Origin: Affinibrenneria salicis
GTDB lineage: Bacteria; Pseudomonadota; Gammaproteobacteria; Enterobacterales; Enterobacteriaceae
DNA: 64,000 nucleotides
Direction: 5' to 3'
NCBI RefSeq assembly: GCF_008710095.1
Contig: NZ_VYKJ01000006.1
Location: forward strand, 62,001 to 126,000
In this document: positions 1-64,000 of the stretch, piece by piece
Layout: each line of letters opens with the position of its first letter
How positions within the stretch are numbered: position 1 is the stretch's first letter
Made by a program: the position numbers and the translations under genes
The notes under the pieces: generated by a model
The model's input: only the letters and a program-made list of their open reading frames with translations
The model's database searches: none
What the model was told of the DNA's origin: nothing

Positions 1-1588
1 GCCCGGGCGCCTTCCACAGCGAGGTGGTCAGGCCGCTGTCGACCAGCGTCCGTTGATCGGCGTATACCGTACGCCAGTTCTCCTTGATCTGCTGATACAG
101 CTGATGGTGTTGACGGTTGGGCGTATATTCGCGTTCCCAGCGCACCAGCGCAGCGCCGGCTTGCGCCAGCGAGGGGTAAAGGCCGGCGCCGACGCCGGCG
201 GCGATCGCGCAGCCCAGCGCCGTCGCCTCTTTAACCACCGGAACCTGAACGTTTAACCCGGTGACGTCGCTCAGGATCTGACACCACAGCTTGCCTTTGG
301 CGGCGCCGCCGGCGAATACCAGCGACGCCGCCTGGACGCCGGAAAAACGGGCGACCTGCTCCAGATTACAGGCGGAGACAATGGCGGCGTTTTCCTCCAG
401 CGCGCGAAACAGCGTCGCCTTGTTGCAGCGTTCGGCGTCGAGGGACAGGTTGATGAAGGAGGGCGCGGCATGGTACCAGGCGTTGAAGTGCATCGCGTCG
501 GAGAAAATCGGCATGATGCCCCAGGAGCCGGCGGGAACCCGTGCGGCCATGTCTTCCAGTAAACTGTAGGTATCCACCCCCAGCCGTTCGGCAATGATCT
601 TTTCTTCCGCGCAGAAGGCATCGCGGAACCAGCGCATGGTCAGTCCGGTGAAGAAGCTGATGGATTCGGCCTGCGCCATGCCGGGGATCACGTGCGGATT
701 GACGCGGATGTTCATCTCGGGGTCGACCTGCGGATGAGGCAGATTCACCACCTGTTGCCAGAAGGTCCCGCCCAGCACGGCCGTTTGGCCCGGCCGCACC
801 ACCCCCAGTCCGAGACAACCGAGCTGTACGTCGCCGCCGCCGGTCACCACCAGGGTTTTGGTCGACAGGCCGCAGAGCTCGGCGGCGGCCGGCGTGACCC
901 TGCCGAGCGGGGTGCCGGTCTCTTTGACCGGCGACAAAATATCCGCGCGCAGCCCGGCCATATCGAGCAGTTCCGGCCGCCATTGCCTGCTGGCGAGGTC
1001 GAGCATACCGGTAGTGCCGGCGTTCGACGGGTCGACGGCCAGTTCGCCGCTGAGCATACAGGCCAGCCAGTCGCCGATCATCGTCATGGTCGCCGCCTGG
1101 CGATAGATATCCGGCCGATGGTGCGCCAGCCAGAGCAGACGCGGCATGGCGCTGAGCGCCAGCGTCTGGCCGGAGCATTCATACACTTCGCGCTCGAACT
1201 GGTATTGATGCAGTTCCCTGAGCTCGCCGACTTCGCGGCTGGCGCGCGCATCCACATTGGCGCAGGCCCAAATGGGCGCGCCGTGGCGGTCATACAGCAC
1301 GATGCCTTCTCGCATCGAGCAAGCGGCGACCGCCCGGATCGCCTGCGGCTCAACGCCGGCGTTGCCCAAGGCTTCGCGTATGCACCGGCAGGCCAGACGC
1401 CAGTTTTTTTCCAGATCGAATTCCATCGAACCGGGAACATCCGCCACCGCGAGGTGCCGCCATTCGGCCTGGCCGGCCGCGATCTGCCGGCCGTCGGGGG
1501 TAAAAATGACCGCCCTGATGCTGCCGGTGCCGGCATCCAGCGCCATCAGATAATCGTCGCGATCGGAGGGAGAACTGCGTGTGGTCAT
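1..1588 (-). CDS. lsrK: LsrK, autoinducer-2 kinase (C-terminus cut by window edge)
   Basis: Cytoplasmic FGGY-family kinase that phosphorylates imported AI-2 (DPD), trapping it and creating the inducer of LsrR. The frame is open from the ATG at 1586-1588 to position 2, about 529 codons. It reads [16 protein letters not shown] near the N-terminus and ends WKAPG, almost exactly where the roughly 530-residue E. coli protein ends, so only one or two codons plus the stop are missing. [14 protein letters not shown] is conserved in the middle. It lies 152 bp downstream of lsrR on the same strand, the usual lsrRK order. Identification is by recalled family similarity. Confidence 0.95.
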
Positions 1589-1651
1589 CGTTAAGCCCTC
1601 TGCGTTGTGCGCGCCTCGGCGCGGATAAGGGATCGATAGGTTATCGGTAGC

Positions 1652-1687
1652 GGCGCGAATAGCCGGCAGCGCCGTTTTATTCGCGCC
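1652..1687 (-). other. intercistronic hairpin between lsrR and lsrK
   Basis: A perfect 10-bp inverted repeat (1652-1661 with 1678-1687, GGCGCGAATA arms) encloses a 16-nt GC-rich loop. No T-run follows on the minus strand, so it is more likely an mRNA processing or stability element in the lsrRK transcript than a simple terminator. Confidence 0.4.
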
Positions 1688-1740
1688 TGTGCGCTCCCTG
1701 AACCGGCTGGACGAACACTGCCGCTGACCCGCACCGGTCT

Positions 1741-2724
1741 TTATGTCAGCAGTGAGAGCATCGACCGCGCGGCGTGTTCCTCGGTGACCAGCGCGTTGAC
1801 GCGCCGGCCCGCCAGGGCGGCGATAATCGCTTCGGCCTTTTCCGCGCCGCCCGCTACGCCAATCACCACCGGAATATTGGCCAGTTCATCGAGCGAGAGT
1901 CCGATCAGTTCCTGATGGATCGTCATGCTCTCCGCCAGTTCGCCATCGGCGCGCATAAAGTAGCCGAGAATATCGCCCACCGCGCCCTTGCGGCCAAACA
2001 ACAGCTGTTCCCCTTCGCTGATATAGCCGGAACGCAGTATCGTGGCGTCGCGCCGTTGGCCGAGCGCGCCGATACCCACCACGGCGATATCCGCCGCGCA
2101 GGCCGCCAGCATGATGTCCCGCACGCTGCGTTCTTCCCGCAATATCCGGGCGACCTCGCTGGAGGAGGCGCGCAGCGGCGCGGGAATAATGCTGACGCTG
2201 CAGGCCGCATCCAGTTGCCCGATGCCGGTCATATACGGGCCGACGCCGCCGGACAGTGTCACCATGCGGATCTGCTGCGAGGTAATAAATCCGCTCAGGT
2301 GCTGCAGCGTGCTCATGGCCGCCTCGCCGAAGCCGACGGCCAGCAATTGCTGCGGCTGGAGCAGCGTCATCAGCATATGCGCCGCGCCGGTGCCGAGCCG
2401 GGTGCTGAGGCCGATATTCTGTTCATCGAGCGCCGGCAGAACCCGCACTTGCTGCAGATTAAACTGTTGCAGCAGGGCGTTCTCCAGTTCCAGACACCCC
2501 TTGTAGCGCGAGTTGATCTGAACGCGGATCACGCCGGACTGACGCCCCTTTTCCAGTAAGCGCGATACCTTCAGGCGGCTCAGATTCAGACGCTGACCGA
2601 TTTCTCCCTGGGTCAGGCCGTCGTGGTAGTAAAACCACGCGATGCGCGCCAGCAGTTCTTCCTCGTTCATCCCGTGCTCCGCATGGTTCAGGTCGGCGGG
2701 CGGCTTTATATTTAACTCACTCAT
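1741..2724 (-). CDS. lsrR: LsrR, AI-2-responsive repressor of the lsr operon
   Basis: SorC/DeoR-type regulator that represses both lsr transcription units until phospho-AI-2 binds. An N-terminal helix-turn-helix ([20 protein letters not shown], roughly residues 36-55) is followed by the sugar-phosphate-sensor domain ([13 protein letters not shown] and VVGIGALGQ segments). The ATG at 2724 gives 327 residues, against about 317 in E. coli. A GTG three codons upstream (2733) is in frame but has no better ribosome-binding site. It is divergent from lsrACDBFG across a 289-bp AT-rich control region that contains TGAACA/TGTTCA repeats. Confidence 0.93.
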
Positions 2725-2725
2725 A

Positions 2726-2762
2726 TTGAACACTCACAAAATATTAAATCAATTGTTCATTA
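2726..2762. promoter_or_regulatory. putative LsrR operator half-sites near lsrR
   Basis: TTGAACA at about 2726-2732 and TTGTTCATTAA at about 2753-2763 form an inverted pair just upstream of lsrR. The same hexamers recur in the lsrA-proximal palindrome at 2921-2932, which suggests a shared operator. Assignment to LsrR is inferred from position. Confidence 0.45.
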
Positions 2763-2920
2763 ATGGCGGGCGGCTAACTGTGAGCGCGCCGACAGTTTGT
2801 TCTTTTGTTACATGCATTGTCAGTAAAGAAATAGGATTGATACTGAATTGTGATCCGCCTGACGGTTTTATCACCATTCCTGCGCCAGGATTATGAACAT
2901 AATAAATTAAAAAATACATT

Positions 2921-2932
2921 TGTTCATGAACA
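2921..2932. promoter_or_regulatory. 12-bp perfect palindrome, putative LsrR operator near lsrA
   Basis: TGTTCATGAACA is a perfect palindrome in the lsrR-lsrA intergenic region, with a further ATGAACAT about 30 bp upstream (2893-2900). Spacing between the lsrR-proximal and lsrA-proximal sites would suit looping repression. LsrR as the ligand is inferred from location. Confidence 0.5.
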
Positions 2933-2965
2933 GCGCCAACAGATTTCGGGTTTAAAGCAAGGCGT

Positions 2966-2986
2966 CGGGCGCGATTGGCGCGCCCG
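2966..2986 (+). other. GC hairpin in the lsrA leader
   Basis: An 8-bp stem (CGGGCGCG with CGCGCCCG) with a 5-nt loop lies about 28 nt upstream of the lsrA start. It is followed directly by the 14-nt repeat arm at 2986-2999. It could tune translation or mRNA stability of the operon. Confidence 0.35.
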
Positions 2987-3013
2987 CAACCTGAAAGATA
3001 AAGGATAGATAAG

Positions 3014-4564
3014 GTGAAACCGATGCCACTTAACCAGACTGCAACGGCGCCGCTACTGGCGGTGCGCGGCGTCAGTAAACAGTTTTCAGGCGTCAGCGTG
3101 TTGAAAAGCATCGATTTCAACCTGATGCCGGGCCAGGTTCATGCTCTGTTGGGCGGCAACGGCGCCGGAAAATCGACCCTGATGAAAATCATCGCCGGCG
3201 TGCTGCCGGCCGACAGCGGGACGATTGAAATCGCCGGTCGGCGCTGTTCGTCGCTGACGCCGGCAAAGGCGCATCAGGCCGGAATTTATCTGGTGCCGCA
3301 GGAGCCGATGCTGTTTCCCAGCCTGAGCGTCAGGGAAAATATTGTTTTTCGTTTGCCGCGCCATCAGGCGGACGACGACAAGCTGCGGCTTCTGTTGCGC
3401 AAGATGGGCGCTCATCTTGCGCTCAACGCGCCCGCCGGATCGCTGGAGGTGGCCGACCGACAGCTGGTTGAGATTCTGCGTGGGCTGATGCGAGACGCGC
3501 GCATTCTGATCCTTGATGAGCCGACGGCTTCGCTGACGCCGGCCGAGACGGCGCGCCTGTTTCAGCAGGTGCGGGATCTGCAGGCGCAGGGCGTCGGCGT
3601 GGTGTTTATTTCTCACAAGCTGCCGGAGATTCGCCGTATCTCCGACCGGGTCAGCGTGATGCGCGACGGCTGTATTGCGCTGAGCGGCGAAACGGGCGAA
3701 CTGAGCGATGAGCAGCTGATTCAGGCGATCATGCCGCAGGGGCGTCAGCCGGCGCTGTCCGATACGCAGAAACTGTGGCTGGCGCTGCCCGGTCAGCGTC
3801 GCGCCGGCGACGCCGGGCAGACGGTATTGCGCATTGACGACCTGACCGGCGAAGGATTTCTGCACGTTTCGCTGCAGGTCCGCGCCGGCGAAATCGTCGG
3901 TCTGGCCGGCGTGGTGGGCGCGGGCCGCACCGAGCTGGCTGAGTCGCTATACGGACTGCGCGCGCTGCGCGCGGGGCGCGTCTGGCTGAACGACGAAGAG
4001 ATTACCCGCTGCAGCACGGGCGAACGACTGCGGCGCGGGCTGGTGTATCTGCCGGAAGACCGGCAGTCGTCGGGGCTGCATCTGGATGCTCCGTTAAGCT
4101 GGAATGTTAACGCGCTGACCTACAATCGCGCCGGCTTCTGGCTCGATACCCGGCGTGAAGCGGCGGTGCTGGCGCGTTATCAGCGGGCGCTGGGCATCCG
4201 CTTCAACCAGCCGGATCAGCCGGCCCGCACGCTCTCCGGCGGCAATCAGCAAAAGTTATTGATCGCCCGCTGTCTGGAGGCGCGTCCGGCGCTGTTTATT
4301 ATCGATGAGCCGACGCGCGGCGTGGATGTAGGCGCCCGCGCGGATATCTACCAGCTGATCCGCAATGTGGTGCGGCAGAACGTGGCGGTACTGCTGATTT
4401 CTTCCGATCTGGATGAAATCGAGCAACTGGCCGATCGGGTGTTCGTCATGCATCAGGGCGAGATGAGCGGCGAACTGCGCGGCAGCGAGATCGCCGCCGA
4501 TCGTATTATGCATATCGCCTTCGGCGCCGGTCGCCGGAATCCCAGCCAGGAGTCCTTATGCTAA
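3014..4564 (+). CDS. lsrA: LsrA, AI-2 ABC importer ATP-binding protein
   Basis: Energises AI-2 uptake on the cytoplasmic face of the LsrCD permease. Two tandem ABC cassettes: the first has Walker A GGNGAGKS (about 47-54), Walker [11 protein letters not shown] and ISHK. The second has TLSGGNQQK and [13 protein letters not shown]. At 516 residues it is close to the E. coli length. The chosen GTG start at 3014 has AAGG about 9 nt upstream, and an ATG three codons later (3023) is an equally possible start. The final codons overlap lsrC by 7 bp, so translation is probably coupled. First gene of lsrACDBFG. Confidence 0.94.
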
Positions 4565-5640
4565 AGATGATGCAAAACAATCGCGAACTGACCGCGCTGC
4601 TGGCGATTCTGGCTCTGTTCGCGCTGCTGGGCGCGATGGACAGCCGCTATTTCAGCCTGCAGACCTTCACCATGATTTTCAGCAGCGCGCAGATCCTGAT
4701 CCTGCTGGCGATAGGTTCCACGCTGGTGATGCTGACGCGCAATATCGATGTGTCCGTCGGTTCGATTACCGGGCTGTGCGCGGTCACGTTGGGCAGTCTG
4801 CTTAACGCGGGCTATGGCCTGTGGTCGGCAGCTCTGCTCACGCTGCTGACCGGTCTGCTGGCCGGCGCGTTGAACGGGGTACTGGTGGCCTGGCTGCGCA
4901 TTCCGGCTATCGTCGCCACGCTGGGTACGCTGGGGTTGTACCGCGGGCTGATGCTGTTGCTGACCGGCGGCAAGTGGATTGAAGGTCTGCCGACGACGCT
5001 GAAGTCGCTGTCCTCGCCGGTGCTGTTGGGCATCTCTCCGGTCGGCTGGCTGATCTTGCTGCTGCTGGCGGGCGTGGCCTGGCTGCTGAAAACCCGCGCC
5101 GCCGGGCGTAGTTTTTACGCCGTGGGCGACAACCTGGAGGGCGCGCGCCATCTGGGCGTCGCGGTGAATCAAATCAGGATCATGGCGTTCGCCTTCAACG
5201 GCCTGATGGCGGCGCTGGCCGGCATTGTCTTCGCTTCGCAGATCGGGTTCGTTCCCAACCAGACCGGCAGCGGGCTGGAGATGAAAGCGATCGCGGCCTG
5301 CGTGCTGGGTGGGGTAAGCCTGCTGGGCGGGATGGGCAGCGTGGCCGGCGCGGTGCTGGGCGCCTATTTCCTGACGCAAATCGACAGCGTGCTGGTGATG
5401 CTGCGTTTGCCCGCCTGGTGGAACGATTTTATCGCCGGTCTGGTGCTGCTGGGCGTTCTGGTGTTTGACGGTCGTCTGCGCAGCGCGCTGGAAAAAAATC
5501 TGCGTCGTCAAAAGTATGCCCGCTTCACGCCGGATAAACCGTCATCCTCGCCCGGCGAACATGATGCGGCAGATCCGCCGCGCCCGCGCGATACGCCGCC
5601 GGCGGCGCTGACCCGGCACAATAAGAGTGGGGTGGCATGA
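4558..5640 (+). CDS. lsrC: LsrC, AI-2 importer permease
   Basis: Polytopic inner-membrane subunit of the AI-2 (DPD) importer, of the ribose-type permease family. It has repeated hydrophobic segments and the conserved [14 protein letters not shown] and [14 protein letters not shown] regions. At 360 residues it is about 18 longer than the E. coli protein. The excess is a hydrophilic, proline-rich C-terminal tail after YARFTPDKP, presumably cytoplasmic. It overlaps lsrA by 7 bp at its start and lsrD by 4 bp (ATGA) at its end. Confidence 0.93.
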
Positions 5641-6641
5641 TGGAGACGCTTAAACGTTACGGCTGGGAGCTGGCGCTGGTTGTTCTGCTGGTCGGCGAGA
5701 TCCTGCTGTTCGGCTTCGCCAACCCGAGAATGCTGGATCTGAACGTATTGCTGTTCAGCACCAGCGACTTTATCGCCATCGGCATTGTGGCGCTGCCGCT
5801 GACCATGGTGATTGTCAGCGGCGGGATCGATATCTCGTTCGCCTCCACCATCGGCCTGTGCGCGATCGCGCTCGGCGTGCTGTTCCAGGCGGGCGTCCCG
5901 CTGCCGCTGGCCATTGCGCTGACGCTGGCGCTGGGGCTGTGCTGCGGTCTGCTTAATGCCGGGCTGATTTTGTTTACCGGCGTCAATCCTCTGGTGATCA
6001 CCCTCGGCACGCTGTACCTGTTCGGCGGCAGCGCCCTGCTGCTGTCCGGCATCGCGGGGGCCACCGGCTATGAAGGCATCGGCGGTTTTCCCGCCGCCTT
6101 TACCGATTTCGCCAGCGGCGATCTGGCCGGGATTCCGGTTCCGCTCGCGCTTTTTCTGCTGCTGCTGCTGTTCTTCTGGCTGCTGCTGCACCGCTCCCGG
6201 CCGGGGCGCAATGTTTTTCTGATCGGTCAGAATGCGCGCGTCGCCCGCTATAGCGCGCTGCCGGTCGCCCGCACGCTGTGCGCCCTGTATGCCCTGACCG
6301 GGCTGGCCTCGGCGATTGCGGCGGTGCTGCTGGTCTCTTATTTCGGTTCCGCCCGCTCCGATCTGGGTACATCCCTGCTGATGCCGGCGATTACCGCGGT
6401 GGTGCTGGGCGGCGCCAACATTTACGGCGGTTCCGGCTCAATGGCCGGTACGGCGCTGGCGGTGCTGCTGGTGGGCTACCTTCAGCAGGGGCTGCAGATG
6501 ACGGGCGTGCCCAATCAGGTATCCAGCGCGCTGGCCGGCGCCTTGCTGATCGTGGCGGTGATTGGCCGTTCGGCCAGCCTGCATCGCGACGCGTTAAAAA
6601 ACGGATGGTTGCGCTGGCGTAAACGCCGCGCCCTTTCCTGA
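5637..6641 (+). CDS. lsrD: LsrD, AI-2 importer permease
   Basis: Second polytopic permease subunit, pairing with LsrC to form the AI-2 channel. 334 residues, close to the E. coli length. Conserved motifs include [20 protein letters not shown] and [20 protein letters not shown], the permease signature facing the ATPase. Starts at an ATGA overlap with lsrC and ends 25 bp before lsrB. Confidence 0.93.
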
Positions 6642-6666
6642 ATCCTGCAACGAGACGGAGTGAATA

Positions 6667-7686
6667 ATGAACAGACCAGGCTGGCAATACCTCGTGCTGG
6701 CGAGCGCACTGACGTTTTTCCCGATCAGTATGGCGCTCGCGGCCGAACGCATCGCATTTATCCCCAAACTGGTGGGCGTCGGTTTCTTTACCAGCGGCGG
6801 CAACGGCGCGCTGGCGGCCGGCAAAGAGCTGGGCATTGATGTGACTTATGACGGCCCGACCGAACCCAGCGTGTCCGGGCAGGTGCAACTTATCAATAAC
6901 TTTGTCAATCAGGGCTACAACGCCATTGTGGTGTCGGCGGTGTCGCCGGACGGCCTGTGTCCGGCCCTGAAGCGCGCGATGCAGCGCGGCGTCAAAGTGC
7001 TGACGTGGGATTCCGACACCAAACCGGAGTGTCGCTCGCTGTATATCAACCAGGGCACGCCGCAGCAGCTCGGTTCGATGCTGATCGAAATGGCGGCCGC
7101 GCAGGTGAAAAAAGACAAGGCAAAGGTCGCCTTTTTCTATTCCAGCCCGACGGTCACCGATCAGAATCAGTGGGTAAAAGAGGCGAAAGCGAAAATCGCC
7201 AGCGAGCACCCCGGCTGGGAAATCGTCGCCACCCAGTTTGGCTATAACGACGCCACTAAATCGCTGCAGACGGCGGAGGGCATTCTGAAGGCCTGGAGCG
7301 ATCTGGACGCGATTATCGCGCCGGACGCCAATGCGCTGCCGGCGGCGGCGCAGGCGGCGGAAAACCTTGGCCGTAGCGATGTGGCGATCGTCGGCTTCAG
7401 CACGCCGAATGTGATGCGGCCCTACGTGACGCGCGGCACGGTGAAGGCGTTCGGTCTGTGGGATGTGGTTCAGCAGGGGCGCATTTCGGTCTATGTCGCG
7501 CATGAAATGCTGAAGAAGGGCGAATTGAAGATCGGCGACAAAGTGGCGATCCCGCAGGCCGGCGAGGTCGAGGTGGTGGCGAACAGCGTACAGGGCTACC
7601 AGTACGAGGCGGCGAATAACGGCATCGTTCTGCTGCCGCAACGGGTGGTATTCAGCAAAGACAACATCGATCAATACGATTTTTAG
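6667..7686 (+). CDS. lsrB: LsrB, periplasmic AI-2 binding protein
   Basis: Periplasmic receptor that captures AI-2 and delivers it to LsrACD. The N-terminus has a typical signal peptide ending near ISMALA before [10 protein letters not shown]. The mature protein shows the family features [51 protein letters not shown] and [15 protein letters not shown]. At 339 residues it is full length. The ligand-binding segments look intact, so AI-2 recognition is likely conserved. Confidence 0.95.
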
Positions 7687-7763
7687 CCATGTCCGGCCGG
7701 CGCGCATGCCCGGCCGACCCTGACAATAGCCCGCGTCGGGCGGGCAAACGGGAGGTGATTAGA

Positions 7764-8639
7764 ATGGCCGATCTGGATGATATTCGCGATGGTAAAAACT
7801 TTGGCATTGGGGTGGCGCAGGAAAATCAACGCTTCTTTTTGAAGGGCAGCGGAGCGCTGGACTGGGGCATGCAGTCGCGTCTGGCGCGGATTTTTAATCC
7901 CGACTCGGGGCGCACCGTCATGCTGGCCTTCGATCATGGTTATTTCCAGGGACCGACGACCGGGCTGGAGCGCATCGATCTGCACATCGCGCCGCTCTTT
8001 CCGCATACCGATGTGCTGATGTGTACGCGCGGCATTTTACGCAGCGTCGTCAGCCCGGCGGTGAATAAACCGGTGGTGCTGCGCGCCTCCGGCGCGAATT
8101 CCATATTGCGGGAACTATCCAACGAGGCGGTGGCGGTCGCGATTGAAGACGCCCTGCGCCTGAATGTAGCCGCGATGGCGGCGCAGGTCTACATCGGCAG
8201 CGAATATGAACATCAGTCGATAAAAAACATTATCCAGCTGGTGGACCAGGGCGCGCGCTACGGCATGCCGACCATGGCCGTAACCGGCGTGGGCAAGGAC
8301 ATGGCGCGCGATCAGCGCTATTTCTCATTGGCGACGCGCATCGCGGCGGAAATGGGGGCGCAGATCATTAAAACCTACTACGTGGACAGCGGATTCGAAC
8401 GCGTGACGGCCGGCTGCCCGGTACCGATCGTGATTGCCGGCGGCAAAAAACTGCCGGAGCGCGAGGCGCTGGACATGTGCTATCGGGCGATCGACCAGGG
8501 CGCCTCCGGCGTGGACATGGGGCGCAATATATTCCAGTCAGAAGCGCCGGTCGCCATGCTGAAAGCGGTGCAGGCCGTGGTGCATCAGGGGGAAAGCGTG
8601 GAGCAGGCCTGGCAGCGCTATCTGCACGAAAAAGGCTGA
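7764..8639 (+). CDS. lsrF: LsrF, phospho-AI-2 thiolase/aldolase
   Basis: Class-I-aldolase-fold enzyme that transfers an acetyl group from the LsrG product (P-HPD) to CoA, ending AI-2 catabolism. The ATG at 7764, with strong ribosome-binding site GGAGGTG at 7751-7757, gives 291 residues, the E. coli length. An in-frame upstream start at 7689 would add 25 unrelated residues and is rejected. The catalytic lysine is in AQIIKTYYV (Lys203). Conserved blocks [20 protein letters not shown] and [11 protein letters not shown] are present. Confidence 0.95.
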
Positions 8640-8673
8640 TCGCGCCGCAGGTTAACCGTCGGGAGAAAACGTT

Positions 8674-8964
8674 ATGCATGTGACACTGGTGGAAATTAAC
8701 GTCAGGGACGACAAGATTGATGAGTTTATTCGGGTGTTCCGGGATAACCATCTGGGCGCTATTCAGGAGCCGGGCAATTTGCGTTTTGACGTGCTGCAGG
8801 ATGAGCGCATCCCCAGCCGTTTTTATATTTATGAGGCTTATCGCGACGAACAGGCGGTAGCGGCCCATAAGCGGACGCCGCACTATCTGCGCTGCGTGCA
8901 GCGGCTTGAAGCGCTAATGAGCGAGCCGCGAAAAAAAACGACGTTTATCGGCCTGATGCCCTGA
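8674..8964 (+). CDS. lsrG: LsrG, phospho-AI-2 isomerase
   Basis: Small ABM-domain enzyme (96 residues, family length) that isomerises phospho-AI-2 to the LsrF substrate. The sequence starts [19 protein letters not shown] and contains [20 protein letters not shown] and the [10 protein letters not shown] block with conserved histidines. GGGAG precedes the ATG by about 8 nt. Last gene of the lsr operon, followed by a repeat element and a bidirectional terminator. Confidence 0.94.
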
Positions 8965-9002
8965 GACGGGCGAGTCGGGCGGAGACGCGGCAAGCGCTCA
9001 TA

Positions 9003-9258
9003 TATACCCAAAATAATTCGAGTTGCAGAGGGCGCGATACAGCGACAAATTCGTCGGCAACGAATTTATCCAGCCAACGGCTACCTTCGGCGAGAGGCGG
9101 AATGTCTCTCATTATTCCCGGGAGCATATTGCCGTAGGTTCCTGGGGTGAGCGGCAAGTCTGCCGGCCGTGGAGTTGAACTCTGCTGGCGGCCCTGCAAG
9201 GGCGAGCCCTGTGGATGGGGCGAGTAACAAATACAACGCGCCTGCAATTTGAGGTATG
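9003..9258. repeat. palindromic repeat element R1 (lsrG-dolP intergenic)
   Basis: A 256-bp element with imperfect inverted ends: ATACCCaaaataattcgaG TTGCAG on the left, and CTGCAATTTGAGGTAT on the right, which is the reverse complement of the same type of end. The interior is GC-rich and non-coding. It belongs to a family also seen at 10561-10839, 22831-22960, 32044-32099, 44042-44240 and 49657-49844. It fills most of the 383-bp gap between convergent genes, and I see no gene inside it. Confidence 0.7.
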
Positions 9259-9268
9259 AAGGGGACAG

Positions 9269-9298
9269 AACATAACCCTGCGAGGGCAGGGTTATGTT
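9269..9298. terminator. bidirectional terminator hairpin between lsrG and dolP
   Basis: A perfect 13-bp stem (AACATAACCCTGC with its complement) and a 4-nt GAGG loop lie between convergent lsrG and dolP. A-rich and T-rich ends flank it, but there is no long U-tract. Position and symmetry support a shared terminator. Confidence 0.65.
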
Positions 9299-9347
9299 CA
9301 GAGGTTAGCGTTGATCCGCGGCGTTCGTTGTGCCGGGAGGCGGGGCT

Positions 9348-9923
9348 TTAGTCCAGCCAGGTAAAGGCGGTGGTAACGTGTTTCACGCCGCTAATTTTGC
9401 TGGCGATCTCCGCGGCTGAACTGCCTTCGCGCCGGGTCACCAGACCCAGCAGGAATACTTCGCCGTTTTCCGTGGTGACTTTAACGTTGGACGACTTCAC
9501 GCTGTCGCTGGCCAGGATCTGCGAGCGAACTTTGGTGGTGATCCAGGTATCCATTGAGGCGGTACCCAGCGAGACCGGCGTGCCCTGGCGGATTTCGTTG
9601 TAGACTTCGCTGGCGCCGTCCACGCCCAGTGCGATCTGTTTCGCCCGGTTCGACAATTCGCTATTGGGCGCCTGGCCGGTGAGCAATACTTTTCCCTGAT
9701 AGGCCGTCGCGATAACGCGCGCGTCTTTCTTCAGCTGTTCGTCTTTGTTCAGCGCGCTGGTGACGCGCATTTCCAGCGTGCCGTCATCCACCTGGGTGCC
9801 TACCGTACGCGGGTCCGTTGCGGTTTTGGTGGCGACCGCGGCGCTGCCGACCACCACTGCGCCGACGCAACCTTGCAACAGCAGGGCGATAGACAGCACG
9901 GCAAATACAGATCCTATCCTCAT
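9348..9923 (-). CDS. dolP: DolP (YraP), dual-BON-domain outer-membrane lipoprotein
   Basis: Outer-membrane lipoprotein important for envelope integrity. The ATG at 9923, preceded by AAGGAG, gives 191 residues, the E. coli length. A lipobox (LLLQGC, Cys19) follows a short signal peptide. Two BON domains follow: roughly residues 45-115 (VTSALNKDEQLKKDARVIAT, GKVLLTGQAP) and 120-190 (ITTKVRSQILASDSVKSSNV, GEVFLLGLVTRREG). Last gene of the leftward lpoA-yraN-diaA-dolP set, with a 10-bp gap to diaA. Confidence 0.94.
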   Translation of the reverse strand: MRIGSVFAVLSIALLLQGCVGAVVVGSAAVATKTATDPRTVGTQVDDGTLEMRVTSALNKDEQLKKDARVIATAYQGKVLLTGQAPNSELSNRAKQIALGVDGASEVYNEIRQGTPVSLGTASMDTWITTKVRSQILASDSVKSSNVKVTTENGEVFLLGLVTRREGSSAAEIASKISGVKHVTTAFTWLD

Positions 9924-9933
9924 GTAGTGCTCC

Positions 9934-10524
9934 TTAATCGTTCTGGTGTGGAAAAAGAGTGTTATCAATCAGGTCGCACAGGCAATTCACCGTCAGCATA
10001 TGCACTTCCTGAATACGGGCGCTGCGGTGCGAAGGGATGCGGATTTCCACATCCTGCGGCCCCAACAGCCCGGCCAGTTCGCCGCCATCATAACCGGTGA
10101 GGGCCACGATGCTCATATCACGGGTCACCGCCGCCTCAACCGCTTTCACGATATCACGGCTGTTGCCGCGGGTGGAGATCGCCAGCAGCACATCGCCGGT
10201 CTGCCCCAGCGCCCGTACCTGCTTGGCGTAAATTTCATCCGGCAGGCGATCGTTGCTAATCGCAGTTAAGACCACGTTATCGGCACTAAGTGCGATCGCC
10301 GGCAGACTGGGGCGCTCAGTTTCAAAGCGGTTGATCATGCTGGCGGAGAAATGCTGGGCGTTGGCCGCCGATGTACCGTTCCCGCAGCACAAAATTTTAT
10401 TGCCGTTCAGTAATGATTGCACCATAACGATAGCGGCGCGTGAGATCGCATCGGGTAAGGCTTCGGCCGCCGCGATCTGGGTTTGAATACTTTCGGTAAA
10501 ACAGACTTTTATTCTATCCAGCAC
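9934..10524 (-). CDS. diaA: DiaA, DnaA initiator-associating SIS-domain protein
   Basis: SIS-fold protein that forms tetramers bridging DnaA molecules at oriC to promote timely initiation. 196 residues, the E. coli length. The phosphosugar-isomerase-like core is visible in [40 protein letters not shown] and [16 protein letters not shown]. The tail is [17 protein letters not shown]. It sits 10 bp upstream of dolP and is separated from yraN by repeat R2, so it may need its own promoter. Confidence 0.94.
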
Positions 10525-10560
10525 GTTGGGTTAACCCGTTTGTTAATATCCATGAATAAG

Positions 10561-10839
10561 GTATACCCGCCATCCTTCAGGCTGCGGGTACGTTGGCTGC
10601 GCTCACTTATTCGGCCCATCTCCGGAGCCTTGCCCCTGCGGGGCCGCGGCCAGCGGCGTTCAAACCCGCTCCCGGCGGATTTGTCACCCGAATCGCATAC
10701 TGGTGTATGCACATCGGGATGAACGCGCCTCATTGCTGAAGCGGGTCGCCAGGGGCGGCGCTGGCGCTGTTCGAATCGGTTCCAGACCGATTTATCCCTC
10801 GCCGGACGCCTTGTCGCAACCTGAAATCCTCGGGTATCG
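10561..10839. repeat. palindromic repeat element R2 (diaA-yraN intergenic)
   Basis: 279-bp element. The left end is GTATACCCgccatcCTTCAG GCTGCGGG and the right end is CGCAACCTGAAATCCTCGGGTATC, its imperfect reverse complement. Next to the left end is the family signature CGTTGGCTGCGCTCA. The interior is GC-rich with no convincing gene. It abuts the yraN stop codon (10840) and interrupts an otherwise tight gene cluster. Confidence 0.72.
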
Positions 10840-11259
10840 TCAGCCCTGTGCGTTGAACGCATCCGGTAGCCATGACAACTGATCCCCGGTTATCGCCAGC
10901 ACGTCGAAACGGCAGTCGGCCGTGGCGAAACTTTCGCCCCGTCGCATCAGCCAGACTGCCGCCGCGTGCAATAATCTGAGTTGTTTCCGGCGGGTGATGC
11001 TGGACGCCGCATCGCCAAAACGGTCGCTGCGGCGGTAACGAACTTCAACAAACACCCAGGTCGGTCCATCGCGCATAATCAGATCCAGTTCGCCGCCGCG
11101 CAGGCTGACGTTGGCCGCCACGAAGGTCAGCCCGGCCCGCTCCAGATAGCGCCGGGCCTGCTGCTCGTAGCCCGCGCCGGCGGCTCGCCGGTTCAGGATG
11201 CCGGCACCACCTGTCCCTGGCGGTACTGCAGCCAGGACAGCTTGCGGCCGATCACGCAA
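10840..11259 (-). CDS. yraN: YraN, UPF0102 endonuclease-fold protein
   Basis: Small protein of unknown cellular role with the restriction-endonuclease-like fold of the UPF0102 family. The conserved core is [20 protein letters not shown] and [10 protein letters not shown], where the E-D-ExR pattern is the likely metal site. CRFDVLAIT and a WLPDAFNA tail follow. 139 residues against 131 in E. coli; the extra residues are at an N-terminus that overlaps the lpoA 3' end by 67 bp in another frame. A shorter start cannot be excluded. Confidence 0.88.
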
Positions 11260-13217
11260 TCCTGATTGGCGCTCAGCGTACCGGTGGCGCCATCGACCTG
11301 GTGATCGGGAAGCTGGCGCATTTCAGCAAAGTGGCTGGCCAGTGTCCAGGCGTCCATCCCCATCGCATACAGGCGTACCAGCGAGTAGTCGTTCTTAAAC
11401 TGACTGCTGACCTGCTGCATTAGCGCCGGGTTCGCGCCGGCCAGCAGCGGAATATCGCTGAACTGCAGCCCTTCCATTTCCAGCCGGAAATCCGGTCCCA
11501 ACCCCGACTGGAAGCTGCGCGAACCGGCGTACAGCGCCGGACGGCTGCGCGAGGAGGTGCGCATATCGATCATCGGCTTGATGAGCGCCAGCTCATCCGG
11601 CGTGGCGATGATATATACCGCATCCACATTACCGCTGACCGACGCGGCGGCGCTGGGTTCAACCTGCGCCGGGATGGTCAAACCGGCGACGGTTACGCTG
11701 TTTTGCGCCGGCTGAGCCGGGGCCGGGTTCACCAGTTGGCCGCTCAGGCTCAGTCCGGCGCCGCTGTTGATGGCCTGTTTCAACTCCGCCGCCGAGCCAA
11801 AGCGCTGTTGCAGCAGCGTGCCGCCGCCCTGCCGCCGCCAGGCGTCGGCGAAGGCGTTAATCACCCGATCGCCCAGCGCGCCGCGCGGCACCAGCAGCAG
11901 CGGCTGCTGTTTCGATTGCTGATGGATATGCGCCGCCGCATCGCGGGCTTCATCTTCCGGCGACAGCGCAAAGTAACAGATATTCGGGCTGCTCTGAATA
12001 TGTTCCGGTTGATTCAGGGCCAGAACGTTAATCGGGGTCTGGCTGTTGGCAATCTGCTCCACTTCATTTTTCAGCAGCGGACCGACGATCAGCGAAGCGC
12101 CGTCCTGTTGCACCTGATTCAACAGGGCGGGCAGCGGCTGCGTGGTGGTATCGTACACTTTTACCGGCAGAGAGGCCGGCAGACCGGGCGCTGACGCCGG
12201 GACGGGCGCAACCGAGGCGCTGTATTCCGCCGGCGCAGGTTCCGCGCCGCCGGCGGTCGCCGCATCCGCTGACGAGGCGACCGCGACGGGAGCGGACGCC
12301 GGTGTTGCCGTCGTCGCGGGTGCGGCGGGTATCGACGGCGTGTTCAGCGTGGCCTGACCGTTTTTCGCCGCGTTGAATCCCTGTTGAATCGCGTTGGCGA
12401 ACACCTGGGCCTGGCCGTTTAGCGGCAATAGCAGGGCGATGCTGTTGACGGCGGTCTGGCGAAAATTAATCACCTGATCCAACTGGGTGGGCAGCTGAGT
12501 CGACGCCGGATGGTGCGGGTAGCGGACTTTCCAGTCTTCGATAGCGGCCTTCAACTGATCGGGCGACTGCCGATTATTTTGCCAGGTGGTGAGCAGGTCG
12601 AGCCAGCCGCGCAGCGTGTTTTCGCTGGCGTCGATCACCAGCGAGGAAAGGTCCTGCGCGGAAAGGCTGTTGAGCGTCTGCCAGGTGAGATCGAGATTCT
12701 TTTGCCGGGCATCCCCCTGCAGCAGCGTTTCCTGAGCGATCATGGCGCGCACCAGCGTCAGGGACGGACGCCCCTGACTGGCGTTGATCAGCGTCTGGTA
12801 ATAGCGTTGTTTCTGCGGGTCGGAAAGCGTATTGACATCCAACGATCCCAGCGCGGCGATCGCGGCCTGGGTATGATTCTGCGCCGCCAGCAGTTCCGCG
12901 TTCAGCAATTGCCGTTCAAGGCGCTGAGCGTCGTTCAGTTCGGCCGGCAGAGTATTCAACTGTTGCGCCGCCTGCGGCAGCTTTCCTTCCTGCAGGAAGG
13001 CACGAACGGCAAGTAATTGCCAGTCAGCCTTGTTATTATCACTGCTTTGCTGCATTTGTTGCAGATAATAGGCGGAAGAGCCAGCGGCCTGGCCCTGCAC
13101 ATCGGCGGGCGGCGGGCTTTGCGGCGCATGGCCCGGACAGCCAGTGAGAAGCAGCGCCGCCAGTACGACAGGCATGGCGCGTCCTGCCTGGGTACGGATA
13201 AAATTAAAGGAAAGCAT
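11193..13217 (-). CDS. lpoA: LpoA, outer-membrane activator of PBP1A
   Basis: Outer-membrane lipoprotein that reaches through the periplasm to stimulate the transpeptidase activity of penicillin-binding protein 1A. The ATG at 13217 gives 674 residues (about 678 in E. coli) with lipobox LLLTGC (Cys27). The N-terminal helical TPR-like half runs to about residue 255. An Ala/Pro-rich low-complexity linker follows (about 300-360, rich in [15 protein letters not shown] runs). The C-terminal half is a periplasmic-binding-protein-like domain ([19 protein letters not shown]). An upstream in-frame start at 13337 is rejected because it would bury the lipoprotein signal. Confidence 0.94.
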
Positions 13218-13279
13218 ACTGTGTCCAGTGATATTTTTTTCAAGATGCTCAATATTAAATCGGCAACCCGGATGAAACA

Positions 13280-14161
13280 ATGAATCAAAACCAACAAGCA
13301 GATATTTCTGCGCCCAGCCTTTACATTGTGCCCACACCGATCGGCAATCTTGGCGACATCACCGGGCGGGCGCTGGAGGTGCTGCAACACGTTGATCTTA
13401 TTGCCGCAGAGGATACCCGTCATACCGGTCTGCTGTTACAACATTTTGCCATCAATGCGCGGTTGTTCGCATTACACGATCATAATGAGCAACAAAAAGC
13501 AGAACAACTGCTGGCGAAACTGCAGGCCGGGCAGAGCATTGCGCTGGTGTCGGACGCCGGCACGCCGTTAATCAACGATCCCGGCTATCACCTGGTCAGA
13601 CTCTGCCGCGAGGCGGGGGTGCGCGTGGTGCCGCTGCCGGGCGCCTGTGCGGCGATTACCGCGCTGTGCGCCGCCGGTCTGCCGTCCGATCGTTTCTGTT
13701 ATGAGGGCTTTCTGCCGGCGAAACGCAAGGGGCGACGGGATACGCTGCGCGCGCTGCGCGAAGAGCCGCGCACGCTGATTTTTTACGAATCCACCCACCG
13801 CCTGCTGGAAAGCCTGCAGGATATGGCGGACGAACTGGGGCCGCAGCGCTATGTAGTGCTGGCGCGCGAGCTGACTAAAACCTGGGAGAACATTCAGGGC
13901 GCGCCGGTCGGCGAATTGCTGGCGTGGGTGCTGGAGGACGAGAACCGGCGCAAAGGCGAAATGGTGTTGATTGTGGAAGGCCACCAGGCGAGCGAGGACG
14001 AATTGCCGGCCGAGGCGCTGCGCACGCTGGCCCTGCTGCAGCGCGAGTTGCCGCTGAAAAAAGCGGCGGCGCTGGCGGCGGAGATCCACGGCGTGAAGAA
14101 AAACGCGCTGTACCGCCACGCGCTTGATAACCAGACGCAAGAGAATGCAGCTCAGGGGTGA
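13280..14161 (+). CDS. rsmI: RsmI, 16S rRNA 2'-O-ribose C1402 methyltransferase
   Basis: SAM-dependent tetrapyrrole-methylase-fold enzyme that 2'-O-methylates C1402 in the ribosomal decoding centre. 293 residues. Motifs: [19 protein letters not shown] near the N-terminus, [30 protein letters not shown] and [12 protein letters not shown], all typical of the family. Divergent from lpoA with only 62 bp between the starts. The stop codon overlaps the -35 box of the rnpB promoter. Confidence 0.95.
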
Positions 14162-14186
14162 CATTCCGGCTATTTTGCCCTATTAT
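14158..14186 (+). promoter_or_regulatory. sigma70 promoter of rnpB
   Basis: GTGACA (-35, 14158-14163), a 17-bp spacer and TATTAT (-10, 14181-14186) lie 7 bp before the predicted first base of RNase P RNA. The -35 box overlaps the rsmI stop codon. Confidence 0.8.
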
Positions 14187-14193
14187 CCGCGCC

Positions 14194-14569
<376 letters not shown>

Positions 14570-14578
14570 TATTGATTG

Positions 14579-14630
14579 AAACGCGCGCTGCGGAGCTCAG
14601 GTCTGGTCCCCGCAGCGCGCGTTTTCTTTT
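14579..14630 (+). terminator. Rho-independent terminator of rnpB
   Basis: A 13-bp perfect GC-rich stem (14581-14593 with 14610-14622, ACGCGCGCTGCGG arms) encloses a 16-nt loop and is followed by TTTCTTTT. Confidence 0.85.
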
Positions 14631-14648
14631 GCGGCGCGGTCGCGTCAG

Positions 14649-14687
14649 GTCGGGGCGTGCGGCGCCCCGACGCAACGCCCGTTTTTT
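14649..14687. terminator. second hairpin between rnpB and uxuA
   Basis: A 9-bp perfect stem (GTCGGGGCG with CGCCCCGAC) with a 5-nt loop, and TTTTTT 10 nt further on the plus strand. It probably backs up termination between the convergent rnpB and uxuA transcripts. Confidence 0.5.
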
Positions 14688-14697
14688 CCGGCGCGCC

Positions 14698-15882
14698 TTA
14701 CTGGCTGAAGAAGGTCTGGCGGATCGCCAGCTCTACGCCGCGCACCTCCGCCAGCCCTTTCAGACGCCCGATGGCGGAATAGCCGGGGTTGGTCTTTTTC
14801 TTGAGATCATCCAGCATCTGGTGACCATGGTCCGGCCGCATCGGGATGGCGCGCGTGATGCCGCGCTGGCGCCGGCGATGCTCCTCCGCCAGGATCGCTT
14901 TCACCACGCTGACCATATCCACGTCGCCCGCCAGATGCGCCGCCTCGTGGAAACTCTTAGGGTTGCTTTCACGCCGGGTAGAACGCAGATGGACAAAGTG
15001 GATACGTTCGGCAAAGGTTTCCGCCATCTTCACCAGATCGTTGTCGGCGCGCACGCCGTAGGAGCCGGTGCAGAACGTGAAGCCGTTGTGGAGGCTGTCG
15101 ACGGTCTCCTTCAGCCACTGCATGTCCTCGATGGTGGAAACAATGCGCGGCAGGCCGAGGATCGGCCGCGGCGGATCGTCGGGATGGACGGCCAGCACGA
15201 TCCCGGCCTCTTCCGCCACCGGCACAATGGCGCGCAGAAACGTCGCCATATGCTCACGCAGTTTCTCTTTGTCGATGCCGTCGTACTGTGAAAGCTGCGC
15301 CTGAAACTGTTGCAGCGTGTAGCCCTCTTCGGCGCCGGGCAGGCCGGCGATGATGTTGTTGGTCAGCGTTTCTTTCGCCTGATCGCTCATGGCCGCGAAG
15401 CAGGCAGCCGCTTCTTCTCTTTCCTCCGCGCTGTACTCCTGCTCCGCGCCGGGCCGCCGCAGGATATACAGTTCGAAAGCGGCGAAGGCCACGTAATCGA
15501 AACGCAAGGCTTTGGAGCCGTCCGGCAACTGATAGCCGAGATCGGTGCGCGTCCAGTCCAGCACCGGCATGAAGTTATAGCAGACGGTATCGATCCCGCA
15601 CTGGCCGAGATTGCGCAGCGACTGCTGGTAATTGGCGATGTAGCGCAGGTAGTCGCCGCGCTGCGTTTTGATGTCCTCGTGCACCGGGATGCTTTCCACC
15701 ACCGACCAGACCAGTCCTTTCTCCGCCAGCAGCGCCTGGCGCGCCTGGATCTCCTCAACCGACCAGATTTCGCCGTTGGGGATATGGTGGAGAGCAGTAA
15801 CAATGCCGGTGGCGCCCGCCTGACGAGCGTCATCCAAAGAAACCGGGTCGGCAGGGCCGTACCAGCGCCATGTATGTTCCAT
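14698..15882 (-). CDS. uxuA: UxuA, D-mannonate dehydratase
   Basis: Converts D-mannonate to 2-keto-3-deoxygluconate in glucuronate catabolism, a cytoplasmic Fe/Mn enzyme with a TIM-barrel fold. The ATG at 15882 (AAGGA upstream) gives 394 residues, identical to the E. coli length, starting [10 protein letters not shown]. Conserved blocks: [67 protein letters not shown] and [12 protein letters not shown], which supply the metal-binding His, Asp and Cys residues. A start at 15975 is rejected. It follows a transporter by 40 bp. No uxuB is in the window. Confidence 0.95.
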
Positions 15883-15922
15883 TATTAAGTCCTTAGCCTG
15901 CCGTGCAGACAATTCATGAGCA

Positions 15923-17212
15923 TCAATCCGCAATCGGATCTTTGACGATAAAAAAGTAAGCCAGCGCCCCGGCAAAAGTGACGCAGGAGCAGATCACCAG
16001 CGCCATATTGAACGAGTGGGTGGTATCGACCACCCAGCCGGTGACGATGGGCGCGAAAGAGGCGCAGATGAAACTGCCGAAATTCTGGATACTGCTGACC
16101 GACGCGACCATGCGCGCGGGCGCCATGATTTGCACCAAACCCCAGGCGGAGGTGCCGGCGAAGTGGACGAAGAATAGGGCCAGGCTGATAAAGCCGACCG
16201 CCATCGCCGTTGAGGTGGATTGAACTACCAGCAGCGTACAGGCGGCGGAGCAGACCAGACCGATACAGATGAGCGTTTTTCGGGTTTTCGCCAGCGGATA
16301 ACCCCGTCTGGCCAGATAGTCGGCGACGGTGCCGTTAACCAGCATGCCGATGGAGCCGAACAGGAAGGGAATGGCCGCCACCCAGCCGGTATTGACCAGA
16401 CTCAGACCGCGTTCCGCCTGCAGATAGCCCGGCAGCCAGGAGAGATAGAGCCAGCCGGTGTAATTCACGCCGCTGAAGCCCAGGATCATGCCCCACACGG
16501 TGCGGCGTTTAAACAGCGCGCCCCATTCGGCGAACGACAGCCGGGTTTTCTGCGCCGGGCGGGCGCCCTCATCCAGATACTGCTGTTCTTCCTGGGTCAG
16601 CGGGAAGCGGTCGCGGTTGCGATACCAGGCGTACCAGCACAGGCCAATCACAATGCCGGCCGCGCCGATGGCGACAAACATCATGCGCCAGCCGAACGCC
16701 AGCATCAGCGCCACCAGAATCGGCGGCGCAAACGCCTGGCCAAAGGTAGTGGATGAGTTAAAAATGCCCATCGGCAAACCGCGCTCGCGCGCGTTGAACC
16801 AGTCGTTCACCACCTTGACGCCGCTGGGCATAAACGGCGCTTCGCCGATCCCCAGGCCAATACGCAGCATAATGAAATGCGCGAAACTGTTGACCGAACC
16901 GGCCAGCGCCTGCATGGCGGACCAGAACATCAAACCGCCGCCCAGCACGATGCGCGGACCAAACTTATCCAACAGCAGGCCGCTCGGCAGTTGCGAAATG
17001 CCGTAGGACAGCGAAAACGCGGACAGCAGGAAGCCAAACTCAGTGGCGGATAGCCCAAGATCGGCGCGGATCGCTTCGTTCGCAATAGAGAGCGAACCGC
17101 GATCGAGAAAATTGATAATCCCGGCAAGAAACAGCAAAGTCAAAGAAACTGTCTGTATTTTTTTGATTCTACTGAATTTTTGCACAGATGCTTCAGCAGG
17201 AGAGAGTGACAT
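15923..17212 (-). CDS. MFS transporter, hexuronate/aldarate (ACS family) type
   Basis: Major-facilitator permease of the anion:cation symporter family that includes ExuT, GudP and GarP. 429 residues with about 12 hydrophobic segments and the family blocks [16 protein letters not shown] near TM1, [12 protein letters not shown] after TM2, and [17 protein letters not shown] with [20 protein letters not shown] in the middle. Being 40 bp upstream of uxuA on the same strand, it probably imports glucuronate, mannonate or a related sugar acid for that enzyme. The exact substrate cannot be read from sequence. Confidence 0.88.
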
Positions 17213-17278
17213 CGGGTTTTCCTCTAATCATTTATCATAGGGTTTTATCTGATCGGAAAAGATAGAGCGCCTGGTGGT

Positions 17279-17305
17279 TCAGTGGCCCAGCGGTCAGGCC
17301 ACTGA
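17279..17305. promoter_or_regulatory. inverted repeat between MFS transporter and gntR
   Basis: TCAGTGGCC at 17279-17287 and GGCCACTGA at 17297-17305 form a perfect 9-bp inverted repeat with a 9-nt spacer in the 277-bp divergent region. It could be an operator for the adjacent FadR-type regulator or a leader hairpin of the transporter mRNA. Confidence 0.45.
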
Positions 17306-17489
17306 GCCGGAGAGTAAACCGACGCTTGCCGGCATGCTGTGATCGCGATCTCATGGTTAATAAATCTCCATCCGGCGCTGTGCATCGGCGATGACGGGGG
17401 ACGCGCGCCGTGCGCCGGCAGTGCTGGGTTTTAGCGGACGATATGGTAAGCTGCTGACAGATTTTTTCTCCCACGAACAAGGGGATGAT

Positions 17490-18179
17490 ATGGAATTGCC
17501 GCAGCTAAAGGTTGAACGTCTTTACCGTCAGATCTCGAACTTACTGATCGGCTGTATCCAGCGGGGCCAGTTTCCGCCGGGTACGATGTTGCCGCCGGAG
17601 CGGGAGCTGGCTAAGCAACTGGGGGTGAGCCGTTCTTCGATTCGTGAAGCGCTGATTGCGCTGGAAATCAACGGTTGGGTGGAAATTCGCACCGGCAACG
17701 GCGTGTTCGTTTGCCAGCCGCAGCAGCAGGAGGCGGAAAGCAGCGTCAGCGATGAATTCAGCCTCAAGTCCCTGATTAAGGCGCGGCAGATTTTCGAGGC
17801 GATGGCGGCCGAACTGGCGGCGCGTAATGCGACGGACGACCAGCGGGCGGAACTGCAGGAGATCACTCAGGATCTGATTCAACTGAATGTGAATGATGAG
17901 AAATTCCTGCGCGAAGATAAACGCTTCCACCTGATGATCAGCGAGATGACCGGCAACGAAGTGCTGCGCGATATGATGGAGTACCTGTGGAATAAGCGTA
18001 AAAGCTCGCGTTTTGTGCGGCTGGAAAGCCATTACGCGCAGACCCACTTCCCGTTGGAGATGAACCGGGACCACGAAAATATCGCCCAGGCGATTATCGA
18101 CCGCGATCCCCAACTGGCGCGTCAGTACATGGAATTACACCTGCAGCACGTTTACGACCGGCTGTTTATTGAGAAGTAA
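17490..18179 (+). CDS. GntR-family (FadR subfamily) regulator of the uxuA locus
   Basis: Transcription factor with an N-terminal winged helix-turn-helix (PPERELAKQLGVSRSSIREA, roughly residues 32-51) and a C-terminal FCD ligand-binding domain (LIKARQIFEAMAAELAARNA through HHxxIxx-like NRDHENIAQAI and HLQHVYDRL). The ATG at 17490 follows GGGGAT and gives 229 residues. It resembles UxuR/ExuR in fold but is not a close match to the E. coli proteins I recall, so no symbol is given. Divergent from the transporter-uxuA pair, it most likely controls them in response to a sugar acid. Confidence 0.88.
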   Translation: MELPQLKVERLYRQISNLLIGCIQRGQFPPGTMLPPERELAKQLGVSRSSIREALIALEINGWVEIRTGNGVFVCQPQQQEAESSVSDEFSLKSLIKARQIFEAMAAELAARNATDDQRAELQEITQDLIQLNVNDEKFLREDKRFHLMISEMTGNEVLRDMMEYLWNKRKSSRFVRLESHYAQTHFPLEMNRDHENIAQAIIDRDPQLARQYMELHLQHVYDRLFIEK

Positions 18180-18273
18180 GCGCGCCGCGGCCCGCCGCGC
18201 GCTCCTGAGCTGTTCCTGCCCGCCCCTCCGCCTGATGGTCGCCTTTCCCTGCGTCGTCTGCGCGCTTTCGCTT

Positions 18274-18301
18274 CCGATGCGCCGTACCGCAAACGCATCG
18301 G
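18274..18301. other. hairpin downstream of gntR
   Basis: CCGATGCG and CGCATCGG form a perfect 8-bp stem with a 12-nt loop in the 244-bp gap between gntR and ygiD. There is no U-run, so termination is uncertain. Nothing else is recognisable in the gap. Confidence 0.3.
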
Positions 18302-18423
18302 CGCGGCGTCTTCTGCTTCAAATTTATTGACGTTTTCCATCATGGTTATTTGAGTGTCAGGAACGGATGAAATGGGTAAAGTCGATATCCAGACCTGTTA
18401 TTACCCGTAACCAAGGATTATGT

Positions 18424-19206
18424 ATGAACGCTTCCCGGATGCCCGCTCTGTTTCTCGGCCACGGTAGCCCAATGAACGTGCTGGAAGACAATCAGTATAC
18501 TCAGGCGTGGCGGCAACTGGGCGACACGCTGCCGCGTCCGCGAGCCATCCTGGCGGTGTCGGCGCACTGGTACACCCGCGGCACGGCCGTGACGGCGATG
18601 GACAAACCGCGCACCATTCATGATTTCGGCGGTTTTCCGCAGGCGCTGTTCGATACGCAGTACCCGGCGCCCGGTTCGCCTGAACTGGCCGCGCGCGTTC
18701 AGGCGCTGCTGGCGCCTGTTCCGGTGATCGCCGATCGCAGCGAGTGGGGACTGGACCACGGTTCATGGGGCGTATTGATCAAAATGTATCCGCAGGCGGA
18801 TATTCCGGTGGTGCAGCTTAGCGTGGACGGGACGCAGCCGGCGGAGTATCACTATCGTCTGGGGCAGAAGCTGGCTGCGCTGCGCGACGAAGGGGTAATG
18901 ATCGTCGCCAGCGGCAATGTGGTGCATAACCTGCGCATGGTGAAATGGGACGGCGGGGGAGAACCTTATCCGTGGGCGGTGTCGTTCAACCAGTTTGTCC
19001 GCGATAACCTGAGCTATCGCGGCGATGCTCATCCGCTGGTCGACTTTATGCGGCATGAGGGCGCGGCATTATCCAACCCGACGCCCGACCACTATCTGCC
19101 CTTGCTGTACGTGCTGGGCAGTTGGAACGGCACGGAGGCGATCGGCGTCCCGGTCGAGGGCATTGAGATGGGGTCGCTGAGCATGCTGTCGGTACAGGTG
19201 GGCTAA
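18424..19206 (+). CDS. ygiD: YgiD, LigB-type extradiol dioxygenase (4,5-DOPA dioxygenase family)
   Basis: Extradiol ring-cleavage dioxygenase family enzyme; the E. coli protein has DOPA-4,5-dioxygenase activity. The ATG at 18424 (AAGGA upstream) gives 260 residues beginning MNASRMPALFLGHGSPMNVL, where the His is a predicted metal ligand. Other conserved blocks are VSAHWYTRGTAVTAM, TIHDFGGFPQALFD, LDHGSWGVLIKMYP and MIVASGNVVHNLR. Monocistronic between gntR and convergent ygiC, in the conserved ygiD-ygiC-ygiB-tolC neighbourhood. Its physiological substrate is unknown. Confidence 0.93.
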   Translation: MNASRMPALFLGHGSPMNVLEDNQYTQAWRQLGDTLPRPRAILAVSAHWYTRGTAVTAMDKPRTIHDFGGFPQALFDTQYPAPGSPELAARVQALLAPVPVIADRSEWGLDHGSWGVLIKMYPQADIPVVQLSVDGTQPAEYHYRLGQKLAALRDEGVMIVASGNVVHNLRMVKWDGGGEPYPWAVSFNQFVRDNLSYRGDAHPLVDFMRHEGAALSNPTPDHYLPLLYVLGSWNGTEAIGVPVEGIEMGSLSMLSVQVG

Positions 19207-19319
19207 GGACGCGCCGGGGCAGTGCAGGCGCGTTGGCGGCGCCTTGCGGACCGTCAACGCAGCTCACTGCAGCCGTCTTCATCACGTAGACGCCGCGCTG
19301 CCTGCGCGCCCGGCGTTGT

Positions 19320-20480
19320 TTAGTCCAGAATGATATGCGGATAAAAGCGCGACAGATCCTGCGTGATCAACTCCCGATCTTCGCGCAAACCGATACCGCA
19401 CGGCTTATCGTTCACCAGCCAGCTGCCGATAACCATATAGCTGTCGCCGAATTTGGGCAGCGGATGGTATTGCTGAATAATCGAACCTTCTTCACCGTAG
19501 GGGCCGTCAACCGCGGCAATTTTTTCGCCGTTGAGCACGATCTGAACATTGGCGCCTTCGCGCGAGAAGCGCGGTTTGATCACGTAGCTATCCAGCGGCG
19601 GATGTTGATCCTCGGCGAACCAGGCCGGCAGCAGGTTAGGGTGATCCGGGAACATCTCCCACAGCATGGGCAGCAGCGCTTTATTGGAGATGATGCTTTT
19701 CCACGCCGGCTCCAGCCAGCGCACGCCGGCGTCCTGCAGTTTGGTAGAGAACGTTTCGCGCAGCATGAACTCCCACGGATAGAGTTTAAACAGATTACTG
19801 ATCACCTGGTTCTGCAGATCGGTAAACTGCCCCCGCTCGCCGAGACCGATTTCCTCCATAAACAGGAATTCGCTGGGCAGACCCGCCTCCAGCGCGCAGT
19901 CCTGTAGATACTGTACGGTGCCGCGGTCTTCTTCGCTATCCTGGCAACAGGCCATGTGCAGCAGCCCGAAGCCGTGCTGCTGCCGCAGCTCATCAAAGCG
20001 CGCGATCAGCTGTTCCTGAATACTGTTGTATTGATCGGCCTGCTGCGGCAGTCGGCCGGCATTGATCTGATCTTCCAGCCACAGCCACTGAAAAAAGGCC
20101 GCTTCATAGAGCGAGGTGGGCGTATCGGCATTGTTTTCCAGCAGTTTGGCCTGGCCGTTGCCGTCCCAGGCCAGGTCCAGACGCGAATAGAGCGAGGGCT
20201 GGTGCGTACGCCATGCGTTCCTGACGAATTCCCACGTATGTTTAGGGATGCGGAATTTCTCCATCAGCGCGTCGCTGCCGACCACTTTCTCCACCACTTG
20301 CAGGCACATCTGGTGCAGCTCGGCGGTGGTTTCCTCCAGTTGTTCTATCTGAGCCAGAGAGAACTGATAGTAAGCGTCTTCACACCAGTAAGGCTCGCCG
20401 TACATGGTGTGAAAACGAAAGCCGAATTCAGCGGCTTTTTCCCGCCAGTCCGGGCGTTCGGCAATAGAAATGCGTTTCAT
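19320..20480 (-). CDS. ygiC: YgiC, ATP-grasp protein of the glutathionylspermidine-synthase family
   Basis: Full-length (386 residues, as in E. coli) homologue of the C-terminal synthetase domain of glutathionylspermidine synthase. Conserved elements include [16 protein letters not shown] [50 protein letters not shown], and the ATP-grasp lysine/arginine region [17 protein letters not shown]. It is translated 11 bp after ygiB in a ygiBC operon downstream of tolC. The reaction of this short form is not established. Confidence 0.92.
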
Positions 20481-20491
20481 CCGTTTTGACC

Positions 20492-21163
20492 TTAACCCCC
20501 CGAGGTGTGGGAGCGGGTGTGGGAACCGGAGTGGCTGGCGCTGCTGGTGCGCTGCAGCGCGGTTTGCCTGGTCACGCTTTCGCCAAAACCGCCGCGGGTA
20601 ATGGTGGTGGTGGTGGCCGGTTTAGGCGCCAGAGCGGTTTTCGATACGCTGAGGGTGCGCACGCTGGTGGTGTTGCCATAGCTCCTGCCGCTGGCATCGA
20701 CAAATTTGCCGTTCGCCGGACTGGCGGACGACGTCGAGGTGAACAGCGGCTGCGGCGCGAAACCGCCGCCGTTCATCATCCTGCCCATCATATAACCGGC
20801 CATCAGAGGCATCCAGAAACCGCCGCTGTGCTGTGAATTCGCCGCCATGCCCGCCTGGGCCGGCGCTTGCGTACACTGGCCTTCGCCAAACTCCGCCACG
20901 CAGTCTTCTTTGCTGGCGTATTTCGGCGCGGTTTTTTCCGCTTCCTTCAGCGCATTGTTATAAGCAACGGCGCACTGTTCGCTCATCGACGGGTTGGCGC
21001 GCGAGCAGTCATCGGCATTCTGATACAGCGAGACGGTCTCGTCGTTTTTTTCACAGCCGGCCAGCATAAATACCGTGCCGACGGCCAGCGCCAGCGGAGC
21101 CAGTCGCCAGCTGCGCCAGCTTTTACGGAAACTTTCCTGATTAATATTTTTCGTGCGTTTCAT
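20492..21163 (-). CDS. ygiB: YgiB, UPF0441 lipoprotein-like protein
   Basis: Envelope protein of unknown function, 223 residues as in E. coli. A basic N-terminus and hydrophobic segment ([20 protein letters not shown]) end in a lipobox-like AGC. The mature part has conserved cysteines ([31 protein letters not shown]) followed by a Gly/Ser/Thr-rich low-complexity tail ending in Ser/His/Thr runs. First gene of ygiBC, about 220 bp downstream of tolC. Confidence 0.9.
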
Positions 21164-21311
21164 TGGTGATTATCCCGGATGCCGGACTCCATGCCCGATA
21201 TTTTCAGCTGCGCTAAGAATAAGTTAACGGTGACGGGATTTGAAGCCACAATCGCCGCCGGGCGGCGACTCTTTTCGTTGTGATACCTAATAGGTGCGCA
21301 ACGCCGCGCGT

Positions 21312-21361
21312 TTAGCGCGCGGCGGAGGAATAACAAGGGGGAAACGGATCGTTCCCCCTGA
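21312..21361 (-). terminator. hairpins downstream of tolC
   Basis: Two hairpins lie in the 221-bp tolC-ygiB gap. AGGGGGAA/TTCCCCCT has an 8-bp stem at about 21334-21358. A 9-bp CGCCGCGCG stem sits just beyond, around 21303-21325. They may terminate or attenuate tolC transcription before ygiB. Neither has a strong U-tract, and positions are approximate. Confidence 0.4.
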
Positions 21362-21384
21362 ACCCTATCGGGCGCGGCTGATGC

Positions 21385-22797
21385 TTACTGACGCGCCGTA
21401 GCGCGACCGGTCAGACGAGAGCCGGCTGCGGTTGAGCCGCTGTCCAGTACCGCGTCTGAGGGCGTGGTCGAAATAGACTGCCCGAGCGCGTTGTTGAGCG
21501 CCTGCAGATCGTTTTCATTCAGCGTGCCTAACGCCGATTTGATGTTGAGCTGGTTAATCAGGTAATCGTAACGCGCGTTGGACAACTGCTGCTTAGCGTT
21601 ATACAGCGTGGTGGTGGCGTCCAGAACGTCGACAATGGTGCGCGTACCCACCTGGTAACCGGCTTCCATCGCGTCAAATGAGCTTTGCGCCGACACGACG
21701 GCCTGCCTGTAAGCGTTAATGCTGCTGATGGAGGCGGAGATGTTGTTGTGGGAGGAGCGCAGAGTCTGTACGACGGTGCGGTGCGCGCTTTCCAGCTGTT
21801 CGCTGGCGCCGACGAAGCTGTACTGAGCCTGTTTCACCTGCGAACTGGTGGCGCCGCCGCTGTACAACGGCAGATTGAAGCTGATGCCCACTTTGTTCTG
21901 GCCGGCGGTGTTGTCGTTGTAGCTACTGTTGTTGGTGCGGGAACCGCTGTAGCTGGTATCGCTCACGCCGGTCGATGCCGTCAAATCCAGCGTCGGCATG
22001 TGGCCGCTTTCCGCATAGCGGATTTGCTCGCGCGCCAGGTCCTGGCTTAAACGGGCCGACAGCAGATTCAGGTTGCGGTTTTCCGCCTCTTTAAGCAGAT
22101 TATTGATGGCGTCCGGCCGTTCGGTTTTGAAGCGGTCGATGTTCAGCGCCGAAAGCTGCGGATAGAAGTTGCCGGTGAGCATGCGCAGATTTTCCAGCGC
22201 GTTATCTAATGTGTTGCGGGCTGAAACTTCACTGGCCAGTACGCTGTCATATTCGGCGCGCGCGTTTTGTACATCGGTAATGGCTACCAGACCAACGTTA
22301 AAGCGCTGCGTGGTCTGATCCAACTGCCGATAAATCGCCTGTTTCTGCGCGTTGGTGTAGGACAGGGCGTCAATGGCGCGCAACACGTTAAAATAGGCGG
22401 TCGCCGTATCGAGGATCAGCGTTTGCTGCGCGCTCTGATAGGTAATATCCTGAATCCCAGCCTGTTTTTCCTGCAGGGTCAGCGCGCGCCATTTAGACAG
22501 ATCGAACAGCGTCTGGGTCAACTGCAAGGACGCGCTTTTCACGTCGCTGTTGACGCCGTTGCTGTCGCGGTAACCGTTGGTATAGGTGTAATCGGCCCCT
22601 AACCCTAACTGCGGCAACAGCGGGCTGCGGCTTTCGTTGATTTTTTCAAATGCCGCATCGCGATCGGCTGCAGATTTCCGCAAGTCCGGGTTGCTGATTT
22701 TGGCTTGCTGATAGACCTGTACCAGGTTTTCTGCCTGACTTATGGCGCTATAGACGCCCAGGCTCAGACCGATAAGAAGGGGAAGCAGTCTCTTCAT
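21385..22797 (-). CDS. tolC: TolC, outer-membrane efflux and secretion channel
   Basis: Trimeric outer-membrane exit duct for tripartite multidrug pumps and type I secretion. A cleavable signal peptide (LLPLLIGLSLGVYSAISQA) precedes ENLVQVYQQAKISNPDLRKS. Two OEP repeats follow, with FNVGLVAITDVQNARAEYDS in the first and YQVGTRTIVDVLDATTTLYN in the second, the classic TolC duplicates. 470 residues, about 20 shorter than E. coli, the difference being in the variable C-terminal tail. Divergent from nudF across repeat R3. Confidence 0.95.
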   Translation of the reverse strand: MKRLLPLLIGLSLGVYSAISQAENLVQVYQQAKISNPDLRKSAADRDAAFEKINESRSPLLPQLGLGADYTYTNGYRDSNGVNSDVKSASLQLTQTLFDLSKWRALTLQEKQAGIQDITYQSAQQTLILDTATAYFNVLRAIDALSYTNAQKQAIYRQLDQTTQRFNVGLVAITDVQNARAEYDSVLASEVSARNTLDNALENLRMLTGNFYPQLSALNIDRFKTERPDAINNLLKEAENRNLNLLSARLSQDLAREQIRYAESGHMPTLDLTASTGVSDTSYSGSRTNNSSYNDNTAGQNKVGISFNLPLYSGGATSSQVKQAQYSFVGASEQLESAHRTVVQTLRSSHNNISASISSINAYRQAVVSAQSSFDAMEAGYQVGTRTIVDVLDATTTLYNAKQQLSNARYDYLINQLNIKSALGTLNENDLQALNNALGQSISTTPSDAVLDSGSTAAGSRLTGRATARQ

Positions 22798-22830
22798 TTG
22801 CGTTCCTTGTTGTGCAGCAAAATTGCTATG

Positions 22831-22960
22831 GTATACCCTTCATGTTTCAGATTGCAGATGTGCTGGCCGCGCTCACCCACCCTGGCCGCTTCGCGAGCTA
22901 AGCGCCCGGGGGGAGTCTCTCACTTACCGCCTGCCTGCAACTCGAAATCTATTGGGTATG
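22831..22960. repeat. palindromic repeat element R3 (tolC-nudF intergenic)
   Basis: 130-bp element. The left end is GTATACCCttcatgTTTCAG, the right end CTGCAACTCGAAATCTATTGGGTATG. The internal signature TGGCCGCGCTCACC is close to the CGTTGGCTGCGCTCA of other copies. It occupies the middle of the 345-bp divergent tolC/nudF region. Outside the repeat I see no gene there. Confidence 0.7.
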
Positions 22961-23142
22961 GTAGCGCTATTAATTGGCGAATAGTTGTCGATTCTATCAG
23001 AATCTGCCAATAGGATAGGGTGGCTGAAAGTGCCATCTTGTCCCAGGTGATATAAATCTAACATAAACAACAGTGAGTATGATGGCTGGTGTTTCCGCCG
23101 TAAACGCCGGATTTCGCGGATACCGGTTGCAGGAGTAAAACA

Positions 23143-23775
23143 ATGGCATTATCAAAATCTGGTCCGGTCGAATTTAGCAAGAAAGACGTAGAAATTATTG
23201 CACGGGATACGCTCTATCGCGGTTTTTTTTCGCTGGAGCGCTATCGCTTCCGCCATCGTATGTTTAATGGCGAGATGAGCGGCGAGATTACGCGGGAAAT
23301 TTTTGAGCGCGGGCATGCGGTCGTGCTGTTACCTTATGATCCGGTGCGCGATGAAGTGGTGCTGATTGAACAGATACGTATCGCCGCGCTGGATACCAGC
23401 CCTTCGCCGTGGCTGCTGGAGCTGGTGGCCGGGATGATCGAAGAGGGCGAGAGCCTGGAACAGGTGGCGCGGCGCGAGGCGCAGGAAGAGGCGGGGCTGA
23501 CGGTCGGCCGCTGTCGGCCGGTGCTTAGCTACCTGGCCAGCCCCGGCGGCACCAGCGAGCGGCTGTCGGTGATGGTGGGCGAAGTCGACACGCGCACCGC
23601 CGCCGGCATTCACGGGCTGGCGGAAGAAAATGAAGATATCCGCGTCCATGTGGTTAGCCGGGAGCAGAGCTATCGCTGGGTGGAAGAGGGCGTGATTGAT
23701 AACGCGGCGTCGGTCATTGCCTTGCAATGGCTGGCGCTGCATCATGAGACACTGAGAAAAACCTGGGCGGACTGA
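23143..23775 (+). CDS. nudF: NudF, ADP-ribose pyrophosphatase
   Basis: Nudix hydrolase cleaving ADP-ribose (and ADP-glucose) to AMP and sugar phosphate. The 23-residue Nudix box spans about residues 97-119: [16 protein letters not shown] is followed by AQEEAGL. Downstream [17 protein letters not shown] is the family signature. 210 residues against 209 in E. coli. First gene of the tight nudF-yqiB-cpdA-yqiA run, with a 4-bp gap to yqiB. Confidence 0.95.
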
Positions 23776-23779
23776 ATCG

Positions 23780-24202
23780 ATGAAGCGCTATACCCCGGAT
23801 TTCCCGGAGATGATGCGATTGTGTGAGACAAACTTCGCGCAGCTGCGCCGTTTGCTGCCGCGTAATGACGAGGTGGGGGACACGGTCGTCTATCAGGTGG
23901 ATAACGTCCGGTATAGCCTGACGATCCTCGAGTCAACCCGTTATACTTCTCTGGTGGAGATTAAGCAGATTGCGCCGGCCGTCAGCTATTGGAGCCTGCC
24001 GTCGATGACGGTCAGGCTGTACCATGACGCGATGGTTGCGGAAGTGTGTGCCAGTCAGCAGATCTTTCGCTTTAAGGCACGTTATGATTATCCGAATAAA
24101 AAGTTACATCAACGTGACGAAAAGCACCAAATTAATCAGTTTCTTGCTGACTGGCTGAGATATTGTCTGGCGTATGGTTCGATGTCGGTTCCGGTTTATT
24201 AG
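23780..24202 (+). CDS. yqiB: YqiB, DUF1249 protein
   Basis: Cytoplasmic protein of unknown function, 140 residues as in E. coli. It starts [20 protein letters not shown] and contains [15 protein letters not shown], the [16 protein letters not shown] block and a conserved C-terminal [15 protein letters not shown]. Always found between nudF and cpdA in relatives, but no activity can be inferred from the sequence. Confidence 0.9.
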
Positions 24203-24229
24203 ACAGATTTAAGTGACCAAGGACACCAA

Positions 24230-25057
24230 TTGGAAAGCCTGTTGACACTTCCTGTGGCGAGTGGGGCCAGAATCAGGATTTTACAAATAACAGATACCCA
24301 CCTTTTCGCGGGCAAGGACGAAACGCTGCTCGGCGTCAACACATACCGCAGTTACCATGCGGTACTGAACGCGATTGTGGCCCAACAGCGCGATTACGAT
24401 CTGGTGGTGGCAACCGGCGATTTGGCGCAGGATCACTCTCTGCAAGCCTATCGTCACTTCGCCAGCGGCATTCGTCAGCTGCCGTCGCGTTGCGTCTGGT
24501 TACCGGGCAACCATGATTTTCAGCCGGCGATGTTCGGCACGCTGGCCGATGAAGGCATCGCCCCGTCCAAACACGTGCTGCTGGGCGAGCGGTGGCAGGT
24601 GATCCTGTTGGACAGCCAGGTCTTCGGCGTGCCCCACGGCGAACTGAGCGACTACCAACTGGAATGGCTGGAGCGCTGTCTGGCCAGTCAGCCCGACCGC
24701 TATACGCTGCTGCTGCTGCATCATCATCCGTTGCCGTCCGGCTGTACCTGGCTGGATCAACACAGCCTGCGCAACGCGCACAATCTGGCGGCGGTGCTGC
24801 TGAATTATCCACAGGTGAATACCGTTCTGTGCGGGCACATTCACCAGGAGCTGGACCTCAACTGGCACGGCCGGCGCCTGCTGGCCACGCCGTCCACCTG
24901 CGTTCAGTTCAAACCCCACTGCACCAATTTCACCATCGATAACGTCGGCCCGGGCTGGCGCTATCTGGATCTTCTGCCGGACGGCCGGGTGGAAACGGAA
25001 GTGTTCCGTCTGGCGGGAGATGAATTCTTACCCGATATGGATTCGGATGGATACTGA
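24230..25057 (+). CDS. cpdA: CpdA, 3',5'-cyclic-AMP phosphodiesterase
   Basis: Calcineurin-like metallophosphoesterase that hydrolyses cAMP and so sets CRP activity. Metal-ligand motifs are in order: DTHLF (Asp22, His24), GDLAQD (Asp64), GNHDF (Asn94, His95), LLLHHHP and CGHIHQE. 275 residues, exactly the E. coli length. The start is TTG at 24230, preceded by AAGGA. The weak start codon probably limits expression. The stop overlaps the yqiA start by 1 bp. Confidence 0.95.
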
Positions 25058-25638
25058 TGCCGACCTTACTTTACCTGCACGGTTTCAATAGCTCGCCGCG
25101 CTCGGCTAAAGCCTGCGCGCTGCAGGCATGGCTGGCGCAGCATCACCCGCAAATCGAGATGCTGGTGCCGCAATTGCCGCCTTATCCGGCCGAGGCGGCG
25201 CAATTGATGGAGTCGCTGGTGATGGCGCGGGCCGGCCATCCGCTCGGCGTGGTGGGCTCGTCGCTGGGCGGTTACTACGCCACCTGGCTGTCGCAGTGCT
25301 TTAGGCTGCCCGCCGTGGTGGTCAACCCCGCGGTGCGGCCTTTTGAGCTGCTGATGGATTATCTCGGCGACAACCATAATCCCTACACCGGCGAACAATA
25401 TGTGTTAGAGTCTCGCCATGTTTACGATCTGAAAGTAATGCAGATCGAGCCGCTGGAATCACCGGATTTGCTCTGGCTGTTGCAACAGACCGGCGATGAA
25501 GTGCTGGATTACCGGCAGGCCGTGACCTACTACACCGCCTGTCGTCAGACCGTGGAGTCAGGGGGGAATCATGCCTTTGTTGGCTTTGAGCACTTTTTTG
25601 CGCCTATCGTGGATTTTTTAGGGCTCCCTGCCGCCTGA
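25057..25638 (+). CDS. yqiA: YqiA, alpha/beta-hydrolase esterase
   Basis: Short cytoplasmic acyl-CoA or carboxyl esterase of the UPF0227 type, 193 residues as in E. coli. [16 protein letters not shown] forms the oxyanion region and [14 protein letters not shown] contains the nucleophile Ser69. The catalytic Asp and His are probably in the [10 protein letters not shown] and [10 protein letters not shown] segments. Start overlaps the cpdA stop (TGATG), so translation is coupled. 111 bp separates it from parE. Confidence 0.93.
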
Positions 25639-25737
25639 TACCTCCGCGGCATTGACGGTGAGCGGCCGCTGCGGCTTATGGTGCGAGCTGGCGCCCGCCG
25701 TTCAGCAATGCGCCGCCAATACAATTCAATCGACTAG

Positions 25738-27645
<1,908 letters not shown>

Positions 27646-27673
27646 CCGTTCGCCGGTGCGGGGGGCTGTGGCG

Positions 27674-28570
27674 ATGAAAATCACGCTGGAAGAGCTGCAG
27701 GCCTTTGTGGCCGTGGCGGATAGCGGGACGTTGACCGCGGCGGCGGAACAGCTGGGGCTGACGACGTCAGGCGTCAGTCGATCGCTGGGGCGGCTGGAAA
27801 AAAAACTGGAAACGCTGCTGTTGCATCGCACTACTCGCCGCCTGATGCTGTCGGAAGAAGGCGACGCTTTCCTGCATCGCGCGCGCGAGATCCTGCTCGC
27901 GGTGGAACAGGCCGAAGAGCAGGCGGCCTTGCGGCGTTCCCGGCCCGCCGGGCGGCTGCGCGTCAACGCGGCATCGGTTTTTATGCAGCACGTGATCGTT
28001 CCGCTGGTGCCTGAATTCCGCCGCCGCTACCCGCAGATTGTGCTGGAACTGAATACCGATGACGTGTTCATTGATTTGCTGGAACAGCATACCGATATCG
28101 CCATCCGCATTGGCGCCCTGCCGGATTCCACTATCCATGCGCGGCCGCTCGGCGGCAGCCGGCTGCGTATTCTGGCCAGTCCGGCGTATCTGCAGCGGCA
28201 CGGCGTACCGCACGGCGTGGACGCGCTTGCCGCCCATACGCTGCTGGGCTTTAGCCTGGTGGAGTCGCTTAACGTCTGGCCGCTGCGACTGGCGCCGAAC
28301 GAACGCTATTCGATCGCGCCGGCGCTGTTGTCCTCGAACGGCGAGATTCTGCGCCAGCTGGCGCTCAACGGCGAGGGGATCGTCCGACTGTCCGATTTCA
28401 TGACCCATGAGGATTTAGCCGCCGGTCGGCTGGTGCAGGTGCTGGCGGATGAGACGGTGGATCTGCGTTTGCCGGTGCACGCGGTGTATTACCGTCACTC
28501 CCCGCCGGCGGCGCGCATCGGCTGCTTTCTGGACTTCCTCAGCGAGAAAATCGGACAACAGCCGCTATAG
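27674..28570 (+). CDS. LysR-family transcriptional regulator
   Basis: LysR-type regulator of 298 residues. The N-terminal winged helix-turn-helix is TLTAAAEQLGLTTSGVSRSL followed by RLEKKLETLLLHRTTRRLML. The substrate-binding domain starts near RPAGRLRVNAASVF. The ATG at 27674 follows a G-rich stretch; a GTG at 27656 is a less likely start. It ends 19 bp from the convergent mdaB gene and may respond to quinones or oxidative stress. The effector is not evident. It belongs to the CrgA-like group of family members acting on redox genes (inference). Confidence 0.88.
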   Translation: MKITLEELQAFVAVADSGTLTAAAEQLGLTTSGVSRSLGRLEKKLETLLLHRTTRRLMLSEEGDAFLHRAREILLAVEQAEEQAALRRSRPAGRLRVNAASVFMQHVIVPLVPEFRRRYPQIVLELNTDDVFIDLLEQHTDIAIRIGALPDSTIHARPLGGSRLRILASPAYLQRHGVPHGVDALAAHTLLGFSLVESLNVWPLRLAPNERYSIAPALLSSNGEILRQLALNGEGIVRLSDFMTHEDLAAGRLVQVLADETVDLRLPVHAVYYRHSPPAARIGCFLDFLSEKIGQQPL

Positions 28571-28589
28571 CGCGGGCGCGCCGAAAGGA

Positions 28590-29171
28590 TCAGGCGAAGA
28601 CGGCGTTGAGATGCTGACGGTAGCGGGCGATATCGCGATCCACGTCCGGCTCCTTGATGACATCGTTGCAGATAAAGGTTGGCAGCGGCGCCATGCCGAG
28701 GAACTGATTAGCCTTGTGGAAGGGCAGGTACACGCCGTCCACGCCAGCGCCATGGAAGAACTGCTGCGGATCGGTAAAGGCTTCCAGCGGGGCATTCCAG
28801 GTCAGCGAGAGCATATACTTTTTCCCCTGCAGCAAGCCGCCCGAACCGTATTTTTTGCCGGCGTCGGCGCGGGTGCGCCCGTCGCTGGCGTACAGCGCGC
28901 CGTGGCCGGCGGTAAACACTTCATCAACGTATTTTTTCAGGATCCACGGTACGTCCATCCACCAACCCGGCATCTGATAGATGACCGCGTCGGCCCACAG
29001 ATAATTCTGCACTTCCTGTTCTATATCATAGCCCTGGTCGACCCAGGTCACCCGGACGTCGTGCCCTGAGGCGCGCAACTCGTCGATGGCGACTTCGGTA
29101 AGGGTTTTATTGAGTCTGCCGTTGGAATGCCCAAACGCCTTACCAGCATGAATGATCAATAATTTATGCAT
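28590..29171 (-). CDS. mdaB: MdaB, NADPH:quinone reductase
   Basis: Flavodoxin-fold FAD enzyme that reduces quinones by two electrons and protects against redox cyclers. 193 residues, the E. coli length. Diagnostic blocks: FGHSNGRLNKTLTEVA, WADAVIYQMPGWWMDVPWIL, KKYVDEVFTAGHGALYASDG, KKYGSGGLLQGKKYMLSLTW and GVDGVYLPFHKANQFLGM. Convergent with the LysR regulator, not the qseBC neighbours seen in E. coli. Confidence 0.94.
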   Translation of the reverse strand: MHKLLIIHAGKAFGHSNGRLNKTLTEVAIDELRASGHDVRVTWVDQGYDIEQEVQNYLWADAVIYQMPGWWMDVPWILKKYVDEVFTAGHGALYASDGRTRADAGKKYGSGGLLQGKKYMLSLTWNAPLEAFTDPQQFFHGAGVDGVYLPFHKANQFLGMAPLPTFICNDVIKEPDVDRDIARYRQHLNAVFA

Positions 29172-29312
29172 CGTTGGCTCGCTTATACAGGTTGAATTCG
29201 GTAATTGAAGACTGAGTCTGGCAGATTTTTATGGGCGGAAATATATAAAGTATGTCACAACACTGTTGATTTCCAGGCAACAGTGCAGGCCGAAATAAGG
29301 CCGGCGCGCCGG

Positions 29313-29345
29313 AAAAGAGAAGAGGACGTTTCCGTTCTCTTCTCT
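29313..29345 (-). terminator. Rho-independent terminator of the receptor gene
   Basis: On the minus strand a 9-bp stem (AGAGAAGAG at 29316-29324 paired with CTCTTCTCT at 29337-29345) is extended inward by a GU/AU/CG step, and a TCTTTTCC tract follows. It lies about 60 bp after the receptor stop codon. Confidence 0.65.
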
Positions 29346-29362
29346 CTTCTCTCTTCTCTCTG
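29337..29362. repeat. TCTCTTC heptanucleotide tandem repeat
   Basis: Three or more consecutive TCTCTTC units form an uninterrupted polypyrimidine tract adjoining and partly forming one arm of the receptor terminator. Copy-number slippage here would change the terminator stem. Confidence 0.6.
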
Positions 29363-29405
29363 CGCTCGGGCGCGAGCCGCGGGGGCTGCGCCCGTTGGCG
29401 GTGAA

Positions 29406-31823
29406 TCAGAAATCGACGTTGATGCCCAGTTGGAAGGTACGGCCGGGCGCGATGGCCAACTGCTGATCGTAATAGTTTTTATCCGTGCCGGCATCGGTGC
29501 TGGTGGGCGCCTCGATGTTGCGGCTGCTCAGATAATCCCAGTATTTACGATCGGTAAGGTTGTAGACGCCGCCGCTGATTTTCACGTTTTTGGATAGACG
29601 GTAGTAAGCGGTCAGGTCAACCACGCCGTAGCCCGGCACGCGCATGTACTCGGTGGTGGACTCGGCAACATCGCTGCCGCTGTTGTTGTAGCTCTTGCGG
29701 GTGTCGGTTGAGGTCGCCTGTTTGCCTTTGTTGAAGGTCGCCGTCAGGGCCGCGCCGTACAGCTGGCTCGGGTCATCGTAGGCCACGCCGACGATAGCCT
29801 TCATAGGCGGCACGCTTTCCAGATCGATATACTTGTCGCCGGAATAGCTGGATTTAGATGCGCCCTGCGTATAGCCGAACGCCAGACGCGTACTGAAGCC
29901 GTCAGCCTGCCCGAACCAGGTGCCCAGATTGAATTTGGCGCTCAACTCTCCGCCGTAAATGTAGGCTTTATCGCGATTCTCATACTGATAAATCGTGCTG
30001 ATTCCGCCCGGTACGTTCGAACACTTAGAGGGTGAACTGGCGCAGGAATAACGGGTGATGGCGATAAAGTTCTTATAGTTGTTGTAGAACGCCGCCGCGC
30101 CAATCGTTACGCCTTCCACCAACTGGCCTTTCAGTCCCATCTCATAGTTGTCGCTGGTTTCGGTTTCCAGATCCGGACTGCTCAGGATGGCGTAGCTATA
30201 TCCGGTGCTCCAGGCGCCGTACATCTGGTTGGCCGTGGGGAACTGGGCGGCGCGCTTGTACTGAAGGTAAGCGGTCAGATCCGGTTTGATGTCGTACAGG
30301 AAGCTCAGCGACGGCAGCACTTTGGCATCGGTCATGGTGCCATACAGGCTGTCGGCCTCTTCAGCGGATACGAAGCTGTTGTTGCTCATCAGCCGGTCGA
30401 GATTTTCCGGTTTGGCGTGCTGCCAGGCGAAGCGCACTCCGGGAACGACGGAGAAGTCATGCCCGGCCAGATCCCAGGTAACGGTATCCTGAGCGAATGC
30501 GCCGATATTGATAATTTTGCTGTCCGCCTGCGGCTGGCCCAGGGCGATGTCCGTGGTGCCGGACTGGGTGAGCGGACGTTCGGCGCTGGTCTGGCGCGCA
30601 TTCAGACCATAGCTGAAGCGGTGGTTGCGCCACTCTTTGCTGGCGCTGCTTTCGAAACCGAAGGTGTTGGTGTCGTAGTTGGCCCAGGTCCAGGTCGGCG
30701 TGGTCTCATAGGTAAAGTCGTGCGCCTCGGTTTTGGTATAGAACAGTTTGGTGTTCAGCACATCGAAGACGCTATTGTTTTCCGGCGTCCAGCGATCCGC
30801 CAGACTGACGCCATAGCGGCGGCTTTCGTTCTGCTGGTAGGAGGTGCCGCCACGGGTATAGCCGGTGTAGCTTGAACCGCTCCAGGTCGGGAACTGGGTA
30901 TGGTTGGTTTTATGGTAGTAATCCAGCGTAGCGGTCAACTGGTGGCTGTCGGTCGCCTGCCAGATGCCGGACGCCATCACCGCGTTGGAGTGCCAATTGG
31001 CCGGATTGCTGTCGACCGTCGCGGAGTGGTGGTTTTCGGTTTCATTACCGTCGCGGCGACTGATAACGATAATGCCGCGCAGGGTTTCATCGCCGCCCGC
31101 GGCGGTAATACCGTTGTGCCAGCTGCGGTTGGACGAGTCATAGTCGCTCTGGTAGCCGAAATAGCTGTGTTTGTCCGCGGACAGGTAATCGTTGGCGGAT
31201 TTTGAGCGGAAGGAGACCGCGCCGCCGAGCGCGTTGTTGGTATTGGCGACGTCGGTCGCGCCGGATGCGATATCTACTGAACCGTACATATACGGATCGA
31301 GATAGTCGCCGCGTCCAATCCCATAGGTATCCAGCTGGCTGCGCCCGCTGGATTGCGATGTGGCGCGGTCAGTGGCGGCTGGCAGCTCCACGCCATCCAC
31401 GTCGATGGATACGCGGTTGGCTTCCAGGCCGCGGACGTTGTAGCCGGTGGCGCCTCCGCGGTCATAGCTGCTCTTGCCGGTGCTGGTGCCGGTAGCGGAA
31501 CCGTTGGCGCTGATTAAGGGCTGGTAACGCATGATGGTGGCGAAATCATTGCCGCCTTCTTTCTGCATATCGCTGGCGCTAATGGTGGTTTTGCTGCCTG
31601 CTTCCTTCTCCACTTTGGGAGAGTAGACCGTCATCGTCTCGCTTTGCTTATCCGTCGCGTTACTCTTTGCCGTATCGGCTGTCGACGGTGAGCTCGCCGT
31701 CCGGGACGCGGCGTCCGTGCCGCTTTGCGTTGCATAGCTTGCGAAGGCTGTGCCGCTCAATACTCCTGTCAGTATGATCCTGTTTAGACGCGCAATCCGA
31801 ATTCCCTTGTTATACAAATACAT
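29406..31823 (-). CDS. TonB-dependent outer-membrane receptor, haem/haemoglobin type
   Basis: Outer-membrane gated beta-barrel importer, 805 residues from the ATG at 31823. A signal-like N-terminus (IILTGVLSGTAFASYA) is followed by a probable TonB box ETMTVYSP. The plug domain has GYNVRGLEANRVSIDVDGVE. The barrel has YKRAAQFPTANQMYG and SSPDLETETSDNYEMGLKG, equivalents of the FRAP and NPxL boxes of haem receptors, and ends ...TFQLGINVDF with terminal Phe. There is no signalling extension for an anti-sigma factor. A 17/19 Fur box lies 290 bp upstream. The ligand is inferred from motifs; a siderophore or another haemophore is possible. Confidence 0.82.
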   Translation of the reverse strand: MYLYNKGIRIARLNRIILTGVLSGTAFASYATQSGTDAASRTASSPSTADTAKSNATDKQSETMTVYSPKVEKEAGSKTTISASDMQKEGGNDFATIMRYQPLISANGSATGTSTGKSSYDRGGATGYNVRGLEANRVSIDVDGVELPAATDRATSQSSGRSQLDTYGIGRGDYLDPYMYGSVDIASGATDVANTNNALGGAVSFRSKSANDYLSADKHSYFGYQSDYDSSNRSWHNGITAAGGDETLRGIIVISRRDGNETENHHSATVDSNPANWHSNAVMASGIWQATDSHQLTATLDYYHKTNHTQFPTWSGSSYTGYTRGGTSYQQNESRRYGVSLADRWTPENNSVFDVLNTKLFYTKTEAHDFTYETTPTWTWANYDTNTFGFESSASKEWRNHRFSYGLNARQTSAERPLTQSGTTDIALGQPQADSKIINIGAFAQDTVTWDLAGHDFSVVPGVRFAWQHAKPENLDRLMSNNSFVSAEEADSLYGTMTDAKVLPSLSFLYDIKPDLTAYLQYKRAAQFPTANQMYGAWSTGYSYAILSSPDLETETSDNYEMGLKGQLVEGVTIGAAAFYNNYKNFIAITRYSCASSPSKCSNVPGGISTIYQYENRDKAYIYGGELSAKFNLGTWFGQADGFSTRLAFGYTQGASKSSYSGDKYIDLESVPPMKAIVGVAYDDPSQLYGAALTATFNKGKQATSTDTRKSYNNSGSDVAESTTEYMRVPGYGVVDLTAYYRLSKNVKISGGVYNLTDRKYWDYLSSRNIEAPTSTDAGTDKNYYDQQLAIAPGRTFQLGINVDF

Positions 31824-31932
31824 GGTGTTGCTCCCAATATGGAAATAACTAATTTTGCTCAAATCACCGCCGGCCAGTATCAGCAGGCGCATCAGGATGC
31901 CGCTCTGCTGTAATGGGATAATTTTTATTTAA

Positions 31933-31950
31933 AATCATTGGGTAATGATT
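31933..31950 (-). other. second leader hairpin of the receptor gene
   Basis: AATCATT and AATGATT form a perfect 7-bp stem with a GGGT loop, followed on the minus strand by an A/T-rich tract. It directly follows the terminator-like hairpin at 31951-31981. Confidence 0.4.
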
Positions 31951-31981
31951 AAAACCCGGGTAATAGCCCGCATTACCCGGG
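31951..31981 (-). terminator. terminator-like hairpin inside the receptor-gene leader
   Basis: CCCGGGTAAT and ATTACCCGGG form a perfect 10-bp stem with a 7-nt loop. On the minus strand it is followed by TTTTAATC. It sits about 130 nt upstream of the receptor ATG and about 140 nt downstream of the Fur-box promoter, so it could attenuate the receptor mRNA or end a short separate transcript. Confidence 0.55.
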
Positions 31982-32043
31982 GAATATCGCGAATCATGGG
32001 TGAATGGGTTCGGGTCATCGCTGGATGTGGCGTCCTATAACTC

Positions 32044-32099
32044 GTCATACTTCAAGTGGCAGAGACGTTGGCTGCGCTCGAATTATTTGGAGCAGATAC
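32044..32099. repeat. compact palindromic repeat R4 in the receptor leader
   Basis: About 56 bp. The family left end GTCATACTTCAAGTGGCAG and signature CGTTGGCTGCGCTC are joined directly to a right end GAATTATTTGGAGCAGATAC, so the variable middle of the longer copies is missing. It lies between the Fur box and the receptor start. Confidence 0.6.
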
Positions 32100-32112
32100 A
32101 TACGGCGCTAAT

Positions 32113-32131
32113 GTTAATGATAATTATTATC
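32113..32131 (-). promoter_or_regulatory. Fur box upstream of the TonB-dependent receptor
   Basis: GTTAATGATAATTATTATC matches the 19-bp Fur consensus at 17 positions. AT-rich sequence around it could hold the promoter. Iron repression of the receptor is therefore expected. The start codon lies about 290 bp downstream. Confidence 0.85.
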
Positions 32132-32140
32132 ATAATAATA

Positions 32141-32533
32141 CTCCCGTTGCCATTTTCAATCGTCATTACTGATTCTTGACAAAATATTTACATAACGAGC
32201 GGCGAGCCGCGCAAAGGCCAGCGAAGGCGGGCAATCAGGCTGGCGTTAACTGCCGGTGTGACGGCGGGATAGGGCGCCCGAGTCGGCGATGCATACGACC
32301 GGCGTTTCTGTGCAACGCGCCTGACGGGGGGCGTGGCGATATGCGGTTTTGTAACCAATCGCGTCGTTAGCCTCTGGCGATCGACTCAGGCACCTTGCGC
32401 GGCCGAAGTTCCCGCGCCCCTTGTTGTCTGTGACAGACCCCGGGCAGATAAGGTACTATTCTCGCCAAATATACCGCTGTGCGGCGCGCCGAAGAGCGTG
32501 TTCAGCGCGTCGCGATGTGAGGAAATGAGATCA
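32141..32533. other. parC upstream region: no gene recognised
   Basis: 393 bp between the Fur box and parC. It should contain the parC promoter, but I find no -35/-10 pair with good spacing. A TTGACA at about 32177 has no matching -10. No RNA gene or repeat is apparent. Confidence 0.4.
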
Positions 32534-34807
32534 ATGAGCGAGATGACGCATGATGGTGCCGAACGTCTGGCACTACACACGTTTACGGAAAACGCCTATC
32601 TGAACTACTCTATGTACGTCATCATGGATCGGGCGCTGCCGTTTATCGGCGACGGGCTCAAGCCGGTTCAGCGTCGTATTGTTTACGCGATGTCGGAACT
32701 CGGGCTGAATGCCAGCGCCAAGTTCAAAAAATCCGCCCGTACCGTCGGGGACGTGCTGGGTAAATACCATCCGCACGGCGACAGCGCCTGTTATGAGGCC
32801 ATGGTGCTGATGGCGCAGCCGTTCTCCTATCGTTACCCGCTGGTGGATGGCCAGGGGAACTGGGGAGCGCCCGACGATCCGAAGTCCTTTGCGGCGATGC
32901 GCTATACTGAATCCCGCCTGTCGAAGTATGCCGAGGTGCTGCTGGGCGAGCTGGGACAAGGCACGGTCGATTATACGCCGAACTTTGACGGCACCCTGCA
33001 GGAGCCGAAAACGCTGCCGGCGCGTTTGCCGAATATCCTGCTTAACGGCACCACCGGTATCGCCGTCGGCATGGCGACCGATATTCCGCCGCACAATATT
33101 CGCGAAGTGGCCGCCGCCGCCGTGCTGCTGCTGGATAAGCCTGAGGCGTCGCTGGACGATTTGCTGGAGCATGTGCAGGGACCGGATTTTCCCACCGAGG
33201 CGGAAATCATTACTCCGCGCAGCGATGTGCGCAAGATCTACCAGAACGGGCGCGGCTCGGTGCGTATGCGCGCGGTATGGAAAAGGGAAGAAGGCAACGT
33301 GGTGATTTCCGCGCTGCCGCACCAGACTTCGGGCGCCAGGGTGCTGGAACAGATCGCCAGCCAGATGCGCGCCAAAAAGCTGCCGATGATCGAGGATCTG
33401 CGCGACGAGTCGGATCACGAGAACCCGACGCGTCTGGTGCTGGTGCCGCGCTCGAACCGCATCGATTTCGATCAGGTGATGAACCATCTGTTCGCCACCA
33501 CCGATCTGGAAAAAAGCTACCGCATCAATATGAACATGATCGGGCTGGACGGTCGCCCGGCGGTGAAAGGGCTGCAGGAAATCCTGTCCGAATGGCTGGT
33601 GTTCCGGCGCGATACCGTGCGCCGCCGGCTGAACTACCGGCTGGAGAAAGTGCTGAAGCGTCTGCATATTCTGGAAGGCTTGCTGACGGCGTTCCTGAAT
33701 ATCGATGAGGTGATTCACATCATCCGCACCGAAGACGAGCCGAAGCCGGTTCTGATGCGTCAGTTCAGCCTGAGCGAAACCCAGGCGGAAGCGATTCTGG
33801 AACTGAAGCTGCGCCATCTAGCTAAACTGGAAGAGATGAAGATTCGCGGCGAGCAGGACGATCTGAGCAAAGCGCGCGATCAACTGCAGGCGCTGCTGGC
33901 CTCGGAGCGTAAGCTCAGCAATCTGTTGAAGAAAGAAATTCAGGCCGATGCGCAGGCGTATGGCGACGCGCGCCGTTCCCCGCTGCGCGAACGCGCCGAA
34001 GCGAAAGCGATGAGCGAGCACGATTTTGTGCCTTCCGAGCCGGTGACCATTGTGTTGTCCGAGATGGGCTGGGTGCGTAACGCCAAAGGGCATGATATCG
34101 ATCCCGCCGGGTTAAGCTATAAGGCCGGTGACAGCTTCCGCGGCGCCGCCCGCGGCAAGAGCAATCAGCCGGTGGTGTTTATCGACTCGACCGGGCGCAG
34201 CTATGCGCTTGATCCGCTGACGCTGCCTTCGGCGCGCGGCCAGGGCGAGCCGCTGACCGGCAAGCTGACGCCGCCGCCGGGCGCGACGATTGAACAGGTG
34301 CTGATGGCGGCGGACGAACAGCCGCTGCTGATGGCCTCCGACGCAGGTTACGGTTTTGTCTGTACCTTTAGCGATCTGGTGGCGCGCAATCGCGCCGGTA
34401 AGGCTCTGATTTCGCTGCCGGAAAATGCCAAAGTGCTGCAGCCGCTGGAAATTCACGGCGCAGATAACATGCTGTTGGCGATTACCGCGGCGGGGCGCAT
34501 GCTGATGTTCCCGGTGAGCGATTTGCCGCAACTGTCGAAGGGCAAAGGGAATAAGATCGTATCGATTCCGGCGGCGGCCGCCGCCAGCGGGGAAGACCGG
34601 CTGAACTGGCTGCTGCTGTTGCCGCCGAGTGCGGCGATCACCCTGTATATCGGTAAGCGCAAGCTGACCCTGCGACCGGAAGATTTGCAAAAATTCCGTG
34701 CGGAGCGCGGTCGTAAAGGGACGCTGTTGCCGCGTGGTCTGCAGCGCATCGATCGGGTTGAAGTGGACGCGCCCGCGATTGTTGCGGAGGACGGCGGCGA
34801 AGCGTAA
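32534..34807 (+). CDS. parC: ParC, topoisomerase IV subunit A
   Basis: DNA-cleaving subunit of topoisomerase IV. The ATG at 32534 with GAGGA upstream gives 757 residues (752 in E. coli); the longer frame from 32333 is rejected as it adds non-homologous residues. Active-site Tyr124 is in [10 protein letters not shown]. The quinolone-resistance region reads [14 protein letters not shown] with Ser84 and Glu88, the sensitive residues equivalent to E. coli Ser80 and Glu84. The C-terminal beta-pinwheel includes [21 protein letters not shown] strong terminator follows. Confidence 0.97.
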
Positions 34808-34819
34808 TTCACGCCCTTC

Positions 34820-34870
34820 GGGCCGGTAAGCGATCGCGCTTACCGGCCCGCCTTTCTCCGTGTTTTTTTA
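34820..34870 (+). terminator. Rho-independent terminator of parC
   Basis: A perfect 12-bp stem (GGGCCGGTAAGC with GCTTACCGGCCC, 34820-34849) with a GATCGC loop is followed by GCCTTTCTCC and a T-rich stretch. Confidence 0.85.
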
Positions 34871-34975
34871 CCTGTTGCGTTTTCCCTGTCGGCGGCAGAT
34901 TGCCGGCGGGGAATCACCGTGTGTTTTATGGCGAAATCGCTATACTAGCGGCGGCAACAGGCTCATGAGGTTGAT

Positions 34976-35713
34976 ATGATATTTATTTTTCGTCTTATTG
35001 TAGTGCTGTTATTTTCTATTCTGGTTTCGGTCGTCGGTTCAATTTATTGTTTATTCAGCCCCGGCAACCCGGCGCACGTTGCGACCTTTGGCCGCCTGTT
35101 CGGCCGCCTGTCATGGATATTCGGGCTGAAAGTGGACGTGCGCGTGCCGAAGCAGGCGCAGCATTTGGGCAATTGCATCTATATCGCTAATCATCAGAAT
35201 AATTTCGATATGGTGACCGCCGCCAATGTCGTCCAGCCGCGCACGGTGACGGTGGGCAAAAAGAGTCTGGTGTGGATCCCTTTCTTTGGCCCGTTATACT
35301 GGCTGACCGGCAACCTGTTGATCGATCGTCAGAACCGCACCAAAGCGCACGGCACCATTTCCCAGGTGGTGAAGCATGTTAAAGAAAAAAATATCTCTAT
35401 CTGGATGTTCCCCGAAGGCACCCGCAGTCGGGGACGCGGCCTGCTGCCGTTTAAAACCGGCGCGTTTCACGCCGCTATCGGCGCCGGCGTGCCCATCGTG
35501 CCGATTTGTATTTCCAATACCCATAATAAGGTTAAACTTAATCGCTGGTATAACGGCCATGTGATTATTGAAATGCTGCCGCCGGTGGATGTCGGCGCTT
35601 ATGGTAAAGACCATCGCGGTCTGGCGGAGCATTGTTATAACATCATGAAAGAAAAACTGGCGCAGCTGGATGCCGAAGTCGCCGAGCGCGAGGCCGCAGA
35701 GAAGCGGCCCTGA
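34976..35713 (+). CDS. plsC: PlsC, 1-acyl-sn-glycerol-3-phosphate acyltransferase
   Basis: Inner-membrane enzyme making phosphatidic acid from lysophosphatidic acid. 245 residues, the E. coli length. It has an N-terminal hydrophobic anchor, the catalytic HX4D motif in IANHQNNFDMVTA (His73, Asp78), GTISQVVKHVKEKNISIWMF leading to the FPEGTRS motif (about 145-151), and VPIVPICISNTH. Essential in E. coli. It lies between parC and ftsP as in E. coli, although ygiS is absent. Confidence 0.96.
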   Translation: MIFIFRLIVVLLFSILVSVVGSIYCLFSPGNPAHVATFGRLFGRLSWIFGLKVDVRVPKQAQHLGNCIYIANHQNNFDMVTAANVVQPRTVTVGKKSLVWIPFFGPLYWLTGNLLIDRQNRTKAHGTISQVVKHVKEKNISIWMFPEGTRSRGRGLLPFKTGAFHAAIGAGVPIVPICISNTHNKVKLNRWYNGHVIIEMLPPVDVGAYGKDHRGLAEHCYNIMKEKLAQLDAEVAEREAAEKRP

Positions 35714-35817
35714 CGCCAGGCGCGCCAACGGTGAGTTCAGCGGTTGAGGCGGTATATCCCGGCATTCGGCCCGGGTCTGATGTTTTGCTTAGTTTTTAAC
35801 GGAGCTATGGAGTCATT

Positions 35818-37227
35818 ATGTCACTCAGCCGACGCCAGTTTTTACAGGCCTCGGGTCTTGCTTTATGTGCAGGAGCCGTACCGCTGACGGCCAGAGCCAG
35901 CGGCACCCAAACCGCGTTACCCGTTCCGCCTTTGCTGGAATCCCGGCGCGGGCAACCCGTTTTCCTGACCCTGCTGCAGGCTCACTGGGCCTTTACCGGC
36001 GAGCGTAAGGCATCGGTCTGGGGAATCAACGGCCAGTATCTGGGGCCGACGGTACGCGTCTACAGCGGCGATGACGTTAAGCTGATTTACAACAACCGCC
36101 TGAGCGAACCGGTGTCGATGACCGTCAGCGGTCTACAGGTGCCGGGCTCGTTAATGGGCGGGGCGGGGCGCATCGTTCCGCCCGGCGCCGACTGGTCGCC
36201 GGTCATGCCGCTGCGTCAGGCCGCCGCCACCTGTTGGTATCATGCCAATACTCCCAACCGCATGGCCGCGCATGTCTATAACGGGCTGGCCGGATTGTGG
36301 CTGGTGGAGGATAACATCAGCAAATCTCTGCCCATCCCCAGCCACTACGGCGTTGATGACTTCCCGCTGATCATTCAGGATAAGCGGCTGGATAGCTTCG
36401 GCGTGCCGGTATATAGCCCGCCGTCGGACGGCGGCTTTCTCGGCGATACGCTGCTGGTTAACGGCGCGCAGAATCCGTTTGTCGAGGTATCGCGCGGCTG
36501 GGTGCGTTTACGCCTGCTGAACGCCTCCAGCGCGCGCCGTTACAGCCTGCGGCTGAGCGATCGGCGGCCGATGCACATTATCGCCAGCGACCAGGGTTTT
36601 CTGCCGGCGCCGATTGCCGTAAACCAGCTTTCGCTTTCGCCCGGCGAACGGCGCGAAATCCTGATCGATATGTCGCAGGGCGATGAAGTGACGCTGACCG
36701 CCGGGGAATCCGCCGGCATTATGGATCGTCTGCGCGGGCTGTTCGAACCCTCTTCTATCCTGATTTCCACCCAGGTGCTGACGTTAAAACCGACCGGCCT
36801 GTTGCCGCTGGTGACCGATAATCTGCCGATGCGCCTGCTGGCCGACAACGCGATTGAAGGCAGCGTCAGCCGCACGCGCGAGTTCAGGCTGGGCGACCGG
36901 CTGCCGGGCATTAATGGGGCGCTGTGGGATCCGAACCGAATCGACGTGCAGACGCAGCTGGGCCGCTGTGAGCGCTGGATTATTCATGCCGATACGCCGC
37001 AGTCGTTCCATATTCAGGGCGCGACCTTTCTGGTGCGCAGCGTAAACGGCGGTAACGTACCGCTGGAAGACGCCGGCTGGAAGGATACGGTGTGGGTGGA
37101 TGGCGACGTGGAACTGCTGGTTTACTTTAATCAGCCTTCGACCGTCGGCTTGCCCTTTCTGTATTACAGCCAGACGCTGGAGATGGCCGACCGGGGATCG
37201 ACCGGACAGCTGGTGGTACAGCCTTGA
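35818..37227 (+). CDS. ftsP: FtsP (SufI), cell-division protein of the multicopper-oxidase fold
   Basis: Periplasmic protein that stabilises the divisome under stress. A Tat signal (LSRRQFLQASGLALCAGAVP) directs folded export. The protein has the three-cupredoxin fold of multicopper oxidases but lacks the copper-ligand His clusters, as in E. coli. 469 residues, family length. Conserved pieces include GINGQYLGPTVRVYSGDDVK, WYHANTPNRMAAHVYNGLAG, and a C-terminal IHADTPQSFHIQGATFLVRS. 104 bp after plsC. Confidence 0.94.
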   Translation: MSLSRRQFLQASGLALCAGAVPLTARASGTQTALPVPPLLESRRGQPVFLTLLQAHWAFTGERKASVWGINGQYLGPTVRVYSGDDVKLIYNNRLSEPVSMTVSGLQVPGSLMGGAGRIVPPGADWSPVMPLRQAAATCWYHANTPNRMAAHVYNGLAGLWLVEDNISKSLPIPSHYGVDDFPLIIQDKRLDSFGVPVYSPPSDGGFLGDTLLVNGAQNPFVEVSRGWVRLRLLNASSARRYSLRLSDRRPMHIIASDQGFLPAPIAVNQLSLSPGERREILIDMSQGDEVTLTAGESAGIMDRLRGLFEPSSILISTQVLTLKPTGLLPLVTDNLPMRLLADNAIEGSVSRTREFRLGDRLPGINGALWDPNRIDVQTQLGRCERWIIHADTPQSFHIQGATFLVRSVNGGNVPLEDAGWKDTVWVDGDVELLVYFNQPSTVGLPFLYYSQTLEMADRGSTGQLVVQP

Positions 37228-37267
37228 GCGCCCGGCACCGTGTGAGGCGGGCGCGGCCAACTGAGCT

Positions 37268-37310
37268 GGCCGGCGCGATTTGACGCAGCCGGCCGCTTAT
37301 TTTTGTTTTA
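37268..37310 (+). terminator. Rho-independent terminator of ftsP
   Basis: GGCCGGC (37268-37274) and GCCGGCC (37288-37294) form a GC stem with a 13-nt loop, followed by GCTTATTTTTGTTTTA. It lies 41 bp after the ftsP stop. Confidence 0.7.
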
Positions 37311-37476
37311 CGTTCGCTAAAGATAACCTTATTCCCTGGTGCCGGCGGCGAAAAGGTTCGCGCCAATGTATAAATACTGAATGAAAAACACAAACCCCTG
37401 CTGGCGCCTTTGTGATATGCATCGCTGAATCAGCGGCGATGCCGGGCGCGGTCTGCCGGCGTCGGCCTGACCAGGG

Positions 37477-38304
37477 TTAAAGATTCATCGTGTCCGGGTC
37501 CGGGCCAAGGCGTTTGTTGCTGTCCAGTTTGGCGATCTCGAGCCGTTCTTCTTTATCCAGCCTGAAATCGAAAACATTGAAATTTTCCCTGATGCGCGCC
37601 GGGGTGATCGACTTCGGAATGACCACCAGCCCGCTGTCCAGATGCCAGCGAATAATCACCTGCGCCGGGGTTTTCAGGTATTTTTCCGCCAGCCGGCGGA
37701 TCAGCGGCTGGTCGAATACGCCGACGCCGCCTTGCGCCAGCGGACTCCAGGACTCAGTCTGAATATGGTGCGTTGCGTTCCACGCGTGCAACTGACGCTG
37801 CTGGAACAGCGGATGCAGCTCAATCTGATTAACCTGCGGCCATACGCCACTTTCCTCTTTCAGCCGCTGTAAATGGTGGGGATGAAAATTACTGACGCCG
37901 ATACTGCGGATCAGCCCCTGCTGGCGCAGTTTTATCAGCTCGCGCCAGGCGTTGACGTATTCATCCTGCTGCGGCACCGGCCAGTGAATCAGATACAGGT
38001 CGATATAATCGAGCTTCAGCTTGCGCAGGCTTTCCTCCAGCGCCTTTTGCGGCGCACGGTGATCGCTGTTCCACAGTTTGGTGGTAATAAACAGCTCCTC
38101 GCGCGGCAGCGCGGCGGCGCGCAATGCGTTGCCGACGCCTTCCTCATTTTTATAAATCGCCGCCGTATCTATGGAACGGTAGCCGGTGCTCAGCGCTTCC
38201 GCTACGGCGCTTTCCGCCTCGGCATTGCTTACCTGCCAGACGCCGAGCCCCAACTGCGGCATCAGGTTGCCGTCACTGAGTTTGATGATGGATTGCGTTG
38301 TCAT
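37477..38304 (-). CDS. dkgA: DkgA, 2,5-diketo-D-gluconate reductase / methylglyoxal reductase
   Basis: NADPH-dependent aldo-keto reductase, 275 residues as in E. coli, that reduces 2,5-diketogluconate, methylglyoxal and related aldehydes. The AKR tetrad is visible as Asp46 (SIDTAA), Tyr51, Lys76 (FITTKLW) and His107 (LIHWPVP). The cofactor-binding IPKSITPARIRENFNVFDF and C-terminal RLGPDPD are present. It is third in a leftward oxidoreductase-yqhD-dkgA group opposite yqhC, as in the E. coli YqhC regulon. Confidence 0.94.
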   Translation of the reverse strand: MTTQSIIKLSDGNLMPQLGLGVWQVSNAEAESAVAEALSTGYRSIDTAAIYKNEEGVGNALRAAALPREELFITTKLWNSDHRAPQKALEESLRKLKLDYIDLYLIHWPVPQQDEYVNAWRELIKLRQQGLIRSIGVSNFHPHHLQRLKEESGVWPQVNQIELHPLFQQRQLHAWNATHHIQTESWSPLAQGGVGVFDQPLIRRLAEKYLKTPAQVIIRWHLDSGLVVIPKSITPARIRENFNVFDFRLDKEERLEIAKLDSNKRLGPDPDTMNL

Positions 38305-38366
38305 GCGTCTCTCCTGTGTTCATCAAATAACCGGCGCCCGGGACGGGGCCGGTTGTTCATGACCGG

Positions 38367-38404
38367 GGACCGTCCTGCCGTTCGTACTGTTAACGGGACG
38401 GTCC
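38367..38404 (-). other. intercistronic hairpin between yqhD and dkgA
   Basis: GGACCGTCC and GGACGGTCC form a perfect 9-bp stem with a 20-nt loop in the 153-bp gap. No U-tract follows on the minus strand. It may lower read-through from yqhD into dkgA. Confidence 0.4.
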
Positions 38405-38457
38405 GTGATGCTTAATCCTGGTCGAAAAATCGCCAGGTTGCGAATCATGGCTGACGA

Positions 38458-39627
38458 CTAGCTGTTGGCGGCGGCCTCGTAGATGCGCCGGCAATCCTGT
38501 AGCGTGATGTCCTGATGTTCGCCCAGCGCGGTGATGCCCTGCTGCTGTAACTTTTCGACCATGGCGGGAATGGTGCTGCCGTCCAGCTGGTAGTCGGCCA
38601 TGCGGCTGGAGACGCCCATCCGGGCGAAAAACGCGCGCGTGGCGGCGATCGCGCCGTCGATACGCTGTTCTTCGTCGCCCTGATGCAGTTGCCAGACGCG
38701 ATCGGCGTACTGCAGCAGTTTGTCGCGTTTCTGCGCTTTTTTAGCGTTCAGCAGCGCGGGTAAAATAATGGCCAGCGTTTGCGCGTGATCCAGACCGTGC
38801 AGCGCGGTCAGTTCGTGGCCGAGCATATGCGTGGACCAGTCCTGCGGCACGCCGGCGCCGATCAGGCCGTTCAGCGCCAGGCTGGCGCTCCACATTACGT
38901 TGGCGCGCACGTCGTAATTGGTCGGTTCGGCCAGCGCGCGCGGACCTTCTTCAATCAGCGTCAGCAGCAGGCCTTCGGCAAAACGGTCCTGTACTTTTGC
39001 GTTGACCGGATAGGTCAGATATTGTTCGAGGATATGCACAAATGCATCGACCACGCCGTTGGCGACCTGGCGCGCCGGCAGAGAGTAGGTCACCTCCGGA
39101 TCCAGCACGGCGAAGCGCGGATAAACATGTGGCGAAGCGAACACGCGTTTATCGGCGGTGGCGTAACGGGTAATGACCGCCGTGGGGTTGGATTCCGAAC
39201 CGGTCGCCGGCAGCGTCAGCACGGCGCCCATGGGTAGCGCGCGCTCAATATGTTTGCCGCGGGTGGTCAGGATTTCCCACGGTTCGCGTCCGGCCGGATA
39301 TTGCGCGGCGGCGGCGATAAACTTCGTGCCGTCCAGCACCGAACCGCCGCCGACCGCCAGCAGAAAATCGATGTTTTCTCGCTGCACCAGCTCGACCGCT
39401 TTCATCAGCGTTTCGTAACCCGGATTGGGTTCGATACCGGAAAACTCCAGTACCTTACGGCCGGCCAGCGCCTGATGGACCTGCGCCAGAACGCCGTTGC
39501 GTTTGATACTGCCGCCGCCGTAGGTAATCAGGATGCGGGCATCGGCCGGGAGCGCGTTGTCCAGCTCGGCGATTTTCCCTTTGCCGAACAGGATTTTAGT
39601 CGGATTATACAGATCAAAATTTCGCAT
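38458..39627 (-). CDS. yqhD: YqhD, NADPH-dependent alcohol/aldehyde reductase
   Basis: Iron-containing-type alcohol dehydrogenase that detoxifies short aldehydes such as glyoxal, acrolein and furfural. The ATG at 39627 gives 389 residues (387 in E. coli), starting MRNFDLYNPTKILFGKGKIA. The NADP-binding GGGS (38-40 region, and AVGGGSVLDG at 91-100) and the metal ligands Asp194, His198, His267 and His281 are all in place. Its ribosome-binding site lies within the end of the upstream oxidoreductase gene (2-bp gap), so the two are co-translated. Confidence 0.95.
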   Translation of the reverse strand: MRNFDLYNPTKILFGKGKIAELDNALPADARILITYGGGSIKRNGVLAQVHQALAGRKVLEFSGIEPNPGYETLMKAVELVQRENIDFLLAVGGGSVLDGTKFIAAAAQYPAGREPWEILTTRGKHIERALPMGAVLTLPATGSESNPTAVITRYATADKRVFASPHVYPRFAVLDPEVTYSLPARQVANGVVDAFVHILEQYLTYPVNAKVQDRFAEGLLLTLIEEGPRALAEPTNYDVRANVMWSASLALNGLIGAGVPQDWSTHMLGHELTALHGLDHAQTLAIILPALLNAKKAQKRDKLLQYADRVWQLHQGDEEQRIDGAIAATRAFFARMGVSSRMADYQLDGSTIPAMVEKLQQQGITALGEHQDITLQDCRRIYEAAANS

Positions 39628-39629
39628 TA

Positions 39630-40370
39630 TTATTTCTCCAGTTGGAATCCCTGCTGCAGAAGGGCGGGCAGTACATCGGGAAAATAGACATTTTGGTAGT
39701 AACTGGCGGTGTTGCTGCCCCACTCGCCGCCGTCCTGACGCCCGATTTGCCGCCAGTATTTCGACAGCGTTTGGTTATATTGCTCGATTGCCGCAGGCAG
39801 CGCCTGCGGGCGATAGACCTCATCGTGACGGAAGGTGACGAGGGGCAGGCGCGGTTTTTGCTGCGCAGGCCGATCGACATAGCCGAGGGTCAGGCCGACG
39901 ACCGGGAATGTCAGTTCCGGCAACTGCAGCAGTTCGATCATCGCCTGCGGATTGCGGCGGATCCCGCCAATCGGCACAATGCCCAGACCAAAAGAGCGGG
40001 CCGCCGCAATCAGCGTGCCCAGCGCGATGCCGACATCGGTACAGCCCGACACCACGCTTTCCACGCTCTCGTGCGCGTGCTGTTCGCTGCCGCTGAGTTT
40101 GATGCCGACGGCGGTTTTATACATATCCAGCACCAGAGTGATAAAGACCGGCGCTTTGGCAATCCACGACTGGCCGCCGGCCAGCTCCGCGATGCGGGCG
40201 CGTTTCTCCGCGTCGCGCACCACGACCAGCGATACCTGCTGCGAATTGACGGAGGTTGGCGTCAGATGCGCGGCGTCGATAATGGCGGACAAGACATCGT
40301 CGGATATCGGTTTATCGAGATAGCTACGTTCGCTACGGTGTGACGTGAACAGCTCAATGATTTTATTCAT
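39630..40370 (-). CDS. NfsA/FRP-type flavin oxidoreductase (nitroreductase family)
   Basis: FMN-dependent NADPH oxidoreductase of 246 residues, of the NfsA/YcnD type. FTSHRSERSYLDKPISDDVL is the N-terminal FMN-binding pattern (HRSxR). HLTPTSVNSQQVSLVVVRD, GLGIVPIGGIRRNP and PELTFPVVGLTLGYVD are the other conserved stretches, and the C-terminal region SYYQNVYFPD fits the family. It opens the yqhC-divergent operon. E. coli has no such gene between yqhC and yqhD, so it is an addition. The true substrate (quinone, nitroaromatic or aldehyde adduct) is unknown. Confidence 0.85.
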   Translation of the reverse strand: MNKIIELFTSHRSERSYLDKPISDDVLSAIIDAAHLTPTSVNSQQVSLVVVRDAEKRARIAELAGGQSWIAKAPVFITLVLDMYKTAVGIKLSGSEQHAHESVESVVSGCTDVGIALGTLIAAARSFGLGIVPIGGIRRNPQAMIELLQLPELTFPVVGLTLGYVDRPAQQKPRLPLVTFRHDEVYRPQALPAAIEQYNQTLSKYWRQIGRQDGGEWGSNTASYYQNVYFPDVLPALLQQGFQLEK

Positions 40371-40493
40371 AGATATTGCCTTGATGAAAAGAGTGCGGGG
40401 AGACGGCGAGCGCTTCCCGCGCCGAAAGATTTCTACCCGATTATTGTCGGCGCGAGGTAGCCTGAACTCAATGCTTATTTCTGTAGCAGTCTT

Positions 40494-40526
40494 GCCTGTT
40501 TCTACAATAAAATGTAGAAAACAGGG
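40494..40526. promoter_or_regulatory. inverted repeat upstream of yqhC
   Basis: TTTCTACA (40499-40506) and TGTAGAAA (40513-40520) form a perfect 8-bp inverted repeat with a 6-bp ATAAAA spacer. With one extra base the match extends outward to CCTGTT/AACAGG. It lies in the yqhC/oxidoreductase divergent region and is a good operator candidate. Confidence 0.5.
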
Positions 40527-40573
40527 ATTTTATTGCCAAATTATTGTCATTTATTTTTATTGTGGTGAAAAAG

Positions 40574-41491
40574 ATGAGTAATGCATCGCTCGCTCCGCGC
40601 ACGCAAATGGCCCGTCAGGCGGCGCGCTTTGCCGGGGATAGCTGCGTCACGCCTTCTCCCGTCGCCGGGGTGAAGATCCTCTATGCCGATTGGCACCAGC
40701 CGCGTCGGCCGGTGATGTATGACCCCTGCATGGTCATCATCTTTCAGGGCCATAAGGTCGGCTATCTGGGCGAAAAGGTATTCTGCTACGACCCGCGCAA
40801 CTATCTGCTGATGACGGTATCGCTGCCCTTTGAATGCGAAACGTTCGCCAGCACGGCGTCTCCGCTGGTCGGTTTGTCGATTGCTCTGGATCTTCAGACG
40901 CTGCAGGATCTGTTGATCAATATCGGCGATGATGATGCGTCAGACAAACTGCGAGCCGAACGATGCGGCGTAAACAGCGTGGCGTTAAACGATCGTTTGC
41001 TCGGCGCCACCGCTCGCCTGCTGGACGCGATGGAGAGCCCGCGCGACGCGCGCGTTCTCGGTCCGCAGATTGTGCGAGAGATTCTTTATTACGCGCTGTG
41101 CGACAAAGGGGGAGGGGCGTTGCAGGCGCTGGTCAACCGGCACAGCCACTTCAGCCAGATTGCCCGCGCGCTGCGCCGCATCGAAAACCAGTACGCGGTC
41201 AATCTGGACGTCGGTTCGCTGGCGCGCGAGGTGAATATGAGCGTGTCGGCCTTTCATCATCATTTTAAGGCGGTGACCGGCACCTCGCCGCTGCAGTATC
41301 TGAAATCATACCGGCTGCATAAGGCGCGACTGATGATGGCGCATGACGGCCTGAAGGCCAGCGCGGCGGCGGTGCGGGTCGGCTATGAAAGCCCGTCGCA
41401 GTTTAGCCGGGAGTTTAAGCGCTATTTCGGCGCCACGCCGGGCGATGAGACCGCCCGGCTGCGCAGTACGCGTTATAGACTGGAGGGATAG
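40574..41491 (+). CDS. yqhC: YqhC, AraC-family regulator of yqhD
   Basis: Transcriptional activator of yqhD and dkgA in response to reactive aldehydes. 305 residues from the ATG at 40574; an in-frame start at 40544 is possible but adds a hydrophobic segment. The N-terminal cupin-like AraC domain shows [20 protein letters not shown] and [15 protein letters not shown]. The C-terminal double helix-turn-helix has [20 protein letters not shown] and [18 protein letters not shown], followed by [17 protein letters not shown]. Divergent from the oxidoreductase-yqhD-dkgA genes. Confidence 0.93.
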
Positions 41492-41498
41492 CCGGCGC

Positions 41499-42167
41499 TT
41501 ATTTGCAGGCGGCCGTCGGGTGTTTTTTCTTCCACAACAGAACGAGCATACCGATCAGTCCGCTGAGCAACAGGACGATCGGCAGCAGAATCAGGCCGGT
41601 CATCACCTGGTCCTCGTAACGTTTGACCAGCGGGATGTGGCTCAGCGCATAGCCCAGCGTGACGATGCCGAACACCCACAGGAAAGCGCTCAACCAGTTG
41701 AAGACCTGAAAGCGAGTGTTGTTCAGGCCGGAAATGCCGGCGATGGTCGGCATCAGCGTGCGGACAAAGGCGAGGAAGCGGCCTATCAGCAGCGCCACCA
41801 GCCCGTGACGATGAAACAGATGCCATGCGCGCTGGTGATAGTGCGCCGGCAGGTGCAACAGCCAGCGCTTGACCAGACGCGTATTGCCCAGCCAGCGTCC
41901 CTGCAGATAGCTAAACCAGCAACCCAGGCTGGCGGCGACGGTCAGCAATAGCATGGTGGGGATAAAACTCATTACGCCTTTGGCGATCATCGCGCCGGTG
42001 AGCAGCAGCAGGCTGTCGCCCGGTAAAAAAGCGGCGGGAAGTAAACCGTTTTCCAGAAACAGCGTGGTAAATAAGATACCGTAAATCACCCAGATGACTT
42101 TAGGGTCGGCTAACGCACTGAAATCCTGTTGCCACAGCGCCTGAATAATTTCATGTAGGACACTCAT
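41499..42167 (-). CDS. yghB: YghB, DedA-family inner-membrane protein
   Basis: DedA/Tvp38-family membrane protein needed, redundantly with YqjA in E. coli, for cell division and envelope function (proton-motive-force-related). 222 residues. Family features: [38 protein letters not shown], and [17 protein letters not shown], the conserved Arg/Gly/Pro motifs. It is convergent with yqhC with only a 7-bp gap. Confidence 0.93.
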
Positions 42168-42466
42168 ATTGCTTCCTGTTGTGCATTGTCCGCAAAAGAA
42201 TCGGTACCGGCAGAGGCAGTAAGCGGGTACGGGACAAGTCAGGGTAAAGAGACAATCATGCCGTAATGCCGGGCGGTATCGGGCGCGGACGGCCGGGTTT
42301 GCGCGCGGGATAAAACCTTATTGGGGCCGTTATCCCGCAGGTTCGCCTGCCGCCCGCCCGTGCGGGAAACCCATGCACGAGCATTACGTTTTTTTCATCG
42401 TTATTATTGTGCCTATCATACACGTTTTAGCCGCCGTCGGCGCAGAGAAATCGCGGCGCCGGCTGA
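42168..42466. other. yghB-metC gap
   Basis: 299 bp. Its one clear structure is a 9-bp perfect stem (GCGGGATAA at 42305-42313 with TTATCCCGC at 42330-42338, 16-nt loop) that may terminate metC. The yghB promoter should lie near 42170-42260. No gene is seen. Confidence 0.45.
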
Positions 42467-43663
42467 TTATCGCGCTTGCGCGATACGCTGAAAACCCGCC
42501 TCCAGATCTTCGAGCAGATCGTCCACATCTTCCAGACCAATATGCAGGCGCACCAGGGTGCCGGTAAAGTCAACGCCGCTGGCCGGACGCAGTGCAGCCA
42601 GCTCTTCCGGCTGGTTGGCCAGAATCAGCGATTCAAAGCCGCCCCAGGAGTAGGCCATACTGAAATGGGCGAAATTATCCAGGTAGTGGGCCAGTTGGGG
42701 TCTGGTCAATTTTTCTTTCAGGACGAAGGAGAACAGGCCGCTGCAGCCGCTGAAGTCGCGTTGCCAGAACGCATGGCCTTTGCACTCCGGCAGCGCCGGA
42801 TGGTTGACCCGTTCGACTTCCGGCCGGGCGGACAGCCAGCGCGCGATGCGAATACTGCTTTCCTGATGCTGTTTGAGCCGGACGCCCAGCGTACGCAGAC
42901 CGCGGCTGGCCATGTAGGCGGTATCGGCATCGGCCATTTGGCCCATCAGATAGGAGTGCTCGCGCAGCTGGTCCCAGCAGCGCTGATTGGCGACCGCGCT
43001 GCCCATCATGCCGTCGGAGTGGCCGATAATATATTTGGTGATGGACTGAATAGAAATGTCGATATCGAACGCCAGCGCCTTAAACAGGACGCCCGCCGCC
43101 CAGGTATTATCGATCATGATGACGATTTCCGGGTTAACGCGCCGCACCGCCTGCACAATCGCCGGGATATCGTGTACTTCCATCGTGATGGAGCCGGGCG
43201 ACTCGAGAAACACGACCTTAGTGTTAGGCTGAATAAGCGAAGCGATATCCGCGCCGGCCAACGGGTTGAACCAACGGGTTGCCACGCCCATCTTTTTCAG
43301 CACGTGCTGACAGAAGCCCTGAGTCGGCTCATAGGCGTTTTCCGTCACCAGAATATGGTCGCCGGCGGAGACAAACGACAGTATCGCATTGGCGATAGCC
43401 GCAGTGCCGCAAGGGTAAAGCGCGCAGCCCGCGCCGCCTTCCAGTTCGGTCATCGCATCCTGGAACGCGAAGTGGGTCAGCGTGCCGCGGCGGCCATAAA
43501 ATAGCGCGCCTTTCGCCCGATCGATCGTCGCCCGCTTTTTCTCTTCGACGCTGTCGAATACCAGGGAAGAGGCTCGCTGGATCACCGGGTTGACCGAACC
43601 CTGGGTGTATCGTTTTTTCCGTCCCGCGCTGACATAAGCCGTCGCCGTTTTTTTTGCTGTCAT
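42467..43663 (-). CDS. metC: MetC, cystathionine beta-lyase
   Basis: PLP enzyme that cleaves cystathionine to homocysteine in methionine synthesis. The ATG at 43663 gives 398 residues (395 in E. coli); a GTG four codons upstream is also possible. Lys210 in [14 protein letters not shown] binds [48 protein letters not shown] and [15 protein letters not shown] are conserved. Divergent from exbB, as in E. coli. I found no MetJ box (AGACGTCT repeats) upstream. Confidence 0.94.
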
Positions 43664-43986
43664 ACCCTGTCTCACCTTACTCTTTATCTTCGGACCGTCG
43701 CCGACCCGCTTTATGCTCTGAATACCGTGGGTTATACGGTACCACGATGTGCCGCGGCTGGGGATGGCTTTTGCGCAGGCGAATATAAAGCCGCGCGGCG
43801 ATTTTTTAACCTGAACGCGGGGGTGATTGTGTGATCTGGCGCAATTATGCCCTTAACTATGATCGATGACATGGTGGCGGCGTTATTTGTCAGGGTAGGG
43901 TAGCGAATATGCCCGCCGGTCCGGGCCGGTATAGGGCCAGAGCACGGCGGAGCGAGCGGATTGCGGTTTATTATTAGTGAACAAAT

Positions 43987-44029
43987 AATAATGATAACCA
44001 CTATCAATTCGCTCAGGGTTTGATATTAT
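43987..44029 (+). promoter_or_regulatory. Fur box and candidate promoter of exbBD
   Basis: The 19-mer AATAATGATAACCACTATC (43987-44005) matches the Fur consensus at 16 positions. A TATTAT -10 candidate lies at 44024-44029 with a weak -35 (CTATCA) 17 bp upstream, overlapping the Fur box. Iron repression of exbBD is expected. Confidence 0.75.
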
Positions 44030-44041
44030 TTCAGGCTGATT

Positions 44042-44240
44042 TATGCCCAATCTATTTCAGGGGGCGGTAAGACGGCCACGGCGGGAATTGCGCGCGTCTA
44101 GAGGTCGAGCTGGCCGGGGCGATGACGCCGGCGGGAGCAGCCTGAACGCTGCCTGGCGTGGCCCCGCGGGGGCAGCTCGGGGAAGGGCGGAGCATGTCGA
44201 CAGGTCAGCGCGCCGGCAACCTGAAAGATGACGGGGATAT
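44042..44240. repeat. palindromic repeat R6 in the exbB leader
   Basis: About 199 bp. The left end is TATGCCCaatctaTTTCAGG. The right end GCAACCTGAAAGATGACGGGGATAT is its imperfect complement, and 14 nt of it (GCAACCTGAAAGAT) are identical to 2986-2999 upstream of lsrA. It fills the space between the Fur-box promoter and the exbB start, so it would be transcribed as a long 5' leader. Confidence 0.6.
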
Positions 44241-44275
44241 GCATCAATAGTGTTCATTTATGGTGGAGGCACAGC

Positions 44276-45334
44276 GTGAGAGCGGCTGTCAATAAACGTA
44301 TTCAGCAGGTATCGCCTGCCTGGTTTAAACATGTGGGTGGCTTGCGCCCGTTATTTATCAGTCCGCTGGCTGCGCTGGTGCTGGTAACCGGACTCAGCAC
44401 CGCCGCCGTTGCCGCACCCGCATCGGTGCCGCCGGCGAGTGCAGGCGCCGGCGAGCCGGCTGTGCAGACGGCGCCGGCCGCACCCGTCGGACAACAACCC
44501 GCCGCGCCGGGTGAGCCCGCGCCGACGCCTCTCGCCGCCGGACCGGAGCAGGCGGGCGCGCCGCTTTCTCCGCTCACCCTGCCGCAGAGCGCGGGTCCGC
44601 AGGCGAAAGATTTGATGCGCGTCGATCTCTCCGTCTGGGGCATGTATCAGCACGCGGATGTGGTGGTCAAAACGGTAATGATCGGCCTGCTGCTGGCTTC
44701 CGTGGTGACATGGGCTCTGTTCTTCAGCAAGAGCGTCAATCTGCTGAGCGCCAGACGCCGTTTGCGCCGTGAATATCAGGAGCTGGAGCAGGTTAAAAAC
44801 CTGGATGAGGCCGCGGATACGGCGGCGACGTTTAAAGGCAACAGCGTCAGCGCTCGCCTGCTGCAGGATGCACGCGACGAGCTTGAACTCTCTTCCCGCT
44901 CCGACGACAACAACGGCATTAAAGAACGTACGGCCTTCCGCCTTGAGCGTCGCGTGGCGGCGACCGGGCGTAAAATGAGCAACGGCAACGGCTATCTGGC
45001 CACTATCGGCGCGGTGGCGCCGTTTGTCGGGTTGTTCGGCACCGTCTGGGGCATCATGAACAGCTTTATCGGCATCGCGCAGACGCAAACGACCAATCTG
45101 GCCGTGGTGGCGCCGGGTATCGCCGAAGCGCTGCTGGCGACCGCGATTGGCCTGGTGGCGGCGATTCCCGCAGTGGTGATCTATAACCTGTTCGCCCGCC
45201 AGATCGCCGGTTATAAAGCGATCGTCAGCGATGTCGCCGCGCAGATTCTGTTGCTGCAGAGCCGCGACCTCGACGTGGCGGCCAGTGAAGAAAACAGAAG
45301 TACGTCTGGCGCGCAAAAACTGCGGGTGGGATAA
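44276..45334 (+). CDS. exbB: ExbB, TonB-system proton channel subunit with long N-terminal extension
   Basis: Inner-membrane proton-channel subunit that, with ExbD, energises TonB. The GTG at 44276 with GGAGG 7 nt upstream gives 352 residues, about 108 longer than the E. coli protein. The extra N-terminus has a hydrophobic signal-like stretch (LAALVLVTGLSTAAVA) and an Ala/Pro-rich segment before the usual first membrane helix (KTVMIGLLLASVVTWALFF). The MotA/TolQ/ExbB core is intact: GLFGTVWGIMNSFIGIA and APGIAEALLATAIGLVAAIP. Followed by exbD after 3 bp. Confidence 0.92.
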   Translation: MRAAVNKRIQQVSPAWFKHVGGLRPLFISPLAALVLVTGLSTAAVAAPASVPPASAGAGEPAVQTAPAAPVGQQPAAPGEPAPTPLAAGPEQAGAPLSPLTLPQSAGPQAKDLMRVDLSVWGMYQHADVVVKTVMIGLLLASVVTWALFFSKSVNLLSARRRLRREYQELEQVKNLDEAADTAATFKGNSVSARLLQDARDELELSSRSDDNNGIKERTAFRLERRVAATGRKMSNGNGYLATIGAVAPFVGLFGTVWGIMNSFIGIAQTQTTNLAVVAPGIAEALLATAIGLVAAIPAVVIYNLFARQIAGYKAIVSDVAAQILLLQSRDLDVAASEENRSTSGAQKLRVG

Positions 45335-45337
45335 GCT

Positions 45338-45763
<426 letters not shown>

Positions 45764-45777
45764 CCGCCGCGCGTCTC

Positions 45778-45805
45778 ATCCTGACTCACGCCCGTGAGTC
45801 AGGAT
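45778..45805. terminator. bidirectional hairpin at the exbD/scrR junction
   Basis: Perfect 13-nt arms (ATCCTGACTCACG with its complement) separated by 2 nt overlap the scrR stop codon (45786-45788). Placed between convergent exbD and scrR, it probably terminates both transcripts. There is no marked U-tract. Confidence 0.55.
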
Positions 45806-46805
45806 GGCGCCAGTGAATATAGGTGGGCAGATACAGCTTATCCTGCGCCAGTGTGCGCTCTTCAATCAATGTGGTAATCATCTCAAAACTACTGCGCGCC
45901 AGCCCTTCGCTGTCCTGGGCGACGGTGTCGATTTTCAGCGGCAGGCAATCAAACAGGTAGTGATCGTCGAAGCTGCACAGCCGTAGATCGCTGTTCATCA
46001 GGTTGTGCTGGCTCAGGTAGCGCAGTACCCCTTCCAGCAGGCCGCAGGCGGCGGTAAACAGCGCTTTGGGCGGCCGGCCAAGACGCGCGCACAGCTGGGC
46101 GAACATTTCATAGCCCGCGCTGTAGTGATAATTGCCGTGGATGATCCAGTCCGGGCGGCACTCGATGCCGGCTCGCTCCAGACCCAGCTGGAAACCCGCC
46201 AGCCGGTCGCGCGTCGGAGAGATGCGCGCCTGGCCGCCGATGAAATAAAATTCATCGCCGTGCTGACGCGCCACCTTTTCCACCAGCGTGGCGGTGGATT
46301 CGATCGATTCGGTCACCACCAGCGGCAGCGGGGAGTCGCCGATAATGCGGTCGAACTGCACCACCGGCAATTGCTGGTTAATCTTGCGGTATTCCACATC
46401 GGTCAACATGCTGGACGCTACGATCAGGCCATCGACCTGGCGCTGGATCAGGCTGTTGACCGCCATCATTTCCTGACTGGGGTTTTCATCGGTACAGGCG
46501 ATCAACAATTGGAGCCCGACCTCGCGGCACAGGGTTTCCAGCTCGCGGGAAATCACGGCGAAGCCATAGTTGGTCATTTCCGGCACGACCAGACCCACCG
46601 TGTGGCTACGGGACGAGCGTAGTGAGCGGGCATGAATGCTGGGCTGATATCGCTGTTGCTGGGCCAGCGCGAGGATACGGTCGCGGGTTTCGTCGGACAC
46701 GCGAAACTCTTTGCTGCGACCGTTAAGCACCAGACTGGCGGTGGATTTCGACACGCCAGCCATTTTTGCAATATCAGTAATGGTAATGCGCTTGCTTTGT
46801 TTCAC
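45786..46805 (-). CDS. scrR: ScrR, LacI-family repressor of the sucrose regulon
   Basis: LacI/GalR-type repressor of sucrose genes, 339 residues, relieved by fructose or fructose-1-phosphate in characterised homologues. The N-terminal helix-turn-helix is [20 protein letters not shown] with hinge [20 protein letters not shown]. The sugar-binding core includes [20 protein letters not shown] and the C-terminal [20 protein letters not shown]. It is last in the leftward scrK-Y-A-B-R order, ending at a hairpin shared with exbD. Confidence 0.93.
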
Positions 46806-46836
46806 CGCGACGTCTGTGTAGTCAGGAAAGGGGACG

Positions 46837-48246
46837 TCATTCTATCACGCATGCGTCTAACAACCAGTGCCGCAGCATGAGTTGTCCGACGCCGCTCAGG
46901 ACGGCGACCGGCTCGCCGGACGGGAAGTAGCGCGAGGACATGACCGCCTGGCCGTCATTGATGAAGACCTCAATGCTGGAGCTGTCGCACAAGATTTGCA
47001 ACTGCTGCAGCGCGCCGCGCCAGTAGCGATGCTCCGCCTCGCCGGTGCGCAGGTTACGGCGGCTGAGCGTCAGCCGTTCGCCGTCCCAGTCCAGCGTCAG
47101 CGCATCGGCGAACGTGATATTGAACGCACCCTGCGGCGCAATTTGCAGCTCGGCGCTGCCGACGGCCAGGCGCGGCGCATCCGCGGCCGCTCCCCGCCAC
47201 TCGCTGGCGTTCTGCCGCAACTGCTGCAGTTCGCGCGCCGGGCGCTGATACAGCAGGCCGTCCTGCAGCGACAGTTCGCGCGGGCAGGTCATGGTATGAA
47301 TCCAGCCGTTGGCGACGGTCGGCTGCAGCAGTTCATCCTGATCCGGAATACCCATCCAGCCGTACAGTAAACGCCGGCCGTCTTCGCTCTGCGTAGTCTG
47401 CGGCGCATAGAATTCAAAGCCGAGATCCAGTTCGTTAAAGTCCTGATGCTGATAGCATCCGGTCTGATAATTAAGCGTGCCGAGGAAATAGCCGGCCTGG
47501 AAGGTGTTGAGATAACGTTCTCCCTCGGCAGCCAGTCCCTGCGGACAACAAATGAGGACATCCTTGTCGTCCAGACCAAACAGGTCCGGACATTCCCACA
47601 TATAGCCGAAATCGCCAAGGCCGCCCAAACGCGAGCCGGCGATTTCTCCAACCTGATGCCACTGGCGGAGATCGGCGGAGCGATACAGCAGGACTTTGCC
47701 CTGCTTCTCCAGATCCTGCGCGGCCAGCACCATGTACCAGTTACCGTCGTGACGCCACACTTTCGGGTCACGCACGTGGCCGGTATAGCCTGCCGGCAGC
47801 GTCAGAACCGGGCCGAGTTTTTCATATTCGCCGTCGTCGTTGGCGCGCGCCAGGCACTGATTCGCCGTACGCGAACCGTCGTCGTATTTTACGTTGCCGG
47901 TGTAGATCAGCGTGATGACGCCGTTGTCATCCACCGCCGAACCAGAGTAGCAGCCATGCGTTTCATAGCTTTCGGCCGGTACCAGCGCGACGGGCTCATG
48001 CCGCCAGTGCAGCAGATCGGCGGAACTCCAGTGCCCCCAGAACTTCGCTCCGTGGGCACAGGCGAACGGATTCCACTGATAGAACAGATGGTAACGCCCC
48101 TGATGATGAATAAAACCGTTAGGATCGTTCATCAACCCGACGTTGGGCGCCAGGTGCCAGTGAGGACGATAGTCGTCTTTTGCGGCACGATTCTGGCCTG
48201 ACATCAGGGCGTGTGCCATACGTTTTAATAAGTGGATTTCCGTCAT
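46837..48246 (-). CDS. scrB: ScrB, sucrose-6-phosphate hydrolase (GH32)
   Basis: Cytoplasmic glycoside hydrolase family 32 enzyme splitting sucrose-6-phosphate to glucose-6-phosphate and fructose. The nucleophile Asp41 lies in [38 protein letters not shown] contains the transition-state Asp, and [13 protein letters not shown] the acid/base Glu. A C-terminal beta-sandwich ends near [13 protein letters not shown]. 469 residues, normal size. Six bp after scrA, 31 bp before scrR. Confidence 0.95.
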
Positions 48247-48252
48247 AATGGT

Positions 48253-49623
48253 TTATTCACCGTCCGTTTTATATTTCAGCAGGAAGGAGATAATAAAGGC
48301 GCCGAAAAAGGCGATTACCATACCGATAATATAGTTAAGCAGCGTACCTTGCACGGCGATAGCCATACCGGGAACGCCGGTCAGCCCAACGGCCGTCATC
48401 GCGACATGGTTGGCAACCACCCAGGCGCCGCCCAGCGCGCCGCCGATCAGCGCCGCGATAAACGGTTTCATAAAGCGCAGGTTAATCCCGAAGATCGCCG
48501 CTTCCGTGATGCCCAGCAGGCAGGAGAAGGAAGAAGGAATAACGATCGATTTCAGCTTAACATCGCGGGTTTTGAAGTAGACCGCCAGGCAAGCGCCGCC
48601 CTGAGCAATGTTGGCCATCGCCCAGATCGGCAGCAGGAAGTTAACGCCGATGTTGGGGTTGCCCAGCAGGCCCGCCTCAATAGCGTGGAAGCTGTGATGG
48701 ATACCGGTGATGACGATTACGGAGTAAAGACCGCCGAACAGCAGACCCGCCAGCCAGCCGGCGTGGGTGATCAGCGTGCTCAGAACTAAAGAGATGCCGT
48801 CGCCGAGGAAACGTCCCGCCGGGCCGATGAACAGCAGAGCGACAAAGCCGGAGATAATAACCGTCAGGAACGGCGTCAGGATCAGGTCCAGCGAATTGGG
48901 AACGACTTTACGCAGATTCTTTTCCAGCAGGCTCATGAACCAGACGGCCAGCAATACCGGGAACACGGTGCCCTGATAGCCAATCATCGCCACATTCATG
49001 CCAAAGAAATCCATGGTCTGGAAACCGCCGGCGACGCCCCAGGCATTGGTTAACGCCGGGTGAGTCAGGATGCCGCCGAGCGTGGCGCCGAGATAGGGAT
49101 TACCGCCGAATTCACGCGCGGAGGTAAAGCCGATCAGGATAGGCAGAATAATAAACGCGGCGGAGCTGAACATATCCAGCATGATGAACAGCGCGCTGCC
49201 GGCATCGACCCAGCCGTAGGTTTTGACCATGCCCAGCAGGCCCATCAGCAAACCTGACGCCACGATAGCGGGAATAATCGGCACGAAAATATTGGAGAGC
49301 AGACGCGCCAGTCGCTGCAGCGGATTCAGCTTTTTGGCCGCGATATTGGCCGCTTCCGATTTGCTGGATTCGTTGATGCCTGCCGCGCGGATAAAGGCGG
49401 CATGCACTTTATTAACCAACCCGGTGCCGAAAATAATCTGCACCTGGCCGGCGTTATTAAAGCAGCCTTTCACGCCGTCCAGTTTTTCGATAGCGGCCTT
49501 GTCGGCCAGGCTATCGTCGGTTAGCACCAGTCGCAGACGGGTAGCGCAGTGTGCCGCGCTGGCGATATTTTCCTTTCCTCCCAGAAGGGGAAGTAACGCG
49601 TTTGCTGTGGCGTTAATGTCCAT
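48253..49623 (-). CDS. scrA: ScrA, sucrose-specific PTS enzyme IIBC
   Basis: Inner-membrane permease that imports and phosphorylates sucrose. The N-terminal IIB domain has the phosphocysteine at Cys26 in ASAAHCATRLRLVL. The IIC domain follows, with GLLMGLLGMVKTYG, FGGNPYLGATLGGILTHPAL and GIHHSFHAIEAGLLGN. There is no fused IIA domain, so it must use EIIA-glucose (Crr), as in known enteric ScrA. 456 residues. The 269-bp gap to scrY is unusual for this operon and holds repeat R5. Confidence 0.95.
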   Translation of the reverse strand: MDINATANALLPLLGGKENIASAAHCATRLRLVLTDDSLADKAAIEKLDGVKGCFNNAGQVQIIFGTGLVNKVHAAFIRAAGINESSKSEAANIAAKKLNPLQRLARLLSNIFVPIIPAIVASGLLMGLLGMVKTYGWVDAGSALFIMLDMFSSAAFIILPILIGFTSAREFGGNPYLGATLGGILTHPALTNAWGVAGGFQTMDFFGMNVAMIGYQGTVFPVLLAVWFMSLLEKNLRKVVPNSLDLILTPFLTVIISGFVALLFIGPAGRFLGDGISLVLSTLITHAGWLAGLLFGGLYSVIVITGIHHSFHAIEAGLLGNPNIGVNFLLPIWAMANIAQGGACLAVYFKTRDVKLKSIVIPSSFSCLLGITEAAIFGINLRFMKPFIAALIGGALGGAWVVANHVAMTAVGLTGVPGMAIAVQGTLLNYIIGMVIAFFGAFIISFLLKYKTDGE

Positions 49624-49656
49624 GGTATTCCTCTATGTGATAAATCAGGTACGCAC

Positions 49657-49844
49657 ATATCCTTTTCATCTTTCAGGCTACAGGCGTGTTGGTTGCCAGA
49701 TGATCGACCCGGTCCATCCATGGACTTTGCCCCTGCGGTTGCGCAGTCGCCGCAAGCCGCGTTTCCGCGGCCGGCGGGTTCGACCGGCGTCCGGGGGATT
49801 CGATCAGTTGCCGCCTGCCTGCAGCCTGAAGACTGTCAGATATC
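49657..49844. repeat. palindromic repeat R5 within the scr operon
   Basis: 188 bp between scrY and scrA. The left end is ATATCCTTTTCATCTTTCAG GCTACAGG and the right end CTGCAGCCTGAAGACTGTCAGATATC. The GC-rich interior is non-coding. It splits a pair of genes that are normally co-transcribed, so it will be part of the scrYAB mRNA as a long hairpin. Confidence 0.68.
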
Positions 49845-49892
49845 GCTGTGCCGGACACCCGCAGCGGGCGCCGGCGCAGCACATGCTCAAAA

Positions 49893-51515
<1,623 letters not shown>

Positions 51516-51539
51516 GGCGAGGTTAAGGGTGAATGCCAT

Positions 51540-51565
51540 GGGTTAGCAAGCTATTTTGCTAACCC
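51540..51565. promoter_or_regulatory. perfect inverted repeat between scrK and scrY
   Basis: GGGTTAGCAA and TTGCTAACCC form 10-bp perfect arms with a 6-bp spacer. It is either a second ScrR operator or the scrK terminator/processing hairpin; no T-run follows on the minus strand. Confidence 0.5.
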
Positions 51566-51613
51566 GATTCAGTATCTGTGATCCTGTTTGCAAAACAGGC
51601 GGTTATCGGGCTA

Positions 51614-52567
51614 TTACTGGCGAACGGTATCGCCAGAAGACACCGGACCCGCGCTCTGCAATTGACGCGCAAAGGGCAGCGCCGTCATGGCGCCTTTGGC
51701 CGTGGTGGCCAGCGCGCCGCAGTGTTGAGCCTGATCGATAATCGCCGACCAGCTGGTATGCTGGGCCAGATCGTCATAGCGGGACAGACCGGCCAGCAGA
51801 CCGGCCACGAAGGCGTCGCCGGCGCCTGTGGTGTCCACCGGCGAGACGCGGATGGACGGGAAGTGTTGTAGCTGACGGCGGTCGTGCAGCCAGACGCCTT
51901 CCGCGCCCAGAGTGACCAGCAGCAGTTTGACCGGATAACGCTGCATAAACAGCTCAATCCCTTCTTCCGGCGTATCCGTCGCGGTGAGGAACGACAGCTC
52001 TTCGCGCGACAGTTTTACAACATCGGCCTGCATCAGCGCCTGGTCGAGACACTCTCTCAACTGCTGCGGGCTGTCCCACAGATCTTCGCGGATATTGGGA
52101 TCGAAACTGACCCAACCATGAGCCGCTTTAATCTGTTGCATCGCCAGCAGCGCGGTGCTGCGCGACGGTTCCTGGGACAGCGCGATAGAGCACAGATGCA
52201 GCCATTCGCCGCGGCTAAAGGTCGGAAGGTCTTCCGGCTGCAGGAACAAATCGGCGCTGGGTTTAACCATAAAGGTAAAGGTACGTTCACCTTCGTCGTC
52301 CAGGCTAACCAGTACGGTCGAGGTCCGGTGTTGCTTATCGGCAACCATGTGTTCAACATTCACCTGCTCAAGGCGCAGGACGTCCTGCAGAAAATTGCCG
52401 AAATCATCGGTGCCTACGCGACCGATAAATCCGCTGTTTCCGCCCAGACGGGCGACGCCGACCGCCACATTCGCGGGTGCGCCGCCTGGACATTTGAGAT
52501 AACACATTGAACCTTCAGGGATAAGGTCAACAACCGCATCGCCCATAACCCAAACACGATTTGCCAT
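51614..52567 (-). CDS. scrK: ScrK, fructokinase (PfkB family)
   Basis: Cytoplasmic ribokinase-family enzyme phosphorylating the fructose released by ScrB to fructose-6-phosphate. 317 residues. CPGGAPANVAVGVARLGG is the sugar-binding N-terminal motif; DTTGAGDAFVAGLLAGL (about 245-261) is the PfkB signature with catalytic base Asp251. It heads the scr gene set and has its own operator-containing promoter region at about 52568-52640. Confidence 0.94.
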   Translation of the reverse strand: MANRVWVMGDAVVDLIPEGSMCYLKCPGGAPANVAVGVARLGGNSGFIGRVGTDDFGNFLQDVLRLEQVNVEHMVADKQHRTSTVLVSLDDEGERTFTFMVKPSADLFLQPEDLPTFSRGEWLHLCSIALSQEPSRSTALLAMQQIKAAHGWVSFDPNIREDLWDSPQQLRECLDQALMQADVVKLSREELSFLTATDTPEEGIELFMQRYPVKLLLVTLGAEGVWLHDRRQLQHFPSIRVSPVDTTGAGDAFVAGLLAGLSRYDDLAQHTSWSAIIDQAQHCGALATTAKGAMTALPFARQLQSAGPVSSGDTVRQ

Positions 52568-52602
52568 AACCGACTCTTAATTTCAGATGGAGTGAAAAGA
52601 TC

Positions 52603-52631
52603 CTGCTAAAATAGAAGAAACGGTTTAGCAG
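52603..52631 (-). promoter_or_regulatory. putative ScrR operator upstream of scrK
   Basis: CTGCTAAA (52603-52610) and TTTAGCAG (52624-52631) form perfect 8-bp arms with a 13-bp spacer. The right half contains ACGGTTTAGC, matching the scrY-proximal GCTAAACCG site in reverse orientation. Confidence 0.55.
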
Positions 52632-53053
52632 TGCAACCCATTCGCTTAATATGTCTGCGTTATGCCGCAAAAAAAGTCCTCCGTTGTAGTCATTACGCCA
52701 TTTTTATGTCTTGCCCGGCCCCCCCGTCTTCTCCATTGCGAACGCGCAAAAGTAATCCAAACGTGATTTTTTGTTTAGCCAGTGACGATAGGAGATTTAT
52801 CGCCGGCGAGCAGCGTATTGTTATACTTTTTGGCGCGGCTGCAGCCGAATATATCGGCGGCCGGCGGTAAAAAGGACGACGAGAAAGATGGGCGGACGGC
52901 GGCGAGAGATGCGCTGTTTGCGCCGTGTAATAACGATGCCGCCGCGCATGGGGCGCGCCAATAATACGGTGCCGGGCGACTCACCGCTGCGTGAGTCGTC
53001 CTTCGCTTCAGCCGGGGCGGCTTCGGCGGCCTGCGCGATGTTTCGTATCCCCC
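52632..53053. other. 422-bp stretch between scrK operator and HPP gene
   Basis: No gene is supported; short frames here lack homology and ribosome-binding sites. One hairpin at 52974-53001 (11-bp stem around GACTCAC/GTGAGTC with a 6-nt loop) lies about 50 bp beyond the stop of the leftward HPP gene and may terminate it. Confidence 0.5.
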
Positions 53054-53554
53054 TCACCACCAGTAGCGCGGATAGCTGCCCCGGCGCTGCAGGTTATTGA
53101 TGCCCCAGGCCAGCAGAACCACTACCAGCGAACCGAGCAGAACCGGCGAAACGAGAAAGCTGACGGATGAGTGCGCGACGATGACGACCAGCGGGTCGGC
53201 GCCGGCCGGAGCGTGCACGCAACGGGCAAGCTGCATGGCGGCTAACGCCAGACCGGTTGCCAGCGCGCAGACCAGCCAGCTATCGCCGAACAGCGCGCCG
53301 GCAAGCAGCCCGACCGCGGTGGCGATCAGGTGACCGCCGATAATGGCGCGCGGCTGCGCCAGCGGCGAGTCCGGCAGGCCGAAAGCCAGCACGCAGCTGG
53401 CGCCGAAGGGCGCCATTAGCCAGGGCGCGCCGGAGATGTGGCTGAGCCAGCCGGTCAGGCCGATTGCCGCCACGGTGCCTAAAAAGGAAAGGGCGATAAA
53501 GCGCGGCGTCGGTGCGGACGGCGCCGCAGACTGAAGATAACGCGATCTGAACAT
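53054..53554 (-). CDS. HPP-family integral membrane protein
   Basis: Small polytopic inner-membrane protein of 166 residues with four or five hydrophobic segments. The HPP-family core is visible in WLMAPFGASCVLAFGLPDSP, LAQPRAIIGGHLIATAVGLL and RCVHAPAGADPLVVIVAH. The ATG at 53554 has AGGAG upstream. Family members have been linked to anion (nitrite) transport in plants and cyanobacteria, but no role can be assigned here. Divergent from a TetR regulator across a perfect 12-bp inverted repeat, which points to regulation by it. Confidence 0.82.
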   Translation of the reverse strand: MFRSRYLQSAAPSAPTPRFIALSFLGTVAAIGLTGWLSHISGAPWLMAPFGASCVLAFGLPDSPLAQPRAIIGGHLIATAVGLLAGALFGDSWLVCALATGLALAAMQLARCVHAPAGADPLVVIVAHSSVSFLVSPVLLGSLVVVLLAWGINNLQRRGSYPRYWW

Positions 53555-53587
53555 AATGGGTGCTCCTGGTGATGGGGGATGTGTGTT

Positions 53588-53629
53588 AGTATACCGATCT
53601 GTTTCCCTGTGTAAACCGATCGGTATACT
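53588..53629. promoter_or_regulatory. TetR-family operator between HPP gene and tetR
   Basis: AGTATACCGATC (53588-53599) and GATCGGTATACT (53618-53629) form a perfect 12-bp inverted repeat with an 18-bp spacer; a smaller palindrome ACCGATCGGT lies at 53615-53624. It overlaps the tetR translation start region and faces the divergent HPP gene, as for an autoregulated operator. Confidence 0.7.
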
Positions 53630-53632
53630 TTG

Positions 53633-55345
<1,713 letters not shown>

Positions 55346-55432
55346 ACGCCCGGCGCCGGGGGCTGGCGCTGGCTGGTTTGGCCGCGCCGCGCTGGTTTCG
55401 CGAGATATCCGCTCGCGCAACTCAAGCGCCTG

Positions 55433-55897
55433 TCAACGCAGATGGTGGATGACCTGGTTGCTGCTGCCGCGCCAGATTAATGCCGGATCTTTGAGCGCCT
55501 CGACGAATTTGCCGTCCACCAGTACGTTGATCAGATCGACGACCTCGCGCTGCCGCGGGCTAAGTTCGTCGATAATGTAGCCGGTCCACAGCCAGATATC
55601 CTTGCCCGGACATTCGGCGCGCACCCGCTGCGCCAGCCGCAGGATATCTGGCACGTTTTGCGGATGCAGCGGGTCGCCGCCGGACAGCGTCAGCCCCTGG
55701 CGCGGAATGCGGGTATCCTGCAGGTCGGCGATGATGCGGTCTTCCAGCGCCGGAGTAAACGGCTGGCCGGAATTGAGTCGCCAGGTGCTTTTGTTATAGC
55801 AGCCAGGGCACTGATGCACGCAGCCCGAGACGAACAGCGTGCAGCGCGTGCCCGGACCGTTGACGACATCAATCGGGTAATACTGGTGATAATTCAT
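55433..55897 (-). CDS. nrdG: NrdG, anaerobic ribonucleotide reductase activase
   Basis: Radical-SAM enzyme that installs the glycyl radical on NrdD. 154 residues, E. coli length. The iron-sulphur motif is SGCVHQCPGCYN (Cys26, Cys30, Cys33). GLTLSGGDPLHPQNVPDIL is the SAM-binding GGDP region. Separated from nrdD by 140 bp that contain a 14-bp perfect hairpin, so NrdG may be made at a lower level. Confidence 0.95.
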   Translation of the reverse strand: MNYHQYYPIDVVNGPGTRCTLFVSGCVHQCPGCYNKSTWRLNSGQPFTPALEDRIIADLQDTRIPRQGLTLSGGDPLHPQNVPDILRLAQRVRAECPGKDIWLWTGYIIDELSPRQREVVDLINVLVDGKFVEALKDPALIWRGSSNQVIHHLR

Positions 55898-55986
55898 AGC
55901 GCCTTAGTGTTGTAGAGCGGGCCGGGCGTCCATGAGCCGGCCTGAAGCAAGGGTAACGTCCCGCCGGCGGAGCGCTAACCGGCGTC

Positions 55987-56030
55987 ACCGGCCGCCGCGC
56001 GGGCGATAATGCGGATGCGCGGCGGCCGGT
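55987..56030 (-). other. 14-bp perfect hairpin between nrdD and nrdG
   Basis: ACCGGCCGCCGCGC (55987-56000) and its complement (56017-56030) enclose a 16-nt loop, starting 8 bp after the nrdD stop. No U-tract follows on the minus strand. It could be an mRNA 3' stabiliser or weak terminator that sets the NrdD:NrdG ratio. Confidence 0.55.
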
Positions 56031-56037
56031 CCGGCCG

Positions 56038-58176
56038 TCAGCCCAATTGACCGTTGGACAGATGTTTCACCCGGCGTTTAACTTCTTCCTGTTTGCCGGC
56101 GTTGAACGGACGCGCGTCCGGGCTGCCCAGATAGCCGCATACGCGCCGCGTCACCGAAACCCGGGTGGAGTCGTGGTTGCCGCATTTGGGGCAGGTGAAG
56201 CCTTTACTGGTGCACTCGAATTCGCCGGTAAAGCCGCATTCGTAGCACTCATCGATCGGGGTGTTGGTGCCGTAATAGGGCACCCGGCTGTAGCTGTAAT
56301 CCCAGACGTCTTCCAGCGCTTTCAGGTTGTGCTGCAGGTTCGGGTATTCGCCGTAGCAGATGAAGCCGCCGTTCGCCAGCGGCGGATAAGGGGCTTCGAA
56401 ATCCAGTTTTTCGTACGGATTGACCTTTTTCTCCACATCGAGGTGGAAACTGTTGGTGTAGTAGCCCTTATCGGTCACGCCCGGCACCACGCCGAACTCC
56501 GCGGTATCCAGCCGGCAGAAACGGTCGCACAGGTTCTCGCTCGGCGTGCTGTACAGGCTGAAGCCATAGCCGGTTTCTTCTTTCCAGCGATCGGTGGCGG
56601 CTTTCAGATGCGCCACAATCTCGACCGCTTTTTCCCGCAGGGCGTCGTCGTCGAACAGATGTCTTTCGGTGCCGTACAGCGCGTTAATGGTCTCGTGTAC
56701 GCCGATATAGCCCAGCGAGATGGAGGCGCGACCGTTTTTAAAGATGGATGCGATATCGTCGTCCGGTTTCAGGCGCACGCCGCAGGCGCCTTCCATGTAC
56801 AGGATCGGCGCCACCCGCGCCTTGACGCTTTCCAGACGGGCGATGCGGGTCATCAGCGCTTTTTTAGTCAACGCCAGACGTTTATCGAGCAGCGACCAGA
56901 AACGCTCTTCGCTGCCGCTGGCTTCCAGCGCGATGCGCGGCAGGTTAAGGCTGATCACGCCGAGGTTATTGCGCCCGTCATGGATCTGCTCGCCGTTCTC
57001 TTCATAGACGCCCAGGAAACTGCGGCAGCCCATCGGCGTTTTAAACGAACCGGTGACTTTAACCACCTGGTCGTAGTTGAGAATATCGGGATACATCCGC
57101 TTACTGGCGCACTCCAGCGCCAGCTGCTTGATATCGTAGTTCGGATCGCCCGCGCGGTGGTTGAGTCCGTCGCGGATGGCGAACACCAGTTTCGGGAACA
57201 CCGCGGTTTTGCTGTTTTTGCCGAGGCCGGCGATACGGTTGCGCAGGATCGACTGCTGGATCAGACGCGAGGCCCACGAAGTGCCCAGGCCGAAGCCGAA
57301 GGTGACGAACGGCGTCTGGCCGTTGGCGGTATGCAGGGTGTTCACCTCATATTCCAGCGACTGGAACGCGTCGTAGCACTCTTTTTCCGTGCGCGAGGTG
57401 GCGTAGCCTTCGGCATCCGGGATCTGCCATTCGGCGGCGGTAGCCTTGTGTTTTTCATAGCTGGCCATCACGAACGGCGCCAGCACCTCATCAATACGGT
57501 TGATGGTGGTGCCGCCATAGATATGGCTGGCCACCTGCGCGATGATCTGCGCGGTGACCGCGGTGGCGGTCGAGATGGAGCGGGGCGGCTCGATCTCGGC
57601 GTTGCCCATCTTGAACCCCTGCGTCAGCATGCCTTTCAGATCGATCAGCATGCAGTTGAACATCGGGAAGAACGGCGAGTAGTCGAGATCGTGATAGTGA
57701 ATCTCGCCGCGTTCATGCGCCAGCACCACGTCGCGCGGCAGGATATACTGTCTGGCGTAGTGGCGGGAAACGATCCCCGCCAGCAGATCGCGCTGGGTCG
57801 GGATCACCTTGCTGTCTTTATTGGCGTTTTCATTCAGCAACGCCATATTGCTCTGCTCGACCAGACCGCGAATCTCCTGGTTGAGGCGGCCGTGGCGCTC
57901 GCGCGCCACATCGCGGTCATGGCGATATTCGATATAGGTTCTGGCCAGTTGCTTATAGTTGCCGGCCATCAGCAGATTTTCCACCGCATTTTGAATTTCG
58001 CGGATATCCACGCACGCTTTATCCTGCATTTGTTGTGCGACCGCGTGGGCGACCGTGGCGCAGTAATCGCTGTCTTCCACTTTGGCGGCCAGGGCGGCGC
58101 GCTCGACGGCCTCTTTGATGCGTTGTTCATCAAAAGGTACCTTGCAACCGTCTCGCTTAATCACAACTGGTTTCAC
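56038..58176 (-). CDS. nrdD: NrdD, anaerobic ribonucleoside-triphosphate reductase
   Basis: Class III reductase that makes dNTPs without oxygen. A GTG at 58176, with AGGAG about 8 nt upstream, gives 712 residues, exactly the E. coli length; the GTG at 58206 would add ten. The N-terminal ATP-cone begins VVIKRDGCKVPF. Zn-binding cysteines are in ECYECGFTGEFECTSKGF and CPKCGNH. The glycyl radical is Gly681 in RRVCGYLGSPDARPF. Upstream NrdR and DnaA boxes indicate tight control. Confidence 0.96.
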   Translation of the reverse strand: MKPVVIKRDGCKVPFDEQRIKEAVERAALAAKVEDSDYCATVAHAVAQQMQDKACVDIREIQNAVENLLMAGNYKQLARTYIEYRHDRDVARERHGRLNQEIRGLVEQSNMALLNENANKDSKVIPTQRDLLAGIVSRHYARQYILPRDVVLAHERGEIHYHDLDYSPFFPMFNCMLIDLKGMLTQGFKMGNAEIEPPRSISTATAVTAQIIAQVASHIYGGTTINRIDEVLAPFVMASYEKHKATAAEWQIPDAEGYATSRTEKECYDAFQSLEYEVNTLHTANGQTPFVTFGFGLGTSWASRLIQQSILRNRIAGLGKNSKTAVFPKLVFAIRDGLNHRAGDPNYDIKQLALECASKRMYPDILNYDQVVKVTGSFKTPMGCRSFLGVYEENGEQIHDGRNNLGVISLNLPRIALEASGSEERFWSLLDKRLALTKKALMTRIARLESVKARVAPILYMEGACGVRLKPDDDIASIFKNGRASISLGYIGVHETINALYGTERHLFDDDALREKAVEIVAHLKAATDRWKEETGYGFSLYSTPSENLCDRFCRLDTAEFGVVPGVTDKGYYTNSFHLDVEKKVNPYEKLDFEAPYPPLANGGFICYGEYPNLQHNLKALEDVWDYSYSRVPYYGTNTPIDECYECGFTGEFECTSKGFTCPKCGNHDSTRVSVTRRVCGYLGSPDARPFNAGKQEEVKRRVKHLSNGQLG

Positions 58177-58198
58177 GTGCGCGCTCTCCTGATTTGAG

Positions 58199-58207
58199 TT
58201 ATCCACA
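58199..58207. promoter_or_regulatory. consensus DnaA box overlapping the nrdD upstream region
   Basis: TTATCCACA, a perfect DnaA box, lies 23 bp before the nrdD start, with a second perfect copy (TGTGGATAA, opposite orientation) at 58254-58262 and a one-mismatch copy TGTGGATGA at 58242-58250. Confidence 0.6.
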
Positions 58208-58262
58208 GGGAAAATCCGCCTGCCGTCTGGCCTGCGGGGGGTGTGGATGATTTTGTGGATAA

Positions 58263-58309
58263 ATACTATATATTGTGCTTATCAATATAATAGACACTAT
58301 ATGTAGATT
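58263..58309. promoter_or_regulatory. paired NrdR boxes of nrdDG
   Basis: ATACTATATATTGTGC (58263-58278) and ACACTATATGTAGATT (58294-58309) resemble the NrdR box consensus ACACwATATATwGTGT. Their starts are 31 bp apart, close to three helical turns, as is typical for tandem NrdR boxes. Repression by NrdR-dATP is expected. Confidence 0.75.
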
Positions 58310-58335
58310 TTGGTGCATAGATAAAAGCGATTTTC

Positions 58336-58349
58336 TTGACTTAAGACAA
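58336..58349. promoter_or_regulatory. weak FNR-like site upstream of nrdD
   Basis: TTGACTTAAGACAA at about 58336-58349 resembles the FNR consensus TTGATnnnnATCAA with two or three mismatches. FNR activation of nrdDG is known in E. coli, so the site is plausible but unproven. Confidence 0.3.
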
Positions 58350-58456
58350 AGATTTTTTACCTTCGTAGATTCGCTATACAGACCGTTTCTCAGCCGACTG
58401 AATTAACTTGTTGATTAATCGCGGGATAGCTAAAAACGGCCGGTTTGGCGGCAAGT

Positions 58457-58472
58457 TGTGACGACGATCACA
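58457..58472. promoter_or_regulatory. perfect CRP-type palindrome
   Basis: TGTGA-N6-TCACA (spacer CGACGA) lies in the nrdD/ydjM-like divergent region, about 95 bp upstream of the 58568 start and 285 bp upstream of nrdD. It matches the CRP core exactly. Confidence 0.65.
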
Positions 58473-58567
58473 ATAAAATTTCGGACAACGCCTCTCTGCG
58501 ACGACGTTAAAAATCCCACATACTATGGTCACGCTTCGTCGTCTCTTTTCGAAAGGATATATCAGGG

Positions 58568-59104
58568 ATGCCCACTATCGTTACTCATGCCGCGGTGCCG
58601 CTTTGTCTGGGCTTAGGGCTGGGCCGTAAGGCGATTCCGCCGCGCCTGCTGCTGGCCGGCATCGCTTTTTCCATGTTGCCGGATGTGGACGTGTTGTCCT
58701 TTAAGCTCGGTGTGAATTACGGCAATATTTTAGGCCATCGCGGTTTTACCCACTCACTGCTGTTTGCCGTCGCGTTGCCCACGCTGGCGCTGCTCTGTCA
58801 TCGTTTCTTTCGCACCGGGCTGCTGCGTATCTGGTGTTTTCTGACCGTGTCGTTGCTTTCGCACAGCCTGCTGGATTCGATCACGACCGGCGGCCGCGGC
58901 GTCGCCTGGCTGTGGCCGTGGGAAAACACCCGCTTCTTTGCGCCGTGGCAGGTGATTAAGGTGGCGCCCTTCAGCCTCGCGCGCTACGACACGCCCTATG
59001 GGCATGCGGTTATTGCGTCGGAATTGCTGTGGGTATGGCTGCCGGGACTGGTGCTGGTATTGCTATTGCGCTGGCTGCGCGAGAAAGGGATGCTCAACGT
59101 CTGA
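58568..59104 (+). CDS. YdjM/DUF457-type inner-membrane metal-dependent hydrolase
   Basis: Integral membrane protein of 178 residues in the YdjM/YbcI family, annotated elsewhere as metal-dependent hydrolase. It opens TIVTHAAVPLCLGLGLG and has the family histidines and aspartates in SMLPDVDVLSF, GHRGFTHSLLFAVALP and LLSHSLLDSITTGGRG, which resemble metal ligands. Several hydrophobic helices span it. In E. coli YdjM is LexA-regulated; here the visible site is a CRP palindrome. Substrate unknown. Confidence 0.85.
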   Translation: MPTIVTHAAVPLCLGLGLGRKAIPPRLLLAGIAFSMLPDVDVLSFKLGVNYGNILGHRGFTHSLLFAVALPTLALLCHRFFRTGLLRIWCFLTVSLLSHSLLDSITTGGRGVAWLWPWENTRFFAPWQVIKVAPFSLARYDTPYGHAVIASELLWVWLPGLVLVLLLRWLREKGMLNV

Positions 59105-59129
59105 CGGCGCGGCGCGCCGTCTCCGGTTA

Positions 59130-60656
59130 TCAACTTTTGCCCATAAATTCGCGCAGCCGCCGCCAGTGCGGCGTGTCCTGCGGCGCGTTCAGCAACGACG
59201 CCGGCGGCGCGTCCGCGATAATACGGCCGTTTTCCATCATCACAATACGGTCGGAAATCGACAGCGCGAAGTCCATTTCGTGGGTGACGATCAGCATGGT
59301 CATACCTTCGCGCGCCAGATCCTGAATCACTTTCAGCACCTCTTCCACCAGCTCCGGATCCAGCGCCGAGGTCGGTTCATCAAACAGCATAATCTCCGGC
59401 CGCAGCGCCAGCGCGCGAGCAATCGCCACCCGCTGCTGCTGACCGCCGGACAGCTGGTGAGGATATTTGCCGGCGTGCGCCAGCAGCCCCACGCGGTCGA
59501 GCAGCGTCAGCGCCTGCTGACGGTTGTTTGCCGCTTCGGCGGGCCGGCGGTGGTAAGCCGGCGCCAGCATGACGTTTTGCAGTACGGTCAGATGCGGAAA
59601 CAGATTGAAATTCTGGAATACCATGCCGATGCGCTGGATGCCCTCGCGCAGCCGCCGCCGATCCTGGGCCGCCTCCGCGCGAATATAGCTTTCGCCGTCC
59701 AGAATAATTTCGCCGTCGTTAATGGCCTCCAGTCCGTTGATGGTGCGGATGAGCGTCGTTTTGCCCGATCCCGACGGGCCGATCAGGCTGATCACCTCGC
59801 CGGCGCGCACCTGCAGCGAGACGCCCTTCAGGATCTGATGCTCGCCATAGGATTTATGCACGTTCATTAACTGCAGAACCGGCGGCGTGCCGGCACCGCG
59901 TTGCGGCGCGGGACTCAGCGGCGCGGCGATCAACGTCGCGCGCAGCCGGCGACAGGCCGCCTCGTCCAGTCCCTCGGGCTTGCGCGCGGGAATATCCAGC
60001 CGGTATTCCAGATAGCGAAACAGCCAGCCAAACAGCGTCACGATCAGCACATAATAGACCGCCACCGCCAGCAGGGTTTCCAGCACCAGAAAGTTCTGGG
60101 CATACAGCCGCTGCCCGGTGAGCAACAATTCCGGCAGTGAAATCACCGACACCAGCGAGCTGAGCTTAATCACGGTCACGTACTCGTTAATCAGCGTGGG
60201 CAGCGCGATGCGCAGCGCCTGCGGGATGACGATTAAGCGCTGGATGGCGAAAAAACCGATGCTCAGGGCGTAGCCCGCCTCGCGCTGTCCTTTGGCGACC
60301 GACAGCAGACCGCCGCGATGAATTTCCGCCATGTAGGCGGCTTCGGTCACCACCAGTCCGACAAGGCCGGCGATAAAGGGAATGCCGAGAAGCGGGCCGG
60401 TCAGCGGGAACAGCTGCGGCAGGTTATAGACAAACACCAGCAGCACCAGCAGCGGCACGCTGCGGAAAAACCAGATATACAGCGCGGCCGGATAACGCGC
60501 CCAGCGGGAAGCGGACAGTCGGGCGCAGGCGAGGATAAACCCCAGCACCAGACCGATGCCCCAGCCCAGCGTGCTCAGGATGACCACCGTCAGACTGGCG
60601 CGCCAGAAAGCCCCGAGGGTAAAAAGTGAAAAAAAATAGTCCCAGTCCAGATTCAT
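59130..60656 (-). CDS. fused amino-acid-type ABC permease and ATPase
   Basis: Single-chain importer of 508 residues. Residues about 1-222 are a HisMQ/GlnP-type permease with the EAA loop EIHRGGLLSVAKGQREAGYA (about 111-130). A linker of some 35 residues follows, then an ABC ATPase (about 259-508) with Walker A GPSGSGKT (293-300), Q-loop Gln348, LSGGQ (402-406) and Walker B LFDEP (424-428). In most organisms these are two proteins. It is downstream of its binding-protein gene. The frame is continuous with no sign of a sequencing frameshift. Confidence 0.9.
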   Translation of the reverse strand: MNLDWDYFFSLFTLGAFWRASLTVVILSTLGWGIGLVLGFILACARLSASRWARYPAALYIWFFRSVPLLVLLVFVYNLPQLFPLTGPLLGIPFIAGLVGLVVTEAAYMAEIHRGGLLSVAKGQREAGYALSIGFFAIQRLIVIPQALRIALPTLINEYVTVIKLSSLVSVISLPELLLTGQRLYAQNFLVLETLLAVAVYYVLIVTLFGWLFRYLEYRLDIPARKPEGLDEAACRRLRATLIAAPLSPAPQRGAGTPPVLQLMNVHKSYGEHQILKGVSLQVRAGEVISLIGPSGSGKTTLIRTINGLEAINDGEIILDGESYIRAEAAQDRRRLREGIQRIGMVFQNFNLFPHLTVLQNVMLAPAYHRRPAEAANNRQQALTLLDRVGLLAHAGKYPHQLSGGQQQRVAIARALALRPEIMLFDEPTSALDPELVEEVLKVIQDLAREGMTMLIVTHEMDFALSISDRIVMMENGRIIADAPPASLLNAPQDTPHWRRLREFMGKS

Positions 60657-60710
60657 GCCGACCTCATCTTGCAGCGACGGATGGCCGGACTGCGCCGGCC
60701 ACGGGGAAGA

Positions 60711-61529
60711 TTACTCGGCGGGCACCGGCTCAAGCTGATATTTTTCCAGCAGCGCCTGGTACTGCCCGTTGGCGCGCAGCGTCGTCATGGCCTGTTTGAT
60801 CGCCGAGAGCAGTTGATCGTTGCCTTTCTTCACGTAGATGCCCAGCGTTTGCGGATAGATCAGCGTGCTGGACGTCACGATGATGCGCCCTTTGGTGCGT
60901 TGCGCGAACATGTGCGCGGCGCCGGCGATTTCCATCTGCACCTGTACGTTTTTCGACATCAGCGCCTGCGAGACTTCCGGCGCGCTCGGGAATTCCTGTA
61001 CGACGATCGGCGCTTTACCGGCCGGCCGGCAATCTGTATCGGACAGCGTTTTCAGCATGCCGACCCAGACCGTCCCCTGCTGCAGTCCCACTTTTAAGCC
61101 GCACAGATCCTGCTCCGTTTGCGGTTTAACCGGACTGTCCTGGGTCACCATAATGGCGGCGCCGGTGCGGGCGTAAGGAATGGCGTCCGCCTGCTTTTGC
61201 CGTTCGGGGGTGATGTACATACCGGAAATCACGGCATCGAACTTACCGGCGCTCAGACCGAGGATCAGACCGGTGAAGCGGGTATCAATAAACACCGCTT
61301 TGGCCTGCATCTGTTCGGCCAGCAGGTGCGAGAATTCCGGGTCGGAACCGACCACCTTATCGCCGTCATAGGATTCGAACGGCGGATAGCTGATCTCCAT
61401 CCCCACTTTAAACTGGCCCGGGGTGAGCAACTGGGCGGCGGCGGGCAGAGACAGGGCGCCCGCCATCAGCGACAGCGCCGCGCCGAGACAGCGACGGCGC
61501 AGGCGGGGAGAAAACGTGTTGATCGACAT
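60711..61529 (-). CDS. periplasmic amino-acid-type solute-binding protein
   Basis: Family 3 (SBP_bac_3) receptor for the fused importer, 272 residues. The signal peptide ends near SLPAAAQLLTPGQFKVGMEI. The family pattern is clear: ISYPPFESYDGDKVVGSDPE, FDAVISGMYITPERQKQADA, GLKVGLQQGTVW. It may bind an amino acid, opine or guanidino compound; the arginine/lysine-type groups share this pattern. Lies 54 bp before the fused permease-ATPase, in the same operon. Confidence 0.88.
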   Translation of the reverse strand: MSINTFSPRLRRRCLGAALSLMAGALSLPAAAQLLTPGQFKVGMEISYPPFESYDGDKVVGSDPEFSHLLAEQMQAKAVFIDTRFTGLILGLSAGKFDAVISGMYITPERQKQADAIPYARTGAAIMVTQDSPVKPQTEQDLCGLKVGLQQGTVWVGMLKTLSDTDCRPAGKAPIVVQEFPSAPEVSQALMSKNVQVQMEIAGAAHMFAQRTKGRIIVTSSTLIYPQTLGIYVKKGNDQLLSAIKQAMTTLRANGQYQALLEKYQLEPVPAE

Positions 61530-61577
61530 GGTATGCTCCTGGTCATGGGTGAAAAATTAATCAGCATTGCAGACCAT

Positions 61578-61638
61578 TGACAACGCGCCGCGTCGCGGCA
61601 TGCGCTCGTGCAGCGCAGCCCTGCCGGCGACGTTGTCA
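61578..61638 (-). other. 61-nt imperfect hairpin between oxygenase and binding protein
   Basis: TGACAACG (61578-61585) and CGTTGTCA (61631-61638) form 8-bp outer arms, with further GC pairing (GCCG/CGGC) inside. No U-tract follows. It may set a stability boundary between catabolic and transport genes. Confidence 0.35.
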
Positions 61639-61644
61639 GCAATC

Positions 61645-62700
61645 TCAGCGTTTTTGTTTTTTGAAATGGCCGAAACTGGCGACGCCGCGGGCGTGCTGCG
61701 GCAGATGCAGTTCGCCGGCGGCGACCCGTTCGCGCAGATAGCGGTAGGTTTGCAGCGCCTGGCTGTACATATGTTCGCCGATGGTCAGCGCCTGATAGTT
61801 CTGACCGCCGTCCGCCTGCTGAAATTGCGGCAGCGGTTTGATCTGCGTGTGGTAGTCGCAGGCATAGAACAGCGGGAAGGAGTAACGCTCCTGGCTTACT
61901 TTACGCACGCGATGCGCGGTGGCGACAAAGGCGCCGGCGCTCATGACCTCCAGCATGTCGCCGATGTTGACCACAAACGCTTCTTCGCCCTGTTCGATTT
62001 TGGGCGGCGCATCGATCCAGTCGCCGTTTTCGTTCATCACTTCCAGTCCTTCCCGATCGGCCAGCAGCAGCGTGAAGCACTCGTAATCGGTGTGCGCGCC
62101 GATGCCGGGCGCGTCCTGCGCTTCGGCGTCGAACGGATAGTGGATCATGCGCAGTTTGGACGGCGGGCAGGTGACCATGCCGTCGAAATGGCCTTCATCC
62201 AGCCCGAGCGCCAGCGCGAAGGCGCCGAACAGTCGGCGGCCGAGCGCGAAAACGGCGTCGTAATAGGCCAGTACGGCGGCGCGGAAGCCCGGCAGTTCGG
62301 GCCACTCGTTGGCGCCGATGAGCGGCGTACCGGCCAGCACCAGCGGGTGATCGGCGGGCGCCTGAAAACCGATATCGAACGCTTCTTTATGGTCGGGTTT
62401 GCCGCTGCCGTAAATCTCTTCGCCTTCCGGCACGTAGCCTTTGTGGCTGCGTGAAGCGCCGATGTAGTAACGCATTTTTTCTTCCATCGGCAGCGCGAAC
62501 AGAGCCTTGGCCGCCTGACGCAGGCCGTCGATCAGCGCCGGGGTAACGCCGTGGCCGGTAATGTAGAAAAAACCGACTTCGCGCGCGGCCTGGCCGAGCT
62601 TTTGCGCCACCGCGCCGCGCCGGGCGGCATCGGCGCAAAACAGATCGGCGATATCAATGACCGGCAGGGCGGTGAACGGAACGGACGGTGTTGCGGGCAT
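61645..62700 (-). CDS. 2-oxoglutarate/Fe(II)-dependent oxygenase, isopenicillin-N-synthase family
   Basis: Non-haem iron oxygenase of 351 residues. The N-terminal DIOX_N domain has PVIDIADLF and [12 protein letters not shown]. The jelly-roll core supplies the facial triad His203 and Asp205 ([13 protein letters not shown]) and His263 (TAHRVRKV), plus the 2-oxoglutarate-binding Arg272-x-Ser274 (QERYSFPLF). Family enzymes hydroxylate, cyclise or desaturate small molecules; the substrate here is unknown. It lies 12 bp after a TIM-barrel gene and is in one operon with ureohydrolase and transporter genes. Confidence 0.88.
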
Positions 62701-62712
62701 AGGGCGTCTCCA

Positions 62713-63570
62713 TCAGGTCGGTACGGGTGAATGCTGCAGCCAGCGCTCGAAATGCTGACGTTCGCAGCGGGCCATCCAGTCGTTCAGCGACCAGAGATCG
62801 GTCACCGGAACGTCGGTAAACGGTAAGTGATGCAGATAGCCGTCCGGGCCAAATTCCGGCGTCAGCGTGGCGACGGGATATCCCTGATTTCGTTGCGCAT
62901 GCCAGACGGCCTGCCAGAACGCCTGGTGGAACGCCAGCTCCGCGCTGTATTCCGGCGCGGCCGGATGCGGCACCTGCGGGCCCTGGGCGTAGCCCACTCT
63001 GGCCTGAATGTGGTGCACCCGATCGATAAACGGCTGAAAGTCGTCCAGCGGATGATCGGGCAGTCGTTCCGCGACCACCACCCAGTGGCTGATGTCCGCG
63101 GTAAAACGCAGTTCGGGCACCTGACGAATCAGTTCCAGCGTGAGCCACGGACTGTAGAGCGAGGTGGCGCGATGGGTTTCAAAGCTGCAGACGACGGCCG
63201 CCGCATCCGCCAGCGCCAGCGCCCGGCCGAAAAAATCCACCTGTTGCGCCAGCGGCCAGCGGTCATTGCCCGCCAGAACGTTGATAAAGCGCGGCGCCAG
63301 CGCATCGGCGGCCTCCAGCATGCGCGCCAGATGGTCAAGGTGCTGCTCCGGCGTGTCCTGCTGGCGCGGCACTACATCGCCGCCGCTGAAGACGATGCCG
63401 ATATACGCCAGCCCTTCCTCGTTCAGGCGCGCGCGCAGTTGCTGGCGCTGGCCGCGCGTCGGCGGCAGGCGAGCCTCGATGCCGACGCATCCCGCCTCGC
63501 GCAGTTGCCGGACGCAGGTCGGCCAGTCGGTCGTCGCGCCCCACAGCGAACGAAAAATATCGAGCCGCAT
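62713..63570 (-). CDS. sugar-phosphate isomerase/epimerase-like TIM-barrel protein
   Basis: AP-endonuclease-2/xylose-isomerase-like TIM barrel of 285 residues; the ATG at 63570 has GAGGAG upstream, and the longer frame from 63699 is rejected. Predicted metal ligands fall in the segments VGIEARLPPT, CSFETHRATSLYSPW, RFTADISHWVVV, VHHIQARVGY and LTPEFGPDGYLH. Members isomerise or epimerise sugars or cleave C-C bonds, and specificity is not evident. It is co-transcribed with the oxygenase (12 bp) and ureohydrolase (14 bp). Confidence 0.85.
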   Translation of the reverse strand: MRLDIFRSLWGATTDWPTCVRQLREAGCVGIEARLPPTRGQRQQLRARLNEEGLAYIGIVFSGGDVVPRQQDTPEQHLDHLARMLEAADALAPRFINVLAGNDRWPLAQQVDFFGRALALADAAAVVCSFETHRATSLYSPWLTLELIRQVPELRFTADISHWVVVAERLPDHPLDDFQPFIDRVHHIQARVGYAQGPQVPHPAAPEYSAELAFHQAFWQAVWHAQRNQGYPVATLTPEFGPDGYLHHLPFTDVPVTDLWSLNDWMARCERQHFERWLQHSPVPT

Positions 63571-63584
63571 CGTCGTTCTCCTCT

Positions 63585-64000
63585 TCAGCGGTGCGCGACG
63601 CCCGGCAGGACGCACAGCATTTCGTACAGCAGATTGGCGGCCAGTTGGGCCGTGTTGCCGCTGACGTCGTAAGGCGGCGAAACTTCCACCAGATCGCAAC
63701 CGATCAGGTTAAGCCCGCGGCAGCCGCGCACAATCTCCAGCCCCTGAATCGACGTCAGACCGCCGACCTCCGGCGTGCCGGTGCCGGGCGCCCAGACCGG
63801 GTCCAGACTATCGATATCGAAAGAGAGGTAGACCGGGCCGGCGCCGATGCGCTCGCGCACCTGCGCCATCAGCGGGCTGAGCGACTGATGCCAGCAGGCT
63901 TCGGCCGGCACCAGATGAAAGCCCTGATCCACGCCCCACTGAAAATCCTGCGCGGTGTAGCCCTGGGCGCGCTGGCCGATCTGCACCACTCGCCGGCAGT
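63585..64000 (-). CDS. ureohydrolase (arginase/agmatinase family), N-terminus beyond window
   Basis: Binuclear Mn (or Ni) hydrolase cleaving guanidino groups. Only the last 138 or so codons are present; the frame is open to the window edge. The diagnostic third ureohydrolase signature SFDIDSLDPVWAPGTGTPE, with GG after it, is present, as is VVQIGQRAQGY upstream and DLVEVSPPYDVSGNTAQLAA downstream. It could be agmatinase, guanidinobutyrase, guanidine hydrolase or similar. It heads or is near the start of the leftward catabolic operon. Confidence 0.88.
   Translation of the reverse strand, partial: CRRVVQIGQRAQGYTAQDFQWGVDQGFHLVPAEACWHQSLSPLMAQVRERIGAGPVYLSFDIDSLDPVWAPGTGTPEVGGLTSIQGLEIVRGCRGLNLIGCDLVEVSPPYDVSGNTAQLAANLLYEMLCVLPGVAHR

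Follow-up and report, generated by a model that had tools for sequence, protein, structure and literature searches.

A putative guanidino-acid operon in Affinibrenneria salicis joining an MgdH-related oxygenase, a TIM barrel and a guanidinobutyrase-type hydrolase

In Pseudomonas aeruginosa, the guanidinobutyrase GbuA and the LysR-type protein GbuR belong to a known guanidinobutyrate pathway. More recently, MgdH and MgdL of Vreelandella boliviensis were reported as a system that demethylates methylguanidine (PMC12508155), while operons for the guanidine hydrolase GdmH pair a ureohydrolase with an ABC importer for nitrogen acquisition (PMC12186494). Among 2-oxoglutarate (2OG)-dependent oxygenases, the homoarginine-6-hydroxylases of the plant 2-ODD-C23 group act on guanidino compounds and release guanidine (PMC11018352). 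Here we describe five genes at the right edge of a 64,000-nucleotide stretch of Affinibrenneria salicis DNA (the window) that share components with each of these systems.

Gene layout and composition of the locus

A preliminary description of the window listed five leftward genes separated by 14, 12, 115 and 54 bp, and both the reading frames and the gaps were confirmed (Table 1). Its five family labels were borne out by Pfam, which assigned Arginase (PF00491, 1.8e-39) to the hydrolase fragment, AP_endonuc_2 (4.4e-14) to the TIM barrel, DIOX_N (4.1e-32) and 2OG-FeII_Oxy (1.3e-19) to the oxygenase, SBP_bac_3 (PF00497, 5.9e-32) to the binding protein and both BPD_transp_1 (PF00528, 1.4e-15) and ABC_tran (PF00005, 1.7e-35) to the 508-aa importer protein. 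The C-terminal ~43% of the hydrolase lies inside the window and the rest beyond its right edge, up to which the putative operon was read. The palindrome at the other end, absent from the pattern-scan output, is a possible hairpin lacking a T run.

Table 1. Features of the putative operon, with positions in the window
Feature	Position	Strand	Evidence
GbuA-like (guanidinobutyrase-type) ureohydrolase, C-terminal 137 codons, open at window edge	63585..63998	-	Pfam PF00491 and solved-relative scores
Xylose-isomerase-like TIM barrel, ATG at 63570; proposed metal-dependent lyase on oxygenase product	62713..63570	-	
2OG/Fe(II) oxygenase, clade adjoining MgdH-type enzymes; H203/D205/H263, R272-x-S274	61645..62700	-	Pfam, alignment, tree
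Family 3 periplasmic binding protein; guanidino/carboxylate box, without the alpha-ammonium aspartate of ArgT	60711..61529	-	PF00497 and ArgT/HisJ alignment
Fused permease-ATPase, polar amino acid type ABC importer	59130..60656	-	PF00528 and PF00005 in one ORF
GC-rich palindrome between operon end and convergent gene 58568-59104	59103..59121	.	Read directly

The oxygenase and its TIM-barrel partner

The proposal that a 2OG oxygenase acts here on a guanidino compound holds in outline, but the nearest studied enzyme is MgdH, which was missing from the preliminary description. The window oxygenase is 58% and 57% identical to two Halomonas proteins encoded in the published mgdH gene order (L080 and L085). 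Its His203/Asp205/His263 triad is intact, as had been noted, and is invariant in a 19-sequence alignment; R272 and S274 are invariant as well. The HxD...H and RxS motifs are present, and the structure was predicted with a pLDDT of 87.6. In a tree whose root is unsure because the outgroup branches are very long, the enzyme falls into a clade of 70 rows (clade A; support 100/100) set apart from the rows with the published mgdH gene order; L081, a truncated oxygenase outside the main clade, entered neither the tree nor the residue counts. Position 182 is Lys in 70/70 clade A rows and Gln in all 13 nearer outside rows, position 307 is Ile (70/70) as opposed to Ala (13/13), and position 215 is Asp (66/70) as opposed to Thr (13/13). 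These fixed-site differences imply that the attacked position may have moved. The next oxygenase outside the window is at best 78% identical and the next TIM barrel at best 70%; the Klebsiella pneumoniae oxygenase cluster (P0007) comprises 4921 member sequences.

The window TIM barrel has the fold and the E-D-H-E residues of the xylose-isomerase-like family. We take these residues, by analogy, to be metal binders, and on the same analogy the protein is probably metal-dependent. A sequence search returned no solved relative at E 0.001, relatives are annotated at source only as sugar phosphate isomerase/epimerase or hypothetical, and NCBIfam offered no named model for the window TIM barrel, its Paraburkholderia counterpart or the window oxygenase. 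In tblastn searches of 86 sources (oxygenase relatives being the best 80 of 530), 76 contained the TIM barrel, 8 an MgdL-type gene, none both and 2 neither, and the whole window gave no match to two MgdL-type references. Because the two proteins were never found together, the TIM barrel may stand in for MgdL, the partner lyase of MgdH. Few independent events underlie this proposed replacement, since beyond Halomonas the MgdL-type genes match weakly (28-47%) and the five loci outside clade A with a TIM barrel are all from Paraburkholderia.

The hydrolase, the imported ligand and gene association

The first gene had been described as an arginase-family hydrolase of guanidino compounds; the family stands, but the closest solved relative is a guanidinobutyrase and not a guanidinase. 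The window fragment scored 242 bits against guanidinobutyrase 3nio (residues 183-319), compared with 133 for guanidinopropionase, 104 for agmatinase and 55 for 7esr, which we take to be the guanidinase (guanidine hydrolase) GdmH, and a full-length relative agrees (551 bits to guanidinobutyrase versus 311, 220 and 199). By these scores the hydrolase is closest to GbuA among solved ureohydrolases, which makes 4-guanidinobutyrate its predicted substrate, and the guanidinase identity was rejected. The fragment aligns with its Klebsiella relative at 85% identity. An agmatinase is disfavoured by the same scores; a full-length Klebsiella relative nonetheless passes the broad TIGR01230 agmatinase model (195 bits, cut-off 174.3; 94 for the partial window fragment), and scores 290 with PRK02190, below the cut-off of 302. 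The aligned full-length relatives carry Met (M158 in L007) at the position equivalent to Met161, presumably the guanidinobutyrase specificity residue, a position that lies beyond the window fragment.

A LysR gene stands divergent to the GbuA gene in Klebsiella, Marinomonas and other relatives, and the Klebsiella and Marinomonas proteins are 48-55% identical to the LysR beside stand-alone gbuA. In each of the five stand-alone stretches examined (L094-L098; 20 such stretches are known), gbuA adjoins a LysR gene whose product shares 73-89% identity with that of L027 and L033, and four also hold an NCS1 transporter. A GbuR-type LysR probably controls the operon in relatives. Five relatives further possess, judged by sequence, a 2-ketoarginine-decarboxylase-type gene downstream: that of L027 reaches 841 bits with the 5-guanidino-2-oxopentanoate decarboxylase model (cut-off 500), and homologues of 75-90% identity lie on the same strand at most 7 kb downstream in L028, L033, L034 and L041.

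Assignment of the transporter to the amino-acid importer class was upheld, whereas its ligand is perhaps no ordinary amino acid. When 53 binding proteins, including that of the window, were aligned with E. coli ArgT and HisJ, E45 was conserved in 52 and Y48, F85 and R110 in all 53, but the position of ArgT Asp161, presumably the contact for the ligand's alpha-ammonium group, was V, L, M or I throughout. Two residues ahead of the lost Asp the alignment is interrupted by a gap, and the conserved Glu200 adjoining this position could stand in for it. Retention of the guanidino box and the carboxylate arginine together with loss of this Asp suggests that a guanidino acid without a free alpha-amino group is imported.

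Gene neighbourhoods were compared by tblastn with 23 reference proteins at set distances, a procedure that misses other genes and in which some loci stop at contig edges; restriction to the best 80 of 530 relatives makes the counts lean to close relatives and Pseudomonas. The cluster conservation that the preliminary description had proposed to check was strongest for the core: 70/70 clade A sources have a TIM barrel no more than 4.5 kb from the oxygenase, mostly directly upstream, which argues for an association beyond chance. The importer is found in most sources, with matches to at least 60% of the fused permease-ATPase near 54/70, and a GbuA-type hydrolase in 19/70. In 18 of these 19, across several orders, the fused permease-ATPase and the binding protein are present as well; the remaining source combines the binding protein with a different permease match. 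Acetobacteraceae relatives carry an importer of another type. Among 295 genomes of the Klebsiella order, only five held a close GbuA, and four of these five lacked the oxygenase. Whole-genome searches covered 50, then 20 and 34, of 67 clade A genome loci. A DDAH/ADI-family gene, a deiminase-type substitute that would yield no GABA, occupies the GbuA slot in L052, L091 and L092; all 11 searched genomes with such a gene lacked a GbuA above 49% identity, and in the genomes of L063, L066 and L069 no close GbuA was seen and no DDAH/ADI gene either.

Proposed pathway, alternatives and comparison with known systems

Our working model, which we put forward tentatively and at slightly less than even chance, is a putative operon that scavenges nitrogen from an omega-guanidino carboxylic acid with a substituent on its guanidino nitrogen, methyl being the simplest case. 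Import of the presumed acid would fall to the binding protein and its fused permease-ATPase, both of which are assigned here to their families. Using 2-oxoglutarate and O2, the MgdH-type oxygenase would hydroxylate the carbon on the guanidino nitrogen, a step we infer from its kinship to MgdH and its conserved catalytic residues. The TIM barrel, in MgdL's place, would then split the resulting hemiaminal, as its mutually exclusive occurrence with MgdL suggests, and the group would leave as an aldehyde (formaldehyde in the case of methyl); no formaldehyde disposal genes were seen among the annotated neighbours. The freed 4-guanidinobutyrate would be cut to GABA and urea by the hydrolase, whose family is clear and whose substrate is predicted. 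In the Pseudomonas versions with the decarboxylase, 4-guanidinobutyrate would be reached via 2-ketoarginine. A precedent for a hydrolase matched to the oxygenase product is L073, in which a Gd-I riboswitch, the oxygenase and an MgdL-type gene are followed further down the same strand by a ureohydrolase scoring 534 bits to 7esr.

Import, oxidation and hydrolysis of a guanidino compound, as originally envisaged, survive in outline with an inferred substrate, corrected with respect to hydrolase, oxygenase and ligand and with a proposed role for the TIM barrel. The gene combination was not found as a described pathway in the literature searched. No literature was found joining guanidinobutyrate, N-methyl and methylarginine with bacterial catabolism, and the matches listed for dimethylguanidino valeric acid and bacteria concerned people, mice and diet. 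It is conceivable, though doubtful, that plant-, sea- and gut-associated bacteria share a pathway that strips N-methyl or N-carboxymethyl groups from modified-arginine guanidino acids and feeds a guanidinobutyrase, the TIM barrel having assumed MgdL's task as another metal-dependent hemiaminal lyase unrelated to it. If our model is right, it would carry over to guanidino acids a guanidine chemistry that was reported in 2025 for free methylguanidine, assign functions to a large clade of oxygenases and to a TIM-barrel family, and point to a route for bacterial nitrogen use from modified-arginine breakdown products. Cleavage of a stable hemiaminal is a rare problem, to which the TIM barrel would be a second solution.

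Alternatively, the substrate of the oxygenase could be 4-guanidinobutyrate, 2-ketoarginine or a compound related to arginine, hydroxylated at the chain carbon beside the guanidino nitrogen so that guanidine and a semialdehyde are released, with GbuA as a parallel route. Such chemistry is known for EFE and plant 2-ODD-C23, the acidic residues E95, D103, E106, D109 and E207 do not vary across clade A or the 13 nearer outside rows, and 30 of 50 clade A genomes searched contain a Gd-I riboswitch somewhere. We nevertheless judge this reading unlikely. The guanidine riboswitch raised as a check in the preliminary description was absent, at gathering score, from the window, L001, L002 and 14 more loci including L081, giving 0/16 scanned clade A sources (the window and 15 further ones) versus 11/15 loci outside the clade. 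Guanidine carboxylase pathway genes were near 0/70 versus 10/15, Gd-I, II and III were all unseen in 16 of the 50 genomes by a search whose filters may miss weak ones, and one substrate for two enzymes in one operon would be wasteful.

About equally improbable to us is a carbon-skeleton route, with hydroxylation by the oxygenase at a chain carbon away from nitrogen, isomerisation of the product by the TIM barrel and further processing by an aldolase and a reductase of the relatives, GbuA only recovering nitrogen. A class II aldolase near 24/70 and a GhrA-like reductase near 19/70 clade A sources, some matches being weak (25% in L010), occur in GbuA and DDAH/ADI versions alike and are left unexplained by a methyl group, and the TIM-barrel fold is common to sugar epimerases, isomerases and lyases. 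However, the whole window matched neither gene, and the TIM-oxygenase pair also lies, with no aldolase or reductase match, inside guanidine-carboxylase clusters (L003, L075, L076, L078 and L082).

That clade A is just a further group of methylguanidine demethylases in an atypical gene context would fit its identity to the Halomonas rows and the largely common invariant residues, but appears quite implausible given an importer of the SBP_bac_3 class rather than the NMT1 type, GbuA in place of the guanidine carboxylase pathway, the missing riboswitch and the fixed Gln-to-Lys change at 182. Chance adjacency, for which the modular make-up, the hydrolase's presence in a minority of blocks and the other importer of Acetobacteraceae might speak, is scarcely credible and already largely contradicted by the joint occurrence of GbuA, binding protein and fused permease-ATPase in the neighbour table.

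Among the closest known systems is MgdH/MgdL (PMC12508155): both it and the window locus comprise a same-family 2OG/Fe oxygenase with a partner protein, an ABC importer and a step that releases nitrogen. In the window, however, a TIM barrel stands where MgdL would be and GbuA takes the place of the guanidine carboxylase pathway; the importer is of family 3, residue 182 is Lys instead of Gln and no guanidine riboswitch was found; gca, cgdA, cgdB and atzF of the riboswitch-bearing MgdH operon had no match in the whole window. With the GdmH operons it has in common the pairing of ureohydrolase and ABC importer (PMC12186494), whereas its hydrolase sides with guanidinobutyrase (242 against 55 bits) and no Gd-I riboswitch was found in the window. 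Like plant 2-ODD-C23, whose members release guanidine (PMC11018352), the window enzyme is a 2OG oxygenase predicted to act on a guanidino compound. The lysine/arginine/ornithine importer with ArgT and that of the window have binding proteins of one family, each with the cation box and the carboxylate arginine; the window protein lacks the alpha-ammonium Asp161, and permease and ATPase are fused in the window importer. Finally, the hydrolase family is that of P. aeruginosa GbuA/GbuR, and relatives of the window likewise show the divergent LysR and, in five cases, the 2-ketoarginine-decarboxylase-type gene downstream; in contrast to P. aeruginosa GbuA, the GbuA-type gene of the window is joined to an oxygenase, a TIM barrel and an importer.

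The operon and its gene block in relatives

ORF calling recovered the five leftward genes that the preliminary description had placed at the right end of the window with gaps of 14, 12, 115 and 54 bp; the 14-bp gap between hydrolase and TIM barrel was confirmed with the TIM barrel ATG at 63570. Pfam assigned the proteins to the five families proposed there, which settles the family of each part; chemistry and substrate we infer below. At gathering score, Rfam detected a single element in the window, an RNase P RNA, and ARAGORN found no tRNA in its 64 kb.

Positions of the operon genes and of features noted in the window and in relatives' loci (L handles)
Feature	Source	Positions	Strand	Basis
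Ureohydrolase, truncated by window edge, 137 codons inside	window	63585-63998	-	ORF call
TIM barrel	window	62713-63570	-	ORF call
2OG/Fe(II) oxygenase	window	61645-62700	-	ORF call
Family 3 binding protein	window	60711-61529	-	ORF call
Fused permease-ATPase	window	59130-60656	-	ORF call
Convergent ORF below operon	window	58568-59104	+	ORF call
GC-rich palindrome below operon	window	59103-59121		read from sequence
RNase P RNA class A	window	14194-14570	+	Rfam
Guanidinobutyrase frame	L001, Klebsiella pneumoniae	7110-8033		
Tandem ureohydrolase matches	L062, Hydrogenophaga	about 7000-9000		
Gd-I riboswitch, MgdH-type oxygenase, ureohydrolase further on	L073, Jiella	8633-14540		
Gd-I riboswitch, MgdH-type oxygenase, ureohydrolase further on	L074, Roseibium	8604-13898		
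MgdH-type oxygenase, then small gene	L077, Acidobacteriota genome	9906-11802		
ABC genes, distant oxygenase, SMR transporter, allophanate hydrolase	L004, Acinetobacter plasmid	6082-13085		
Tandem oxygenase matches	L079	around 8900-11011		

The best 80 of 530 oxygenase relatives in genome contigs, five plasmid-collection records and the window gave 86 sources. A tree of 87 rows covered 85 of these sources, omitting the truncated L081, and two distant outgroup rows, whose very long branches leave the root unsure. In it, the window oxygenase fell inside a 70-row clade, clade A (support 100/100), and there within a group of six that includes rows from Klebsiella, Raoultella and Acinetobacter (99/87). 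The 15 rows outside have about 45-58% identity; L081, whose oxygenase gene is partial, matches at 57% and has the neighbourhood of clade A.

Neighbours of the 70 clade A sources, drawn from the best 80 of 530, were counted by tblastn. The TIM barrel lies near every oxygenase, the binding protein near 55 and the fused permease-ATPase near 54. The gene block is real and widespread, and it very probably handles a guanidino acid. Acetobacteraceae loci carry a different importer, often with a TonB-dependent receptor, and the TIM barrel-oxygenase pair alone matched the reference set nearby in two Sphingomonadales loci (L066, L070).

Substrate clues from the hydrolase, importer and oxygenase

The window's hydrolase fragment scored 242 bits against the guanidinobutyrase 3nio (residues 183-319), 133 against guanidinopropionase, 104 against the best agmatinase and 55 against 7esr, titled 'probable agmatinase 2', which we take to be the cyanobacterial guanidinase. 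A full-length relative from Marinomonas gave 551, 311, 199 and 151 bits, respectively, and one from Klebsiella reached 195 bits with the broad agmatinase model TIGR01230, above its cut-off of 174.3. Relatives keep the methionine at a position that is presumably the guanidinobutyrase specificity residue (M158 in L007), a site outside the window fragment. Compared with L007, the L001 frame ends prematurely near its C-terminus; the L001 record is labelled a plasmid at 5.37 Mb, and its operon is situated within a few kb of oqxAB. The tandem matches in L062 reach 79% and 45%.

In L073, the oxygenase and a gene of the type of MgdL, partner lyase of the methylguanidine hydroxylase MgdH, share a strand with a ureohydrolase further down (534 bits to 7esr). 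In that locus the hydrolase suits guanidine, the product expected from the oxygenase. Applied to a guanidinobutyrase in the window's clade, this reasoning points to 4-guanidinobutyrate as the oxygenase product. A gene in L027 scored 841 bits (cut-off 500) with the model for 5-guanidino-2-oxopentanoate decarboxylase, the route from 2-ketoarginine to 4-guanidinobutyrate. Same-strand homologues with 75-90% identity occur downstream in L028, L033, L034 and L041, 3.6-6.9 kb from where the oxygenase starts, while L035 has one of 62% on the opposite strand; an aldehyde dehydrogenase gene follows the decarboxylase gene in L027 and L028.

We aligned 53 binding proteins with E. coli ArgT and HisJ, taking the ligand-site roles to be those of ArgT. 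The cation box (E45 in 52 of 53, Y48 and F85 in all) and the carboxylate arginine R110 (53/53) are kept, while the positions of ArgT Ser70 and Ser72 are occupied by Gly and Tyr. At the position of ArgT Asp161 all 53 have V, L, M or I, with an alignment gap two residues ahead of the site. An acidic group stays close by all the same: the adjacent Glu200 is conserved in 52 of the 53 and in ArgT. A LysR gene, 73-89% identical to those of L027 and L033, adjoins gbuA in all five stand-alone gbuA stretches compared (five of 20), and by this kinship the operon's regulator looks like GbuR, the LysR regulator of the guanidinobutyrase GbuA.

Oxygenase position 182 is Lys in all 70 clade A rows and Gln in the outside rows, both the 13 nearer ones and the two that are more distant. 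It opens a modelled strand (182-188 in the predicted structure) two residues ahead of R184. In the alignment, R184 corresponds to Arg181 in the Anc357 structure, counterpart of Arg171 of the ethylene-forming enzyme (PMC12329707); Lys182 could hold a carboxylate. The nearest solved structures are 9ovh, a reconstructed ancestor of that enzyme (PMC12329707), and 6jyv, a P. aeruginosa enzyme without known function.

Hydrolase variants and alternative products

In clade A, again from the best 80 of 530, GbuA lies near 19 of 70 sources, 18 of them with both importer genes, and a DDAH/ADI-family gene near 10, never together. The latter occupies the GbuA slot in L052 (same genome as L093), L091 and L092 and lies farther from the oxygenase in L026 and L036; this version would not yield GABA. 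In L061 it lies about 7.5 kb before the oxygenase, and its reading lacks the C-terminal part of relatives, so the frame may be disturbed. Most Pseudomonas loci have the block without GbuA. Among 34 clade A genomes without local GbuA, 20 have GbuA elsewhere at 75% identity or more, three have only copies of at most 49%, and 11 gave no match at E 1e-60. Eleven of the 34 carry a DDAH/ADI gene, none with a close GbuA (ten no match, one 45%); the genomes of L063, L066 and L069 have neither, that of L066 without a GbuA match at E 1e-60. As Acetobacteraceae dominate the set, the number of independent events behind the exclusion is small, and GbuA may just be the norm in Pseudomonas. Across 295 genomes from the order that includes Klebsiella pneumoniae, the oxygenase occurs in five and close GbuA in five; a single genome has both, so GbuA without oxygenase is common. 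Of the four remaining oxygenase genomes, three carry a DDAH/ADI gene in the slot; in the fourth (L090), the 600 bases examined upstream of the TIM barrel gave no match.

Among the 70 clade A sources (best 80 of 530), 24 have a nearby match to a class II aldolase and 19 to a GhrA-like reductase, some of these matches being weak or on the opposite strand. Such genes hint at a leaving group bigger than methyl, such as carboxymethyl leaving as glyoxylate, or at a route in which the oxygenase hydroxylates a chain carbon away from nitrogen and both enzymes process the carbon skeleton; the window has no match to either. The pattern of riboswitches and carboxylase genes weighs against free guanidine being an obligatory product, though it may still be formed: at gathering score, guanidine riboswitches occur in 11 of 15 outside loci (L003, L073-L078, L080, L082, L084, L085; L077 barely) and in none of 16 scanned clade A sources (the window, L001, L002, L007-L010, L012, L013, L033, L037, L049, L052, L057, L061, L062) nor in L081, and guanidine carboxylase pathway genes lie near 10 of 15 outside loci vs 0 of 70 in clade A (best 80 of 530). 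Anywhere in the genome, Gd-I occurs in 30 of 50 clade A genomes (50 of 67 available), Gd-II in four and Gd-III in none of the remaining 20, leaving 16 with none of the three classes scanned (Gd-I to Gd-III).

Comparison with the methylguanidine demethylation operon

Among the papers listed, mostly from outside subscription journals, on guanidinobutyrase in Klebsiella, on guanidinobutyrate-type compounds with oxygenases and ABC transporters, and on guanidine riboswitches with dioxygenases, no description of the window's operon appeared. The term 'methylguanidine hydroxylase' occurs in a single paper of the literature covered. PMC12508155 names halophilic genera and reports, for Vreelandella boliviensis, hydroxylation of methylguanidine by MgdH and cleavage of the stable N-(hydroxymethyl)guanidine by MgdL. 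The sections of that paper covered here do not describe the pairing of an MgdH-type oxygenase with a ureohydrolase seen in L073 and L074. The small gene of L077 served as a second MgdL-type reference, and a marginal Gd-II riboswitch (32.3 bits vs cut-off 32) overlaps the region upstream. In L004, the oxygenase has 45% identity, the MgdL-type match is weak (28%) and no riboswitch reached gathering score. The tandem oxygenase matches of L079, 53% and 56% identical to the window's, follow two NMT1-type binding-protein matches.

Two Halomonas loci (L080, L085; 2 of 15 outside rows) share the gene order of the V. boliviensis operon published in PMC12508155: Gd-I riboswitch, binding protein, two ABC-type ORFs, cgdA, cgdB, Gd-II riboswitch, gca, oxygenase, small protein and atzF. 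Read by hand against the primers of that paper, the L080 small protein begins with the six residues encoded by the mgdL primer, and the start of its oxygenase is almost that encoded by the mgdH primer.
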